Source of the DNA: an uncultured Kangiella sp.
GTDB lineage: Bacteria > Pseudomonadota > Gammaproteobacteria > Enterobacterales > Kangiellaceae
Reading direction: 5' to 3'
DNA length: 64,000 bases
Assembly (NCBI GenBank): GCA_947503435.1
Contig: CANNDL010000003.1
Span: 1-64,000, forward strand
The notes beneath the pieces are model-generated. The model was not told where the DNA came from, ran no database searches, and was given only the letters and a program-made list of their open reading frames with translations. The position numbers and the translations under genes are program-made. Of the stretch, positions 1 to 64,000 are shown piece by piece. The first letter of the stretch is position 1. The number at the start of each line of letters is the position of its first letter.

Positions 1-110
1 CCAGCAATTGACGGCTCTACTCCACCATTACCAGGAACTTTAGCGCTAACCTCACTAAAAAAAAATATGGATGATATTAAGACTAAAGATAATAATGCGC
101 GAACTTTCAT
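1..110 (-). CDS. Secreted protein, 5' part only (cut by window edge)
   Basis: An open frame begins with ATG at 108-110 and runs off the left edge, giving about 36 residues. The translation starts MKVRALLSLVLISSIFFF and continues SEVSAKVPGNGG, a textbook Sec signal peptide with likely cleavage after VSA. A GAGG ribosome binding site lies 5 bases upstream of the start (minus strand, 117-120). The mature protein starts with a Gly/Pro-rich stretch. The rest lies outside the window, so no function can be given; what is visible supports only a periplasmic or secreted product. Confidence 0.6.
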   Translation of the reverse strand, partial: MKVRALLSLVLISSIFFFSEVSAKVPGNGGVEPSIA

Positions 111-252
111 TTTAAACCTCAAAGCTATATAAGAATTAGTTAATATAATTGAATGTAAAATATCACAACAGCCACAAACAAAACGTTAACTGTTCGATAT
201 CTTTACAGGTTAGGTATTGATTTTAATTTTTAGCTTTGTTAAGAGAGCATGC

Positions 253-1104
253 TTATTTAAGCTCTAAAGCCAGGTGATAGAGATCTTTTTTCTTTTCGCC
301 AGTGAGCTTGGCTGCGATCTTTGCAGCTTTATTGGGCGGAAGTTCCTTGAGCAACTCTGATAGTAACTGCTTACTATCGAACTTTTGTTCCTGTTTAGAC
401 TTTTCTTGTCCAGAAATGATTAGTACAAACTCGCCTTTAGTCTGATTGTCATCTTGCTTAACACTTTCAATTAGCTCAGATAATGAGCCATCAAGTACCG
501 TTTCGAAGGTTTTGGTGAGTTCTCGAGCAATGACAGCGCGCCTATTACCATAAATCTCTGCAGCATCTATCAAGCTGGCAAGAATACGGTGTGATGACTC
601 ATAAAAGACTAGGGTTTCGACTCTGTTCACTAACTCTTGATGCTTTTGGCTACGAGAGCTACTTTTCGCCGGCAAAAAGCCAAAAAAGCTAAAACTATCT
701 GTAGCTATACCGGCTACAGATAAAGCGGTGATTAGAGCGCTAGGGCCTGGAATTGGACTCACTTTGTGTCCCTTATTGCGTAATTCTCTTACCAGTTTAA
801 AACCAGGATCACTGATAAGCGGTGTTCCGGCGTCAGAAATCAAAGCAATGGATTGGCCTTGAGCGAGTTTTTCAGCAATCTGCTCTACCCGCGCTAACTC
901 ATTATGTTCATGTAAGGAAATCATCGGAGTTCCTATGGCATAGTGCTGACATAAGCGCTGACTATGACGAGTATCTTCAGCGGCAATTAAGCTAACTTCT
1001 TTTAAGGTATTTATTGCACGTAAAGATATATCTTCAATGTTACCAATTGGTGTTGCTACTACGTATAAGCAGCCGTAATTTGAGCGATTTGTCTGGTCTG
1101 TCAT
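253..1104 (-). CDS. rsmI: 16S rRNA (cytidine-1402-2'-O)-methyltransferase RsmI
   Basis: RsmI methylates the 2'-O of C1402 in 16S rRNA with S-adenosylmethionine, tuning decoding at the P site. The protein has the tetrapyrrole-methylase-type fold. Visible motifs are LYVVATPIGN (near residue 13), SDAGTPLISDPG (near 90) and PIPGPSA (near 119). I take ATG at 1102-1104 (283 aa), which leaves about 12 residues before the first motif, as in E. coli. A GTG at 1126-1128 in the same frame would add eight residues; neither start has a clear Shine-Dalgarno sequence. The gene is divergent from lpoA, the arrangement found in E. coli and Pseudomonas. Confidence 0.93.
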   Translation of the reverse strand: MTDQTNRSNYGCLYVVATPIGNIEDISLRAINTLKEVSLIAAEDTRHSQRLCQHYAIGTPMISLHEHNELARVEQIAEKLAQGQSIALISDAGTPLISDPGFKLVRELRNKGHKVSPIPGPSALITALSVAGIATDSFSFFGFLPAKSSSRSQKHQELVNRVETLVFYESSHRILASLIDAAEIYGNRRAVIARELTKTFETVLDGSLSELIESVKQDDNQTKGEFVLIISGQEKSKQEQKFDSKQLLSELLKELPPNKAAKIAAKLTGEKKKDLYHLALELK

Positions 1105-1128
1105 TGAAGTATTTGCCGTTTCGATCAC

Positions 1129-1294
1129 AAGTTAAGGGCATTATGACCTTAAAATGTGATTTGATGTTAAAAATTGCTTGCTCACTTTGCCTAATATCCG
1201 ATTAAAGCATAGAATATCTATTATCAAATGAGCATTCTAACTTATTCATTTAATTGTCATTTTAACCAATTTTAATGACATTGAGCAGGGAAAT
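1129..1294. promoter_or_regulatory. Divergent promoter region rsmI / lpoA
   Basis: This spacer separates two genes that face away from each other, so it must hold promoters for both. On the minus strand a CATAAT -10-like hexamer lies at 1140-1145. It would start transcription only a few bases before the GTG alternative start of rsmI, which favours the downstream ATG. No convincing -35 is seen. On the plus side, AGCAGGGAAAT just before 1295 is the lpoA ribosome binding site. Confidence 0.35.
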
Positions 1295-3136
1295 ATGATT
1301 AAAAACCATTCATATAAGACAATTATTATCGCGGCCTCTACTTTATTACTTAGCGCCTGCTTAACCACTCAATCCAGCACTTCGCGCAATTCAAGTAATA
1401 TCTATGGTACCCGCTCGGATCAATCTGCCGAATATTACTTACAAGAAGCCAATAAGCGACAAGCTAGCGAGCAAGCCGTTTGGAAATTAAGAGCAGCGGC
1501 GGCTTTTGCCCAGCAAGATAATTTTGCCCGAGCTTATCAAACTTTAATCAGCTTCCAGCCCACTCAGTTATCGCCCGATAAGAGAAATGCCTATTATTTA
1601 TTAAAAGGTGAGTCGGCGCTTAGGCAGCAAAAAGGCTTTGAAGCCATTCGCTCGCTACAAGCAATTCGAAATACTGAACAACAATCACGTGCATGGAATC
1701 GTCATCATCAATTACTAACAGCCGATGCACTCAAGGTTAATAAGCGTTATGTAGACGCGGCTGTCACTCGTATTTTAGCCGCCGATCTTATTGATAGCTC
1801 TAATTTACGTGAACAGCAATACCAATTCGCTTGGCAGGAACTCACTGACTCGCCACTAGGCGCCCTTGAATCCAAGCGTCAGAGTGCAACAAAAAGAGAT
1901 GCCTTAGCTTGGCTTGATCTAGCGATTGCAAAAAACCGCTATCAAAACAATGCCCGTCTATTATCAGAGGGACTTAAGGACTGGTCTCAGGAATATCCCG
2001 GTCATAACGCGATTGATTTTTTGCCCACTGAAACCATGGCCCTTAGAGATGCAGAATTTCTCGCACCGCGCAAAGTTGCCTTGATTGTTCCTTTATCCGG
2101 CCGGTTCGCCAATGTTGGAGGTGCTATTCGCGATGGCTTTGTTGGTGGCTATTTCCAAAGCCGTTTAGACCGTGGCGAACTGCCAGAAATAAAAGTATAC
2201 GACAGTGCCAATGGCGATTCGATGGAGCAAATATATCAAAACGCCATGTATGATGGTGTAGAAATGGTTATTGGCCCATTACTAAAAAAGAATATCGACC
2301 AATTGACCCGCTTTGAACAAATGCCGATACCGACGCTCGTTTTGAATCGATTAAGTTACGATTTTAGTCCAAGCAACATGTATCAATTTGGTTTACCCGT
2401 TGAAGATGAAGCCGAACAGATTGCTCGCTTTGCAATGCGCAACGGTCAATCACGCGCCTTTATCATTAATGCCGAGCCAAGCGTTGGCGAAAGAGCCATG
2501 CATGCTTTTACACAAACCTATCAAGAGCTGGGCGGCACAGTAGTGCAAACGGCTACGATAGGCAGAAATCAAGATCCTAAAGAAGCAATAACTCGCTTAC
2601 TCGGTGTTGATAAAATTGAGCAGCGTGCTGATGAACTGCAAAACTTACTCAATTTATCCATTGAATCATCCGGTCAAGGAAGTGCTAATGCTGATGCTAT
2701 CTTTTTAATCAGTGACGCTAAACGAGCGAGAATTATCAAGCCTTATTTAAATTACTATTACGCTTATAACTTGCCGGTTTATGCCACATCCAATATTTAT
2801 AATGGAACCAGTAGCGCCAGAACGGATAATGATTTATCGGGTATTAAATTTACTGATTCGCCTTGGATGTTAGCAACTAGCAACGATATAAAAAAATTGA
2901 AAAGAGAGCTCGCTAAGACTTTACCAAAATCACGCCGCAGTTTAGGCAGGTTTTTTGCTTTAGGTCATGACGCCTTTAAAGTGATACCTGAAATTGGGCA
3001 ATTATCCGCTTTACCAGATGCGGCTATAGAAGGTTTAACCGGTGTTTTAAGTATGGACGCCCGGGGACGTATTCAGAGACAGTTGGCTTGGGGCCAATAT
3101 GTTAAGGGTGAAGTTAGAACTTACAACGAAAGATAG
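1295..3136 (+). CDS. lpoA: Outer-membrane lipoprotein activator of PBP1A, LpoA (LppC family)
   Basis: LpoA is an outer-membrane lipoprotein that reaches through the periplasm and stimulates the transpeptidase activity of penicillin-binding protein 1A. The 613-residue product starts with a lipoprotein signal peptide with lipobox LLSAC, lipidated Cys22. The N-terminal half is helical and TPR-like. The C-terminal half, from about residue 258 (KVALIVPLSGRFANVGGAI), has the type I periplasmic-binding-protein fold typical of LppC. The length is close to that of E. coli LpoA. It is the first gene of an operon with yraN, diaA and dolP, the classic order. A good ribosome binding site (AGCAGGGA) precedes the ATG. 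Confidence 0.93.
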   Translation: MIKNHSYKTIIIAASTLLLSACLTTQSSTSRNSSNIYGTRSDQSAEYYLQEANKRQASEQAVWKLRAAAAFAQQDNFARAYQTLISFQPTQLSPDKRNAYYLLKGESALRQQKGFEAIRSLQAIRNTEQQSRAWNRHHQLLTADALKVNKRYVDAAVTRILAADLIDSSNLREQQYQFAWQELTDSPLGALESKRQSATKRDALAWLDLAIAKNRYQNNARLLSEGLKDWSQEYPGHNAIDFLPTETMALRDAEFLAPRKVALIVPLSGRFANVGGAIRDGFVGGYFQSRLDRGELPEIKVYDSANGDSMEQIYQNAMYDGVEMVIGPLLKKNIDQLTRFEQMPIPTLVLNRLSYDFSPSNMYQFGLPVEDEAEQIARFAMRNGQSRAFIINAEPSVGERAMHAFTQTYQELGGTVVQTATIGRNQDPKEAITRLLGVDKIEQRADELQNLLNLSIESSGQGSANADAIFLISDAKRARIIKPYLNYYYAYNLPVYATSNIYNGTSSARTDNDLSGIKFTDSPWMLATSNDIKKLKRELAKTLPKSRRSLGRFFALGHDAFKVIPEIGQLSALPDAAIEGLTGVLSMDARGRIQRQLAWGQYVKGEVRTYNER

Positions 3137-3159
3137 ATCTATTAACTACAGGATTTTAT

Positions 3160-3546
3160 ATGGCTATGGATAGCCGCGAAATTGGTCAACAAGCAGAAAC
3201 TTGGTGTAAGCAATATTTATCAAAGCAAGGACTCAAGTTTGTTGCAGAAAATTATTACTCTAGATACGGTGAAATCGATTTAATATTTCTCGACAAGATG
3301 GCTGAACCTAAAACTTTAGTATTTGTCGAAGTTCGTTATAGAAAACCTGGTAGTTTAGTAACCGGATCTGAAACAGTAACTTCTACTAAACAAAAAAAGA
3401 TTATTAAAACGGCACAAATTTTCTTACAAAAAGAACAACATTTTGCCGACTTGAATGCTCGTTTTGATGTAGTATCAATATCGAGTGAAAATACGAATTT
3501 TATTGCCGATTGGCAAAGCCATGCTTTCGATGCAAATGCTTGGTAA
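3160..3546 (+). CDS. yraN: YraN family (UPF0102) endonuclease-like protein
   Basis: A 128-residue UPF0102 protein. It carries the restriction-endonuclease-like core GEIDLIF followed by FVEVRYRK, that is the E...D...ExR/K pattern of the PD-(D/E)XK superfamily, near residues 37-65. The biochemical role of YraN is not established; in some bacteria it is linked to DNA processing or competence. It lies 23 bases after lpoA and ahead of diaA as in E. coli. An AGGA motif about 8 bases upstream supports the ATG at 3160; a second in-frame ATG two codons later is equally possible. Confidence 0.9.
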   Translation: MAMDSREIGQQAETWCKQYLSKQGLKFVAENYYSRYGEIDLIFLDKMAEPKTLVFVEVRYRKPGSLVTGSETVTSTKQKKIIKTAQIFLQKEQHFADLNARFDVVSISSENTNFIADWQSHAFDANAW

Positions 3547-3557
3547 ACTGATCCTAA

Positions 3558-4166
<609 letters not shown>

Positions 4167-4178
4167 ATAGGAATACCA

Positions 4179-4694
4179 ATGACACGAATTAAATTCTTAC
4201 TTATCACTTTAAGCATTTTACTTATCAGTTCATGTACAACTTTTGGCACCATTTTCGAAGATAATAGTATTGAATCGCGAGTCGTTGACTTATTAGAGCC
4301 TATCGAAGAAGCAAATCAACCGGCTAAAATTAACGTTGATAGCCATAACTTGTACGTGCTTGTTTATGGACAGGTTCCTAATGAAGCCGTAATTGATCAA
4401 GTCAACCAAGCCATCAATGGAGTTCCGGAGATCCGCAAGGTCTTTAATGAACTACGGGTAGGCAATCCTGATGATGTTGGCGGTTTCAGTGATGGTTGGA
4501 TTTCCACCAAAGTACGCTCCAGTTTGACCGCTGAAAAAGGCTTGGACTCCAAGCGCATCACGGTTAGAACCGAAAACAAAGAAGTATTCTTAATGGGCTT
4601 AGTGACTCGCGCCGAAGGTGATAAAGCAGCATTAGTTGCTCGCAATATATCTGGTGTGACTAAAGTTGTTAAGATTTTTGAGTACATCGATTAA
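4179..4694 (+). CDS. dolP: BON-domain outer-membrane lipoprotein DolP (YraP)
   Basis: DolP is a lipoprotein with two BON domains that localises to the division site and supports outer-membrane integrity. The 171-residue product has a signal peptide with lipobox LISSC and lipidated Cys19. Two BON repeats follow, seen as NLYVLVYGQVPNEAVIDQV (first) and KEVFLMGLVTRAEGDKA (second). It is the last conserved gene of the lpoA operon. Its TAA stop overlaps the ATG of the next small gene by one base (TAATG at 4692-4696), implying translational coupling. Confidence 0.9.
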   Translation: MTRIKFLLITLSILLISSCTTFGTIFEDNSIESRVVDLLEPIEEANQPAKINVDSHNLYVLVYGQVPNEAVIDQVNQAINGVPEIRKVFNELRVGNPDDVGGFSDGWISTKVRSSLTAEKGLDSKRITVRTENKEVFLMGLVTRAEGDKAALVARNISGVTKVVKIFEYID

Positions 4695-5008
4695 TGCTTG
4701 AAATTATAATCTTCTCGCTTGGAATAATACTGTTTATTTTTAACTTTTCTGCTACTAAAGCTTGCCTAAAAGATGATCTACTTACAAATACTCAAAAGAT
4801 TTTCCAGTTACTAATAATTTGGCTAATACCAATTTTAGGAGCATTTTTAATCCTGTATATGATTACTGATAGTCATACCCAAGCTGAAGTAAAAGATATG
4901 ACTATTGGCCCTTTTTATTTGCGAGAATTTTCGAAAAAAAATAAACCAAATGAAAATATAAACGGTGTTTGCGGCTCTGCTAAAGATGGTGTTTGTGGAA
5001 GTGATTAA
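4694..5008 (+). CDS. Small membrane protein, PLDc_N-like, unknown function
   Basis: A 104-residue protein with two predicted membrane helices, near residues 2-20 and 36-58. The second, LLIIWLIPILGAFLILYMI, resembles the small PLDc_N two-helix family, but that is only a similarity. The soluble tail ends in an imperfect tandem repeat, NGVCGSAK then DGVCGSD, with two cysteines. It starts inside the dolP stop codon and ends just before a strong terminator, so it is probably expressed with dolP. I do not recognise a function. Confidence 0.7.
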   Translation: MLEIIIFSLGIILFIFNFSATKACLKDDLLTNTQKIFQLLIIWLIPILGAFLILYMITDSHTQAEVKDMTIGPFYLREFSKKNKPNENINGVCGSAKDGVCGSD

Positions 5009-5021
5009 CAAAGCATTTATA

Positions 5022-5052
5022 ATAAAAAAGCCTGCAATCGCAGGCTTTTTTA
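5022..5052. terminator. Bidirectional Rho-independent terminator
   Basis: A GC-rich stem AAGCCTGC / GCAGGCTT with loop AATC (5029-5046) is flanked by an A-tract on the left and a T-tract on the right. It can therefore end transcription of both the lpoA-dolP operon (plus) and sspA-sspB (minus), which converge here. Confidence 0.85.
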
Positions 5053-5056
5053 TTAC

Positions 5057-5458
5057 TTATTTTACAACCCTAAGACTAGGTTTACCCTTCGGCGGCTTAG
5101 GTGGCTCATCATCCGGATCTTTTGGCGCTTCACCTTCATACATATCCGGTGAGAACATAATCCCTTTGTCGTTTTCACGAGTATAGATGGCCATGATGGA
5201 ATTCATGGGTACAAAAATATTCAATGAAGAACCAGAAAAACGTGCCTTAAAGCTAATCGCTTCATGACCAATATGAAAATCCCCCACTGCACTTGGAGCA
5301 ATGTTTAAAACAATTTTGCCATCATTTGCAAATTGTTGAGGAATATCTACTTGAGGGTGACTGGCGTCCACAAGGATCTGCGGAGTCCAGTCATTATCAA
5401 TCATCCACTCATAATAAGCGATGAGTAAATAAGGTTGTAACGGCGTATTGTCAGTCAT
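5057..5458 (-). CDS. sspB: ClpXP protease specificity-enhancing factor SspB
   Basis: SspB is the adaptor that binds ssrA-tagged, ribosome-stalled proteins and hands them to ClpXP. The 133-residue product has the SspB fold near residues 1-105 (LQPYLLIAYYEWMIDNDWTP, then IFVPMNSIMAIYTREN). After an acidic and proline-rich linker (DPDDEPPKPPKGK) comes a C-terminal SLRVVK tail, which matches the ClpX-docking peptide of the family. It lies 10 bases downstream of sspA, as in most Gammaproteobacteria. Confidence 0.94.
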   Translation of the reverse strand: MTDNTPLQPYLLIAYYEWMIDNDWTPQILVDASHPQVDIPQQFANDGKIVLNIAPSAVGDFHIGHEAISFKARFSGSSLNIFVPMNSIMAIYTRENDKGIMFSPDMYEGEAPKDPDDEPPKPPKGKPSLRVVK

Positions 5459-5468
5459 AAGACTAAAC

Positions 5469-6098
5469 TTATAACCCCATTCTTAGTTCTTGCTCTTCTT
5501 CCGTTAAGCTTACTTTGAATGATTCACGCTCGAAAATTCTATCCATATAGTCGTGAATAGCTTTTGAACCTTTACCAGAAATTTCTAAACCCAATTGCTC
5601 AGCACGCCATAATAATGGAGCAATAACGCAATCAACTAAAGAAAACTCTTCACTCATAAAATAATCACTAGCAGCAAATACTGGCGATAAGGCCATAATG
5701 CTTTCTTGTAATTGTTTACGAGCTTTTTTAGCTTTAGCTTCAGTACCGTTATTAATCAATTCAAACTGGGTGTACCATTCTTTTTGGATACGGTGAATCA
5801 TTAAACGGCTACGACCACGAGTTACAGGATATACTGGCATTAATGGCGGATGCGGGAAACGCTCATCTAAGTACTCCATGATGATATTGGCTTCATATAA
5901 AACCAAATCACGGTCGATTAGCGTTGGTACTGAACCATAGGGATTTAAGTCGCTTAAATCTTCAGGGATGTTGTCCCCTACTACTTCTACAACTTCAAAA
6001 TTAACGCCTTTTTCTGCAAGTACAATTCGTACTTGATGACTGTATGCATCATTACCTGAAAAAAGTGTCATGACTGAACGCTTGGCAACTACCGCCAT
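5469..6098 (-). CDS. sspA: Stringent starvation protein A (RNA-polymerase-associated, GST fold)
   Basis: SspA binds RNA polymerase and alters promoter choice during starvation and acid stress. The 209-residue protein has a thioredoxin-like GST N-domain (SVMTLFSGNDAYSHQVRIVL, then NPYGSVPTLIDRDLVLYEA) and a helical C-domain. It lacks an evident catalytic glutathione cysteine or serine, as is usual for SspA. It has a good ribosome binding site (AGGAG, minus strand, just above 6098). It lies downstream of petABC, from which it is separated by a strong hairpin, and forms an operon with sspB. Confidence 0.94.
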   Translation of the reverse strand: MAVVAKRSVMTLFSGNDAYSHQVRIVLAEKGVNFEVVEVVGDNIPEDLSDLNPYGSVPTLIDRDLVLYEANIIMEYLDERFPHPPLMPVYPVTRGRSRLMIHRIQKEWYTQFELINNGTEAKAKKARKQLQESIMALSPVFAASDYFMSEEFSLVDCVIAPLLWRAEQLGLEISGKGSKAIHDYMDRIFERESFKVSLTEEEQELRMGL

Positions 6099-6119
6099 AG
6101 GTGTTCTCCTAAATAAATA

Positions 6120-6146
6120 GGCTCAAGCAATACCATTGCTTGAGCC
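6120..6146 (-). terminator. Perfect 12-bp hairpin between petC and sspA
   Basis: GGCTCAAGCAAT and ATTGCTTGAGCC form a perfect 12-bp stem around a 3-base loop, followed on the minus strand by a T-rich tail (TATTTATTTAGG). It lies directly after petC. It probably ends or attenuates petABC transcription, leaving some read-through into sspA, whose start is only 22 bases away. The broken T-tract makes full termination uncertain. Confidence 0.65.
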
Positions 6147-6156
6147 AAACTAACTC

Positions 6157-7008
6157 TTAATGAATGTCTTTCCAGAATTCTTTCTTCAAGAAATACGCAG
6201 GAATCAATAACAATACTAAAAATAGTATTGCCCAAATACCCATGTTTTTACTTTGAAGTTTCACTGGATTAGAAGTGTAGGCAAGGAACGCCGTAAGGTT
6301 TAGCATTTCTTCTTTAAACTCTTCAGGCGTTAAAGTGCCTTCTTTAGTTTGTACAAAGATACCGCCGTCAGCAGATAACTGCGCTTTAGTTGCTTCTGCT
6401 TGGGCTAAAGTGCTTTTAGCTTCAGACTTGGCGGCATCGCTTGCTTCGCTATCAGCCATCACGTTTTTAGCCGTTTTAATAGCAGTTTCAGCCGCAACCC
6501 ACTCTTCAGTCAAAACTTGCTCGCCCTGAAGGTCCGCTAAAATATGCGGCATACCTACATCTGGAAATACCGTATTATTCATACCGTATGGACGAGAAGG
6601 ATCTGCGTAGAATGAGTTAAGATAATTATAAACCCAGTTTTCGCCACGAACACGAGCCACTAATGACAAGTCTAAGGGATCAACACCAAACCATTTTTTA
6701 GCTAGCTTTGGGTTCATACTTTTCTTGATTGGAGCGCCAAACTTTTGATCACCCAATACTAAGTTATTCATCACTTCATCTTCAGATAAATCTAAATCTT
6801 GCGCGATTCTTGAATAACGAACATATTCCATCGAGTGACAGCCCGCACAATTGTTAAGGTATAACTGAGCACCTTTTTGCAACGAAGCTTTATCCGTTAA
6901 GTTAATATTAGCCTTCTCATTCGGGAATGTAGTTCCGCCGCCCGCAGAGAAAGCAACTGGAGCAGCTAGCGTCAATGCTGTAATAGCAGTAATAATTAGC
7001 TTTTTCAT
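6157..7008 (-). CDS. petC: Ubiquinol-cytochrome c reductase, cytochrome c1 subunit
   Basis: Cytochrome c1 takes electrons from the Rieske centre of the bc1 complex and passes them to periplasmic cytochrome c. The 283-residue protein has a signal peptide (cleavage near FSAGG), the haem-binding motif CAGCH (Cys54, Cys57, His58), a likely methionine ligand region NTVFPDVGMP, and a C-terminal membrane anchor ending KKEFWKDIH. Between the haem domain and the anchor is an alanine-rich helical segment (about residues 165-210) in a part that varies in the family. Its ATG overlaps the petB stop by one base. Confidence 0.95.
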   Translation of the reverse strand: MKKLIITAITALTLAAPVAFSAGGGTTFPNEKANINLTDKASLQKGAQLYLNNCAGCHSMEYVRYSRIAQDLDLSEDEVMNNLVLGDQKFGAPIKKSMNPKLAKKWFGVDPLDLSLVARVRGENWVYNYLNSFYADPSRPYGMNNTVFPDVGMPHILADLQGEQVLTEEWVAAETAIKTAKNVMADSEASDAAKSEAKSTLAQAEATKAQLSADGGIFVQTKEGTLTPEEFKEEMLNLTAFLAYTSNPVKLQSKNMGIWAILFLVLLLIPAYFLKKEFWKDIH

Positions 7009-8219
7009 TAGTGAGTTACCCTCTCTGGTACTGGCTTAATTTTCTCGAATCTTGGCAACAATGGCAAGATTACGAAGAAGAATAAGAAGTAATAAGCTGA
7101 TGCAACCTGCGCCAATAATGTTTTTATTGCCGTTGGAGCCTGAACGCCTAACCAACCTAACAAAATAAAGCAGACTACAAATAAGGCTAACGCTAATTTG
7201 TACGAAGTACCTCTATAACGAATGGACTTCACTGGCTGCCTATCTAGCCAAGGTAATAGGAACAATACAACGATTGCCAGAGCCATAGCTAAGAAGCCTA
7301 AGAATGGGTCTGGAACTGCACGCAAAATCGAATAGAAAGGCGTGAAATACCAAACTGGAGCAATCACGTCAGGCGTTTTCAGCGGGTTTGCAGGCTCAAA
7401 GTTAGGGCGCTCTAAGAAGTAGCCGCCTAAATCTGGTGCAAAGAATACAATCGCTAAGAATATGATTAAAAACACTACCACGCCCACAATGTCTTTCACT
7501 GTGTAGTATGGGTGGAAAGGAATACCGTCTAATGGGATGCCGTTTTCATCTTTATGTTCTTTAATCTCAACGCCGTCTGGATTGTTTGAACCAACCTTGT
7601 GTAATGCAACAATGTGTAAGAACACCATAGCAACCAATGCTAATGGTACCGCAACCACGTGCAATGCAAAGAAACGATTAAGCGTTGCTAATGATAGGGT
7701 GAAATCACCACGGATCCACTCAACCAGTCCATCACCAAAATAAGGAATAGTACCGAACAGGTTAACAATAACTTGCGCACCCCAGAATGACATCTGACCC
7801 CATGGTAATAAGTAACCCATGAAAGCTTCAGCCATTAATAGTACGAAGATAATCATTCCGAAGATCCACACTAACTCACGTGGCTTCTTGAAAGAACCGT
7901 ACATAACGCCACGGAACATATGCAAGTAAACAACTACGAAGAAGGCAGAAGCACCGGTAGAGTGCAAATAACGAATTAACCAACCCATTTCCACATCACG
8001 CATGATGTATTCCACAGACGCGAATGGCTCGCTTGGGCTGTAGAACATAGTTAACCAGATACCGGTTAATAATTGGTTTACTAAGACCAATAAAGCTAAA
8101 GAGCCAAAAAAGTACCAGAAGTTAAAGTTTTTTGGCGCGTAATATTCAGCTAAATGCTCATTCCAAACTTTAGTTGCAGGAAAGCGTGCATCAAACCATT
8201 CAAACATGCTTTTAAACAT
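7008..8219 (-). CDS. petB: Ubiquinol-cytochrome c reductase, cytochrome b subunit
   Basis: Cytochrome b is the membrane core of the bc1 complex and holds two b haems and both quinone sites. The 403-residue protein shows the helix-B histidine region YLHSTGASAFFVVVYLHMF and the helix-D histidines ALHVVAVPLALVAMVFLH, with several more membrane helices. The Qo-site motif reads PVWY where mitochondria have PEWY, a variant known in beta- and gammaproteobacteria. It overlaps petA and petC by one base each (TAATG), giving a tightly coupled petABC operon. Confidence 0.96.
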   Translation of the reverse strand: MFKSMFEWFDARFPATKVWNEHLAEYYAPKNFNFWYFFGSLALLVLVNQLLTGIWLTMFYSPSEPFASVEYIMRDVEMGWLIRYLHSTGASAFFVVVYLHMFRGVMYGSFKKPRELVWIFGMIIFVLLMAEAFMGYLLPWGQMSFWGAQVIVNLFGTIPYFGDGLVEWIRGDFTLSLATLNRFFALHVVAVPLALVAMVFLHIVALHKVGSNNPDGVEIKEHKDENGIPLDGIPFHPYYTVKDIVGVVVFLIIFLAIVFFAPDLGGYFLERPNFEPANPLKTPDVIAPVWYFTPFYSILRAVPDPFLGFLAMALAIVVLFLLPWLDRQPVKSIRYRGTSYKLALALFVVCFILLGWLGVQAPTAIKTLLAQVASAYYFLFFFVILPLLPRFEKIKPVPERVTH

Positions 8220-8803
8220 TAGCTTTCTCCCCCAACTAAGATAGTTTTATTGGTCGTATCGATCACATAAGGAGGAATCTCTAAATTAGCATTCGCTGGA
8301 ACCGATTTATAAACACGGCCAGCCAAATCAAATTTAGAACCGTGACAGGCACAGAAGAAACCACCTAACCAACTCGAATCAACCGAACCAGGATCGGCGA
8401 ATAATTTAGGCGAACAACCCAAGTGAGTACACAAACCAATCGCTACGAAAATTTCTGGCTCGATTGAGCGGTATTCGTTTTGACAGTTTTCAGGCTGTTG
8501 CTTTGCGTTATCAGAATTTGGATCCGCTACTAACTCGTTAGAAGCCGTTACTGCTTTTAACATAGCTGGATCACGACGCATCACCCATACAGGTTTTCCA
8601 CGCCATTCGATGGTAATTTGCTGGCCATTTTCTAGTTTACTGTAGTCAGTCTCAACTGGAGCGCCGGCAGCTTTCGCTTTCTCACTCGGCTTCCAAGATT
8701 TGACGAAAGGCACAGCCGCAAAAACTGCTCCAACGGCACCCACACCAGCGGTTGCACCGATCAGCAAATTTCTGCGTCCTTTATTAACGCCTTCATTACT
8801 CAT
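8219..8803 (-). CDS. petA: Ubiquinol-cytochrome c reductase, Rieske iron-sulfur subunit
   Basis: This subunit oxidises ubiquinol at the Qo site and reduces cytochrome c1. The 194-residue protein has a twin-arginine-type N-terminus (KGRRNLLIG, Arg10-Arg11) and one membrane anchor near residues 12-34. The two Rieske cluster motifs are CTHLGC (125-130) and CACHGS (151-156), giving two Cys and two His ligands plus a disulfide pair. It is the first gene of the petABC operon. The ribosome binding site GGGGAG precedes the ATG by about 8 bases. Confidence 0.96.
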   Translation of the reverse strand: MSNEGVNKGRRNLLIGATAGVGAVGAVFAAVPFVKSWKPSEKAKAAGAPVETDYSKLENGQQITIEWRGKPVWVMRRDPAMLKAVTASNELVADPNSDNAKQQPENCQNEYRSIEPEIFVAIGLCTHLGCSPKLFADPGSVDSSWLGGFFCACHGSKFDLAGRVYKSVPANANLEIPPYVIDTTNKTILVGGES

Positions 8804-8821
8804 TAGGTTTGTCTCCCCACA

Positions 8822-8876
8822 TTCAAAAAAGTATATTTATCGTTAACTCTCTTAACACCTTAAAACAACGATAAAC
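8822..8876 (-). promoter_or_regulatory. Probable petABC promoter with a perfect inverted repeat
   Basis: On the minus strand a TATACT -10 hexamer (8830-8835) lies about 27 bases before the petA ATG. Immediately upstream is one arm of a perfect 9-bp inverted repeat, TTTATCGTT (8836-8844) and AACGATAAA (8867-8875), with 22 bases between. No good -35 is seen under the repeat. This geometry suits a promoter controlled by a dimeric regulator, but that is inference. Confidence 0.4.
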
Positions 8877-9032
8877 ACTTGAAAAATAAGATAAAGTTGG
8901 CAAAAACGAATAGGTCAAAAAATAACCTTATAAATCATACGTTTATTAATGCCATACTGGGAGCGAATCATACGGGAATTAGAAGAAATTTACAATCTGG
9001 TCAGACCACGCGATATGGGTTTTATTAGCAAA

Positions 9033-9539
9033 CTACTCAGAGAGAAATCCAAAACCATATTTGCCATCTAACTGCAAAATACTAAATGGTGTATGTTTGT
9101 TGCTATGCACATACAATAAACCGTAGGTTAAAGAATACACAAAATCATATCTGTCAGAGCCGTTAGTGTTATAAGAACTAATTAAATACACTTTTGAATA
9201 AGAATTAGAAAGCTTGAAATTTTCAACAATTCCATGGATACCATAAGTGCGATTATTATATTTCCATTGCCTTTGTGAACCCTCAATTGCCAAGTCTCTG
9301 GGTATTGCAAAGGTGAGAACAGGATGATCAATACAAATAAAACCTGATTTTAAGTTACAGAACTCAACTTCATCTGCATAAGGTCCGTTATAAACATAAG
9401 ATTTTTTTGTTGATATAAGAACCTCTTCATTAATCAAGGGGTTAACATATCTAATAAAATCTACATTTGTTTTTATTTTATTAGAGCAGCCAGTTAATAA
9501 AAGCAACATTGCGAGCAATGCAAAAAATATTCTTATCAT
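9033..9539 (-). CDS. Hypothetical lipoprotein
   Basis: A 168-residue product with a strong lipoprotein signal peptide: MIRIFFALLAMLLLL followed by lipobox LTGC, Cys18. The mature part has two cysteines (FCNLKSGFIC) that could pair, and a beta-rich, aromatic-rich sequence. I recognise no family. It lies alone between rpsI and petA, where most relatives have no gene, so it looks like a lineage-specific insertion. A ribosome binding site is not obvious. The function is unknown; only the outer-membrane or periplasmic lipoprotein location is supported. Confidence 0.65.
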   Translation of the reverse strand: MIRIFFALLAMLLLLTGCSNKIKTNVDFIRYVNPLINEEVLISTKKSYVYNGPYADEVEFCNLKSGFICIDHPVLTFAIPRDLAIEGSQRQWKYNNRTYGIHGIVENFKLSNSYSKVYLISSYNTNGSDRYDFVYSLTYGLLYVHSNKHTPFSILQLDGKYGFGFLSE

Positions 9540-9585
9540 CTAATTATCGATCTTTCCAAGAATGTTTTCAAAATAACACAAACAA

Positions 9586-9613
9586 AAACGCCTGCATAAT
9601 GCAGGCGTTTTGT
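9586..9613 (-). terminator. Terminator downstream of rpsI
   Basis: The stem ACGCCTGC / GCAGGCGT with loop ATAAT (9588-9608) is flanked by A-rich sequence on the left and T-rich sequence on the right. On the minus strand it lies 40 bases after the rpsI stop and ends the rplM-rpsI operon. It could work in both directions. Confidence 0.8.
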
Positions 9614-9652
9614 AGAACTCTTGAATTCTCGCTCCTGAGGAGCAACAGCAGA

Positions 9653-10042
9653 TTAACGCTTAGAGAATTGAGGTTTCTTACGTGCTTTGTGCAAGCCAAC
9701 TTTCTTACGCTCAACTGCACGAGCATCACGAGTCACATAACCCGCTTTACGTAGATCACCACGTAACTCACCATCATATTCCATCAATGCGCGAGTGATA
9801 CCGTGACGAATCGCACCAGCTTGGCCAGTACCGCCGCCGCCAGAAACGGTTACGTATACATCAAACTTTTCTAAAGTTTCAGTTAACTCTAAAGGTTGAC
9901 GAACGACCATGCGTGACGTTTCACGACCAAAATATTGGTCTAAAGATTTTTGGTTCACAGTAATAGAGCCGCTACCCGGACGTAAGAATACGCGAGCAGT
10001 AGAGCTTTTACGACGACCAGTTCCGTAATATTGTTCAGCCAT
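9653..10042 (-). CDS. rpsI: 30S ribosomal protein S9 (uS9)
   Basis: S9 sits in the head of the 30S subunit, and its C-terminal tail reaches the P-site tRNA. The 129-residue protein begins [19 protein letters not shown], has the glycine-rich [16 protein letters not shown] segment, and ends in the basic [11 protein letters not shown] tail that contacts tRNA. The length matches the family. It is the second gene of the rplM-rpsI operon with an 11-base gap. Confidence 0.98.
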
Positions 10043-10053
10043 TGTCTTCTACC

Positions 10054-10482
10054 TTATAGTTCCAAAGCGATTGGTTGTTGAGCAGCGTGACCGTGCTCAG
10101 AACCCGCATATACTTTTAATTTACGGAACATAGCACGACCAAGAGGGTTTCTTGGAAGCATGCCTTTAACCGCTTTTTCAATGATCATTTCAGGCTTACG
10201 CGCTTGCAAGTCATTGAAATTAATCTCTTTAATACCGCCTGGGTAACCAGTGTGACGGTAATAAATTTTATCTTCCGCTTTTTTACCAGTAACCGTTACT
10301 TTTTCAGCGTTGATGATGATGATGTAATCACCAGTATCAACGTGAGGCGTGTATTCTGCTTTATGCTTGCCCTTTAAACGGCGAGCAACTTCAGTCGCTA
10401 AACGACCTAAAGTTTTGCCTTCTGCGTCAACAACGAACCAGTCGCGTTTTACAGATTCAGGCTTTGCACTAAATGTTTTCAT
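10054..10482 (-). CDS. rplM: 50S ribosomal protein L13 (uL13)
   Basis: L13 is an early-assembly 50S protein. I choose ATG at 10480-10482, giving 142 residues that begin [20 protein letters not shown], the standard start in E. coli. The ribosome binding site GGAG lies 10 bases upstream. The frame is open further upstream but that extension has no homology. Conserved blocks include [30 protein letters not shown] and [16 protein letters not shown]. It heads the operon with rpsI. Confidence 0.98.
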
Positions 10483-10805
10483 TATTCCGAGCTCCAAAAG
10501 CCGATTGCACTCTATGTGGGTGTCGATTTTGGCAAGATTTGGATACAACCAAGCCTTACGCCACCTAAAAATTCAGAGCGCGAATTGTACAGAAACACCA
10601 CCCCTAGTACAAGAGGTAATGCCACATAATTAAATATTTTTAAGTGTCCTGAAGATATTTACGAATTTTAGCCTGAATTCGTAACAAAAGACTTTATTTA
10701 ACGGGCTTTTAGCGCTATAAAAAGCGCTGGGGGAGTCAGTTTTGCATTACTCGCCAAGACAAAGACATTTTATCAGTCAATTAACATGAGGCAAAGGAAA
10801 AAATA
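10483..10805. promoter_or_regulatory. Intergenic region: rplM promoter and upstream region of HU-like gene
   Basis: This 323-base gap separates divergent genes. On the minus strand, TTGTAC (10607-10612), a 17-base spacer and TACAAT (10584-10589) form a promoter for rplM-rpsI, followed by a GC-rich TCGCGC discriminator typical of growth-rate-controlled ribosomal genes. The leader is about 95 bases. Towards the HU-like gene there are two inverted repeats: ACGAATT/AATTCGT (10661-10682) and AGCGCT/AGCGCT (10711-10728). Their role is unknown. AGGCAAAGGA before 10806 is the ribosome binding site. I see no gene here. Confidence 0.5.
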
Positions 10806-11138
10806 ATGGCAACTCGTAAAATAACCGCAGTTAAAGACAAATTCACAAAAACACAAATCCTTAACGAAATCGCAGAGCAAACCGGTCTAACTAAGAAAGA
10901 CGTAGGCGCAGTTATCGATGAATTAGGTATCGTAATCGAGCGTCACGTTAAGAAACGCTCATGCGGCGAATTCACTTTACCTGGTTTATTAAAGATCAGT
11001 ACGGTTAAAAAGCCAGCGAAGAAAGCTCGTAAGGGTATCAACCCTTTCACTGGCGAAGAAACTATGTTCAAAGCTAAGCCAGCTTCAATCGCGGTAAAAA
11101 TCCGTCCATTGAAGAAATTGAAAGATATGGTTGGCTAA
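10806..11138 (+). CDS. HU/IHF-family DNA-binding protein
   Basis: A 110-residue nucleoid-type protein. The helical dimerisation part runs TKTQILNEIAEQTGLTKKDVGAVIDEL, interrupted here for length, and is followed by the beta-arm region. The arm reads KARKGINPFTGEE, close to the HU/IHF pattern R(N/K)P.TGE. It has a basic N-terminal extension compared with the 90-residue HU and is neither classical HupB nor IhfA/IhfB. It presumably bends or coats DNA as a dimer. It is monocistronic, with a terminator right after it. Confidence 0.85.
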   Translation: MATRKITAVKDKFTKTQILNEIAEQTGLTKKDVGAVIDELGIVIERHVKKRSCGEFTLPGLLKISTVKKPAKKARKGINPFTGEETMFKAKPASIAVKIRPLKKLKDMVG

Positions 11139-11159
11139 GCTTTACCAAGCTATTTAATG

Positions 11160-11184
11160 AAAAGCCGGCAAATGCCGGCTTTTT
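11160..11184 (+). terminator. Terminator after HU-like gene
   Basis: The stem AAGCCGGCA / TGCCGGCTT with a short A-rich loop, followed by TTTT, lies about 22 bases after the stop codon at 11138. It is a standard Rho-independent terminator. Confidence 0.85.
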
Positions 11185-11215
11185 ACTATAATAAAACTCT
11201 CTCTTCCAACAAAAT

Positions 11216-12277
11216 TTGTCATTCGTTAGATCTACTCAAAACATTTATAAACTGATCATTATGCTTGTAATAGCAATTGGCTTTACAACGATTGGTGCTT
11301 GGAAGCTTTACAAGCCTCTTAACTACATAGTCAATGGCTTAACTACTAAGGCCAAAGTTATTCATGTCGATAGAGATGCATTTTGGAGTAATGACAGCAA
11401 TAAGTGGATATCAACTTATCATCCTACTGTACGATTTTATTGGTATCAGAAAGCTTATGATGCCAAAGTCATTATGGCAGGCAATCAATATGAGAATGTT
11501 CATAAAGGCAATACTGTCGAAGTAAGGTTTTTGCCTGATAATCCTTACGTGGCAACACCAAAATGGCCACTACCTCAATTAATAGCCAATGGGCTTTTCT
11601 TGCTAGTTGGCTTAATCGTCTTTTGGATGATTTACAAAGAACATAGATACAAAGAGCCTGAGTTTCCTGACGATATTCTAGAAGAACCAATAAATTTATC
11701 ACTGCTAGATCAAATAACTCATAAGCATTATGCCGCGAACATAACTAAAGGAGTGTTTATTTTTCGATTAGCACTATTACTAGCAGTAATTTATTTAGCT
11801 GGTTTAATAACCTACTTAATTGCTACTGACCAAACGGTTGACAAGATACCAATTGCCTTTTATCCGATTATATTTATAACTTTTGCTGTTGGCATTTATG
11901 CGCTGACTAAAAGTTCCTTTTATCACTTAACAGTCACAATTGATAAAACAAATCGAGAAATAAGAGTGTTGCGGAAACTTTTTTGGTCTAAGAGACATAT
12001 CACATTGATGTTTGGCGATATTCAATACATTCAAGCCTCAGCAAAAAAGTTCTTCTATAAAGACAGCGGTTACCACTTAACAAGTGGTAGCTCAGATAGA
12101 CTAGGAGACACTAAAACCTATTATTTCTTTGTTTACATAAAACCCTATGAAAAAGCACCGATACTATTGGAGAAAGTTAACAGCATAGATAAAGCCAATG
12201 AGTTAACAAAAGAGTACGCAGAAATAATTGGATGTCGAACCTTAACTTTAGGCGATAAACGCATTTACTCTCGGTGA
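11216..12277 (+). CDS. DUF3592-like membrane protein
   Basis: A 353-residue membrane protein of unknown function. A first helix (about residues 13-33) is followed by a soluble segment with the DUF3592 pattern (TKAKVIHVDRD, then YHPTVRFYWY and NTVEVRFLPDNP). A second helix follows near 120-138, then a helical pair near 178-220 and a C-terminal cytoplasmic-type beta domain. The frame opens with TTG at 11216 without a clear ribosome binding site; an ATG at 11261 would cut into the first helix, so the start is uncertain. It converges with zapE with six bases between stops. Confidence 0.65.
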   Translation: MSFVRSTQNIYKLIIMLVIAIGFTTIGAWKLYKPLNYIVNGLTTKAKVIHVDRDAFWSNDSNKWISTYHPTVRFYWYQKAYDAKVIMAGNQYENVHKGNTVEVRFLPDNPYVATPKWPLPQLIANGLFLLVGLIVFWMIYKEHRYKEPEFPDDILEEPINLSLLDQITHKHYAANITKGVFIFRLALLLAVIYLAGLITYLIATDQTVDKIPIAFYPIIFITFAVGIYALTKSSFYHLTVTIDKTNREIRVLRKLFWSKRHITLMFGDIQYIQASAKKFFYKDSGYHLTSGSSDRLGDTKTYYFFVYIKPYEKAPILLEKVNSIDKANELTKEYAEIIGCRTLTLGDKRIYSR

Positions 12278-12283
12278 AGTATT

Positions 12284-13375
12284 TTAAGCCAAATGCTCTT
12301 TCGCTAAATAATCTTTGGATTGCATTTCTTGTAAACGACTAATAGTTCGTTCAAACTCAAAGGCTAGGCCTGTACCTATATAAAGCTCTTCGATAGCAAC
12401 TTCTGCAGAAATGATTAGCTTAACGTGGCGTTCGTAAAATTCATCTACTAAAGCAATAAAGCGTCTGGCCGCATCATTAATTGAATTATCCATTTGCGGG
12501 ATTTGACTCACAAATACGGTGTTATAACTTCTTGATAATTCTATATAATCAGCTGCGGAGCGAGGTCCGCCACAAATAGCGTCGAATGTAAACCACACTA
12601 GGTTTTCCGACAAACGAACCGTATCTATTAAGCGCCCTTCTACTTTTAACTTTCGGTGCTCTTCACCTTTTTCGCCAGAAAGCTGCAAGAAGTATTCCTG
12701 CATATTGCTATCTGCTTGCGCATCAAGAGGGTAATGATAAATTTCCGCCTGCTCTAAAGTGCGCATTCGATAATCGGTACCGCCATCCACATTCATTACT
12801 TGGCAATGCTTCTCGATTAAGGCAATCGCTGGCAAAAATCGATCACGTTGTAAGCCATTCCAATAAAGCCGCTCTGGTGGAATGTTCGAAGTCGCAACCA
12901 AGACCACGCCTCGCTCAAACAACTCTTCAAAAAGCCCACCCAATATCATAGCGTCGGTAATATCTTTGACAAAAAACTCATCAAAGCAAATCACCTTTGC
13001 GCGCTCAGAAAGTTGATCGGCAATGATGGTTAAAGGGTTTTTCTCGCCGGAAAGCGCTTTAAGTTCTCCGTGTACTTCATGCATAAAACGATGAAAGTGT
13101 AAGCGGATTTTTTTATCGGTAGTTACGCAATTAAAAAAAGTATCCATCAAATAGGTTTTGCCGCGGCCTACGCCGCCCCACATATAAAGCCCTTTAACAG
13201 ACTTAGAGGTTCCAAATAATTTACTAAAAAAACCGGTTCCTTTTTGGTCGTCTAACTCAAGATACACTCTATTCAAAGCTTCAACCGCTTTTTGTTGAGC
13301 ATCATCTTTAGTAAAGCCGTTAGTTAAATCTTGTTGATATTTTTCTATAGGAGTCATGTTAATAAAGCTTTGCAT
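12284..13375 (-). CDS. zapE: Cell division protein ZapE (AFG1-like ATPase)
   Basis: ZapE is an ATPase that associates with the Z-ring and is needed for division under low oxygen or high temperature. The 363-residue protein carries a Walker A motif GGVGRGKT (67-74), a Walker [11 protein letters not shown] (about 129-138) and the sensor region [15 protein letters not shown]. The AFG1 family spans the full length. The ATG follows the hydrolase stop directly (TAAATG), so the two are translationally linked. A second in-frame ATG (13357, MTPIEKY) is an alternative start. Confidence 0.93.
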
Positions 13376-14002
13376 TTAAAGATTATTCCTTAACACGGCT
13401 TCTAGCTCTTCTCGTAAGTCCACTAATCGACTATGGAAAAAATGACCAGCGCCTTGCATCTTTATTAAATACGGCTGTGGTTCAAGCTCATCAATCCAAT
13501 CAAATACTGCTTGTGGATCGACAACTTCATCTGCATCACCCATCACCACTAACCAGTTGCAGTTGGGAATAACAAAATCATCAAAACTAAAACGATTAAC
13601 GGGCGGAGCAATACTAATTAGTTGCTCTGGCATCTGTTTATGAGCTTGCAAAGCGGCAATCCAAGAACCGAAGCTAAATCCAGCCAACCATAGTTTTCTG
13701 TCTGGGTATTCTGATTTCGCAAATTCAATGACTTTGACTAGGTCTTGCTGCTCACCATGACCTTCGTCATACTCACCTTCGGAATGCCCCACTCCACGGA
13801 AATTAAAACGCAAAGACGGCATGCCTAAGCCAGCCAAGGTTCGTGACACCGTGTAAATAACCTTATTGGTCATGGCTCCGCCATGCTGTGGATGGGGGTG
13901 GCAGCAGACAGCCACATAATTTTCTTGATCGTTTTCAGGCAAATCCCAAACCGCTTCTAGTTGGCCTACGGCGCCATCAATCAAAATATGACTTTTATTC
14001 AT
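13376..14002 (-). CDS. Alpha/beta hydrolase (COG2945-type)
   Basis: A 208-residue serine hydrolase of the small cytosolic alpha/beta type. It has the nucleophile elbow GFSFGS (Ser110), a likely acid in GDADEVVD (Asp158) and the histidine in GAGHFFH (His187). The N-terminal HPHPQHGG and RFNFRGVGHSEG blocks form the oxyanion-hole strand typical of this family. The substrate is unknown. It has no signal peptide. It is immediately upstream of and coupled to zapE, a pairing worth noting but without proven meaning. Confidence 0.85.
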   Translation of the reverse strand: MNKSHILIDGAVGQLEAVWDLPENDQENYVAVCCHPHPQHGGAMTNKVIYTVSRTLAGLGMPSLRFNFRGVGHSEGEYDEGHGEQQDLVKVIEFAKSEYPDRKLWLAGFSFGSWIAALQAHKQMPEQLISIAPPVNRFSFDDFVIPNCNWLVVMGDADEVVDPQAVFDWIDELEPQPYLIKMQGAGHFFHSRLVDLREELEAVLRNNL

Positions 14003-14098
14003 GAATATTATTCAAAGGTTAGTGCTCTAAATTAAGAGTGGCTATTTTCGCACAAACTTGCTTTTTTGCTAAGGGCTAGATTCTATAAAGATATCTGG

Positions 14099-15535
14099 CT
14101 AAATGCTCGGCGACTTGATCACCATCATTTTATCCACCTGCATGTCGTGAATGGTATGTGGAATGCCTCCGATGCCATAACCCGACTCTTTCAAGCCCGC
14201 AAAAGGCATACCGTCAATTCTAAAAGCAGTATGGTCATTGACCATTATTGCTGCGGCGTTGATATGTTTGCGTACATAAAATGCATTATCAATATTGGAA
14301 GTCCAAACAGCAGCCTGGAAGGATACTTCGAGCCCATTGGCTAACTCGATAGCTTGCGCCATTTCATCCACTTCATAAATACAAATTACAGGACCAAATA
14401 CTTCCAACTGACTGACTTTGGTATCCAATGGAGGATTCAGTAAAATGGTCGGCTGATAGCAAGTTTCTGAAATTTTATTGCCGCCCGTAATAAGTTGCGC
14501 CCCAGCATCTACCGCTTCGCTGACCCATTCATCAATACGCTCACATTCCTGAGGTTTTATTAAAGGGCCCACTTGGGTTTTATCGCTTAACGGATCGCCC
14601 ACTACGAGTGATTCCGCTAATACTTTCAAGCCATCGATAAAGGCTTGTGAATGACCTTTCTGTAAATAGACTCTTTGTACCGAAACGCAGACTTGTCCCG
14701 CATGATAAAAGCCGCCTTTGCCCAATAAATTTATTGCTTCATCGTAATTAGCATCAGGATAAACAATGGCTGGCGCTACACCACCATGTTCTAAAGCACT
14801 GCGTGTTCCTGGTGCTAATTTTGATTTCAACATCCACCCAATTTTGGCACTTCCAATAAAGCTGAAAAAACTTACACGCGGGTCAGTCACCAATTTAGTT
14901 GCAGTAGCACTCTTATCACTAATAAAGACTTGGCACATTACATCAGGTAAGCCCGCTTCAATTAAAATATCTCTTAAAGCTATGCAAGAAAGCGGCGTAT
15001 CACTAGCGGGCTTAACAATTACAGGACAACCCGCAGCAACTGCAGCCACCACCTGATGAATAATTAAATTAAAGGGATGGTTAAAGGCACTCACTGCTAC
15101 CACTACGCCAATGGGCTCTTTCAAAGTAAAGGCAGCACGATTGGCAGAATACATATCGCCGCCCATAGGAATTACATCGCCATGTTCATTGCGAATAACT
15201 TCAATCGCTAACTTACAGCCATCAATAGCACGATTGATTTCCACTTTAGAGTCTAGGTAGGGTTTGCCACCTTCACTAGCGGCTAAATTAGTCAGCTCTT
15301 CGATTCGGCTACTAATAATTTCAGCAGTTTTTTCTAGAATTTCTACCCTTTGGTGAACTGTCATCCAACTGTTTTTATCCAAATACAATTGTTCAGCGCT
15401 CGATAAAGCATCTTCTAAATGCTGCTCACCAACAGTGGCAATCTCGGCTATTTTCGATCGGTCATAAGGATTAAAAACCTCCAAAGTCCCTGATTTCGGA
15501 ATATCTGAATTAATTTTTACATCATGAGTAATCAT
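14099..15535 (-). CDS. NAD(P)-dependent aldehyde dehydrogenase
   Basis: A 478-residue enzyme of the aldehyde dehydrogenase superfamily, oxidising an aldehyde to its acid. Family landmarks are AFNHPFN with the oxyanion Asn, the cofactor-binding segments VIVKPASDTP and SFIGSAKIGW, the general base in ALEHGG, the catalytic Cys in HAGQVCVSVQ, and the C-terminal PFAGLKESGYG. It resembles the phosphonoacetaldehyde/lactaldehyde-type branch, but the substrate cannot be fixed. It is 29 bases downstream of a TPP-dependent synthase-like gene and is probably cotranscribed with it. Confidence 0.88.
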   Translation of the reverse strand: MITHDVKINSDIPKSGTLEVFNPYDRSKIAEIATVGEQHLEDALSSAEQLYLDKNSWMTVHQRVEILEKTAEIISSRIEELTNLAASEGGKPYLDSKVEINRAIDGCKLAIEVIRNEHGDVIPMGGDMYSANRAAFTLKEPIGVVVAVSAFNHPFNLIIHQVVAAVAAGCPVIVKPASDTPLSCIALRDILIEAGLPDVMCQVFISDKSATATKLVTDPRVSFFSFIGSAKIGWMLKSKLAPGTRSALEHGGVAPAIVYPDANYDEAINLLGKGGFYHAGQVCVSVQRVYLQKGHSQAFIDGLKVLAESLVVGDPLSDKTQVGPLIKPQECERIDEWVSEAVDAGAQLITGGNKISETCYQPTILLNPPLDTKVSQLEVFGPVICIYEVDEMAQAIELANGLEVSFQAAVWTSNIDNAFYVRKHINAAAIMVNDHTAFRIDGMPFAGLKESGYGIGGIPHTIHDMQVDKMMVIKSPSI

Positions 15536-15564
15536 TTATTTTTCCCAGTATTGATGACAGCCCA

Positions 15565-17214
15565 TTATATAGGACAAACGATCTTTCCAAGTTTAGCGGT
15601 AAGTTTTGGGTTCTCTTCATAATCTATTGGAATAACTACCAATCTTGGTCCTTCTTCATTCAAAGCTTTTTCGAGAGTATTAGCAAAATTAGCTGAGTCT
15701 TTTTCAAAATAACCTTTCCAGCCAAAGGCTTGCGCCAATTGCAGCCAATCCGGATTACCAAAGCTTAAAGGGGTATGACGACCAAATTCAGTTTCTTGTT
15801 TCCACTCAATTAAACCGTAACCGCTATCTTCCCAGACAATCACTAAGATATTACTATTCAATCGTTTGGCGGTTTCCATTTCTTGAACATTCATCATAAA
15901 TCCGCCATCGCCACAAATCGCAACCACATTACGGTCCGGATGAACTAGACTTGCGCCTATAGCGCCAGGCAAGGCAAATCCCATGGAGCAAAAACCATTG
16001 GGAATTAAGCAGGTATTCGGTTCATTGCAATGGTAATGACGAGCAATCCACATTTTATGGGCACCGACGTCAGACAATAAAATATCTTCTGGATTTAATG
16101 CTTGTCGTAAATCCCATAAACATTTTTGCGGCTTTATTAGTCCTTGAGTGACATCATTTTTATGCTCCGCCAACTCAGTTTGCATATCTCGCCTGACCGC
16201 TTTTTGTTGGCTAAAGTCGAAATTAAACAGGCGCGCCTGCATGGCTTCTGTCAACATATCTAGCGCATTGGCCAAATCACCAATCACTTCAATCTGCGGA
16301 TTATAATGCTCGTCAATTTCAGCGGGTAAAAAATCAATATGTATTATGTTTTTATCGGCGTTCTCATTCCATAAATGCGGATGATATTCCACCATGTCAT
16401 AACCAAGCATAATGATTAGATCGGAAGCATCTAGCGCACAGGCGGTCAAATCTTTCGCTCCTAGCCCAATGGTAAATAGACACTGCTCAGAATCCATATC
16501 CACCGCACCTTTACCCATAAAGGTACTGATAACACCAATTCCGGTTAATTCGCAAAACTTTCGTAAACTGGCGCTGGCTCTTTCTCGAATACAACCATTG
16601 CCAGCTACAATGATTGGACGCCTGGCTTCGGCTATCTTATTGGCTACTTGCTCAACAACATCAATCTCTGGCACGGAACGTCTAAAACGTACAGGCTTAA
16701 TTGGCATCTTGTCCGTTTGCATATGAGCAATATTCTCGGGCAACTCTATTAACACAGCACCCGGTTTTTCGGTTCGCGCTAAACGCACCGCTTTGCGGGT
16801 AATTTCAGGTATATTATCTTGATGAGCAATGCTGACGGCCCATTTAGTCACGGGCTTAAACATTTCCACCACATTCATAGCTTGGTGAGACTCTTTGTGC
16901 AATCGCGTTGTTGCACCTTGCCCTGTCAAAACCAACATCGGTGCCCGGTCCATATTGGAATCGGCTACCCCAGTGATAAGATTCGTTGCGCCGGGACCCA
17001 GCGTTCCTAGACAACCAGCAGGGTTTCCGGTTAGTCGACCATAAGCTTCGGCCATAAATGCCGCACCTTGTTCATGACGGGTCAGAACAAATTGTATCTT
17101 GTCCGACTTTTCTAATGACATCATAAAATCGGCATTTTCTTCACCAGGAACACCAAAAATATATTCGATGCCTTCTTCTTCTAAGCATTTCACTAACAAA
17201 TCAGATGCTTGCAC
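15565..17214 (-). CDS. Thiamine-diphosphate enzyme, acetolactate synthase large-subunit-like (AlsS type)
   Basis: A 549-residue TPP enzyme. The N-domain begins ASDLLVKCLEEEGIEYIFG, with the catalytic glutamate in TRHEQGAAFMAEAYGR and the LGPGATNLITG segment. The TPP/Mg motif starts GDGGFMMN and ends at WEDSGYG. No regulatory subunit gene follows, so it fits the catabolic, stand-alone AlsS branch better than biosynthetic IlvB. I choose GTG at 17212-17214: a GAGGG ribosome binding site lies 6 bases upstream and the protein then starts like homologues; the frame is open upstream to 17283 without homology. The aldehyde dehydrogenase follows. The product could be acetolactate or a related carboligation product. 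Confidence 0.82.
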   Translation of the reverse strand: MQASDLLVKCLEEEGIEYIFGVPGEENADFMMSLEKSDKIQFVLTRHEQGAAFMAEAYGRLTGNPAGCLGTLGPGATNLITGVADSNMDRAPMLVLTGQGATTRLHKESHQAMNVVEMFKPVTKWAVSIAHQDNIPEITRKAVRLARTEKPGAVLIELPENIAHMQTDKMPIKPVRFRRSVPEIDVVEQVANKIAEARRPIIVAGNGCIRERASASLRKFCELTGIGVISTFMGKGAVDMDSEQCLFTIGLGAKDLTACALDASDLIIMLGYDMVEYHPHLWNENADKNIIHIDFLPAEIDEHYNPQIEVIGDLANALDMLTEAMQARLFNFDFSQQKAVRRDMQTELAEHKNDVTQGLIKPQKCLWDLRQALNPEDILLSDVGAHKMWIARHYHCNEPNTCLIPNGFCSMGFALPGAIGASLVHPDRNVVAICGDGGFMMNVQEMETAKRLNSNILVIVWEDSGYGLIEWKQETEFGRHTPLSFGNPDWLQLAQAFGWKGYFEKDSANFANTLEKALNEEGPRLVVIPIDYEENPKLTAKLGKIVCPI

Positions 17215-17333
17215 AATGATTCCCTCTTTTGCTCGTAAGATTCGAGTTAACCATTGTAGACAGTTTCTGATCACAAAAGCCATTGAATTTAACTATTGCT
17301 CAGATAGATAAAGCTCGGATAGACTGTTGATTG

Positions 17334-17373
17334 TGATACTTATTTACATTTTTCTTTATAAATGTGTGTATCA
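17334..17373. promoter_or_regulatory. Nested inverted repeats in the alsS-like / zapG divergent region
   Basis: The outer repeat is TGATAC (17334-17339) and GTATCA (17368-17373); the inner is ACATTT (17346-17351) and AAATGT (17360-17365). Both centre near 17354, between the divergent TPP-enzyme gene and zapG. This could be an operator for the metabolic pair, or simply AT-rich chance symmetry. Confidence 0.3.
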
Positions 17374-17445
17374 TCATTACTAAGGATATTAGACTTAAAC
17401 TGCTCACTATAAACCTAACAATAGTCACGGAGTTGCATCACTACA

Positions 17446-17979
17446 ATGAGTACAGCCCTTTTCACCATCGGAATATTAGTCGCACTAGTTATTGGTTTTT
17501 TTGCTGGTCGCTGGCATGGCATGTCACAACGTTCAAAGCAGTTATCGGAAGAACTAGAGCAAAAAGAGGAAGAATTAAAGGACTTAAAATCAAATGTTAA
17601 TGAGCATTTTTCAGAAACTGCTCGTTTGTTCACTAATCTCACCAGTGAATACAAGTCTCTATATAAACACCTAGCCAAGGGTGCTACAGAATTAAGTGAT
17701 GAAAGTTTCAAACTATCCTTAAGCGCTCCTAATGAAACTTTGATTGACCATGAAACTGTCGATGAGAATCAAACTGAGCCTGAGCTCCAAGCACCCCCTT
17801 CTACAAAAAATGAATCATCAGAAGTGGCAACTGAGAAAGATACGAATGAAAATGTTGAAGCTGAAAACGATTCTAAAAATGATACAGATGAACAGCCTCA
17901 ACAACCGGTGGATTACTATCAAGCAAGTGACACTGATGAGAATCCTGATAATGACTCCGAACCAAATAAAGATTCTTGA
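17446..17979 (+). CDS. zapG: Z-ring associated protein ZapG (YhcB, DUF1043)
   Basis: ZapG is an inner-membrane protein that links division and cell elongation. The 177-residue product has an N-terminal membrane helix (residues 5-22), a GRWHG turn, a coiled coil rich in Glu and Lys (QLSEELEQKEEELKDLKSN) and the diagnostic block HFSETARLFTNLTSEYKSLY. The C-terminal 75 residues are acidic, low-complexity and longer than in E. coli. It lies upstream of a DegS-like gene, as in many Gammaproteobacteria. Confidence 0.9.
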   Translation: MSTALFTIGILVALVIGFFAGRWHGMSQRSKQLSEELEQKEEELKDLKSNVNEHFSETARLFTNLTSEYKSLYKHLAKGATELSDESFKLSLSAPNETLIDHETVDENQTEPELQAPPSTKNESSEVATEKDTNENVEAENDSKNDTDEQPQQPVDYYQASDTDENPDNDSEPNKDS

Positions 17980-18010
17980 GTCTCACTAAAAACTTTTCTT
18001 TGAAATATTT

Positions 18011-19177
18011 ATGAAAATATTATCCAGCCTAGCTTTCATTGCTAAATATATTTTAATCGGCTTAGGAATAGCAGCTTTATTAGTGTTATTGATACCAAAT
18101 CGTTTTGGGGTTAGCTTACAAAATAAAAATGAGCATAAAGAGCATTCTCAACCGAATACCCCAGCAATCATAGCCCAAGCAAGCCCTGCGGTTGCCACAC
18201 TTCAGGTTCAATCAAAAACTTACCCCATCAATTCTCGTCAATGTTTTGAAGGGGTAAGAAATTATCAAAACAATCAAAATGCTTGCCAATTTTTTAATCA
18301 AGGCTCTGGCGTCATTATTGACCAGCAAGGACATTTAGTCACCAGTGCGCACGTAGTAACATTTTCGCTAAGAGGGCAAGTTTTTGATCAGGCTGAAAGC
18401 GTTCTTGTCGAATTTTTCGATGGCCAGAAAACAACCGCCGAAATTATAGGTTTGGACTTACAATCAGATATTGCTTTACTGAAAGTTGCAACCAACAAAA
18501 CACCTTATTTGAATTTGTCTAACGACGAGGTTCAAGTGGGTGAGTCCATTTATGCTATTGGAACGCCTTATATGGGGTTTCCGCAAACCGTAACCAGCGG
18601 CATTGTAAGCGCCAAGTTCTTCGCCAAAGTTTCAAACTACCTGCAAGTAGATGCCCAACTCAGAACCGGTAACTCTGGCGGTGCTTTAATAAACAGCAAA
18701 GGCGAACTTGTCGGCATTACTCAATTGAGCACTCAAGATGTTTCCGGCGAAAAAGTTTTCCAGAACTTTGCCATAGCTGCACCTGATGTTTCTGACATCG
18801 TCAATCAGTTAAAGCAAAGCGGCGAAGTGAGCCGCGGTTGGCTGGGGCTAAATGGCGATATGAGCACCAATATCGAATCCATCGCCAAGGAAGCTCAGTT
18901 AACCACCGAGCAAACCACAAAATTAAAGTCAGAAATTTCCAGCTTGCCATTCGGACAAGGCATAGTCATTACTGCTATTAATGCCGGTGGGCCAGCAGAT
19001 CAAGTTGGCTTGCAAGAATTTGATATAGTCACGGAGGTAAATGGCAAAGCTATCTATAACACAAGCGACTTGTTAGGTGCTATTTGGAATAAAAAGCCTA
19101 ATGATAAAGTTACTGTGACTTACTGGAGAGCGGGGATTAAATCCCAATTAGAAGTTACTTTAGGAAGCAAAGGTTAA
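18011..19177 (+). CDS. degS: DegS-like membrane-anchored serine endoprotease with one PDZ domain
   Basis: A trypsin-fold HtrA-family protease of 388 residues with an N-terminal membrane anchor (about 9-29), catalytic triad His114 (TSAHVVT), Asp153 (QSDIALLK) and Ser222 (GNSGGAL), and a single C-terminal PDZ domain (from about residue 275). One PDZ plus a membrane anchor fits DegS, the sensor protease that cuts RseA and releases sigma-E. An unusual loop before the protease core has two cysteines (Cys78 and Cys92) that may form a disulfide. No separate degQ is present here. Its stop overlaps the start of the M23 gene (TAATG). Confidence 0.82.
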   Translation: MKILSSLAFIAKYILIGLGIAALLVLLIPNRFGVSLQNKNEHKEHSQPNTPAIIAQASPAVATLQVQSKTYPINSRQCFEGVRNYQNNQNACQFFNQGSGVIIDQQGHLVTSAHVVTFSLRGQVFDQAESVLVEFFDGQKTTAEIIGLDLQSDIALLKVATNKTPYLNLSNDEVQVGESIYAIGTPYMGFPQTVTSGIVSAKFFAKVSNYLQVDAQLRTGNSGGALINSKGELVGITQLSTQDVSGEKVFQNFAIAAPDVSDIVNQLKQSGEVSRGWLGLNGDMSTNIESIAKEAQLTTEQTTKLKSEISSLPFGQGIVITAINAGGPADQVGLQEFDIVTEVNGKAIYNTSDLLGAIWNKKPNDKVTVTYWRAGIKSQLEVTLGSKG

Positions 19178-19716
19178 TGGTCAATGCTACCAACAAAAGA
19201 TTTACCAAAACAAAAAGAACTTTACTAATAATAGCCTTAATTATCGCCGTCGGCTATTTAATCCCAGAGAAAACAATAATTCCAGTTCAGGGAGCTAAGC
19301 CGAATGACTGGAACAAGCAGTCTTTTTGGTATGAGCCGTGGGGAACTTCAGGTGTCCATAAGGGGATTGATATATTCGCACCGAAGGGCAGACCGCTGGT
19401 TTCAAGCACTATAGGTTTAGTTTTGTATACTGGGAATATAAATAAAGGCGGAAAAGTTGTTTTAGTTCTCGGACCAAAGTGGAAGCTTCACTATTACGCA
19501 CACCTAGACTCTATTGAAACTAATAGTTTATCTACTCTTAAAATGGGTGAAAGAATCGGAACTGTGGGTGATAGCGGCAACGCAAAAGGAAAGCCAGCAC
19601 ATGTCCACTATTCCTTAGTTAGTCTCTTTCCTCATTTTTGGAAAATAACAAGTGCAACTCAGGGATGGAAAAAAATGTTTTACTTAGATCCTGGAAAAAA
19701 CATTTTGAACAAATAA
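19177..19716 (+). CDS. M23-family (LytM) metallopeptidase, membrane-anchored
   Basis: A 179-residue protein with one N-terminal membrane helix (about 15-29) and an M23/LytM domain. Zinc and catalytic motifs are complete: HKGID (His61, Asp65) and HVHYS near residue 150, with YYAHLDS in between. It is predicted to cut peptidoglycan cross-bridges in the periplasm. The start is one base inside the degS-like stop codon, so expression is coupled to that protease. The pairing suggests a joint role in envelope maintenance, which is inference. Confidence 0.85.
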   Translation: MVNATNKRFTKTKRTLLIIALIIAVGYLIPEKTIIPVQGAKPNDWNKQSFWYEPWGTSGVHKGIDIFAPKGRPLVSSTIGLVLYTGNINKGGKVVLVLGPKWKLHYYAHLDSIETNSLSTLKMGERIGTVGDSGNAKGKPAHVHYSLVSLFPHFWKITSATQGWKKMFYLDPGKNILNK

Positions 19717-19740
19717 AAGGCGCTTAAATCGCCCTTTTAT
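19716..19740. terminator. Imperfect bidirectional terminator
   Basis: AAAAGGCG and CGCCCTTTT form a stem with one bulged base around a TTAAAT-type loop, between the convergent M23 peptidase and murA genes. A- and T-runs on the two sides would serve both strands. Confidence 0.55.
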
Positions 19741-19761
19741 CATTATCCACTTACATTAAAA

Positions 19762-21033
<1,272 letters not shown>

Positions 21034-21045
21034 TCAAATAAGCGA

Positions 21046-21291
21046 TTATTGAAAATGTTTAACTTTTTGCCATTCTTCGTCGGTAAAAGCTTTGATGGTC
21101 AAGGCATGAATCGCACCACTGGCGATATGTTCATTTACCGTAGCGTATACCATTTGTTGACGCTTTACTGAGCGCAAACCTGCAAAAGAATCGCTCACTA
21201 ATACTACCGAAAAATGACTACCATCACCTTCTACTTTTAAATGTTGGCATTCTATTTCAGCCTGTATCAACTGCTCTATTGTTTCAATCAT
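21046..21291 (-). CDS. ibaG: BolA-family protein IbaG
   Basis: A small 81-residue BolA-type protein. The BolA fold is visible in CQHLKVEGDGSHFSVVLVSD and VKRQQMVYATVNEHI. IbaG-type BolA proteins partner with monothiol glutaredoxins in iron-sulfur handling and are linked to acid stress. It precedes murA as in E. coli. In E. coli the mlaFEDCB genes lie immediately upstream; here there is only an intergenic region. Confidence 0.9.
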   Translation of the reverse strand: MIETIEQLIQAEIECQHLKVEGDGSHFSVVLVSDSFAGLRSVKRQQMVYATVNEHIASGAIHALTIKAFTDEEWQKVKHFQ

Positions 21292-21605
21292 AATTCACCA
21301 TCGAATGGTCTATTTCCAAGATAACTGAGAAAAATTGCTTAATTCTTCAACAATCAAGCAATTCTCTTATTAAGTCTGTCAAAATCTGGCGAGATTTTAC
21401 CCTAATTTACGTCTAGAAACACCTTTAGATGACAGCCTTTGGCGGAATCAGTTACAATAGTCGGCTGGCGAAGCCATTGATAGAGCAATGGTTTGAAACA
21501 AAATCTAGCTTGCTTTTGTTCGTTCGTTACTATTCTATAAAAGATAGAGCTGAATCATGGGCCTAACGTCCATATTAAAATAACTAAATTTGAACTAGGA
21601 AATCC
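21292..21605 (+). promoter_or_regulatory. Divergent region ibaG / yrbG with promoter and 140-base leader
   Basis: This 314-base gap has no gene that I can see. On the plus strand ATGACA (21429-21434), an 18-base spacer and TACAAT (21453-21458) form a good sigma-70 promoter, each hexamer matching 5 of 6. Transcription would begin near 21465, giving a leader of about 140 bases before yrbG. The leader contains an inverted repeat CCATTG/CAATGG (21475-21490 region). The minus strand must hold the ibaG promoter, which I could not place. Confidence 0.5.
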
Positions 21606-22589
21606 ATGTTAGAGTACCTCGCTTACCTATTGGTAGGTGTCAGTTTATTAGTTTGGAGTGCCGATCGTTTTACCGACGGAGCAGCTGCCATCGCCCGGAA
21701 TTTTGGCGTGTCTCGATTGATCGTGGGTTTAACTATTGTTGCCATTGGTTCATCGTCACCAGAAATTTTCGTCTCAATCATGGACTCGATTAAACCCTGC
21801 GATCCAGGTGATTTACATTGCGGTCCTAAAATTGCAATCGGAAATGCCATTGGTTCCAATATTGCAAATGTTGCCATGGTTTTGGGCATCACTGCATTAG
21901 TAAGGCCTTTAATAGTCGAGTCAGGAACTTTGAGACGCGAAATCCCGATTCTATTTGCCGTAACGTTAATGGGGTTAATTTTTCTATGGGATCTTAAGTT
22001 AACTCATTTAGAAGGAATTCTGCTGCTGAGCTCATTGCTATTCTATTTTATTTGGCTTGTCAGACTGGGTTTAAAATCGCGCACTAAAGATGACCCCATG
22101 TTAGAAGAAATAGTCGAAGAGCTCCCTGACGGCATGAGTAATGGAAAGGCCATATTTTATTTAGTTATAGGTCTTTTATTATTAGTTATTAGCTCAAATA
22201 TTTTAATTAAAGGCGCCTCTGGTATTGCACTACACTTTGGCGTATCAGAGACCGTTATTGGACTTACCATCGTTGCGCTTGGCACTAGCTTGCCAGAGTT
22301 AGCAGCTTCAATTGCTGGTGTGCTAAAAGAAGAGTATGAGATCGCCATTGGTAATGTTATTGGCTCGAATATTTTCAATTTATTGGCGGTTTTAGGTATT
22401 CCAGCACTAATTGCCGCACCATCCATTGAAAGCAAAGTTCTTACCCTTGATTATCCCGTAATGTTCGGTTTAACCATCTCCATGGCTGCCATGGCTTATG
22501 GTTTTAAAGGTCCTGGCAAAATTAACCGATTAGAAGGCACCATTTTATTAGCCGTCTTTATCGGGTATTATGCTATAAGATTCTTTTAA
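21606..22589 (+). CDS. yrbG: Calcium/sodium antiporter YrbG (CaCA family)
   Basis: A 327-residue inner-membrane antiporter with two inverted halves. Each half carries the alpha-repeat ion-binding motif: GSSSPEIFVS with GNAIGSNIAN in the first, GTSLPELAAS with GNVIGSNIFN in the second. About ten membrane helices are predicted. It probably exchanges calcium or sodium; the E. coli protein has no firm phenotype. It heads the long kds-lpt-rpoN gene run, in the standard order. Confidence 0.93.
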   Translation: MLEYLAYLLVGVSLLVWSADRFTDGAAAIARNFGVSRLIVGLTIVAIGSSSPEIFVSIMDSIKPCDPGDLHCGPKIAIGNAIGSNIANVAMVLGITALVRPLIVESGTLRREIPILFAVTLMGLIFLWDLKLTHLEGILLLSSLLFYFIWLVRLGLKSRTKDDPMLEEIVEELPDGMSNGKAIFYLVIGLLLLVISSNILIKGASGIALHFGVSETVIGLTIVALGTSLPELAASIAGVLKEEYEIAIGNVIGSNIFNLLAVLGIPALIAAPSIESKVLTLDYPVMFGLTISMAAMAYGFKGPGKINRLEGTILLAVFIGYYAIRFF

Positions 22590-22639
22590 AAATCAGATAA
22601 TTAAGCTCTGATTTAAAACCATAGGCAAAGCCCAATAAT

Positions 22640-23617
22640 ATGGATCTTAATAACAATTCCTTTTTACAAAGTGCTAAGCGAGTTTTTTCCATTGAAAAGC
22701 AAGCTATCGAAGATATAGCTCAAAACTTGGATACTAGCTTTATTGAGTGTTGTCAGCTAATCCTAGACACGCCCGGTAAAGTGGTGGTTATTGGTATGGG
22801 TAAATCAGGTCACATTGGTAACAAAATGGCGGCCACTCTAGCGAGCACCGGCACTCCCGCATTTTTTGTTCATCCGGCCGAAGCCAGCCATGGTGATCTA
22901 GGCATGATCAGCGAGAATGATCTAGTCATCGCTTTGTCTAATTCTGGCGAAACTCACGAAGTTACATCATTACTGCCCGTTATCAAGCGTCGTGGTATCC
23001 CTTTAATATCAATTACTGGTAATCCTGACTCGCAATTGGCTAAAGCTAGCCAAGTGCATTTAACGGTGGCCGTTAAGCAAGAAGCTTGTCCTCATAATCT
23101 GGCTCCGACGGCATCAACCACTGCGGTTTTAGTTTTAGCAGATGCTATTGCAGTGAGCCTGCTTGAAGCTCGCGGTTTTACTGCAGATGACTTTGCCCTT
23201 TCTCACCCAGGCGGTAGTTTAGGTAAAAAGTTGCTGCTGGTAGTAGATGACTTGATGCACGCTGGCAATGATTTTCCATCAGTTTCCGAAAACGTCACCG
23301 TTAAAGAAGCTTTATTGGAAATTACCAACAAACGCCTTGGTATGACCGCGGTAGTTAATGACAAGCAAGAATTATTAGGCATATTCACCGATGGTGATTT
23401 ACGTCGCTCTTTAGAAACTGAAAGCAACATATTAAGTAAACCAATAGGTGACCTAATGACAGCTAGTTGTAGAACTGTTGTATCTGGCACCCTAGCTTCA
23501 GAAGCTGTCAGAGTAATGCAAACCAATAGCATTAATGCTTTAATCGTTTTAAATGAACAAAACCAACCTATCGGTGCTCTAAATATGCACGATATGCTTA
23601 AAGCTGGGATCGTTTAA
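22640..23617 (+). CDS. kdsD: Arabinose-5-phosphate isomerase KdsD
   Basis: KdsD converts ribulose-5-phosphate to arabinose-5-phosphate, the first step of KDO synthesis for lipopolysaccharide. The 325-residue protein has an N-terminal SIS domain (GMGKSGHIGNKMAATLASTG, PAEASHGDLGMI, SNSGETHEV) and two CBS domains at the C-terminus (from about residue 205), the full KdsD layout. It is followed by kdsC after three bases. Confidence 0.96.
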   Translation: MDLNNNSFLQSAKRVFSIEKQAIEDIAQNLDTSFIECCQLILDTPGKVVVIGMGKSGHIGNKMAATLASTGTPAFFVHPAEASHGDLGMISENDLVIALSNSGETHEVTSLLPVIKRRGIPLISITGNPDSQLAKASQVHLTVAVKQEACPHNLAPTASTTAVLVLADAIAVSLLEARGFTADDFALSHPGGSLGKKLLLVVDDLMHAGNDFPSVSENVTVKEALLEITNKRLGMTAVVNDKQELLGIFTDGDLRRSLETESNILSKPIGDLMTASCRTVVSGTLASEAVRVMQTNSINALIVLNEQNQPIGALNMHDMLKAGIV

Positions 23618-23620
23618 AAT

Positions 23621-24181
23621 ATGATAATCAATCCTCACTTAGAAAATATGTCCAACGAGCTTATACAAAGAGCCCGTAAAATCCGTTTATTGATATGTGA
23701 TGTCGATGGCGTTTTAAGCAATGGACAGGTTATTATTGGCAACTCTGGCGAAGAGCTGAAAACTTTTAATATTAAAGATGGGTTTGGAATAAAAGCGTTG
23801 CAAAAATTTCAAATACCAACGGCGATCATCACCGGCCGTAATTCTATGATTGTTGAAAAGCGCTGCCAAGAATTGTCCATTCAGGATTACTACCAAGGTC
23901 ATCTTGATAAAGAAGCTGCTTTTGAAGAGCTTTGCGAGAAATATCAAATTACTGCTGAACAAGTCTGTCATGTGGGTGACGATTTGCCCGATTTACCGCT
24001 TATTCAAAGAGCGGGTTTAGGTGTTGCAGTTGGAGATGCTCACTGGTTTGTTAAAGATAATGCTCATTGGATCACCGCTCAAAATGGCGGATTTGGCGCT
24101 GTGCGCGAAGTATCCGATTTAATTTTACATAGCCAGGGACGACTAGAAACTCACTTAAGCCAATACCTCAGGGATAGCTAA
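23621..24181 (+). CDS. kdsC: 3-deoxy-D-manno-octulosonate 8-phosphate phosphatase KdsC
   Basis: KdsC removes the phosphate from KDO-8-P. The 186-residue HAD-family protein shows motif I CDVDGVLSNG (both catalytic Asp present), motif II TGR, and motif IV GDDLPDLP. The usual TDG/SDG after motif I reads SNG here, a mild variation. It is a C0-type HAD without a cap, as expected for a tetrameric enzyme. Its TAA overlaps the lptC ATG by one base. Confidence 0.94.
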   Translation: MIINPHLENMSNELIQRARKIRLLICDVDGVLSNGQVIIGNSGEELKTFNIKDGFGIKALQKFQIPTAIITGRNSMIVEKRCQELSIQDYYQGHLDKEAAFEELCEKYQITAEQVCHVGDDLPDLPLIQRAGLGVAVGDAHWFVKDNAHWITAQNGGFGAVREVSDLILHSQGRLETHLSQYLRDS

Positions 24182-24735
24182 TGAACTTCTTTAAAGGCCG
24201 AGCCATTCTCTGGTTATTAATACCATTGACCATTGTAATTGCCTTTTTGTGGGATCGATCTAGCACTCCAAAGCCAAATTTTATCCAGCAAGAGTCTAAC
24301 CCCGATTATTTTTTGGTTAATACTAAATCTTATGAGTTTAAAGCTGATGGAATTATAGAACGACAGTTTAATAGCGCCCAAACACTGCATTATATATTTA
24401 AACAAGAAACTGCCATGGAGAGTCCTGTATTAACCTTTACCAATGCAGAGCAAGAAACTTGGCACGTTACTGCGACTAAAGCTGTCAGCAAAGAGCTAAC
24501 CGAAGAACTGATCCTCACTAACGGTGTCTCAATAACCATGAGTAACCCTGACGGAGAACTGGCAAAGTTAACCACTAAAGAATTAACCATAGACTTCGCC
24601 ACTGAAAACGCTTTTACTGATGGCTCCGTACTTTTGACCAATACCTTTTACCAACTAACCGCCATAGGCATGAATGCCGATTTAAAAGAAAACCTTATTC
24701 ACTTTAAATCGCAAGTAGTATCGGAAGAATTATGA
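24181..24735 (+). CDS. lptC: LPS export protein LptC
   Basis: LptC is the bitopic inner-membrane part of the Lpt bridge and receives LPS from LptB2FG. The 184-residue protein has an N-terminal membrane helix (about 8-25) and a periplasmic beta-jellyroll (DYFLVNTKSYEF, ATKAVSKELTEELIL, LTTKELTIDFATENAFTDG). Sequence conservation in this family is low, but position between kdsC and lptA is decisive. It overlaps lptA by four bases (ATGA). Confidence 0.9.
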   Translation: MNFFKGRAILWLLIPLTIVIAFLWDRSSTPKPNFIQQESNPDYFLVNTKSYEFKADGIIERQFNSAQTLHYIFKQETAMESPVLTFTNAEQETWHVTATKAVSKELTEELILTNGVSITMSNPDGELAKLTTKELTIDFATENAFTDGSVLLTNTFYQLTAIGMNADLKENLIHFKSQVVSEEL

Positions 24736-25451
24736 AACTATTTATTAGCTTATTTTTTATTGCCTTTTTTTCTTTGGTCGCGTCTGCAGCAGAAGTAGAA
24801 AAATTTCGTGTTAATGCAGAGCAATCCTTTGCTGATTTAGATAATAACAATATTACTTATCAAGGCAATGTGAGTTATACCCATGGTGCTTTATCGGTCT
24901 CTGCCGATAAGTTAGTACGGGTTCAAAATGCAAAAAAAATAACAGTTTCTGGCTCTCCAGTAGAAGTGGTTTATGTTGATGCCAAAGGCGAACAAACTAA
25001 AATTATTGCTAACGAAATTTTATATTGGGAAGATTCTGGCGAAATTATCGCCTCCGGCGCTACTAATACTGCTGTACGAATTAACCAGACATCTAAAAAA
25101 GATAGATTAAAGCTTTCAGGTGCTAAATTAAAAGCTAACCGAAAAAATGCTTCTGGCTTTAGCTTTACTTTAACCGGTAATCCTACTCGCTTTGAATTGC
25201 AGCGGCCAGGGCAACCTCTAATCGAAGCCAGAGCTACTAGCTTAAGCTCTAACGGTAAAGGACGTCAGACAAAATTAATTGGCAATGTACAGTTGCGTCA
25301 AGGTGACTCACTGATGGCTGCGGCTTCTATGCTTTACGACGGCGAAACTGAATTAATTTCTGCGCAACAAAGTGCCGATGGAACACAAAGAGTGGAAACC
25401 GAATTCTTCTGGAACGAAGATAATAAAAAAGAAGATAAAGAGAATCCTTAA
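24732..25451 (+). CDS. lptA: LPS transport periplasmic protein LptA
   Basis: LptA forms the periplasmic filament that carries LPS from LptC to LptD. The 239-residue protein has a signal peptide (cleavage near SAA), then the OstA/LptA jellyroll ([51 protein letters not shown]). It is longer than E. coli LptA (185 aa), with extra sequence in the middle and a charged tail ending KKEDKENP. Coupled to lptC by an ATGA overlap and 2 bases from lptB. Confidence 0.92.
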
Positions 25452-25453
25452 AT

Positions 25454-26179
25454 ATGACCATTCTTTATGCAAAATCATTAGCAAAGAGTTACAAAGGCCG
25501 AAAAGTCGTTGAAAGCGTCAGCTTGCAAGTTGAACAAGGAGCTGTAGTAGGTTTACTGGGTCCTAACGGCGCAGGCAAAACCACGTCCTTTTATATGATC
25601 GTTGGCTTGGTTCCATCGGATGATGGTCGAATTTTACTTGACGATAAAGAGCTAACCTCTGTCGCTATGCATAATCGCGCTAAAATGGGAATTGGTTACT
25701 TACCACAAGAAGCTTCAATTTTCCGAAAGCTAACGGTGCAAGACAACATCATGGCAATCTTGCAACTAAGAACCGAGCTCTCTGACGCTGAAAAAGAAGA
25801 AAAACTTGAACAATTATTAAAAGAATTTCACATTGAACACATTCGCCGCAGTCTAGGCATGAGCCTATCCGGAGGCGAAAGACGTCGTGTCGAAATCGCT
25901 CGAGCATTAGCAAACGACCCTAAATTTATTCTCTTAGATGAGCCATTTGCCGGCGTTGATCCAATTTCGGTTATCGAAATCAAAAGTATTATTCAGCAAC
26001 TTAAAGAACGTGGCTTGGGTGTCTTGATCACAGATCATAATGTACGAGAAACACTTGATGTGTGCCAGCATGCTTATATTGTAGACGCAGGGAATATCAT
26101 CGCTGAAGGTACCCCTGATGAAATACTTAATAATAAACTCGTTCGTAAACGTTACTTGGGTGAACACTTTACAATGTAG
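25454..26179 (+). CDS. lptB: LPS export ABC transporter ATP-binding protein LptB
   Basis: LptB is the ATPase that powers LPS extraction from the inner membrane together with LptF and LptG. The 241-residue protein has Walker [10 protein letters not shown] (36-44), signature [15 protein letters not shown], Walker [11 protein letters not shown], and the switch histidine in ITDHNVRET. It completes the kdsD-kdsC-lptCAB set. rpoN follows after a 145-base gap. Confidence 0.97.
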
Positions 26180-26324
26180 TTAATAAGTTATAGCACCTAC
26201 ATAGCCCACTATTGAAATGTTAAATTTTAGCCCTATCTTATTAAGAAGCGCTTGCAAGCTTAACCGCAGAGGAGTAACTTGTAAGTTAAAGGAATAATCG
26301 GACTAATGTAATAACAATACCTTA

Positions 26325-27719
26325 ATGAGCCCAGAGTTAGAGCTACAACTCAATCATCAATTAAAACTGAACCCTCAGTTGCAGCAATCGTTAAAATTGC
26401 TCCAGCTTTCGCAATTAGAATTGGCTCAAGAAATTCACCATCAATTAGAACGCAATCCGTTACTTAATTCCGACGAAACCACTCCAGGTCTTAATGAGCT
26501 GAACAGTTCAAGCAATCAAGTTACTGCCAATAGCTACAATGCAATTCAGGATCATTCAGCCAGCGAAGCCAATCATTGGGAATCGGTTCCCGATACGGGT
26601 GATTTAAAAGAAAGGTTAGAGTTTCAGTTACAACTTCATTCTCTCTCTAGATTAGATTTGGAGATCGGATATTACGTCATCGAAAATTTAAATAAACAAG
26701 GGTTTCTAACTGCGACAGTTCATGAAATTTGTCAATTCATAAAGCGAGACACCCATCACGAAGTTGAACCTGAAGAAGTCACTGCAATAATCCATTTAAT
26801 CCAAACCTTTGAACCTTTTGGCTGTGGAAGTTCTGACTTGCAAGAATTTATGCAACTTCAACTTAAAAATGAAGACTTGTCATTGCAACTCGGTAGTAAG
26901 AAAAAGCAATTATTGAAAATTATTTTAAATGATCACTTCCATTCACTAGTAGCACAGCATTATAAAAAAATTGAGTCTAAACTTGGAATTTCTGGCAGTG
27001 CTTTAAATGAACTAATTCAAGCATTGCAACAATTTAAGCAGCGACCAAATGACTACTCTGCGGATAAAGTAGAAAACTATATTAAACCCGACATTCAAGT
27101 TTCTCGATGCGGTTCTAGTTGGCAAGCGCATGTAGCTCAAAACCAATTACCCAAGGTCAGTATAAATAAAGATTATTTATCGCTGGCAACAAAAGCCACT
27201 AGCGAATCCGACAAAAAGTTTATTAAGGAAAAAGCATTAGAAGCTCAGCAATTTATTCAGTCATTGGAGGCAAGAGAATCAACTCTGCAAAAAGTCGCCA
27301 ATTATTTAATCAAAACTCAAACTCAGTTTTTTGAACATGGAGAAGAGGGATTAAAGCCATTGAGACTGACAGATGTCGCTGATGCGCTCGAACTTCATGA
27401 GTCGACTATATCCAGAGCAACCAGTAATAAATATTGTCAGACACCCAATGGGTTAATCAAATTAAAATCCTTATTTTCGAATGCAATCAATACTAAAAAT
27501 GGAGGTGTATGGTCACAGACAGCAGTAAAACATCATATTCAAAAACTAATTAATGCGGAACCTTCTCGCAAACCACTAAGTGATAATTCAATTGTAGGAT
27601 TATTAGCGCAAAAAGGGATCTCAATCGCTCGTCGGACGGTAGCAAAATACCGCGACGCTTTACAAATCCCAAGTGCTAGCAAACGCAAACAGTTATCATC
27701 TTTACGTCAAACTAATTAA
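26325..27719 (+). CDS. rpoN: RNA polymerase sigma-54 factor RpoN
   Basis: RpoN directs RNA polymerase to -24/-12 promoters and needs AAA+ activators. The 464-residue protein has the glutamine/leucine-rich region I (LNPQLQQSLKLLQLSQLELAQ, one extra residue beyond this), a core-binding region II-III, a helix-turn-helix near DVADALELHESTISRATSNK, and the RpoN box ARRTVAKYRD near the C-terminus (usually ARRTVAKYRE). The ATG lacks a strong ribosome binding site. The gene sits between lptB and hpf as in most Gammaproteobacteria. Confidence 0.95.
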   Translation: MSPELELQLNHQLKLNPQLQQSLKLLQLSQLELAQEIHHQLERNPLLNSDETTPGLNELNSSSNQVTANSYNAIQDHSASEANHWESVPDTGDLKERLEFQLQLHSLSRLDLEIGYYVIENLNKQGFLTATVHEICQFIKRDTHHEVEPEEVTAIIHLIQTFEPFGCGSSDLQEFMQLQLKNEDLSLQLGSKKKQLLKIILNDHFHSLVAQHYKKIESKLGISGSALNELIQALQQFKQRPNDYSADKVENYIKPDIQVSRCGSSWQAHVAQNQLPKVSINKDYLSLATKATSESDKKFIKEKALEAQQFIQSLEARESTLQKVANYLIKTQTQFFEHGEEGLKPLRLTDVADALELHESTISRATSNKYCQTPNGLIKLKSLFSNAINTKNGGVWSQTAVKHHIQKLINAEPSRKPLSDNSIVGLLAQKGISIARRTVAKYRDALQIPSASKRKQLSSLRQTN

Positions 27720-27738
27720 TATTTAGAAGGAATAAACT

Positions 27739-28026
27739 ATGCAAATCAATTTAACTGGCCGCCATCTTGAAGTAACAGAGGCACTAAAATCTTTCGTTAA
27801 TGATAAGTTCGCTCGATTAGAACGTCACTTTGACCACATCAATAATGTCTATGTGATATTAAGTGTAGAGAAAGTACGACAAATCGCAGAAGCCACTCTA
27901 AATGTCAACGGCGGAGAAATTTTTGCGAATAGCGAAGCAGAAGATATGTATGCGGCAATTGATTTATTGGTTGATAAACTAGACCGTCAAGTGATAAAAC
28001 ATAAGGAAAAATTGGCACGGCACTAA
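27739..28026 (+). CDS. hpf: Ribosome hibernation promoting factor (short HPF)
   Basis: Short HPF binds the 30S decoding centre and helps form inactive 100S ribosome dimers in stationary phase. The 95-residue product starts MQINLTGRHLEVTEALKSFV and has the RaiA/HPF beta-alpha-beta fold (HINNVYVILSVEKVRQIAEA). It lacks the long-form C-terminal domain. A strong ribosome binding site (AGAAGGAATAA) is 8 bases upstream. It follows rpoN by 19 bases. Confidence 0.95.
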   Translation: MQINLTGRHLEVTEALKSFVNDKFARLERHFDHINNVYVILSVEKVRQIAEATLNVNGGEIFANSEAEDMYAAIDLLVDKLDRQVIKHKEKLARH

Positions 28027-28040
28027 AGCCCTCATCCTAA

Positions 28041-28553
28041 ATGCAAATTTCAGATATATTGTTCCCCGAGTTATGCTTGCTCGGGGAACAAGCTACCAGC
28101 CGAAAAAAAGCACTGCAAATAGTCGCTCAAGCATTAGAGTCCTATCAATCAGATTTTGATACCTTTTACATTTTAAAAGCTTTAATTGCTCGTGAACAGT
28201 TGGGCTCTACCGCTATCGGTAATGGGGTCGCTTTACCGCATGGTCGAATTGAAGCTTGTCAGCAACCGATTGCTGTTTTGTTACATTTGAATTCTGGAGT
28301 TGATTTTGCGGCCCCAGACGAAGAAGGTGTGGACTTAATCTTCTGTTTATTGGTGCCGCCAAATTACGACTTTCAAAAACTCGGTGGACTTAATCAGATT
28401 GTAGAAATTTTCCAAAATAAAACTTTACGCGCTCAAATGCGCAATGCGCATAATGGAGAGGCTTTGTACGACATCATGCATCGAGCCCTTATTCATTGTC
28501 AAAAAGATAGACAAACACCAACAGGAATAAATAATGAAGTTAGTCATACTTAG
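28041..28553 (+). CDS. ptsN: Nitrogen-PTS regulatory protein IIA(Ntr), PtsN
   Basis: PtsN is the terminal phosphoacceptor of the nitrogen-related PTS and controls potassium homeostasis and other targets. The 170-residue protein has the EIIA domain with the phosphorylated histidine His67 in GNGVALPHGRIE. Conserved elements FCLLVPPNYDFQKLG and LNQIVEIFQNK are present. Its last 20 bases overlap the start of rapZ. Its partner NPr (ptsO) is not in this run of genes. Confidence 0.95.
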   Translation: MQISDILFPELCLLGEQATSRKKALQIVAQALESYQSDFDTFYILKALIAREQLGSTAIGNGVALPHGRIEACQQPIAVLLHLNSGVDFAAPDEEGVDLIFCLLVPPNYDFQKLGGLNQIVEIFQNKTLRAQMRNAHNGEALYDIMHRALIHCQKDRQTPTGINNEVSHT

Positions 28554-29385
28554 CGGCCGCTCTGGCTCAGGTAAATCGGTTGCTTTAAACGCATTGGAAG
28601 ATTCCGGTTATTACTGTATTGATAACTTGCCTATGGCGCTTGCACTAGAGGTTAGAAACCGCCATTTTAAACATACCGATGCACTTGCCATTAGCGTCGA
28701 TGCCCGTAATCCGAACGATTTAGTTCACTTCACTCAAGAATTAGAACGAATTAAAACAGTCCATCCCGAACTCAAAGTTATCTTTACCGATGCCAATGAA
28801 TCAGTCTTACTTAAGCGCTTTAGCGAAACCCGTCGCAGGCATCCATTAACACACATGGGAATTTCATTGCGGGATGCTATGAAACAAGAGGAGCAATTAA
28901 TTGCGCCAATCCGTGCAGCGGCTGACCTTGTAATTAATACCAGCTCATTAACACCGCATGAGTTGAGAGAACAAATACGCTCACGAGTTACCAAAAACGG
29001 TTCGTCCAATATGGATATTCTGTTTACTTCCTTTGGGTTTAAACATGGTGCTCCGCAAGATGCAGACTTTATCTTTGATGCTCGTTGCCTTCCAAATCCC
29101 CATTGGGTTGCAGAATTAAGGCCTTTTACGGGACGAGATGCCCCTATCCAAGAATACCTTGGCGCTGATAGCCAAGTGATGGAATATATTTGGCAGCTTA
29201 GAGTTTTCTTAGATACTTGGCTACCTGAATTTGCGAAACAAGATCGAAGTTATTTTACTTTCGCCGTTGGCTGTACGGGTGGTAAACACCGCTCTGTATA
29301 TATTGTGGAAAAACTGAATGAGCACTTTGCGGGCCTTTATCCCAACGTACAAATTCGCCATCGTCAACTAGACAAAACTACTTAA
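28534..29385 (+). CDS. rapZ: RNase adapter protein RapZ
   Basis: RapZ binds small RNAs and guides RNase E in control of glucosamine-6-phosphate synthase. The 283-residue protein has a Walker A GRSGSGKS (8-15), a Walker B-like DNLPMAL region, and the C-terminal RNA-binding domain with FTSFGFKHGAP and VGCTGGKHRSVYIVE. The ATG lies within ptsN, so the two are translationally coupled. In E. coli and Pseudomonas an NPr gene comes next; here mgtE does. Confidence 0.96.
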   Translation: MKLVILSGRSGSGKSVALNALEDSGYYCIDNLPMALALEVRNRHFKHTDALAISVDARNPNDLVHFTQELERIKTVHPELKVIFTDANESVLLKRFSETRRRHPLTHMGISLRDAMKQEEQLIAPIRAAADLVINTSSLTPHELREQIRSRVTKNGSSNMDILFTSFGFKHGAPQDADFIFDARCLPNPHWVAELRPFTGRDAPIQEYLGADSQVMEYIWQLRVFLDTWLPEFAKQDRSYFTFAVGCTGGKHRSVYIVEKLNEHFAGLYPNVQIRHRQLDKTT

Positions 29386-29459
29386 CACAACTAATTATAG
29401 CCAGCTTCCTGTGTTTTAGGGTAAAATCTTAACAAAATCAAAAGGCTAAGTGGCTTACC

Positions 29460-30839
29460 ATGCCTGAGTTTCAAGGACAGCATCACCGTCAAGAACAGCT
29501 TCTATTGCTTAATCGAGCACTAGAAGATGGTCAACTTGTACCTGTGCAAAATCTATTAGCCGAATTAAAATCAGCTGACATTGCCCATTTATTAGAATCA
29601 ACGCCTCCCCGTGTACGAGAAGCCATTTGGAATATTATTGGTAAAGAAAGAGAAGGTTACGTACTACAGCACTTGAACGATGAAGTCCGACAAAACTTTA
29701 TTGAGCAAATGATGCCTCAAGAATTAGCTGATGTCGTTTCGGAGCTGGATACCGATGATGCCGTTGATATTTTAGAAGACTTATCTGAAAACGTTAGCAA
29801 TCAAGTATTACTCAGACTAGACGAGCAAAATAGGGCTCAAATTGAGCAAGCTCTATCGTATCCCGAAGAAACCGCTGGCGGTTTGATGAATATTGATACC
29901 ATCATGATTAGACCGAGAGTGTCAGTGGAAGTAGTGCTTCGCTATTTACGAATTCGTGGCAACTTACCTTCCAATACGGATCAGCTGTATGTAGTTGACT
30001 CGAAAGATATGCTAATTGGTTCAGTGGCTTTAAGTTCAATCCTAACTTGCGATCCAGATACTCAAATCACTGAGCTTTTAAATGATGATCCTTACACCAT
30101 CCCTGTTGAGATGGATGAAGTTGAAGTATCTCAAATATTTGAGCGGCACGATTTAATTACCGCGCCAGTTGTCGACAATAAAGGACGTTTGCTAGGTCGT
30201 ATCACTATTGATGATGTAGTTGATGTCATTATCGAAGAAGCCGATCACTCCTTACTCTCGATGGCAGGCTTAGATGAACTAGAAGACACTTTCGGTCCAG
30301 TAGTAGCCACAGCTAAACGCCGAGCTATTTGGTTGGGAATTAATTTAGTAACGGTTATCCTAGCGGCCTTAGTGATTGGCTTGTTCGAATCAACCATTGC
30401 TAAAGTTACCTTATTAGCAGTGTTACTACCGATAGTTCCTAGCATGGGCGGAATTGCTGGTACTCAAACCTTAACCTTAGTCATTCGGGGTATGTCTTTA
30501 GGTCATATTAGTGATGGTAATAAAGCTTATCTTATGAAAAAAGAATTAGCAGTTAGTATCATCAATGGTATTTTATGGGCACTGGTGATCGCTTCTTTAG
30601 TGTATGCATTTGCTAATTTCAAGAATGTAGATGTAAGCCATTTACACCTTGCAATCACCGTTGGTGGGGCTATGTTATTTAACCTAATAACGGGGGTTTT
30701 GGTGGGGGCCTTACTACCAATGCTCATGAAAAAGTTGGACATCGATCCGGCAATTGCTGGCGGGGTAGTTTTAACCACCGTTACTGATGTCGCTGGCTTC
30801 TTTGCTCTGCTAGGCTTAGCCACTTACTTCTTTGGATAA
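29460..30839 (+). CDS. mgtE: Magnesium transporter MgtE
   Basis: A 459-residue MgtE-type magnesium channel. The N-terminal superhelical domain (LLAELKSADIAHLLESTPP and following) is followed by two CBS domains (about residues 140-260) that sense magnesium. The C-terminal part has five membrane helices with the pore signature PIVPSMGGIAGTQTLTLVIR. All modules are intact. It has a 74-base upstream gap, probably its own promoter, and converges with pmbA with eight bases between stops. Confidence 0.95.
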   Translation: MPEFQGQHHRQEQLLLLNRALEDGQLVPVQNLLAELKSADIAHLLESTPPRVREAIWNIIGKEREGYVLQHLNDEVRQNFIEQMMPQELADVVSELDTDDAVDILEDLSENVSNQVLLRLDEQNRAQIEQALSYPEETAGGLMNIDTIMIRPRVSVEVVLRYLRIRGNLPSNTDQLYVVDSKDMLIGSVALSSILTCDPDTQITELLNDDPYTIPVEMDEVEVSQIFERHDLITAPVVDNKGRLLGRITIDDVVDVIIEEADHSLLSMAGLDELEDTFGPVVATAKRRAIWLGINLVTVILAALVIGLFESTIAKVTLLAVLLPIVPSMGGIAGTQTLTLVIRGMSLGHISDGNKAYLMKKELAVSIINGILWALVIASLVYAFANFKNVDVSHLHLAITVGGAMLFNLITGVLVGALLPMLMKKLDIDPAIAGGVVLTTVTDVAGFFALLGLATYFFG

Positions 30840-30847
30840 ACCAAAAG

Positions 30848-32218
30848 CTATTGAGTGGCAATAGTTAATCCATCAATCGCCATAGATCCGGTCAGTATAC
30901 TCGAGCGCTCATCCACATCATTAGCCAAACCAACAATATTCATTAACATATCCGATAAATTTCCAGCAATGGTAATTTCCTGAACAAAGTGCTGAACTTC
31001 ACCATTTTCGATCCAAAAACCGCTCGCTCCCCGTGAATAATTACCAGTAACCATATTCACTCCTTGCCCCATCAGCTCCGTGACCAATAGACCAGTTCCA
31101 ATTTTTTGAATTAAATCTTGCTGGGTCAATTCTTCAGTAGCTACCAGAATATTATGAATTCCACCGGCACTTGCGGTCGATTCCATGCCCAATCTTTTGG
31201 CCGAATAACTACTTAGGAAATAATCTTGTAAAACGCCATTGGTCACAATATCCCTTTTATAGGTTGCTACTCCTTCTGAATCATAACAACCACTACCGAA
31301 ACCTTTTAGAAGGAAGGGGTCTTCATGGATCTGGATATCACTGGGTAAAATCTGTTGCCCTTTTTTATCTAATAAAAAAGACGATTTTTGATACAAGGCA
31401 CCACCTTTGATCGCACTTAGCATATGCCCCCAAATGGTTCTAGCTGTCTCAGGTGAAAAAACCACAGGATATTTACCCGACTTAGCGTCACCTTGGGTTA
31501 ATCTAGCTGCTAACCTTTGACTGACTTCTTGCCCAACCGCTTCGGCTGACAACAAGTCTTGATAATCTCGTCCTACCGTATAAAAACTATCTTTTAACAT
31601 TCCATGATCGTTATTAGCGATCATGCTGGTTGAAAGGCTATAACGACTGGTATTTTTTGAAGCAATAAAGCCATGGCTATTGGCGCATATGCCTACCGAA
31701 CAATGGCCATATATTGTCGCTCCTTCAGATTGCTTTATTGCTGGATGTTTTTTGGCAGCGGCTTCAGCAACGACGGCTTGCTCAATATAATCATCAATTG
31801 ACATTTGACTTGGATGAAACAAGTCTAAGTCTTTAATTTCTTTAGCCATCCGATCTTCCGGGGCCAAACCTGCAAAAGGATCAGGCTGAGTAAAACGAGC
31901 AATATCCGCAGCAGCTTTCACCCCTTTCTCTATTCCTAGCTTAGTCACGTCATTAATTGAAACTGAGCCTTTAGATTGATTGAAATATAAAGTCAGACTC
32001 AAAGAGCTGTCCTGGTTAAATTCTAAAGTTTCCAATTGTTGATTACGGATATCAATCGAATTACCGACAGTGTTATAGCACCATAGCTCCGCTTCATCAG
32101 CACCGTTTTCTTTAGCCAATTGCAGTCCATATTTTACTAATTCGGTATATTTATCCTTAGTAAGGATTTGCTGTTCAGCAAGTTGCGCTAAATTTAAATT
32201 TTGGCTCGATAATCCCAT
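30848..32218 (-). CDS. pmbA: Metalloprotease TldE (PmbA)
   Basis: PmbA/TldE is the non-catalytic half of the TldD/TldE heterodimeric metalloprotease that trims unfolded or modified peptides such as microcin B17 precursor. The 456-residue protein has the family blocks ADEAELWCYNTVGNSIDIRN, HCSVGICANSHGF, GGALYQKSSFLLDKKGQQI and ASAGGIHNILV, and lacks the TldD HEXXXH motif, as expected. tldD lies nearby at 34955-36388. A TonB receptor and darP lie between them. Confidence 0.93.
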   Translation of the reverse strand: MGLSSQNLNLAQLAEQQILTKDKYTELVKYGLQLAKENGADEAELWCYNTVGNSIDIRNQQLETLEFNQDSSLSLTLYFNQSKGSVSINDVTKLGIEKGVKAAADIARFTQPDPFAGLAPEDRMAKEIKDLDLFHPSQMSIDDYIEQAVVAEAAAKKHPAIKQSEGATIYGHCSVGICANSHGFIASKNTSRYSLSTSMIANNDHGMLKDSFYTVGRDYQDLLSAEAVGQEVSQRLAARLTQGDAKSGKYPVVFSPETARTIWGHMLSAIKGGALYQKSSFLLDKKGQQILPSDIQIHEDPFLLKGFGSGCYDSEGVATYKRDIVTNGVLQDYFLSSYSAKRLGMESTASAGGIHNILVATEELTQQDLIQKIGTGLLVTELMGQGVNMVTGNYSRGASGFWIENGEVQHFVQEITIAGNLSDMLMNIVGLANDVDERSSILTGSMAIDGLTIATQ

Positions 32219-32313
32219 TTATAAGATCCCTATATAAGCTATAATCATGGTTTGAAACTTGACATAAGATATCATTTTAACAAGAATGAATGGGGTTGTT
32301 GGAGGAAATAATA

Positions 32314-34425
32314 TTGAATACTAAAAAAAAGCTTGTTTTTGCTCTTCCTTTTCTAGTTACTGGGCATTTTTCGCAAGCGCAATCTCCAAATGAAAGTGAT
32401 GATTTCTTCGCAGAAGAATCATTGCCAATAGTCCTATCTGCAACTCGCTTACGTCAATCTCAGCTTGAAAGCCCTGCTGCAGTAACCATTATTGATCGCG
32501 AGCAAATTAAAGCTAGTGGCGCGCGCAATGTAGTTGAAGCATTGCGCCAAGTACCAGGCCTTGCTCTTTATTACTCCAATGGGAGTACACCCGAAGTTAG
32601 CATTCATAGTTTGTTGACTGAATTTTCAAGGCGAATGCAGGTACTGGTAGATGGCCAGTCCATTTTCAAACCGGGATTATCAAGAGTCTTATGGAATAAC
32701 TTACCGGTAAACATCGATGAAATTGAGCGGATAGAAGTCATTCGCGGCCCAAATACCAGCAGCTACGGTTCAAACGCTTTCTTAGGCGTCATCAATATCA
32801 TTACTCGCCACCCTTCTGATGTAGATAGCCACTCGGTTTCTGTTTTGGCTGGAAACCATGGAATTGCTGATGCCTATGTGAGAGTAGCCGATCAAGGCGA
32901 TAGCTTAAGTTATAGACTTAGCGCAGGTTACCAACAAGATGACGGTTTTACCGGCATTCTAAATGGTAGGAAGCGAGAAGATGCAAATAATCGGGAATAT
33001 CTAAGAGCTGATATTAGTTATAACCCCGATATAAGTAATCAGTGGCGTTTCACCCTTGGGCACTCTCAGTCAGAGCAAGAAGTAGATTTACTCGATGAAT
33101 ACCAAATCGATCCGGTACATCCTTTAAAAGTTGAAGACTCCAGTATTAATATTAATTGGGAGCATCACTTTAGCGAAAACTTTACCTTAAATGTTAATGC
33201 CTATCATACCAAAAGTAGTAACCAAGAAACTTGGCGAACCTGCCCGCCAGCTTTTTTCTTAACTCAAGAATTGGGCGATATGTATGATCTTGATCCTGTA
33301 TATGCCCAAGCATTTGTTTCAGCACTGGTTGCCGGAATGGCCCCGCCCGCCCCAACCTCTGCGGAAGTGGCATTATTGGCACAACAAGCATTCATTCGAG
33401 CAGGCCAACTGGGTACATCGGTAGCTTGTGGAACTGCAAACCAAAATTTTGATGAAGTTAAATGGGGGTTCGAATTCGTCAATCATTATCAATTTTCTAA
33501 TCACTTTAGAATGGTAGCAGGACTAGGTATAAGGGATGATAAGATTCGTGGCAACTCTCTTTTTGATGGCGAACCATCAAATAACACCCTTTATTTCTTT
33601 AGTAATTTCGAATGGCGACTAAACTCTAGTTGGTTAGTTAATGGCGGGCTTCTGTATGAAGATGACGATTATGTAGATTCAGTAACTTCACCAAGATTAG
33701 CGTTAAACTATATTGCATCAGAAAATTCGGCATTTAGACTGGTTGCCGCTAAAGGCGTCAGAACACCGGACTTCTATGAACAGTTAGGACACCGTCATTA
33801 TCAAGTTGTGAATTTATCACCAGCGGTAAATGGTACTGATGACTTTGCTACTTTCTATTTAACGCCGCAATCCTCAGGCAATTTATTTGAAGAGACTATT
33901 CGCTCATATGAATTCGGCTGGTTTTATAGTAAAGATGCGCTTTCGTTAGATATCAAAATCTTTCATGAGGAAATTGAAAATGCAATCGATGGGTTATTTA
34001 CCTTAGGGGAATTCGATCCTCGAAATACTTTAGATTTTGATAATCATGGAATTGATTTGCAATTGGAATATCAACTTACAGATAAAGACAAGCTATGGGC
34101 TACCTTTAGCCATTTAGACCATGATCTAAAAGCTGGACGTTCCGTCAATCATCAAATGGTCAAAGATACAGCCTCTTTAATGTATCAACGCTCCTTTAAT
34201 GACTCACAGCAATTTAGCATAGCCTACTATAACCAAACCATGGGTGATGATGATAGGTTTGAACGTGCTGATTTACGATATGGCATAGGCTTTAATTGGG
34301 GTAATATTGAGTCTGAAATTGATTTTGTCATCCAGCATCGTTTTTCTAAAGACGCTTTCTTTACTTCAAAAAACGTAGTGGCCGATCAAACCATCGGTTT
34401 TGTTAGAGCTCGTTTTAACTTTTAA
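32314..34425 (+). CDS. TonB-dependent outer-membrane receptor
   Basis: A 703-residue outer-membrane receptor. I choose TTG at 32314-32316: GGAGG lies 9 bases upstream and the product then begins with a signal peptide (MNTKKKLVFALPFLVTGHFS, cleavage near AQA). An upstream ATG at 32290 lies ahead of this Shine-Dalgarno sequence and is unlikely. The plug domain spans about residues 40-165 (ATRLRQSQLESPAAVTIID, VRGP-like EVIRGPNTSSYGSNAFLG), followed by a 22-strand type barrel ending FVRARFNF. A TonB-box-like LPIVLSA precedes the plug. The substrate is unknown; no siderophore or vitamin genes are adjacent. It may be cotranscribed with darP 12 bases downstream. Confidence 0.88.
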   Translation: MNTKKKLVFALPFLVTGHFSQAQSPNESDDFFAEESLPIVLSATRLRQSQLESPAAVTIIDREQIKASGARNVVEALRQVPGLALYYSNGSTPEVSIHSLLTEFSRRMQVLVDGQSIFKPGLSRVLWNNLPVNIDEIERIEVIRGPNTSSYGSNAFLGVINIITRHPSDVDSHSVSVLAGNHGIADAYVRVADQGDSLSYRLSAGYQQDDGFTGILNGRKREDANNREYLRADISYNPDISNQWRFTLGHSQSEQEVDLLDEYQIDPVHPLKVEDSSININWEHHFSENFTLNVNAYHTKSSNQETWRTCPPAFFLTQELGDMYDLDPVYAQAFVSALVAGMAPPAPTSAEVALLAQQAFIRAGQLGTSVACGTANQNFDEVKWGFEFVNHYQFSNHFRMVAGLGIRDDKIRGNSLFDGEPSNNTLYFFSNFEWRLNSSWLVNGGLLYEDDDYVDSVTSPRLALNYIASENSAFRLVAAKGVRTPDFYEQLGHRHYQVVNLSPAVNGTDDFATFYLTPQSSGNLFEETIRSYEFGWFYSKDALSLDIKIFHEEIENAIDGLFTLGEFDPRNTLDFDNHGIDLQLEYQLTDKDKLWATFSHLDHDLKAGRSVNHQMVKDTASLMYQRSFNDSQQFSIAYYNQTMGDDDRFERADLRYGIGFNWGNIESEIDFVIQHRFSKDAFFTSKNVVADQTIGFVRARFNF

Positions 34426-34437
34426 GCTAGGCAACTA

Positions 34438-34947
34438 ATGTCCACCAAAATTGAACCACTTAACGATGATAACTATCAGTCTAAATCTGAGCAGAAACGT
34501 GAAATCCAGGAAATCACTAAAATTGGTGAAAGGCTTCTACAAATTCCAATAGAAACGTTAAAACAGTATCCGTTGAGTGAAACCAGTCTGAAAGCTATTT
34601 TAGAAGGGAAAAAAATTACTAGCGCTATCGGTCGAAATCGACAGATCAAATACATTGGCAAATTATTACGTAAAGAAGATATCGATGCTATAAATAGTAA
34701 GCTTCAAGTACTTGACCATGAAAAATTATTAGCCAATAAGCAGTTTCATCTATTAGAACAGTGGCGAGATGACTTAATAGCAATTGGTGATTCTGCTCTT
34801 TCCAAATTAATGCTAGAGGCGAAGCATTTAGATCGACAACATTTAAGGCAGCTGATTAGAAATGCGCAAAATGAAATAAAGCGAAACAAACCACCTAAAT
34901 CTAAACGCTTAATATTCCAGTATCTAAAAGAACATTTAATCGAATAA
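34438..34947 (+). CDS. darP: Ribosome-associated protein DarP (YjgA, DUF615)
   Basis: DarP (YjgA) is a late 50S assembly factor of Gammaproteobacteria. The 169-residue helical, charged protein shows the DUF615 pattern: KSEQKREIQEITKIGERLL, LSETSLKAILEGKKI and AIGRNRQIKYIGKLLRKED. In Pseudomonas darP lies directly between pmbA and tldD. Here it is still next to tldD but is separated from pmbA by the TonB receptor, 12 bases upstream. It converges with tldD with seven bases between stops. Confidence 0.93.
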   Translation: MSTKIEPLNDDNYQSKSEQKREIQEITKIGERLLQIPIETLKQYPLSETSLKAILEGKKITSAIGRNRQIKYIGKLLRKEDIDAINSKLQVLDHEKLLANKQFHLLEQWRDDLIAIGDSALSKLMLEAKHLDRQHLRQLIRNAQNEIKRNKPPKSKRLIFQYLKEHLIE

Positions 34948-34954
34948 TTTAGAG

Positions 34955-36388
34955 CTAGCTTTGAGTTCCACCCACCGTAATTTCATCAATTTTTAACGTT
35001 GGCTGCCCTACTGATACAGGGACACTCTGCCCTGCTTTACCGCATACTCCAATACCCGGATCTAAACAAGAATCGTTAGCAACCATACTCACTCGCTGCA
35101 ATACCCTTGGTCCATTACCAATTAGAGTGGCTCCTTTAATTGGCGCCGTTATTTTTCCATTCTCAATTAAATATGCTTCGCTGGCACTAAAAACAAAATT
35201 CCCAGAGGTAATATCAACCTGGCCACCAGCAAAATTAGGTGCGTAAATTCCTTTATCAACGCTCTGAATTATTTCATCTTTTTCTGAATTTCCAGACAGC
35301 ATAAATGTATTGGTCATTCTGGGCATAGGAAGGTGAGCATAAGACTCCCTCCGGCCATTACCTGTAGGCTTAACTCCCATTAAATGGGCATTGTGTTTAT
35401 CTTGCATATACCCCTTTAAAATACCGTTTTCGATTAGCACATTGCTTTGGCTAGGAGTCCCTTCATCATCAACAGTTATCGAACCACGCATATCTTGAAG
35501 GGTTCCATCATCAATTACTGTACATAAATCAGACGCAACTTTTTGCCCTATTTTATCAGAATAAGCTGAGGATCCTTTGCGATTAAAGTCGCCTTCAAGA
35601 CCGTGACCAACAGCTTCATGCAAAAGAACACCAGACCAGCCATTACCCAATACAACCGGCATGCTTCCTGCAGGAGCCTCAATAGCATCTAGATTCCGAA
35701 CTGCTTGATCAACTGCTTGCTGAGCCACCTGAACTAAATCCATCGCAATTAAATCATTCCATAGGTAACGACCACCTAAGCCAGCACTACCCCGCTCTCT
35801 TTTACCATTAGACTCAACCACAACCGTTATATTTAACCGAATCATAGGGCGCACATCTGCTGCTTGAATTCCATCACTAGCGACCACCAATATACTCTCA
35901 TCAGCTGCAGATAATCCTATAATGACTTGGGTCACTTTCTCGTCCAATTGGCGGGTCTTTCTATCCAATTCTTGCAACAAGTTTATCTTTACTGATTGCC
36001 CAATATCCTTCATTACTAATTGATGTTGATAAACATCTTGAGGCTGAGCTTGGCAAAAGTTTACTTTTCTACTTTGTCCCAAACGACTAATAGAAGCCGC
36101 CGCCGATAAAGCATTATCTAGTTGTTGTTGCTCAAAGGCATTGGCGTATGCGAAGCCTGTTTTATCACCTAATATAGTCCTAATACCCAAACCTTTTACA
36201 AGATTGAAGCTAGAGTCCTTTACCAAGCCATCCTCAAGCTGCCAATATTCCATACTACCTTGCTGGATATATATGTCTGAAAAATCGAGTTTATAAGCAT
36301 GCAACTTTTCAATAGAACGTCTTAAGTAAGGCAATGATAAGTCCGAAGACTCAAATAAATTAGATTCTACCGATTCAATTAAACTCAT
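34955..36388 (-). CDS. tldD: Metalloprotease TldD
   Basis: TldD is the zinc-bearing half of the TldD/TldE protease. I choose ATG at 36386-36388 (477 aa), where the product begins MSLIESVESN in line with homologues. This puts the start seven bases after the stop of the nitrilase gene; the longer open frame to 36445 would overlap that gene. The zinc motif is HEAVGHGLEGD. Further family blocks are ILGDKTGFAYA, GSAGLGGRYLWND and MGVKPTGNGRRESYAHLP. The C-terminus ends in the conserved VGQPTLKIDEITVGG. Confidence 0.94.
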   Translation of the reverse strand: MSLIESVESNLFESSDLSLPYLRRSIEKLHAYKLDFSDIYIQQGSMEYWQLEDGLVKDSSFNLVKGLGIRTILGDKTGFAYANAFEQQQLDNALSAAASISRLGQSRKVNFCQAQPQDVYQHQLVMKDIGQSVKINLLQELDRKTRQLDEKVTQVIIGLSAADESILVVASDGIQAADVRPMIRLNITVVVESNGKRERGSAGLGGRYLWNDLIAMDLVQVAQQAVDQAVRNLDAIEAPAGSMPVVLGNGWSGVLLHEAVGHGLEGDFNRKGSSAYSDKIGQKVASDLCTVIDDGTLQDMRGSITVDDEGTPSQSNVLIENGILKGYMQDKHNAHLMGVKPTGNGRRESYAHLPMPRMTNTFMLSGNSEKDEIIQSVDKGIYAPNFAGGQVDITSGNFVFSASEAYLIENGKITAPIKGATLIGNGPRVLQRVSMVANDSCLDPGIGVCGKAGQSVPVSVGQPTLKIDEITVGGTQS

Positions 36389-36395
36389 ATGTTCA

Positions 36396-37196
36396 CTACA
36401 GTTTTCTATGGGTATGGGCAGGGAATTGACCCCTGATTTTTGCAAGGTGCTCTTTACTCAATTCATAAATGAACAGAGCTTCTTGCTCTTCAAGTTCAGC
36501 AACGGTTTCTCCCCAAGCTGAAATAATTTGGCTGTGACCGTAGGTCCTTCTTCCATTAGCATGGAACCCAGTTTGATTGACTGCCGCCATATAGCAGAGG
36601 TTCTCTACCGCACGACTCTTTAATAAAAGATCCCAATGACATCTGCCAGTTTCATAAGTGAAAGCCGAAGGAGCCACCAGTAAGTCGACATCTTGTTGTT
36701 GGTAATAACGATACAATTCAGGAAATCTTAAATCATAACAAATTGAAAGCCCAACTTTGAAACTATTGATTTCTACTATAGTTGGCTCAAGCCCTGGTTG
36801 AGTATCATTAGATTCACAATAAGCTTCTGATTGTGACACTGCCACATCAAACAAGTGAATTTTATCGTAATACGTTTCTAAAGCTCCATTGGGATTATAA
36901 ACTAAGCTGCGGGCAAATGGTTTGCTTGTGTCTTCCGATTGAATAGGGAAAGAACCGGCAATAATCCAGCATTGATACTCCTTACTTAAATCACTCAACC
37001 AAGTTTGGACAAAGCCCTGACCAAAAATTTCCTGAGTCTGAAGTTTTTCTTGTGCGTACTTCGCCATTTGAGCGAAATTTTCAGGCAGGATTAATAAATT
37101 AAATTGCTCAGTATTAAGGGCTAGAAACTTTTCAATCTTGGCCAGGTTTTCTTTCACCAGGTTAGAAGATGTCATTTGTAGTAAGGCTAATTTCAA
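36396..37196 (-). CDS. Carbon-nitrogen hydrolase (Nit1-type, probable deaminated glutathione amidase)
   Basis: A 266-residue member of the nitrilase superfamily with the full catalytic triad: Glu in LILPENFAQM, Lys in YYDKIHLFDV and Cys in SICYDLRFPELYR. It is closest in pattern to Nit1-type enzymes that hydrolyse deaminated glutathione. It starts with TTG at 37194-37196, overlapping the yhdP TGA; the protein then begins MKLALLQMTSS as relatives do, so the start is credible and coupled to yhdP. The yhdP-nit-tldD order is known from Pseudomonas. Confidence 0.88.
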   Translation of the reverse strand: MKLALLQMTSSNLVKENLAKIEKFLALNTEQFNLLILPENFAQMAKYAQEKLQTQEIFGQGFVQTWLSDLSKEYQCWIIAGSFPIQSEDTSKPFARSLVYNPNGALETYYDKIHLFDVAVSQSEAYCESNDTQPGLEPTIVEINSFKVGLSICYDLRFPELYRYYQQQDVDLLVAPSAFTYETGRCHWDLLLKSRAVENLCYMAAVNQTGFHANGRRTYGHSQIISAWGETVAELEEQEALFIYELSKEHLAKIRGQFPAHTHRKL

Positions 37197-40100
37197 TGCT
37201 CTATCTCTTGTTCGTTGCTCGACTCTTCTAACAACTTTTTTTGTGCTTCTATTTGCTCATCACTTACAGTTATTTCTTTAGATTTTTTGGAGATTTCTTC
37301 TACATTCGGGTTATCTAATGGGCCTGAAATTTTATATTCAATACTAGAAACCACATTGAGAGCAGGTTCAAAGATTTTGCTGACAATTAACATAATCAAC
37401 CCTGTGGTAGGCTCTATCGCCCAACCAGCCAATACGGGTAGACTTGAGCCAAGTTTTGGGGTCACTGTTACATTTTGCGAGACCATTTGTGTGTTCAAAT
37501 CCACTGTGCCGGTAACGGCCACATCAGCTGCGGTACCCTTTACTTCTACTTTATCGCTAACCAAAACTCCATTTTTGATACTAAAATTTCCTACAATTTG
37601 ATCATAGAAAAAACCATCTCTGAAAATATCAGTAAAATCTAAAGACAAGCGTCTGGGGATTGACTGGAGGGAAAATAAGCTGAATATTCGCGCTTTCCGA
37701 TCGCTTAAATCTTTAATCGAACCTCTGCCCGTTTCCATTTTAAAATGGCCATTGGTCTTATTTAAGCTAAAATCATGTAATCTTCCAGGCCAATTTAAAT
37801 TTAACTGCCCTTGTGTTTCAGTGTCTCTGACGTCACCTTCTAACTGCCAATATTTTAACAACCCATCCGGAGAAGGAACCGAAAAATCAAGTGTCACACC
37901 AGTAGAGATCCCACTGATTGAGCCTGATATATTGATAGATAACTGATCTGATACATAGGCATCGCCTTGCAAGAGAATATTTTCTCCATCGAAATTACTA
38001 CTTAAGGAGACAGGACCAAACTCATAATCGTTAATTTTGCATAATTGGCATTCGAATAGCCAGTTATCATACTCCTGTAGCGAAACTTGAATCGTTTCAC
38101 TGTTTTCAGTGATAAAAGGTTTTAAATGAACATCTAAATTCTCGATTATAAGCTTTTTTTGGCCATTGGCATAAAATGCGATATTGGCCCTTGCCTGCTC
38201 TGAATATAAATTAAAATGTAATTCTTGATCTAACGAACCTAAATCATTAATTCGAACCTTGGTAAATTCTTGACCAGCAAATACTAAGCTTGGTGTTGTG
38301 ACATTTATCCTATTTATCCACTTTGGCCAAGCGTGTTCACCGTCATCATTCGATTTGAAAGCATTCAGCCATTCATGTACTTTTATACTATCAAAGTAAC
38401 CTTCAATAGCTACACCCTGTTCAGGCATCTCAAAAGTTTGAGTTGCTAAATCACCTAAACGAATTAAGCCGCTAATTTCTTCAGGGTAATCTGGTATAAC
38501 ATTTAATTGGGTCGAAAATTGATCTTTATATAAAGAGCGTACATTAAGCTGATCATTTAATTTAAGAAGAGTAGTGAGAAATTCGGCTTCTTCTTCCACA
38601 GATTTTGACAACCAGTTAGGCCCTTCAATCTTAGTCCCAAGTAAGTCACTTCTGACTATTAGAGACTCAGTTGCGTCTTCTTGTTTATCTACTTCATAAT
38701 GAATATTGAATAAACTTTTCCCTTCAATATTTAGCGGACTAAAACCAAGCAGTTGTTCACTTGCAGCTCCTACATCGACAAAACCCTGCGCATCTACCTG
38801 AACTAAACTGTCATTATCAGTATAGTCTTCGACTTTAACATCAACGATTAGCGGGTTACCTAGATATTTTACACTAAGTTGCTCACTTATCGCTCCGTTT
38901 TCAGTAAATTTCAAAACTCCCTGAGTGTCAGTTAATTCAATATTATACGGAATCCCACTGATAGTATTATTGGTAAAATTTATTAAACCATTAACTTTCG
39001 CTTCAACTTTATCTGCTAATACAAATGCAAGTTGGAGTTCCGTCTCTAGCATATTATCAAAGTTGATCTCAATGAGGTCATCTCCGAGCATATCTTTAAG
39101 CGGAGAATTTAAATATATATTCTTATAACTGTCATATGAAGTTTCAGCTTTGGCTGTTATCAGCAACTGATTATCTTTTGCTTCCAAGTCAGGCAAGATG
39201 GCTGAAGCAGTGATAATTTTAGCTCCAAGCAATTCTCCCTTATGAGAGTTAATTATGATTTTTTCATTTTCAAAGGAGGCGGTGGCAAATAAATTGGTTG
39301 CCTTCGGCCAGTCCGGTTGAAATTTAAAGGTAGCATTTTTCACCTGTGCCTTAATATCAAACTGCCCATCATTGTCTTTGAATGGAAATCCCTTTGAAGC
39401 TCCTTGCCAAATGAATTTTGCAAAAGGTACTCGACCACCTAACAGGCTACTATCTAAGTAGTCTAGTGTCTTAGGTTTTAACCCTGGATATCTAGGCCAA
39501 TAATAATGAAGTTTAGAAATATCAACATCTTCAGCTTCAGCGTAAATTGCCATTGCAATTTCATTGTCCAGGCTGAGACTGGCCCGCGCTTTTACTATTG
39601 CATCATTATTCTTGAAGTATAGACGCTCAATGTTAATTTCTTTGCTGCGATTAACATCGTAGCCCGCAACAAACTCCAATGATTCAACCGATGTTATTTC
39701 TTTTAGCATGGGTCGCCAATCTAATAAAAACTTACTGGAATGAGCTGACATTAACCATTTGCCATCACGTCCACTTAGTTCAGCTTGAGCTAAGTGCAAT
39801 CCTGGCACCCCTTTAAAAGCCGATAACTTTAGGTTTTCTAATTTCAAGTGGCCACGACTAGGAATTAAATAATCATCTTTTTCAACTAACAGTAGATCTA
39901 ACTGATTAATCACTCCTGAAGGGTGTAAATTTACAAGATATTCGGCAGCGTCGCCTTTTACAAACGGTAATACTAGTTTAGAAACAAAACCGATAGGCAT
40001 AACTCCAGTTTGCACCCTGTAGTCTGAACCATTTTCACTATCAGAAAACTTTATAAAACTATCGTGAGTTTCATATAGATTATTATTTAATACACTTATT

Positions 40101-41002
40101 TTGAAAGTTTCGCTGTTAATCTGATATCGCCCAGCCATGTTGATTAGATTAACTTTTAAATCAAGATGCGCCGCCTGACTTTTCTCATTAGATATTTCCA
40201 AACGGCCTTTTTCAATAATTTCAGATTTTTGTTTAAGCCAACCCTTCAAATCAATAGTATTGAAGTCAGCAATATTTTTAATTTCAAATTGTCGAGCAAG
40301 TAACTCTAAATTGGCGCGTTTCAAATCAGCAAAATAGTCAATATGACTACCTTTGGCAAGCGGCTCCCCCTTAGACTCGATCACAAAGCGCCCACTTTCA
40401 ATAAGCTCGCCCATAGTGTCAAAAACCAATTGCCGTTCTGTCTTATTTTGCTTATATATTAATAAAGGAACTTGCTGAGTAATGCGGTTATCACCAATAA
40501 AACGAAGATTGAAATTTGTTATTGCTATATATTTGTGTCTAAAGCGCTTTAGAGTAGTAAGAATATTCTTCTTTATTTTTTCTATAGACACATCGCTATT
40601 TGCTGGTTCATAGTTTAAGGTGGAAATCGCAATGTCTAAGCCAGAAACTTCTATATCTTCAGATACTAAATCCCCATAATAGATAGTCTTCCATAGGTTT
40701 AGTTGTATTTTATTCTTCCCACTATTAACAGAGACGCTTTTAGAATCATTCACCCAAGTTAAATCATTAATTAAAACTGTAGGGTGAAACTCAGTCCAAT
40801 CAACTTGCAGTGACTGGTAGTCCAATTTTCCACCAAAGTAGCTTTCAACATAATTAGTAATCGAATCCTTTTGCCCTAACCAATAAGGAAGTGAGACTTT
40901 AAATATAGAAAGCAGCAATACAAAGAGAATTAAAAATATTGAAGCAAGCCAAATAATTCTTGATAATAATTTTGAAAAAAACTTAGCCAGCTTAGTAGTC
41001 AT
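37193..41002 (-). CDS. yhdP: AsmA-like envelope lipid-transport protein YhdP
   Basis: YhdP is one of three AsmA-like proteins thought to move phospholipids to the outer membrane. The 1269-residue protein has an N-terminal membrane anchor (about residues 14-36) and a long periplasmic repeating-beta-groove region (DUF3971/AsmA-like). The C-terminal AsmA-type segment includes GTAADVAVTGTVDLNTQMV and a hydrophobic patch near LAGWAIEPTTGLIMLIVSKI. The length matches the family (about 1270). It lies four bases after rng and is coupled to the nitrilase gene. Confidence 0.92.
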   Translation of the reverse strand: MTTKLAKFFSKLLSRIIWLASIFLILFVLLLSIFKVSLPYWLGQKDSITNYVESYFGGKLDYQSLQVDWTEFHPTVLINDLTWVNDSKSVSVNSGKNKIQLNLWKTIYYGDLVSEDIEVSGLDIAISTLNYEPANSDVSIEKIKKNILTTLKRFRHKYIAITNFNLRFIGDNRITQQVPLLIYKQNKTERQLVFDTMGELIESGRFVIESKGEPLAKGSHIDYFADLKRANLELLARQFEIKNIADFNTIDLKGWLKQKSEIIEKGRLEISNEKSQAAHLDLKVNLINMAGRYQINSETFKISVLNNNLYETHDSFIKFSDSENGSDYRVQTGVMPIGFVSKLVLPFVKGDAAEYLVNLHPSGVINQLDLLLVEKDDYLIPSRGHLKLENLKLSAFKGVPGLHLAQAELSGRDGKWLMSAHSSKFLLDWRPMLKEITSVESLEFVAGYDVNRSKEINIERLYFKNNDAIVKARASLSLDNEIAMAIYAEAEDVDISKLHYYWPRYPGLKPKTLDYLDSSLLGGRVPFAKFIWQGASKGFPFKDNDGQFDIKAQVKNATFKFQPDWPKATNLFATASFENEKIIINSHKGELLGAKIITASAILPDLEAKDNQLLITAKAETSYDSYKNIYLNSPLKDMLGDDLIEINFDNMLETELQLAFVLADKVEAKVNGLINFTNNTISGIPYNIELTDTQGVLKFTENGAISEQLSVKYLGNPLIVDVKVEDYTDNDSLVQVDAQGFVDVGAASEQLLGFSPLNIEGKSLFNIHYEVDKQEDATESLIVRSDLLGTKIEGPNWLSKSVEEEAEFLTTLLKLNDQLNVRSLYKDQFSTQLNVIPDYPEEISGLIRLGDLATQTFEMPEQGVAIEGYFDSIKVHEWLNAFKSNDDGEHAWPKWINRINVTTPSLVFAGQEFTKVRINDLGSLDQELHFNLYSEQARANIAFYANGQKKLIIENLDVHLKPFITENSETIQVSLQEYDNWLFECQLCKINDYEFGPVSLSSNFDGENILLQGDAYVSDQLSINISGSISGISTGVTLDFSVPSPDGLLKYWQLEGDVRDTETQGQLNLNWPGRLHDFSLNKTNGHFKMETGRGSIKDLSDRKARIFSLFSLQSIPRRLSLDFTDIFRDGFFYDQIVGNFSIKNGVLVSDKVEVKGTAADVAVTGTVDLNTQMVSQNVTVTPKLGSSLPVLAGWAIEPTTGLIMLIVSKIFEPALNVVSSIEYKISGPLDNPNVEEISKKSKEITVSDEQIEAQKKLLEESSNEQEIEH

Positions 41003-41005
41003 AAG

Positions 41006-42481
41006 CTATACAAGAACCACATCAAATTGATCTATTCCGTATAACGACTCAGGTTGCAACCTAATCGGCTTTCCAATTGCCTCTTCTAATTCCGCAAGGC
41101 TATTAGCCTCTTCGTCTAATAGGCACTCAATCACTTCTTGGCTAGCGAGCACTAAAAGTTTTTGCACTTCATAAGCGCGCGATGCACGGCTAAGCTCTCT
41201 AAAGATTTCATAACATATAGTCACGGAAGTTTTTACAAATCCTCGTCCATTACATTGCTGACAAGGCTCGCACATTAAGTGTTCAAGCGATTCGCGAGTT
41301 CTTTTACGAGTCATTTCGACCAGACCCAAAGATGAAACTTCGGTTACTTGCGTTTTAACATGATCACGATCTAGTGCCTTTTCTAATGTTCTCAAAACTT
41401 GACGTTTATGTTCTTCACCTTGCATATCGATAAAATCAACAATTACAATGCCGCCCAAATTTCTCAGACGTAACTGTCTTGCTAAAGCGCTAGCTGCTTC
41501 AAGGTTTGTACGAAATATAGTTTCCTCTAGGTTTTTATGCCCTACAAAAGCTCCCGTATTAACGTCAATAGTTGTCATAGCCTCTGTCTGATCGACAATT
41601 AAATAACCACCAGATTTAAGTAGAACCTTCCTCTCTAATGCTTTTCTAATTTCATCTTCGATATTATATAAATCAAAAATAGGCCTTTCTCCGGTATAAC
41701 GCTCGATTCTTTGTAACAAACTAGGTATGAATTTTTTTACAAATTCAATCACTCTTTTAAAAGAATTCTCGTCATCAATTCGTACTCTTTCAATATCATC
41801 GACCAGAATATCCCGCATAATTCTTAGCTCAAGCGATAAATCTTCATGCACTAAACCTGGAGCTTTTACTGATTTTGCAAAATCGTCGATTTCTAGCCAT
41901 AGTTTGCTTAAGAAAGCCTTATCTCTGTGCAGCTCTTCTTTATCAACATTTTCAGCTGCAGTTCGGACAATATAACCGAACTCTTGAATAGAGGGCTCTT
42001 CAAATATTTGCTTTAACCGTTCTCTTTCTGATTCTGCTTCAATCCTTTGAGATATTCCAATATGCCTTTGCTCAGGCATTAGAACTAAATAGCGTGATGG
42101 TATAGTAATTTGAGTAGTTAATCGTGCGCCCTTTGTACCAATAGGATCTTTTATCACTTGAACAATAATTTTTTGGCCAACTTTTAATAAGCTGGTAATT
42201 TCTGGATGTTGAATCTGTTGCTCAAGATCGACAGCTTGATTATTTAAACTTTTTTCTTGAAATATATCGGCAGCATGTAAAAAAGCCGCTTTATCTTGAC
42301 CAATATCTATAAAGGCAGCCTGCATCCCCGGCATTACTCGAGTCACAACTCCTTTAAAGATGTTGCCTACAATCCCTTTATTAGCGGCTCGTTCTAAATG
42401 AACTTCTTGTAAAACTCCATTTTCCACCACAGAAACTCGAGTTTCTTGAGGGGTTGCATTGATGAGGATTTCTTCACGCAT
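41006..42481 (-). CDS. rng: Ribonuclease G
   Basis: RNase G matures the 5' end of 16S rRNA and degrades some mRNAs. The 491-residue protein has an N-terminal S1 domain (NIFKGVVTRVMPGMQAAFID), the catalytic core with metal-binding Asp in TTIDVNTGAFVG and VIVDFIDMQ, and the zinc-link CEPCQQCNGRG near residue 405. It ends soon after the core without the long RNase E scaffold, which separates it from Rne. It lies between maf and yhdP, the conserved place. Confidence 0.95.
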   Translation of the reverse strand: MREEILINATPQETRVSVVENGVLQEVHLERAANKGIVGNIFKGVVTRVMPGMQAAFIDIGQDKAAFLHAADIFQEKSLNNQAVDLEQQIQHPEITSLLKVGQKIIVQVIKDPIGTKGARLTTQITIPSRYLVLMPEQRHIGISQRIEAESERERLKQIFEEPSIQEFGYIVRTAAENVDKEELHRDKAFLSKLWLEIDDFAKSVKAPGLVHEDLSLELRIMRDILVDDIERVRIDDENSFKRVIEFVKKFIPSLLQRIERYTGERPIFDLYNIEDEIRKALERKVLLKSGGYLIVDQTEAMTTIDVNTGAFVGHKNLEETIFRTNLEAASALARQLRLRNLGGIVIVDFIDMQGEEHKRQVLRTLEKALDRDHVKTQVTEVSSLGLVEMTRKRTRESLEHLMCEPCQQCNGRGFVKTSVTICYEIFRELSRASRAYEVQKLLVLASQEVIECLLDEEANSLAELEEAIGKPIRLQPESLYGIDQFDVVLV

Positions 42482-42524
42482 AATTCAAATAAATCAAAAG
42501 CTTAGCTCCAGTGTAGCAAGTATC

Positions 42525-43121
42525 TTACTGGCTCAATAGGTATTTTATACGGAATTCATCTAGCAATTGTCGTGTTTCAAATAAAGGTAGGCCAACAACT
42601 CCCGAATAACTTCCTTCGATACTAGCTATAAAGCTAGCAGCAACACCCTGAATCGCGTATGAACCAGCCTTCCCTAACGACTCTTTGGTTTGGCAGTAAA
42701 GCTCTATCTGCTGTTTTGATAATTCGGAGAAGATGACATTGCTGATACTGGTTTTTTGCTTCAAATGATACCGGTCTAGCACCACCACACTGGTCATAAC
42801 TTGATGTTGCTGATTGGACAATAGATGCAACATTTCTGCTGCATGATGAATATTGGCAGGCTTACCAAGAATCTTATCCTGCAAAACCACTATGGTATCG
42901 GCTGCCAAGATAGGAAAGTCTAGCTTCAACAGGTTACTTTTTGCTGAGTTTGCCTTACCACGCGCTAAGCGCTCTACATAGTCTTGCGCTAACTCTCCTG
43001 AATATATCGACTCATCAAAACTATTGTCGAGTTGAAGGTAATCAACCCCCATTTGAGTTAACAGCTCTTTCCGCCGTGGTGAATTAGAGGCAAGGTATAT
43101 TTTGTCGTAGCTAGAGGTCAT
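42525..43121 (-). CDS. maf: Maf-like nucleoside triphosphate pyrophosphatase (YhdE type, dTTP/UTP)
   Basis: Maf proteins hydrolyse non-standard or excess nucleoside triphosphates to monophosphates. The 198-residue product has the signature ASNSPRRKELL (near residue 11), DTIVVLQDKILGKP and ESLGKAGSYAIQG. Context beside mreD and rng marks it as the YhdE-type enzyme, known to prefer dTTP and UTP. Its ATG overlaps the mreD stop by one base. Confidence 0.92.
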   Translation of the reverse strand: MTSSYDKIYLASNSPRRKELLTQMGVDYLQLDNSFDESIYSGELAQDYVERLARGKANSAKSNLLKLDFPILAADTIVVLQDKILGKPANIHHAAEMLHLLSNQQHQVMTSVVVLDRYHLKQKTSISNVIFSELSKQQIELYCQTKESLGKAGSYAIQGVAASFIASIEGSYSGVVGLPLFETRQLLDEFRIKYLLSQ

Positions 43122-43606
43122 TATCTAACCTTAAAATAAGATGCCAACTGCTTTAAAACCAAATAAATCCAAGGCCATAAGACGCCATTGATTAGTATAG
43201 CTTGCCAAGCAATTGAGTCTTGTGACTTTCCAGTAAGCTTGACTAACCAGAATGTTATAGCGATATAAACACTACTGATAACCGCAATGGATAGCCCTTG
43301 TTTCCAATGAGGAAACAGTCGAATTCTTTTGTATAAAATTTGCAGAATAAAGGTAGTAATAGCTAAAGCAAATCCATGCAAACCCAAACTAGTGTTTAAC
43401 AGAGCATCCATTAACAAGCCACAAATAAACGCCCACAGCAATCCCACTCTTTCAGGTAGTGCAATTACCCAATAACTTAACACTAACATTAACCAAGATG
43501 GACGCCATGCCTGCCATGAATCAGGCATAGGAAACAAACTCATAACCATCGCGATGAGTAATGAAGTAATGATAAGCCAACCACCGTGATGCTTATTCCG
43601 ACTCAT
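43121..43606 (-). CDS. mreD: Rod shape-determining protein MreD
   Basis: MreD is an inner-membrane component of the elongation machinery, acting with MreB, MreC, RodA and PBP2. The 161-residue protein is almost all hydrophobic, with about five helices, and has the family segment GLLWAFICGLLMDALLNTSL (LHGFALA following). It overlaps mreC by 14 bases and maf by one base, giving tight coupling through mreC-mreD-maf. Confidence 0.92.
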   Translation of the reverse strand: MSRNKHHGGWLIITSLLIAMVMSLFPMPDSWQAWRPSWLMLVLSYWVIALPERVGLLWAFICGLLMDALLNTSLGLHGFALAITTFILQILYKRIRLFPHWKQGLSIAVISSVYIAITFWLVKLTGKSQDSIAWQAILINGVLWPWIYLVLKQLASYFKVR

Positions 43607-44441
43607 TCAATCGCTCCATGTCTTGCGTGGTTTGATTCCAAAGTAATAACACATGATTCGCGGTATTAATATTAGCCGTTGGTTCTGCTATAACTTCCAA
43701 ATAAGGCTGATCCGTTCTTTTAATCACTGAAACAACTTTGGCCACTGGATAACCATCCGGAAACTTTTCACCCAAGCCCGAACTAAGCAATAAATCACCT
43801 TGCTTAATATCTATAGTGCTAGGCAAGTGCATCAAATTTAAATTTAATCCATTTCCTCGAGCAATCGCTCTAATACCATTTCGGTTATTTTTTACTGGGA
43901 TTGCATGCTTAGGGTCGGTGAGCAAAATAACTCTACTCGAGAAGTTAGAGACAGCTATTACCTGCCCCATTACCCCATCAGAATCCACTACTGATTGACC
44001 AATAAAAACGCCATCTGAGGTTCCTTTATTGATCATAATTTCTTGTGCATAGTTATTGCTATTGACTTGAATAAGCTCAGCAATTAGCCGTTTACCACGG
44101 AGTTTTCTCGACGACTCCAGCAAACTTCTTAATCGGGCATTGTCAGACTCAAGCCCCACTAGCCGCTGATTTTGTGCTTTTAAGATCATAACTTGATCTT
44201 TTAGCTCCTGATTTTCATCCAGCAACTCACCACGACTAACGATGTTGCTATCCGTCCAATTACTAATTTCACTAGGCAAATTCGCTAAATAATATACCGG
44301 TGAAGCAAGCGTGGAAAAAGCACTACGAACGCTATTTAAGTATTGATAACGATAATCCAAAACCATTAAGGTAGCGCATAAAAGCAACACTAAAATTAAT
44401 TGTGCTATTAATGATGGGCCTCTTGTAAAGATCGTTTTAAT
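43593..44441 (-). CDS. mreC: Rod shape-determining protein MreC, apparently with an ATT start codon
   Basis: MreC forms periplasmic filaments that link MreB to cell-wall synthases. I extend the gene to ATT at 44439-44441 (282 aa). From there it reads I(M)KTIFTRGPSL, which aligns with the E. coli MreC start MKPIFSRGPSL. A perfect Shine-Dalgarno AGGTGA lies 6 bases upstream, and an in-frame TGA three codons earlier rules out an upstream start. The next usual start, GTG at 44388-44390, would cut the membrane helix and has no such signal. After the helix comes a coiled coil (LKAQNQRLVGLESDNARLRS) and the two beta-barrel MreC domains. It lacks the long proline-rich tail of E. coli MreC. Confidence 0.9.
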   Translation of the reverse strand: MKTIFTRGPSLIAQLILVLLLCATLMVLDYRYQYLNSVRSAFSTLASPVYYLANLPSEISNWTDSNIVSRGELLDENQELKDQVMILKAQNQRLVGLESDNARLRSLLESSRKLRGKRLIAELIQVNSNNYAQEIMINKGTSDGVFIGQSVVDSDGVMGQVIAVSNFSSRVILLTDPKHAIPVKNNRNGIRAIARGNGLNLNLMHLPSTIDIKQGDLLLSSGLGEKFPDGYPVAKVVSVIKRTDQPYLEVIAEPTANINTANHVLLLWNQTTQDMERLNESE

Positions 44442-44489
44442 GGCTTGTCACCTATTTAATTTCGTTATTCAAAACCTAAATTTATAGAT

Positions 44490-44517
44490 ATAAAAAATCG
44501 GGCACTTAGCCCGATTC
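44490..44517 (-). terminator. Rho-independent terminator/attenuator between mreB and mreC
   Basis: On the minus strand AATCGGGC and GCCCGATT form an 8-bp stem around a 5-base loop, followed by TTTTTTA. It lies about 20 bases after the mreB stop and 50 bases before mreC. It should end most mreB transcripts so that mreB is made in excess of mreCD, with read-through feeding mreCD. Confidence 0.75.
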
Positions 44518-44533
44518 CACTTGTAGCTTGAAT

Positions 44534-45610
<1,077 letters not shown>

Positions 45611-45853
45611 TTATAGCTAATCAAATAATGCTGGCTTTTTATGACTCGAATTGTCTAAAAGCCTTGTATTCATTGATTTAGCGCTTTTTATTTCAATCGC
45701 GCTACTCTAGCAATAGTCCATCATCGGAGCAAGCTAAAAACCCGAGTCTTGAGTAATATTTTTAGGTTTTATGAACAAAGTATTCAAATAGCGCTATATC
45801 AGCTATTTTAGTAGACCAAACTTACGCTTAATAATTCCATCTACGGGTATTTT

Positions 45854-46708
45854 TTATGCGATAAATTTTCCCATGGTAACCCTATCTTGACCAGATAAGT
45901 CTTGAACGGATTGGATCGCCGAATAGCCAAGTTCATTTAAGATGTTTCTAACCTCTTTGGCTTGCTCAAAGCCATGCTCAAACATTAAAAAAGCACCCGG
46001 TTTCAAATACAGTTTTGCTTGGGTAGCAATGTCTAGGATATCCGAATAACCATCTTTTTCTGCCACTAATGCTGAAAGTGGTTCAAAGGTTAGTTTGTCT
46101 AAGTGAGAATCACCTTCAGCCACGTAAGGCGGATTGGCTACAATTAAGTCTAATTTTCCCTCAGACCAATTATTTAACCAAGAGTTATGGATTAGCTTAA
46201 CGGAATCAAGTTGATACATATCCCTATTAATTTCTGCAACAGCTAAAGCTTTTTCGCTAAAATCAACTGCAAAGACTTGTGTGTGAGGCCTTTCACTTGC
46301 GATAGCTAAAGCAATAGCTCCTGTTCCTGTACCTAAATCAGCGACACTAAAACTTTCAGTTTGAGGAATTTTTTGTAATGCCCACTCGACTAATAACTCA
46401 GTTTCTGGCCTTGGAATTAAAGTATCTGAGGTGACTTTCAGGGTTAATGACCAAAACTCCTGATAACCAATGATGTAAGCAACCGGTTCACCACTAAGTC
46501 GGCGCTCGATAAAGTCGTTATAGGTCTTCTTTTCAGATTGAGATAACTGATAATCAGGCCAGGTTTTTAGCCAAGTTCGAGTACGATCTAAGCAAAAACT
46601 CAACAGCAATTCTGCATCTAGCCGTGCTTCCGCTATATCATATTCTTCGGTCAACCTTGAAGAAGCCCAATTAAGCGTCCCTTCAATTTGATCTAGGGTA
46701 TAATTCAT
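45854..46708 (-). CDS. prmC: Peptide chain release factor N5-glutamine methyltransferase PrmC
   Basis: PrmC (HemK) methylates the glutamine of the GGQ motif of RF1 and RF2. The 284-residue protein has an N-terminal helical domain, the SAM-binding motif VADLGTGTGAIALAIAS and the substrate motif VANPPYVAEGD. The position directly after prfA, six bases downstream, is the conserved arrangement: the enzyme sits next to its target. Confidence 0.96.
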   Translation of the reverse strand: MNYTLDQIEGTLNWASSRLTEEYDIAEARLDAELLLSFCLDRTRTWLKTWPDYQLSQSEKKTYNDFIERRLSGEPVAYIIGYQEFWSLTLKVTSDTLIPRPETELLVEWALQKIPQTESFSVADLGTGTGAIALAIASERPHTQVFAVDFSEKALAVAEINRDMYQLDSVKLIHNSWLNNWSEGKLDLIVANPPYVAEGDSHLDKLTFEPLSALVAEKDGYSDILDIATQAKLYLKPGAFLMFEHGFEQAKEVRNILNELGYSAIQSVQDLSGQDRVTMGKFIA

Positions 46709-46713
46709 TAAAC

Positions 46714-47808
46714 CTAGTTAGCAGATTCTGCTAACGCTGCTAACTGATCTGCTTGATTTTCGGCCACTAATGGCTCCACAATTTGGTCAATATCGCCTTC
46801 CATAATTTCGTCTAACTTATACAAAGTTAAATTAATTCTATGGTCCGTCATACGACCTTGTGGGTAGTTATAAGTACGAATACGATCAGAGCGATCACCA
46901 GTACCCACTAAATTTCGGCGCATTTCCGTTTGCTCTGCTTGTGCTTTAGCATCTTCCGCGGCTTGAATTCGAGATTGCAGCATTGCCATAGCTTTAGCTT
47001 TATTCTTATGTTGCGAACGTTCGTCCTGACACTCTACCACTACTCCAGTTGGAAGGTGAGTTAAGCGAATTGCCGAATCGGTTTTATTAACGTGCTGACC
47101 ACCCGCACCAGATGCTCTAAATGTATCCACCCGCAAATCTGCTGAATTAATCTCTACCGCATCGACTGCGTCGGCCTCAGGCATAATAGCTACCGTACAG
47201 GCCGAAGTATGAATACGCCCCTGTGACTCTGTTTCAGGAACCCTTTGTACCCGATGAGCTCCAGATTCAAATTTCAAACGTGAATAGACCATAGTACCGC
47301 TAATTCGTAAGATGATTTCCTTGTAGCCACCTTGCTCACTACGGTTTTCGTTCATTACTTCCACTTGCCAGCGCTTCTTTTCCGCATACTTTGAATACAT
47401 TCGAAATAAATCACCAACAAAAATAGCCGCTTCATCGCCTCCAGTACCAGCACGAATCTCTAAGAAAGTGTTTTTGTCATCGTTTGGATCTTTTGGCAAT
47501 AACAACTTCTGTAACTTAACTTCAAGTTGTTCAATTAAAGTTTTATATTCTTTAAGTTCTTCTTGCGCCATTTCACGCATATCAGGATCATCATCACCTA
47601 ACATCTCTTCTGCAGTTGCTAAGCCGTCGACCGCTTCTTGATAGTTTTGGAAACCAGCAACAACATCTTCTAAAGTTGAGTATTCTTTTGATAAATCTCT
47701 AAATTTATTTTGATCACCAATCACATCAGGGTCACCTAGCAAAGCACTGAGCTCTTCATGGCGATCTACTAAACCTTGTAATTTTTCAATAACTGATTCT
47801 TGTAACAT
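46714..47808 (-). CDS. prfA: Peptide chain release factor 1
   Basis: RF1 ends translation at UAA and UAG. The 364-residue protein contains the peptidyl-hydrolase GGQ motif (236-238, in [10 protein letters not shown]) and the stop-codon-reading tripeptide at PET (191-193), which follows the RF1 PxT pattern. The length is standard. It lies in the hemA-prfA-prmC operon, 33 bases after hemA. Confidence 0.98.
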
Positions 47809-47841
47809 AGGTGAATTCTATTCCTGTAATGTAATTAGTGC

Positions 47842-49146
47842 TTAATTCTCTTCATCTAAATTGAATATTTGGCGTAAGAGTTCGTCATTATCTAAGCTTG
47901 ATAACCCCTGCTCTTCCGCATCATGGCGAAGCCATACCAATGGCTGGTGCATAAATTTCTTCAATAATCGATGGGTCAATTCATCTAAAGCTTCTTCCGC
48001 GGATTGATTATTTTGCATTTGAGACTTAGCTCTTTGCAACTCATGCAAGGCAATTTGTTGATACTTTTTCTGCAAGTCACGGACTGTATCATGCTTCTTC
48101 TGGCTTTCTAACCATAACCAATAAGAATCCACAAACGGCCGAATAATTTCTTCTGCTTGCTCTGCAGCTTCTTGTCGAGCCTGCATATTATCTTGGATCA
48201 CGCCTTCCAAATCATCCACTGTATAGAGATAGACATCGTCTAATTCAGCCACCGAAGCCTCAATATCCCTTGGCACAGCCAAGTCCACCATAAAGATACT
48301 TTTACGCCCACGCTTTTTTAGCGCTTCCTCTACCATTCCTTTACCAATAATAGGCAACATACTGCCAGTAGAAGAAATCACCATATCCGCTTCTGAAAAA
48401 TAGTGCGGAATTGCTTCCAGACCAATCGATTTACCCGAAAATTCTTCAGCTAATTTTTGGGCATTAGCCAATGTCCTATTAGCCATAATCATTTGTCCAA
48501 CCTGATGATGCTGCAAATGACGAGCAGCAAGCTCGATAGTTTCGCCAGCACCTACAAATAAAACCGTCAACTTGGAAAAATCTGCGAAAATATGCTTTGC
48601 TAAATTAACTGCAGCAAAAGCTACCGACACCGGATTGGTGCCAATTTCTGTATCATGACGAACTTTTTTAGCTGCTGAGAAAGCTTTTTGGAATAAACGC
48701 TCCAAATCTGCACCTAAGGTATTGGCCCGTTTTGCTTTTTGGTAAACAGCTTTAAGCTGACCTAGAATTTGAGGCTCACCAAGAACCATAGAATCTAAAC
48801 CACTAGCCACGCGCATGATATGGGTAACCGCATCCAACTCCAGATGTTGATACAAGTAGGGCTCTAAAGATTGCTCCAACTGATTATGTTGTTGCAACCA
48901 TACTCCGACTTCTTTGACTAACGCTACAGAATCGCAACCAGCAGCTTTTAAATAAAATTCTACTCGATTACATGTTGATAAAATGGCAACCTCAGCTGGT
49001 TTAGTCAATTTATCCAAGAATTTTTGATTTAACCATAATTGCAAGTCAGCCATCGCTTGAGCCAATTCATGCTCAGCAAAGGCTGCTTTTTCTCTCACCG
49101 AAACTGGCGCAGTTTTATGGTTAATACCTAAGGATATCAAGGACAT
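47842..49146 (-). CDS. hemA: Glutamyl-tRNA reductase
   Basis: HemA reduces glutamyl-tRNA to glutamate-1-semialdehyde, the first step of the C5 haem pathway. The 434-residue protein has the catalytic cysteine Cys59 in LSTCNRVEFY, the motif VASGLDSMVLGEPQILGQLK, an NADPH-binding segment (VLFVGAGETIELAA) and a C-terminal dimerisation helix. It starts the hemA-prfA-prmC operon and is divergent from the TPR lipoprotein gene. Confidence 0.97.
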   Translation of the reverse strand: MSLISLGINHKTAPVSVREKAAFAEHELAQAMADLQLWLNQKFLDKLTKPAEVAILSTCNRVEFYLKAAGCDSVALVKEVGVWLQQHNQLEQSLEPYLYQHLELDAVTHIMRVASGLDSMVLGEPQILGQLKAVYQKAKRANTLGADLERLFQKAFSAAKKVRHDTEIGTNPVSVAFAAVNLAKHIFADFSKLTVLFVGAGETIELAARHLQHHQVGQMIMANRTLANAQKLAEEFSGKSIGLEAIPHYFSEADMVISSTGSMLPIIGKGMVEEALKKRGRKSIFMVDLAVPRDIEASVAELDDVYLYTVDDLEGVIQDNMQARQEAAEQAEEIIRPFVDSYWLWLESQKKHDTVRDLQKKYQQIALHELQRAKSQMQNNQSAEEALDELTHRLLKKFMHQPLVWLRHDAEEQGLSSLDNDELLRQIFNLDEEN

Positions 49147-49195
49147 AGATTATTTTTCTTACAGCGGGCATGGTTTCTTCCAACAATTGGCGCGA

Positions 49196-49201
49196 ATTAT
49201 A
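49196..49201 (-). promoter_or_regulatory. -10 element of the hemA promoter
   Basis: A perfect TATAAT on the minus strand is followed by TCGCGCC, a GC-rich discriminator of the type seen at growth-rate-controlled promoters. It would start transcription about 43 bases before the hemA ATG. No good -35 hexamer is seen. A 12-bp palindrome AAAGTTAACTTT lies at 49250-49261 in the same divergent gap. Confidence 0.5.
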
Positions 49202-49318
49202 GCATTCGCTTAGTTTATCTGCGAGATCAAATAATTAAGGCTAGCTGCTAAAGTTAACTTTACAAGTTTTCACTGTTCTTAAGGGGCAAAGCTGATAACC
49301 TAAGCCTATAGAAGATTA

Positions 49319-51382
49319 ATGAGCATATTTTTGAAGACAAGTTATCGCATTTGGTTATTGGTTATCGCAACACTCCTGTCCGCTTGCGCCACCAACCCTA
49401 AGATTTTGCCGAATGAAAAACCAATTGACTCGACTAAAACTGAATCAGTGACCAATATTAGTCATCTATCAACCGATCAACGCAGTCAATTATATTACTC
49501 TATTTTGCTGGCAAAACTTGCCGAAAATAAACAATTGTTAGATATAGCCCAAAGTAATTATCAAGATGCTTTAGTTAAAACCAAGAGTCCTGAATTAGCG
49601 GGACACAGTACCAAAATTGCTCTTTTCCAAAAGGATTATCTAGCGGCAGAGCAAGCCTTAGCTATCTGGCAAAGCAGTAAACCTGATTCTTCTGCCCCTA
49701 AGCAAATTGCTTTATTAATTGCGTTACATCAAAATCAACCACAAGAAGCCTATCAGCAGTTGATTGCAATTTATCCGCATGAAGACAATTCATTAAACGA
49801 TGTTACTGATTCATTTTCAAAAAAGCCGCTGTCTATCAATGAACTGGAGCTAGGATTAAAAGAGCTGCTTAAACTCGCTTATTGGAAAACACCCGATGTG
49901 AGCAGTTTGGAAAATCAAGTTTTGGGCATCGCGGAACTGTTGCAAAGATATAATCAAGAAAACTTAAACTCCAATTACCTTGCAATAACCAAAACATCAG
50001 AAGCATTCTTGCATTTAAAAAGCCGCAGTCCACTAAATAAGTTGGAACGAATTCACCTATTACTCGATCAAGTCATCGACAAAAACCCCAGTTTTATAGG
50101 CGCTATCAAAATTAAAGCCCAAGCTTTGGCTTTATTGTCCGAACAAAAGAGCGCTGAATTTCTTCAAAAAATAATAACTGAACAGGCACTCACAAAACCG
50201 CAAATCACCAAGCTCGCAAATCTAGCCTATCAGCAAAAAGATTTTGACTCTGCTATAGCAGGATATAATAGAGTTTTAGCTGCTGAACCCGATAACTCAG
50301 AAGCACAGTTTTTATTAGCTGGCAGTTATTTTGGTGATAAACAATACCAACAATCGGCAAAACTGTTCTATCAATTAGCTATAGACGACTATCGCAAAGG
50401 AGCTAGCGCTTTTTATTGCGGAGATTCTTCAGAAAGGGTTAAAGATATTGTAAAAAGTCTGAGCTGTTTCGAAATGGTGCCCGTTGGTCAGTACTTTCTT
50501 GAAGCGCGACAACGGATGGCTACCATTTACGCAAACCAGGAAATGTATCAAGTGGGAGCGCAAAGCCTTGAAAAAGGGCAGTCATTGGTAGATTTTAATC
50601 AAAGACAATTGTTATTAAATTACGAAATCAATTATTTGCTTGAACACCAGCAATACGTCTTAGCCCGTCAGCGCCTCGAATCTGCTATTGAACTGAATCC
50701 TCACAATGGCACTATTTACTACCTACAATTAGTTTTAGCTGATAAAACACTTTCACGTAAGGGCTTTTTAGCTAAAGTTATCCACTTACAAGAGCAAGCT
50801 TCAGATTCCGAACTGCGTAAAGAAGTCACATTTAGTGCTGTTAATATTCTAACTAATAAACAAGCACATCAAGCCGTTTACGACCTTTTAGATAAAGAAG
50901 TAAAACTTGCCCCGCAAGAACTTGATTTACTCTATTCTCGTGCGTTAGCTAATGAGCCACTTAAACGATTCGATCGTTTAGAGCAAGATCTTCGACATCT
51001 ATTAAGCATTGATCCGGAACATATCGATGCGCAAAATGCATTAGGTTATACCTTGGCAGATATCAATAAAAACTTACAAGAAGCAAAAGAATTAATTGAA
51101 TCAGCCTTTCAAAAAGAGCCCGAAAATGATGCCATCTTAGATTCAATGGGTTGGGTTCAGTATAGGCTTGGTAATTTGCCTGAAGCACTAAAATATATCC
51201 AAATGTCATACGATAAAGCGCCAGTACCGGAAATTGCAGCACACCTTGGCGAAGTCTTATGGCAGCTAGGTGAGTTAGAAAAAGCTAAAGTGGTTTGGCA
51301 AAAAGCCTTGCAACAAGCACCACACAACCCTTATATTCTGGACACTTTAGCCAGATTCCCAGAAGCAGGCTTATCTCCATAA
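49319..51382 (+). CDS. Tetratricopeptide-repeat lipoprotein upstream of lolB
   Basis: A 687-residue lipoprotein with lipobox LLSAC, Cys23. The mature part is built of TPR-type helical pairs; clear ones include LAYQQKDFDSAIAGYNRVLA, DNSEAQFLLAGSYFGDKQYQ and, near the end, DSMGWVQYRLGNLPEALKYI. Homologues lie next to lolB in Pseudomonas and relatives and are thought to be periplasmic scaffold proteins; the exact role is not known. It is divergent from hemA and ten bases before lolB, so it is likely to work with outer-membrane lipoprotein biogenesis. Confidence 0.85.
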   Translation: MSIFLKTSYRIWLLVIATLLSACATNPKILPNEKPIDSTKTESVTNISHLSTDQRSQLYYSILLAKLAENKQLLDIAQSNYQDALVKTKSPELAGHSTKIALFQKDYLAAEQALAIWQSSKPDSSAPKQIALLIALHQNQPQEAYQQLIAIYPHEDNSLNDVTDSFSKKPLSINELELGLKELLKLAYWKTPDVSSLENQVLGIAELLQRYNQENLNSNYLAITKTSEAFLHLKSRSPLNKLERIHLLLDQVIDKNPSFIGAIKIKAQALALLSEQKSAEFLQKIITEQALTKPQITKLANLAYQQKDFDSAIAGYNRVLAAEPDNSEAQFLLAGSYFGDKQYQQSAKLFYQLAIDDYRKGASAFYCGDSSERVKDIVKSLSCFEMVPVGQYFLEARQRMATIYANQEMYQVGAQSLEKGQSLVDFNQRQLLLNYEINYLLEHQQYVLARQRLESAIELNPHNGTIYYLQLVLADKTLSRKGFLAKVIHLQEQASDSELRKEVTFSAVNILTNKQAHQAVYDLLDKEVKLAPQELDLLYSRALANEPLKRFDRLEQDLRHLLSIDPEHIDAQNALGYTLADINKNLQEAKELIESAFQKEPENDAILDSMGWVQYRLGNLPEALKYIQMSYDKAPVPEIAAHLGEVLWQLGELEKAKVVWQKALQQAPHNPYILDTLARFPEAGLSP

Positions 51383-51392
51383 TATAAATTTT

Positions 51393-52007
51393 ATGAATAA
51401 GATAATAATTTTTGCACTATTCAGCTTATTAGTACTGCAAGCTTGTGAAACACAAAGAGTGGTTCAACCAACAACTGGGTGGGACGATCCTTTGTGGCAG
51501 CAACACTATCAACAATTAAAACCAATTCAAAAATACTCTCTCAAAGGGCGAATTGGGATCACTAATCCAGAAGACAGCTTTTCAAGTAACTTCCGTTGGC
51601 AGCAAAAAGATTTTAAAGATTTTGAGTTTCGAATGTATGGAGCCTTCGGTAATACTTATGTGATGATGAAATCAACACCTGATTGGACAACATTAGAAAC
51701 CGGTGATGAGCGCTTTTTTGAAGGCCCCGATGCTTCTGAGCTAATCATCCAAACCATGGGTTGGCCATTACCGCTAAACTATTTATCTGACTGGATTAAA
51801 GGCGTCCCTACTGGTGTGGGGCGAGATGAAATCAAAATCAATGCCGATGGTACCTTGCAATCACTAAGCTACCACTCTAATCACCGAATATTTAACGTTA
51901 GCTTTGAAAAATATGGCCAATTCCAAGATAAAAAGATGCCAACTAAGATTCGAATTCTCGAGTCTAGTAATAAATTAATCTTGTCTATTAGGAGCTGGGA
52001 AATTTAA
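51393..52007 (+). CDS. lolB: Outer-membrane lipoprotein receptor LolB
   Basis: LolB is itself a lipoprotein and accepts lipoproteins from LolA for insertion into the outer membrane. The 204-residue product has lipobox LQAC (Cys18) and the LolB beta-half-barrel, with YSLKGRIGITNPEDSFSSNF, MGWPLPLNYLSDWIKGVP and a C-terminal PTKIRILESSNKLILSIRSW. It precedes ispE by three bases, the standard order. Confidence 0.94.
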   Translation: MNKIIIFALFSLLVLQACETQRVVQPTTGWDDPLWQQHYQQLKPIQKYSLKGRIGITNPEDSFSSNFRWQQKDFKDFEFRMYGAFGNTYVMMKSTPDWTTLETGDERFFEGPDASELIIQTMGWPLPLNYLSDWIKGVPTGVGRDEIKINADGTLQSLSYHSNHRIFNVSFEKYGQFQDKKMPTKIRILESSNKLILSIRSWEI

Positions 52008-52010
52008 CCC

Positions 52011-52904
52011 ATGAATTTTTCGCATCCGACAGGTTTTTCTGATCAACAAGGTTATAGCTATTGGCCTGCACCGGTAAAACTCAATTTAGAATTACGAATA
52101 TTGGGGCAAAGAGTTGATGGTTATCATAACCTGCAAACTTTATTCCAACTATTAAATATTGGTGATGAGCTTTGGATTAAGCCCAATAGCAAGAGTATTT
52201 TAGAGCTCAATTCTGATTACTCTGAAGTCGCACAAGAAGATAACCTCGTCATAAAAGCCGCTCGTGCACTTTTAAAATACGCTAGCAATCAACTGTTTGG
52301 GGCCCATATAAAGCTCAATAAACGCATGCCTTCCGGCGCAGGCTTGGGTGGAGGTAGTTCTGATGCAGCGACAACTTTAGTTGCACTTAATCATTTGTGG
52401 GGCCTAAATATATCCAATCAAAAGCTTTGTGAGATAGGCGCACAACTAGGTGCCGACGTTCCCGTTTTTGTCAATGGATACAGTGCCTGGGCGCAAGGAA
52501 TCGGTGAAGTTTTAACCGCTACGGATATCCCAGAAAAACACTTTTTAATCGTCTATCCAGAATGCGCCATTAGCACCGGGAAAATTTTTTCGCATCCAGC
52601 GTTGACAAGAGACGATAAACCCATTAAATTACGCGCCACTCGCCCAGAGGTGGACTTGAAAAGCTTAGGTTACAATGCCTTTCAACCACTGGTCGCAGAG
52701 CTATATCCAGAAGTTCGAGAAGCTTTAGAGTTTCTTAATCAATATGGTCAAGCAATGCTCACTGGAACTGGAAGCAGCGTCTTCTTAACCTTTGACAATG
52801 AGCGAGAAGCCAGTAAAATATCGGCACTGTGTAAGCAGCGCTGGTTAACTCTAAGAGCTAAGGGTATCAACACCTCACCGCTTAAAGAGTTGCAAAAAAA
52901 ATAG
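52011..52904 (+). CDS. ispE: 4-diphosphocytidyl-2-C-methyl-D-erythritol kinase IspE
   Basis: IspE is the GHMP-family kinase of the non-mevalonate isoprenoid pathway. The 297-residue protein has the N-terminal PAPVKLNLELRILGQRVDGY with the substrate-binding lysine, the ATP loop MPSGAGLGGGSSDAATTL (107-124) and the C-terminal TGTGSSVFLTF. The last two bases of its TAG stop are the first two bases of the tRNA-Gln gene. Confidence 0.96.
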   Translation: MNFSHPTGFSDQQGYSYWPAPVKLNLELRILGQRVDGYHNLQTLFQLLNIGDELWIKPNSKSILELNSDYSEVAQEDNLVIKAARALLKYASNQLFGAHIKLNKRMPSGAGLGGGSSDAATTLVALNHLWGLNISNQKLCEIGAQLGADVPVFVNGYSAWAQGIGEVLTATDIPEKHFLIVYPECAISTGKIFSHPALTRDDKPIKLRATRPEVDLKSLGYNAFQPLVAELYPEVREALEFLNQYGQAMLTGTGSSVFLTFDNEREASKISALCKQRWLTLRAKGINTSPLKELQKK

Positions 52905-52977
52905 GGGTATCGCCAAGCGGTAAGGCAGCGGCTTTTGATGCCGCCATTCGTAGGTTCAAATCCTGCTACCCCTGCCA
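52903..52977 (+). tRNA. tRNA-Gln (anticodon TTG)
   Basis: A 75-base tRNA with encoded CCA (52975-52977). The acceptor stem AGGGGTA/TACCCCT is fully paired, the anticodon stem GCGGC/GCCGC encloses loop TTTTGAT with anticodon TTG at 52935-52937, and the T-arm has GGTTCAAATCC. The sequence is close to E. coli tRNA-Gln. The 5' end overlaps the ispE stop codon by two bases, so it is probably released from the lolB-ispE transcript by RNase processing. Confidence 0.95.
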
Positions 52978-53029
52978 TTTTCTTCCTGTTCTACCAGCCA
53001 CAAACGTTTACCTTGCTAGAGAGTAAATA

Positions 53030-53050
53030 GCGCTAAACTTTAGCGTATTT
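53030..53050 (+). terminator. Possible terminator after tRNA-Gln
   Basis: CGCTAAA and TTTAGCG (53031-53045) form a short 5-7 bp hairpin followed by TATTTTC. It could end the ispE-tRNA-Gln transcript ahead of prs. The stem is short and the T-tract broken, so this is weak. Confidence 0.3.
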
Positions 53051-53090
53051 TCAATTACTGATTGTTTTTGTATTTTTGGGGCCTTTATTC

Positions 53091-54038
53091 ATGTCTGACT
53101 TGATGCTGTTTAGTGGTAATGCCACGCCAGATCTTGCCGCTAGTATTTCTTCTTATCTTAATGTGCCATTAGGCAATATTACAACTAACCGATTTAGCGA
53201 TGGCGAATGCAGCGTTGAAGTCATGGAAAATGTTCGTGGTAAAGACGTTTTCATCATTCAATCAACTTGTGCTCCGACTAATGACAATTTAATGGAATTG
53301 ATCATTATGGCAGACGCGCTTAAACGTGCTTCTGCAAAGCGTATTACTGCCGTAGTACCTTATTATGGCTATGCACGCCAAGACAGACGAGTTCGCTCTG
53401 CACGTGTACCAATTAGTGCTAAAGTGGTTGCCGACATGATTGGCGGAGTTGGTTTTGACCGCGTTCTAACCGTTGATTTACACGCTGATCAGATTCAAGG
53501 CTTCTTCAATATCCCGGTAGATAACGTTTACGCGACACCCGTATTGCTTGATCATATCATGCAGGACGCGAGTGAAAACTTAATGGTGGTTTCACCAGAC
53601 GTTGGCGGTGTTGTGCGTGCTCGCGCCATCGCAAAACGCTTAAACGACGCAGATTTAGCAATTATCGATAAACGCCGTCCGCGTGCTAATGAAGTCAGCG
53701 TGATGAATATTATTGGTGATGTTGATGGCCGAGATTGTGTCATTGTTGATGATATGGTGGATACGGCAGGTACTTTATGCCAAGCAGCTCAAGCACTAAA
53801 AGATCACGGAGCTAAGAGCGTCTCTGCTTACGCTACTCACCCGGTATTATCGGGTAAAGCCATTAATAACATTAATGGTTCTGGATTGGACAAGTTAGTA
53901 ATTACCAATACTATCCCATTATCAGATGCCGCAAAAACTTGCGATAGAATCGAAACCTTGGATTTAGCTCCACTTCTTGGTGAATCGATTCGTAGAGTAA
54001 ATACTGAAGAATCCATCAGTACCATGTTTTTAGATTAA
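53091..54038 (+). CDS. prs: Ribose-phosphate pyrophosphokinase
   Basis: Prs makes PRPP from ribose-5-phosphate and ATP for nucleotide, histidine and tryptophan synthesis. I choose ATG at 53091 (315 aa, [15 protein letters not shown]), matching the E. coli start; a TTG five codons upstream is in frame but not needed. Landmarks are RFSDGE, the ATP site [31 protein letters not shown] and the PRPP loop [15 protein letters not shown]. It follows ispE and tRNA-Gln and precedes rplY, the standard order. Confidence 0.97.
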
Positions 54039-54066
54039 CCATTAATTTAAATTAATTAGATTATTT

Positions 54067-54098
54067 AACGGCTTAGGCTAGTACCTAAGCCGTTTTTT
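54067..54098 (+). terminator. Terminator after prs
   Basis: A perfect 11-bp stem AACGGCTTAGG / CCTAAGCCGTT around the loop CTAGTA is followed by TTTT. It lies about 28 bases after the prs stop and ends that transcript; rplY must have its own promoter in 54099-54180. Confidence 0.9.
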
Positions 54099-54195
54099 AT
54101 TGTATAATCGCGCTCCAAATTTTTATGGGCTATTGACTGGTCGCAAGTCGATAGCGTTTTACTCACACTCATAGTCTATTCTTAAGGAGACAAAT

Positions 54196-54858
54196 ATGAG
54201 CGATTTTATTTTAAATGCTACTAAGCGTAGCGATATAGGGAAAGGTGCGAGCCGCCGCCTACGTCGTGAAGCAAACATGATCCCAGCCGTTGTCTACGGT
54301 GGTACAGAAGATGCTGCTTCAATTACATTAAGCCATAACCAAGTGACTCGATTCTTAGAAGAAGAATCTTTTTACTCTTCAATCATCACTTTGGATATCG
54401 AAGGCGAAACAGAAGAAGTTTTATTAAAAGACTTACAACGTCACCCGTTCAAGCCAAAAGTATTACACGTGGACTTGAAGCGTGTTGTTCGTGGTCAAGA
54501 AATGCACGCTAACGCTCCATTGCACTTCATGAATGAAGAAAATGCTCCTGGCGTTAAAGAAGGCGGTGTTGTTTCTCACCAAGTTACTTCTGTTGAAATC
54601 ATTTGTATGCCACGTCACTTACCTGAGTACGTTGAAGTTGATATGGGCGCAGTAGAAATGGGTGGCGTAGTTCACTTATCTGATCTAACCTTGCCAGAAG
54701 GCGTGCGTTTAGCCGCGTTTGAACAAGGCGAAGACAATGATTTATCTGTTGCTAACATCGTTCCTCCTACTGTTTCTACTTCTAGCAGCGATGACGCTGA
54801 AGAAGCTACGGAAGCAGCGGCTGAAGAACCTGCAGCAGAAGAAGGCGGCGAAGAGTAA
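54196..54858 (+). CDS. rplY: 50S ribosomal protein L25/general stress protein Ctc
   Basis: A two-domain L25 (Ctc form) of 220 residues that binds 5S rRNA. The L25 domain (about 1-95) contains [22 protein letters not shown] and [19 protein letters not shown]; the TL5-type beta domain follows, and the last 35 residues are very acidic (Glu/Ala-rich). An AAGGAGA ribosome binding site precedes the ATG by 6 bases. pth follows after 40 bases. Confidence 0.96.
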
Positions 54859-54898
54859 TTCTTCTCAGCCTTTAGTTAGACATAAAGAACATTTAACC

Positions 54899-55501
54899 AT
54901 GTCTAGCATCAAGTTAATTGTGGGCCTGGCCAATCCAGGCTCACAATATCAAGATACTCGCCATAACGCTGGCGCCTGGTATGTCGAAGAACTTGCCCGT
55001 TCTTATCAAATCCAACTAAAAACCGAATCCAAATTCCATGGCCTATTTGGCAAAGGAATGATAGGCGGTTATGAAGTTAAACTATTAATTCCAACAACTT
55101 TTATGAATTTAAGCGGTAAGGCCATTCAAGCTGTCGCTAATTTTTATAAGATTCAGCCTGAAGAAATTTTAGTGGCACACGATGAACTGGATATCGTTCC
55201 AGGAACATTGAAACTAAAAAAAGGCGGTGGCCATGGCGGTCATAACGGATTAAGAGATACCATCAGTAAGCTTGGTAATAATAAAGAATTTATGCGTTTA
55301 CGCGTTGGTATTGGCCACCCGGGCCATAAATCGAAAGTCACTGGTTATGTGTTAAACAAACCTAGTGCCGATGAACGTAACGCTATCAATATCGCTATTG
55401 ATGAATCAGTTCGAGAAACTGAAACCCTATTACAAGGCGATTGGGATATCGCTGTGCAGCGTTTGCACAGCCTTGAATCTCCACTGGCCAAAACTAATTA
55501 G
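54899..55501 (+). CDS. pth: Peptidyl-tRNA hydrolase
   Basis: Pth frees tRNA from prematurely released peptidyl-tRNA. I choose ATG at 54899-54901 (200 aa, [20 protein letters not shown]). The open frame extends back into rplY but that part has no homology. The catalytic His lies in [13 protein letters not shown]; other blocks are [20 protein letters not shown] and [13 protein letters not shown]. It lies in the usual place between rplY and ychF. Confidence 0.97.
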
Positions 55502-55515
55502 AGAAGAGAAACAAG

Positions 55516-56607
55516 ATGCCTTTAAATTGCGGAATCGTAGGTTTACCAAATGTTGGCAAGTCAACTTTATTCAATGCACTGACTGATGCTGGCATTGACG
55601 CGGCCAACTACCCTTTCTGTACTATCGAGCCCAATACTGGCGTAGTACCTATTCCCGATCAGCGCCTCGACGCATTGGCAGCTATAGTTGATCCCGAAAA
55701 AGTTTTACCTGCCACTATGGAGTTTGTGGATATCGCTGGCTTAGTGGCTGGAGCTTCTAAAGGTGAGGGCCTAGGAAATAAATTCTTGGCTAATATCCGC
55801 GAAACTCACGCCATAGCGCATGTAGTTCGTTGCTTCGACAATGATGACGTGGTGCACGTAGCAGGCAAGGTTGATCCGATAGCCGATATCGAAACTATCA
55901 ACACAGAATTAGCCCTAGCTGACTTAGAGTCCGTTGAAAAACGCTTAATCAAAACTACAAAAGTAGCTAAAAGCGGTGATAAAGAAGCTAAAGCAGATTT
56001 GGAAATCCTAGAGAAGTGCAAGGCCTGTTTAGATGAAGGCAATGCTTTGCGTAGTTTAGATTGGGATAAAGACGAGAAACACATTTTATCTCGCTTCCAA
56101 TTAATCACCACAAAACCAACTATGTACATTGCAAACGTCAGCGAAGATGGCTTTGAAGACAATGCGCTTTTGGATCAGGTTCGAGAATTTGCAGCTCAAG
56201 AAAATGCAGAAGTAGTGCCAATTTGTGCTTCTATTGAATCTGAAATTGCAGCATTAGATGATGAAGACAAAGCTGACTTTCTTGCTGATATCGGACAAGA
56301 AGAGCCTGGTTTAAACCGCGTTATTCGTGCAGGTTATAAGCTACTTAGTCTACAAACCTATTTTACCGCTGGTAAAAAAGAAGTTCGTGCATGGCAGGTT
56401 CGAGTAGGTGCAACCGCTCCTCAAGCCGCAGGGGTAATTCACACCGACTTTGAAAAAGGCTTCATCCGAGCAGAAGTAACTGCATATGACGACTATATTG
56501 CAGGTAATGGTGAGGCGGGTGCCAAAGAAGCAGGTAAATTACGTCTAGAAGGAAAAGAATACCTGGTGCAAGATGGCGACGTCATGCACTTTAGATTTAA
56601 CGTATAA
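55516..56607 (+). CDS. ychF: Redox-regulated ATPase YchF (Obg family)
   Basis: YchF is an Obg-family P-loop NTPase that prefers ATP and is involved in ribosome and stress functions. The 363-residue protein has G1 GLPNVGKST (8-16), G3 [14 protein letters not shown], and the altered G4 NVSE in place of NKxD, the signature of ATP preference. A coiled coil and a TGS domain (C-terminal half) follow. It lies 14 bases after pth. Confidence 0.96.
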
Positions 56608-56635
56608 ATATTAGCGCGTTTTAGGTCAAATGGGC

Positions 56636-56670
56636 TTGACAAAAAGCCCTAAAATCACCAAAATACGCGC
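56636..56670 (+). promoter_or_regulatory. Promoter of the tRNA-Met / tRNA-Ser unit
   Basis: A consensus -35 TTGACA (56636-56641), a 17-base spacer and CAAAAT (56659-56664) precede a GC-rich discriminator (CGCGCC), as usual for stringently controlled tRNA promoters. Transcription would begin about 12 bases before tRNA-Met. Confidence 0.65.
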
Positions 56671-56682
56671 CACTGAATTTAT

Positions 56683-56759
56683 GGCTATGTAGCTCAGCTG
56701 GTTAGAGCACAGCATTCATAATGCTGGGGTCGGTGGTTCAAGTCCACCCATAGCTACCA
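56683..56759 (+). tRNA. tRNA-Met, elongator (anticodon CAT)
   Basis: A 77-base tRNA with encoded CCA. The acceptor stem GGCTATG/CATAGCT has a G-U pair at position 1-72, where E. coli elongator tRNA-Met has G-C. The anticodon stem CAGCA/TGCTG encloses TTCATAA with CAT at 56717-56719. The D-arm and the GGGGTC variable region match elongator tRNA-Met; initiator and lysidine-type tRNA-Ile are less likely. Confidence 0.9.
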
Positions 56760-56834
56760 TATTCAAAGTATATTAATTTATGCTTTAAAAATGATTCCAT
56801 CTAACTTTAAGTTAGGGTATCATTTTGCTTCTCC

Positions 56835-56925
56835 GGAGAGGTGACAGAGCGGCCGAATGTACCGGTCTTGAAAACCGGCGTGGGTTAATAGCCCACCGTG
56901 GGTTCAAATCCCACCCTCTCCGCCA
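56835..56925 (+). tRNA. tRNA-Ser (anticodon TGA)
   Basis: A 91-base class II tRNA with encoded CCA. The acceptor stem GGAGAGG/CCTCTCC is fully paired. The anticodon stem CCGGT/ACCGG encloses CTTGAAA with TGA at 56869-56871, and there is a long variable arm (GTGGG...CCCAC) as expected for serine tRNAs. It follows tRNA-Met by 75 bases and ends with a terminator. Confidence 0.95.
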
Positions 56926-56948
56926 TATTGCTAAGTCGCAAGACCAGA

Positions 56949-56974
56949 AAGCCCGCTATTCAGCGGGCTTTTTA
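56949..56974 (+). terminator. Terminator of the tRNA unit
   Basis: The stem AAGCCCGCT / AGCGGGCTT with a 4-base loop is followed by TTTTT. It lies 24 bases after tRNA-Ser. Confidence 0.88.
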
Positions 56975-57065
56975 TATCTGCATATAATTTCTTTGGGCCA
57001 TTTTTGGGTCAATTATACCAATTTCAAAACAATTCAATATTTTGCTGTTATAAATTTCTATAATA

Positions 57066-57091
57066 AAAAAGCCAGCTATATAGCTGGCTAG
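57066..57091 (-). terminator. Terminator of the secreted esterase gene
   Basis: On the minus strand AGCCAGCTAT / ATAGCTGGCT is followed by TTTTTTATTA. It lies about 30 bases after the stop of the esterase gene (57120). Confidence 0.8.
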
Positions 57092-57119
57092 GTTATAAAG
57101 ATTAAATTTGCTTTATAAA

Positions 57120-58601
57120 TTAAGGCTCACTACTACACATCATCGGTGTGCAAGTTCCTCCCGTCCGGCCTCCGCCTAAAGTAGCATATTCAATTGACTT
57201 TATTGGGTAACTGCATCGCTCCGCATTACAAGCTTGTACATAAATATCGCCACTACCCCAGCTTTTGAAAACATTTACATAATCATTGGTTGTGGTTGTA
57301 AATAATTGCAGATCTTTTGCTGAGTTTTCGACAAAAACCTTGTAGTGACTTGCGCCAGCAATCTTATCCCAGGCAAGGGGACGACCGGCGAAACCCATCG
57401 GAGTATTACGGACATTCTCTACATCCTTTAATACTGCTACTTTATGTGTACGAGATGGAATAACTGTGGAGCCATTGTGATATTGATTTAAGGCATATTT
57501 AAATTGGTAAACATTAATATAGTTATGTGGACGATTAATTGAACTATTAAACAGCGCTAAATCAAATGGAGAATGTTTGCTGATCGTATCTTCAGATAAA
57601 GGTTGTGAAATATTATGATTGCGTATATCTAAAGCGCTATAGGTCGAGATAAAGTTATAATCTCTTAAGTTAAAAGTATATTCACTATAGCTCACGCCGG
57701 AAATACCCGCGGCTTCTTGCAGTCCATCACGGAAGGTCTGAATTGGGTTAGGAGTTAAAAAGCTACCTGGCGCATTATCGTAAAAATGATACTTAGTTCT
57801 ATCACAAGGGAACTCGCAATTCTCTATCGATTTAAACTTCACAGAATGATGGAAATCACGGATAGTAAAATCCATCTTATAACTTAGTGGAGTCTGGTTT
57901 TCACTCAGACCATAACTGTTACCCTTACTACCATTCACAATTGCCACTCTTGCTAAGTTATTAGGGTATCCTTTCATTTCGAGCTGCTGATAAAAACCTT
58001 TAGCACTATCTCCCCAAATTAACATCTGCTGGCCAGCAGGAGTATCATAAGCTCTCCTGGCTTTAGAAATTTCACTAGGAACACCGAAGCCAATATCAAT
58101 AAAGTCTGCATAGTCTTCAATATGATCCCGGATATCTTTAGGTAAATTGGCTCCTCTATGAGGCGAGTCAAAAGAAACATACAAAGAGGTATTATGACTT
58201 TGCCCAAGGTTTTCCATATGCTTTAGCGCCCAGCGAGCCACTAAACCACCCATACTAATACCCACTACCGCATTAGGATAATTTCCCACCTTCTGAGTAT
58301 TAACACTATTAATAATAGTCACTAGCTCATTTGCATTAGTGCTAATCGATGCACCGCCATTAGCAAAATTCACCAAAACAATATCACGACCACTGCCATC
58401 AGCCGTCACTTGATTAATTAAAGTGCTATAAGCAGATTCATAATAAGCTTCGTTGTATTCATTCAGTGGGTCATAACCTTCAGCAATAATCACTGGCTTA
58501 TCAAAAACTCCATCAGGGCTTTTGATAATTTTCATAGTTGCTGCTTGAGTAGAAGTCGCCAATGCCGAAAGCATTAAGCCTGCTAAAAGTTTTGTTTTCA
58601 T
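57120..58601 (-). CDS. Secreted serine esterase/lipase, PGAP1-like alpha/beta hydrolase
   Basis: A 493-residue exported hydrolase. A Sec signal peptide (MKTKLLAGLMLSALATSTQA, cleavage after TQA) leads into an alpha/beta-hydrolase domain. The oxyanion and nucleophile regions are PVIIAEGYDPLNEYN and VVGISMGGLVARWAL (Ser116), with FDSPHRGANLP typical of PGAP1/lipase-like enzymes. The histidine and acid cannot be fixed with certainty. The last 100 residues look like a fibronectin type III-type module (PLAWDKIAGASHYKVFVEN) and end in a Gly- and Cys-rich tail (TGGTCTPMMCSSEP). Likely substrates are lipids or esters outside the cell. It has its own terminator and lies between the tRNA genes and the RHS locus. 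Confidence 0.72.
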   Translation of the reverse strand: MKTKLLAGLMLSALATSTQAATMKIIKSPDGVFDKPVIIAEGYDPLNEYNEAYYESAYSTLINQVTADGSGRDIVLVNFANGGASISTNANELVTIINSVNTQKVGNYPNAVVGISMGGLVARWALKHMENLGQSHNTSLYVSFDSPHRGANLPKDIRDHIEDYADFIDIGFGVPSEISKARRAYDTPAGQQMLIWGDSAKGFYQQLEMKGYPNNLARVAIVNGSKGNSYGLSENQTPLSYKMDFTIRDFHHSVKFKSIENCEFPCDRTKYHFYDNAPGSFLTPNPIQTFRDGLQEAAGISGVSYSEYTFNLRDYNFISTYSALDIRNHNISQPLSEDTISKHSPFDLALFNSSINRPHNYINVYQFKYALNQYHNGSTVIPSRTHKVAVLKDVENVRNTPMGFAGRPLAWDKIAGASHYKVFVENSAKDLQLFTTTTNDYVNVFKSWGSGDIYVQACNAERCSYPIKSIEYATLGGGRTGGTCTPMMCSSEP

Positions 58602-58711
58602 TATTCACCTTCACATTTAATAAAATTCAAAGGGATTTTAGAGAAATCTCAATTTTCAATTATTCGTTATAAGCCTTTTTTTATTTCAATTTGGACAATA
58701 TATGGTGGTTT
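58602..58711 (-). promoter_or_regulatory. Upstream region of the esterase gene
   Basis: About 110 AT-rich bases between a terminator and the esterase ATG must hold the promoter, but I could not pick a convincing pair of hexamers. AAGGTGAATA on the minus strand just above 58601 is a good ribosome binding site. Confidence 0.3.
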
Positions 58712-58735
58712 AAAAAAACCAGCACAATGCTGGCT
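58711..58735 (-). terminator. Terminator of the RHS-lipoprotein operon
   Basis: On the minus strand CCAGCA / TGCTGG with a 3-base loop is followed by TTTTTTT (58712-58718). It lies 20 bases after the lipoprotein stop and separates that operon from the esterase gene. Confidence 0.8.
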
Positions 58736-58754
58736 AATAATTAAATGTAAAAAG

Positions 58755-59390
58755 TTACTCTGACCCACTTACATGAACTCTAAAGCCATTTTTAGCGAGA
58801 TAATTACCAAGCTCTTTAAATGATGATTGGTTAGATAAAAAGGTATTTAGCAAACTAGATAGCTTTGTATCAAATACAACATTCGATACGTATGAATTTT
58901 TATTAGTAGAAGAATTTAGATATAAATCTAATCTATAAGTTAGCTGCTTATCTGAATTAAGCTCTACTAAAGATGTTGTAGTTAACCAATCTACATTTTT
59001 AGCTTCAAAAGTCACTCCGCCTCTATTAACTCGAGCGTCAACCAATTGAAGTCCAGCCGTGCTTATTTTCGAAACCCTCTCGTAAACATCATTAAAACCA
59101 TCCTTCATTTTATTTTCAAAAATACTTTTGAAAGTACAGTCGGAAATATTTATTGACTCACAAAGCTCTATTCTATTACTAGATGTAAATGTCATTTTTG
59201 AGTTATTATCACTGAAAATTACTATTCTAGTATTAGAGCTTTCATATATAGTAACATCCTTTGGAATTGACCTCGGCAATTCAATAGTCATATTGAAATC
59301 ATTACTTAATACTTCAGCGCTCGACAACTTTTCGACTCTTTCTGCGCAGCTTGAAATAAGCATCACAGCTGCCATTAAAAACCACTTCAT
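58755..59390 (-). CDS. Small lipoprotein, candidate immunity protein for the RHS C-terminal domain
   Basis: A 211-residue lipoprotein with a short signal peptide and lipobox LISSC, Cys15 (AERVEKLSSAE follows). I recognise no family. The mature domain is mixed alpha/beta with two further cysteines close together (LCESINISDCTF). Its ATG is one base after the RHS gene stop (TAA-A-ATG), so the two must be translated together, and a terminator closes the pair. A small gene directly downstream of an RHS gene with a variable C-terminus is normally the cognate immunity gene; a lipoprotein would protect the periplasmic side. This role is inferred from position only. Confidence 0.65.
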   Translation of the reverse strand: MKWFLMAAVMLISSCAERVEKLSSAEVLSNDFNMTIELPRSIPKDVTIYESSNTRIVIFSDNNSKMTFTSSNRIELCESINISDCTFKSIFENKMKDGFNDVYERVSKISTAGLQLVDARVNRGGVTFEAKNVDWLTTTSLVELNSDKQLTYRLDLYLNSSTNKNSYVSNVVFDTKLSSLLNTFLSNQSSFKELGNYLAKNGFRVHVSGSE

Positions 59391-59391
59391 T

Positions 59392-62300
59392 TTAGTAATT
59401 CCTCATCTTTTTCCGCTCACTGTTTAGAATCCCATACGCTTCGACTTCTAATTGTTTTAACTCAATCATTAGGTCAGTTTTATTTTTTGCCTTACCAACC
59501 GCTTCAATAACTTTATTTTGCATTGGTCCAATCATATATGTGCCTATAAATATATCTTTTAACTGTCCATGTGCTATTTTATGAGCTTGAATCATATACA
59601 ATCTTTTGTAATGGTCGTGTGCAATTGCATAATGTAGAAATAGTTCATTTTTTATATATGAACTTACACCCTTACAGTTGCACTTTTGTCCGTATTCATA
59701 AGAGCTATGAAGCATTACCATAAGATCTTCTGACGACAAAAAGCCATTCGATGATAAAAATGTTAATAACTCAGCCCACGGCTTAAAACTATCTTTTCCA
59801 TTTGAATTAGCTTGGCGCATAATTTCATTAAGTTCTTCAAGTTTTTTATAGGAATCAACTTCGGTCATACTTTTGATCAAGTCTTTTAAATTAAAGACCG
59901 TTCCTGGGCCTAAAGTAGAAGCCATTTTGATTGCTTTCTTCTTATCTGTACCTCCACCTATAACCTTAGTGATGTCCTCTAAACTAGCTCCATCATTTAC
60001 AACTTTAACACCTATAACATTAGTTGCATCTAATATATTTGCTTTGTTTGGCTTGCCTAGTGTGTGCACTATCAATGTTGCATTTGCATCGCTACGAGAA
60101 CGCCCTCTATGTTTGCCTATCAATGCTCCACTTCCAGTTGTTGCTCCACTGCAGTTAAAACTACTAGCATCACACCCTTTGATTCCGCCAAAATAGGCTC
60201 CACCTAGCCAAGAATACCTTTTTTCCAAATAACTAACCGCTTCTCTTGCGTAACCACTAGGATCGGTAAAGGCTAACGGATTATTCAACACATATGAATA
60301 AGGGTTCATAGCCTGAGAATTACCGGCATCTTGCACGAAAGGATCTACACTCAAGAATCTACCAAGATTGTAATCGTAGGCACGTCCATTCATATGGATG
60401 AGCTCATGGTCATCCAGCTGCTCATGGTCTGTAAAGCCACGTTCCGTAGTACGATTAATTTGAGTTAAGCCAATAATACTGGTTAAGGTATTTTGGCTAG
60501 GTTCAACGAAGTCACCTTTACGTGGCTTGCCGAATGGGTCAAAGCTTCTGTGCTCTTTGATATTGCCTAAATGGTCAGTAATGGACACTACCGAACCTAA
60601 GCGATCACGATGAGTAAAACCAATATCCCAAGTTGAATTTTTCTTGGTTTGTATTGCTACATCGCCAATGTAGTGCTTATATTTGGTTGTGCTTCCCTGC
60701 ACTTCTTTTTCTAATAATTTATCAATGTAGTATGTGGTAATAGTACCGCCAGCAGCGCCCGTCTTAACCTGCTTATAGCGCATCAAGTCCGCGCCATAAG
60801 AAAAAGTCGAAGTCACACCACCCTTAGTAATGGTTAATGGCTTGTTGAACTCATTGTAAGTAATCGTCTTGCCATCGCCATTGAGCAAGTTGCCATTTCT
60901 GTCGTAGTTAAAATAAATTCGACTACTAGTACCTTTCTTTAACAACCCTCTAACGGCATTTGGACCTGCGTTACCACTATTGTTTATGTTTCGAGAGCCG
61001 CTCGCATGGTATGAATAGGCAGTTGAGTTTTGTGCGCTATAATCTGACTTATATTTAAAGTTACCAATTGCGTCATAAGCATAGTTAATACTCACTGGCG
61101 CAGCCCCATTGTAGAAACTACGATAGCTGTTGGTTAAACGATGCAAGTTATCGTATTGATATTCTTCTGAGTTCACTCCACCAGTCGTCGAGACCATCTG
61201 TTTGTACAAATTGCTAAAGCCATCGTATTGATAAGAAAGCTCATGACGCAAGCTATCACCACTGGTTGTGGAAGTACGCACGTCCATCATTTGCCCAGTC
61301 GCAGCATGGTAATTAGTTATTTCAGTTAGCAAACCATTAGACTTTAATTGGTCAGTAACCTTACCGTGCGCATCTAAGTCACGGATTTCTTGATAAACAT
61401 AACCACCGTTGGCATTCTTAATCTTGGTCATGTAACCCAGAGAATTATAATCATAAGCCAAAGTTAACCCCGTGGTGTTGTACTTCATGCCTTTAGGGCG
61501 ACCATAATTCGTATCCGTGTAATACAAAATGTCAAAGTCAGAGTAATTTGAACTACTGGTGTGGTAATTACGGTACTTCACTTGGTCAATAACCTTCTTA
61601 GTACCTGCTGAATTTGACGTGTAGTAATAGTACTTACGCAATCGATTAGTGAAACTACTACCGTTTTCTTCCCAGCTCAATAATCCTAAACCTTTGCGAG
61701 ACCAGGTTTCATCCCAAACCCATCGACCATTACGAGTACCGTTTATCCAGCGGTAGGTCATGCGGCCTAAAGTATCGTAGGAGTAGGTTAGCTCATCACC
61801 ATTTGCATCGACTTCTTTTTCTACTTCACCAAAGGTGTTGTACCAGAAAAACTTCTTACCCATGTTCGGGTCATCAACGTATTCCTTTTGACCTAAGGCG
61901 TTATACTTAGCGTAAATCTTATTACCGCTAGCATCTTGAAGCGTTACAGGATTACCTGCACCGTCATAGGCATAACGCGTGTAGTTACCATCAGCATCTT
62001 CAGTCCACACTAACTGTCCTAAACCATTATACTTACGACTCATATTTAAGGTCGTTTCGCCAATAGCCGTAATATCCGTCTCAAAACCATCGTAGCTATA
62101 ACGAGTTTCCATTAAACTATTATCAGCCTGTGGTGATTGCTTTATTAGTAATCGACCTAAAGAATCATAACCATCATAAACATTGTATTTCATGAAATAA
62201 GTTCTTTGCCAACCTAAACCATCGCCACCGTTATATGTACCCTGAGATATTTTCTGTCCTTTGCTGTTAAACAAAGTACGATTATAGTACCAGTGATCAC

Positions 62301-64000
62301 TATTAAAATTACGGGTTATTCCGTAACCATTTCTGTTTAAATTGTCAAAATAACTATAGGTATTTGGTTTGCCAACAGCTCGGTTTAACACTCTATATTT
62401 AGATTTAAAATTACCATACTGTGGGCACCAAGCACTACCGGCATTAACTCCACTGCACCACCAATAAGCCACTCTTTGAGTCGGTTCACCAGGAAGTTTA
62501 GTTGACCGTACTCGGGCAAAAGCATCGTAAGTCATAGTGGTCACTTGATTATTCGGGTCTGTGACTTTAGTGGCCTTGCCATGAATAGGATCGACTTCAG
62601 TTGTCGTTACATGGCCCTTAGAGTTAGTGACAGTTTTAACAAAATAACCATCCGTAGCAGTATTCACGCCATCTTTAGAGTAAGTCGTGGTTACTGAGCG
62701 GTTAGACATATCCGAACCAGTAAAATGGTCACCTGTAGTAGTAACCGAAGTTGGCAAGCCATAACTGTTATATGCAGTGTTCACAACTGAATATAAATTA
62801 CTCGCAGTTCCCTGACCTTGAGTCGCTACAGTAGTGACTTTTGTCGGTTTACAATAACTTGCACTAACCGTATCAATAGTCGTTTTTACCGACTTAGTTA
62901 TATCTGCTCCACTTTCTACAGATGCATAATCACTAGGACGGTTACTGATATTCTTTGTCGTGACTTGGCTCCAGGTAGGCTGATTAGGCACAGCAGAACA
63001 TTTAGCGACAAAGCTACTGGTAGTGGTTTGAGACTCACTAGCATTAATCAACGAGGTATCTGATTCGCTGTAAATACTCTTTTGATTAGTGACATTCCCC
63101 CAAGTATCTATCGAAATAATATCGTTGGTTTTCTTAAATAAAAATGCGCCGGTATTTAAATCATAATTTCTACTAATTACTGGATCGGCATATGGAAGAT
63201 AGGCACTTTGGTTAGTAAGAGTTTTCCACGTTGTGTCAACTTTAGAAATTCTCTGGTAAGAGCCACTCGAATTTTTAGCATATGACTCGGATAATGATAC
63301 CTTTCCCGAAAATGGAAAATCTTGTCTAAAGGTGTTAGTCGTTTTAGTACCAAGCGTTACATGCTCTTCTGTTATGGTTTTAAAACCCTGAAACCCTCTG
63401 CCTTCCAAGTTAAATCTTGCATCCGTATATGAAAATTTTGTTTCATTTAATCCACCGATACCATTACTAGATTTATAAGAATTAACCATCTGTATGGCAG
63501 TATTAAAATTCACATAAGGCTTGAAGTAACCTTTGCTAAATAAATAGCGGTTAGAGGAGTGTAAATTTGTTAACGAATCATAACTGAACTCATCGATAAG
63601 AGACATATCACCGCCTCGATTCACTTTAACTATCTTGTCAGCCTTGGCATTAGGATTCTTATACCAATATAAACCTAGGCTATGGCTACTGGTCATTGTC
63701 GATAATCCTTTGTTAGCAATAATATCGACTGCGCCGTCACCATTATGATCCACAAGGTGAAGTAGTTTGCGAGACGCAACAACTCCTAACTCAGGAGAAC
63801 CAATTTCTTTAAAGGATAAGGTTCCGTTGGTATTAATTTCAGTTTGCAAAATTTTCCAATGATATAAGGCGCTGTAGTCATTACACTTTTGCCAGAGATC
63901 CCAATCCTCTCCATTACCCACAATATCAAAATAGCTTGGTATAGAGCCACAATCACTAGCATAAGCTACTCCATAAGGGATCAAATAATCGGGCACTCCA
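59392..64000 (-). CDS. RHS/YD-repeat protein with unassigned C-terminal domain (5' end outside window)
   Basis: At least 1535 residues, open to the right edge, so the true N-terminus is not seen; the first in-window Met is at 63996. The N-terminal part has VCBS/FG-GAP-like calcium motifs (DHNGDGAVDI) and a SpvB/TcdB-like block (GRGFQGFKTI). Then come many YD repeats, e.g. YTRYAYDGAGNPVTLQDA and YSYDTLGRMTYR, and the RHS core (about in-window residues 1130-1249: DHLGNIKEHRSFDPFGKP, RAYDYNLGRFLSVDPF, NPYSYVLNNPLAFTDPSGY). This forms a shell that encloses a C-terminal cargo. The cargo, 285 residues at 59395-60249, is not recognisable and contains a His-rich stretch. The lipoprotein gene follows by one base. 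Confidence 0.88.
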   Translation of the reverse strand, partial: GVPDYLIPYGVAYASDCGSIPSYFDIVGNGEDWDLWQKCNDYSALYHWKILQTEINTNGTLSFKEIGSPELGVVASRKLLHLVDHNGDGAVDIIANKGLSTMTSSHSLGLYWYKNPNAKADKIVKVNRGGDMSLIDEFSYDSLTNLHSSNRYLFSKGYFKPYVNFNTAIQMVNSYKSSNGIGGLNETKFSYTDARFNLEGRGFQGFKTITEEHVTLGTKTTNTFRQDFPFSGKVSLSESYAKNSSGSYQRISKVDTTWKTLTNQSAYLPYADPVISRNYDLNTGAFLFKKTNDIISIDTWGNVTNQKSIYSESDTSLINASESQTTTSSFVAKCSAVPNQPTWSQVTTKNISNRPSDYASVESGADITKSVKTTIDTVSASYCKPTKVTTVATQGQGTASNLYSVVNTAYNSYGLPTSVTTTGDHFTGSDMSNRSVTTTYSKDGVNTATDGYFVKTVTNSKGHVTTTEVDPIHGKATKVTDPNNQVTTMTYDAFARVRSTKLPGEPTQRVAYWWCSGVNAGSAWCPQYGNFKSKYRVLNRAVGKPNTYSYFDNLNRNGYGITRNFNSDHWYYNRTLFNSKGQKISQGTYNGGDGLGWQRTYFMKYNVYDGYDSLGRLLIKQSPQADNSLMETRYSYDGFETDITAIGETTLNMSRKYNGLGQLVWTEDADGNYTRYAYDGAGNPVTLQDASGNKIYAKYNALGQKEYVDDPNMGKKFFWYNTFGEVEKEVDANGDELTYSYDTLGRMTYRWINGTRNGRWVWDETWSRKGLGLLSWEENGSSFTNRLRKYYYYTSNSAGTKKVIDQVKYRNYHTSSSNYSDFDILYYTDTNYGRPKGMKYNTTGLTLAYDYNSLGYMTKIKNANGGYVYQEIRDLDAHGKVTDQLKSNGLLTEITNYHAATGQMMDVRTSTTSGDSLRHELSYQYDGFSNLYKQMVSTTGGVNSEEYQYDNLHRLTNSYRSFYNGAAPVSINYAYDAIGNFKYKSDYSAQNSTAYSYHASGSRNINNSGNAGPNAVRGLLKKGTSSRIYFNYDRNGNLLNGDGKTITYNEFNKPLTITKGGVTSTFSYGADLMRYKQVKTGAAGGTITTYYIDKLLEKEVQGSTTKYKHYIGDVAIQTKKNSTWDIGFTHRDRLGSVVSITDHLGNIKEHRSFDPFGKPRKGDFVEPSQNTLTSIIGLTQINRTTERGFTDHEQLDDHELIHMNGRAYDYNLGRFLSVDPFVQDAGNSQAMNPYSYVLNNPLAFTDPSGYAREAVSYLEKRYSWLGGAYFGGIKGCDASSFNCSGATTGSGALIGKHRGRSRSDANATLIVHTLGKPNKANILDATNVIGVKVVNDGASLEDITKVIGGGTDKKKAIKMASTLGPGTVFNLKDLIKSMTEVDSYKKLEELNEIMRQANSNGKDSFKPWAELLTFLSSNGFLSSEDLMVMLHSSYEYGQKCNCKGVSSYIKNELFLHYAIAHDHYKRLYMIQAHKIAHGQLKDIFIGTYMIGPMQNKVIEAVGKAKNKTDLMIELKQLEVEAYGILNSERKKMRNY

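Follow-up and report, generated by a model that had tools for sequence, protein, structure and literature searches.

The C-terminal tail of a large, probably secreted RHS protein and the lipoprotein encoded directly after it are highly likely to form a polymorphic toxin-immunity pair, of a class of systems that is already known. We infer that the tail is toxic and that the lipoprotein neutralises it; very probably, the tip and its presumed immunity protein are both new, within a known weapon type rather than a new kind of system. Both genes lie near one end of the window, by which we mean the whole 64,000-nucleotide stretch of uncultured Kangiella sp. DNA that was analysed. The original prediction had read this locus as a toxin domain with its immunity gene, and that reading is supported by a pattern of swapped tails within the genus and by a small gene at the stop codon in 14 of 15 RHS genes compared. 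Standing against it, the window's tail and lipoprotein are both without a convincing relative, and the tail has no known toxin domain. Among the matches listed in a literature search on RHS toxins and immunity, no title or abstract opening described this pair.

In solved RHS proteins, the tip is encapsulated in the shell, cut off after the core and released. By analogy, the 2,421-residue protein, which combines an apparent Sec signal and an SpvB region with an FG-GAP propeller and the RHS shell, would carry an interchangeable C-terminal tip that is packed within the shell and, once cleaved behind DPSG, is set free in a rival cell. The cognate immunity protein would be the lipoprotein, presumably cotranscribed with the RHS gene. 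A toxin tip and immunity protein without known relatives would thereby be added to a well-understood weapon design.

Organisation of the RHS and lipoprotein genes

The features of the locus are as follows.

58717..58735, minus strand: hairpin resembling an intrinsic terminator, with 8 pairs, a 3-base loop and a T run; lies after both genes
58755..59390, minus strand: lipoprotein gene, 211 residues, presumed immunity protein; lipobox-like ISSC with Cys15; GC 32.1%
59392..64000, minus strand: 3' part of the SpvB-FG-GAP-RHS gene; the full gene encodes 2,421 residues and extends to L002:10657, contig position 66657
59395..60252, minus strand: variable C-terminal tail, presumed toxin tip, 286 residues; sharp change after DPSG
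60253..62067, minus strand: last 605 residues of the RHS core, ending GRFLSVDPFVQDAGNSQAMNPYSYVLNNPLAFTDPSG, from profile and sequence matches

About 2.66 kb of the RHS gene lies outside the window end, and the length of 2,421 residues was taken from the genome sequence. Within the window, profile searches identified RHS repeats (E 4.3e-17) and the RHS-associated core (NCBIfam TIGR03696, E 1.6e-15), with the core terminus ...NPLAFTDPSG at position 60253; the claim that the gene keeps its RHS core up to the DPSG motif is thus borne out. Pfam analysis of the full protein added SpvB (PF03534, E 4.7e-18, residues 261 to 432) and three stretches of FG-GAP_3 (PF13517, E 1.5e-15), alongside the RHS repeats (E 1.5e-17). 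Read by eye, the N-terminus of the open reading frame (ORF) resembles a Sec signal.

The long extension after DPSG stands as originally described, except that it is 286 rather than 285 residues long. It has a GC content of 35.8% including the stop codon, against 41.5% in the adjoining core and 32.1% in the lipoprotein gene. The tail is basic (pI 9.24), and its C-terminal half contains five histidines within 22 residues (tail residues 207 to 228) and a CNC motif at residues 191 to 193. Judging from these residues, our guess is that the histidine stretch and CNC motif might bind metal. The active part may likewise be guessed to be the last ~150 residues, which are histidine rich and helical only at very low confidence.

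The original prediction could name no family for either the tail or the lipoprotein, and searches of Pfam, NCBIfam, PADLOC and PDB sequences returned nothing significant for either one. Against PHROGs, the sole match to the tail had an E value of 0.06, so that none of these five resources places a known toxin domain in the tail; the lipoprotein weakly matched phrog_8976 (function unknown, E 0.0013), phrog_35150 (E 0.0039) and three more above E 0.07. Structure prediction had also been proposed and was carried out on single sequences, with unusable results for both proteins: the tail model has a pLDDT of 40.2 and places all its helices at or beyond residue 96 of the 291 in the query, and the lipoprotein model has a pLDDT of 34.2.

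We searched for relatives of the tail using the 286 residues preceded by TDPSG, except in its own genome, where the bare 286 residues served as the query. That genome yielded no convincing relative, nor did overlapping genome sets from the genus (20), order (295), class (369) and phylum (398). Besides the tail's own gene, the only sub-significant piece was a 62-residue match in the class search (G380, E 0.002); at E ≤ 0.01, a few matches are expected by chance over 369 genomes. For the lipoprotein, genomes of the genus (20), order (394) and class (369) gave no convincing relative and weak matches only (E 2.6e-4 to 0.009). Five of these, from the order search, contained internal stops and were judged to be chance, and another came from the class search (G418, E 0.0032). 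Scans with short exact peptides, by which distant relatives would be missed, found no relative of the tail in plasmids, viral contigs or genome contigs and none of the lipoprotein in plasmids, phages or genome contigs. The lipoprotein was therefore found nowhere apart from this RHS gene in the genus, order and class genomes, plasmids, phages and genome contigs covered.

The junction between the two genes is tight. On the minus strand, a single base separates the end of the RHS stop codon (59392) from the lipoprotein ATG (59390), and an AGGA sequence that resembles a ribosome-binding site lies inside the 3' end of the RHS gene. These positions agree with the one-base gap and the 211-residue lipoprotein gene described originally, as does the lipobox-like ISSC at Cys15, which was called with our own pattern. 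The terminator placed after the lipoprotein gene also has a counterpart, in a hairpin followed by T's at 58735 to 58717 on the minus strand. A scan of positions 58500 to 60300 returned two such sites, against a mean of 1.1 (standard deviation, 1.2) in shuffled sequence, so that the position of the hairpin, more than the count, argues for a terminator.

Beyond the hairpin, positions 57120 to 58601 (minus strand) encode an exported-looking, esterase-like protein whose PGAP1-like match (E 9.2e-5) falls below the Pfam cutoff. This gene is present in only 1 of 20 genus genomes, which makes a syntenic comparison by way of it uninformative.

Tails and partner genes on sibling RHS cores

The original prediction proposed comparing the locus across relatives for joint swapping of the C-terminus and the next gene. 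Using the last 605 core residues as a query, we identified matches at 28 places in 14 of the 20 genus genomes (E ≤ 1e-10), while the tail and the lipoprotein each matched a single genome of the 20, the window's own. The DNA downstream of 20 of the 28 matches was read together with the window's own gene (L002), for a total of 21 loci. A strict core-end motif is present at 16, and 15 were counted once L042 (G012) was set aside, a truncated member with just 16 residues beyond the conserved core end. The uncounted loci either have a divergent core end (L043, L044, L045, L051 and L052) or are of lower similarity (L017, L018, L025, which is the same gene as L051, L030, L031 and L032), and most of them also have a small ORF near the stop. 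Outside these counts, L026 gave no match when the uncounted loci were read, and L027 is a fragment of the core at the edge of a contig.

Across the 15 genes (105 pairs), the last 50 core residues have a median identity of 92% (range, 80 to 98%). Despite this near-constant core end, the tails are alike in only 4 of 105 pairs (E ≤ 0.1 in either direction), none of which involves the window's tail, and the partners in 3 of 91; the pairs were identical whether sequences were compared in one direction or in both. The C-terminus is thus not conserved along with the core, and tails and next genes both differ among siblings, as the predicted swap would have it. In all nine alignments to the window's gene, from 9 of the 14 other genes, identity is 75 to 85% over the final 40 residues of the core and 5 to 30% over the first 40 of the tail. 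Similarity breaks at DPxG.

In 14 of the 15 genes, a same-strand ORF of at least 90 residues begins at -17 to +18 nt relative to the stop; the exception is G010a. Partner starts were set at the first start codon of the ORF, and some true starts lie further in. As a control, a close same-strand ORF (-20 to +20 nt) follows 10 of the 25 long ORFs of the window; at that rate, the chance of at least 14 in 15 would be 2.5e-5 if the 15 genes were independent, which they are not fully.

In three genes (G019, G006 and G011b), most of the tail is shared (E 4e-51 or better); exactly these three account for the alike partner pairs (E 2e-13 or better). Here, a tail family and a partner family are inherited jointly. 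The window's own pair was never seen transferred together, and its cotransfer is therefore argued from these sibling genes. The fourth alike tail pair, G008/G011a (L047 and L040), matches only over tail residues 7 to 86, next to the core, and has unrelated partners, as if a shared linker lay beneath two different toxins. By eye, the L047 tail contains an HExxH motif and the L040 tail an HTHP motif; neither tail has a match above a curated cutoff.

We also scanned the sibling sequences for known families. Pfam placed none of 13 sibling tails (all of the 14 but L049) in a curated family, the best match being DUF3920 below its cutoff (E 0.0094), and NCBIfam placed none of 10 of the 14. Counting the window's tail, 0 of 14 RHS tails scanned against Pfam belong to a curated toxin family, and a genus of such uncurated tails is a ready source of new antibacterial activities. 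Among 7 of the 13 sibling partners scanned with Pfam, the partner of G015b is Imm33-like (E 8.1e-40) and stands beside a tail in which we read HNH-like Cys/His motifs; the other six have no match at E ≤ 0.01.

Two further loci were observed in the course of this comparison. At L035 (G009), an extra downstream gene of 133 residues resembles the G019 partner (E 1.7e-18), of the family common to G019, G006 and G011b, and on this similarity it is likely an orphan immunity gene. A second RHS gene in the window's own genome (L038, G000:C3:77639-84390) has a core that ends 18.6 kb past the end of the window; its 297-residue tail is unrelated, and its 239-residue partner shows no evident export signal.

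Known systems, delivery and site of action

Passages of Zhang et al. (2012, PMC3482391) describe TcdB/TcaC-type polymorphic toxins with a signal peptide, SpvB, an integrin-like propeller, RHS and a variable tip, and they list Imm33 as one immunity protein against Tox-HNH toxins, for which TcdB/TcaC is one of the export routes given. The layout of the window's gene fits the TcdB/TcaC export class as outlined there: it has SpvB, FG-GAP and RHS regions, an N-terminus that looks signal-like by eye, a swappable tip and a small adjoining gene. The Imm33-like partner of G015b also fits the Imm33/Tox-HNH listing in those passages. What sets the window's locus apart is that its partner is a lipoprotein and that neither the tip nor this presumed immunity protein falls into a curated family.

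Other relatives share parts of this design. Among PDB sequences, the RHS region is matched best by teneurin-like proteins (9pt5, E 3.2e-11; 9ifo, E 6.3e-11), which have only the YD/RHS shell in common with it, and the matches stop short of the tail. Residues 248 to 427, which contain SpvB, match the Tc/ABC toxin B subunit YenB (PDB 4igl, E 1.9e-9), but the window's gene combines SpvB and the RHS core in one protein and is followed by a presumed immunity gene. The RHS repeats are also related in sequence to the type VI secretion system (T6SS) effector Tse5 (PDB 8cp6, E 1.2e-10) and to PDB 7q97 (E 1.6e-9), a "Rhs family protein" that we take to be a T6SS effector. In T6SS RHS effectors, the tip follows the core and the immunity gene lies downstream. 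Unlike these effectors, the window's protein has SpvB and a signal-like N-terminus, and its genome has no detected VipB/TssC sheath gene. The VipB sheath family (PF05943), the single T6SS family searched, had no match in this genome (completeness, 99.97) and was detected in E. coli among 14 control genomes. We therefore considered T6SS delivery of the RHS protein and judged it unlikely.

The site of action of the tail is probably the periplasm or the membrane, although we hold this with only modest confidence; the suggestion follows from a partner that looks exported and lipid anchored. For Lipocone and other envelope-targeting polymorphic toxins, passages of PMC12419801 take transmembrane or lipoprotein immunity to point to the periplasm or membrane as the place of action. 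The window's partner resembles such an exported lipoprotein; nothing points to a lipocone fold in the tail.

Among the 14 partners, 9 look exported or membrane bound and 5 have no such signal, as judged partly by eye. Our pattern called a lipobox in the window's lipoprotein (G000a), G009b and G007; by eye, G011a, G010b and G008 contribute two lipobox-like partners and one signal-like partner, and the single family of G019, G006 and G011b has hydrophobic segments. With so many exported-looking partners, RHS proteins in a genome without a detected sheath gene may often strike the cell envelope. A bolder reading sees in the tail a new helical toxin fold, probably dependent on metal, that hits the envelope, and in the genus a reservoir of SpvB-RHS-like weapons biased, unlike T6SS RHS effectors, to envelope-acting tips. 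The same 9 of 14 partners suggest such a bias, and we regard this combined reading as speculative and rather doubtful.

One possibility is that the pair is a toxin and its immunity protein but that the toxin is cytoplasmic, with the lipoprotein intercepting the released tip as it crosses the periplasm. Many nucleases are basic, as the tail is. RHS is usually fused to cytoplasm-acting toxins according to a Salmonella T6SS study (PMC12994826), which favours this possibility and counts against an envelope target. Yet the arrangement expected for a cytoplasm-acting tip is that of the Imm33-like partner, which has no export signal and stands beside an HNH-like tail, whereas the window's partner looks exported, as do 9 of 14 overall. 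We consider a cytoplasmic toxin unlikely, and an envelope-acting one remains our preferred reading.

Alternatives to a toxin and immunity protein

The tail could instead be a decayed or nontoxic remnant, such as a worn tip or a linker, with the lipoprotein a chance neighbour. Such a remnant would be consistent with a tail that has no relatives or recognised domain, with the truncated copy in G012 and with the close same-strand ORF that follows 10 of 25 long ORFs in the window. It is difficult to reconcile with an open frame of 286 residues, which falls within the 214 to 317 residues of the sibling tails, or with the one-base junction, the ribosome-binding-like site and the terminator-like hairpin after the pair, and we find it very unlikely.

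An accessory role for the lipoprotein, in secreting the RHS protein or anchoring it at the surface rather than in immunity, would suit an exported-looking protein of no known immunity family encoded directly after the RHS gene, but it is the least probable explanation, as an accessory of the shell should be kept with the shell, and the lipoprotein occurs in 1 of 20 genus genomes against 14 of 20 for the core, with unrelated partners on the sibling cores.
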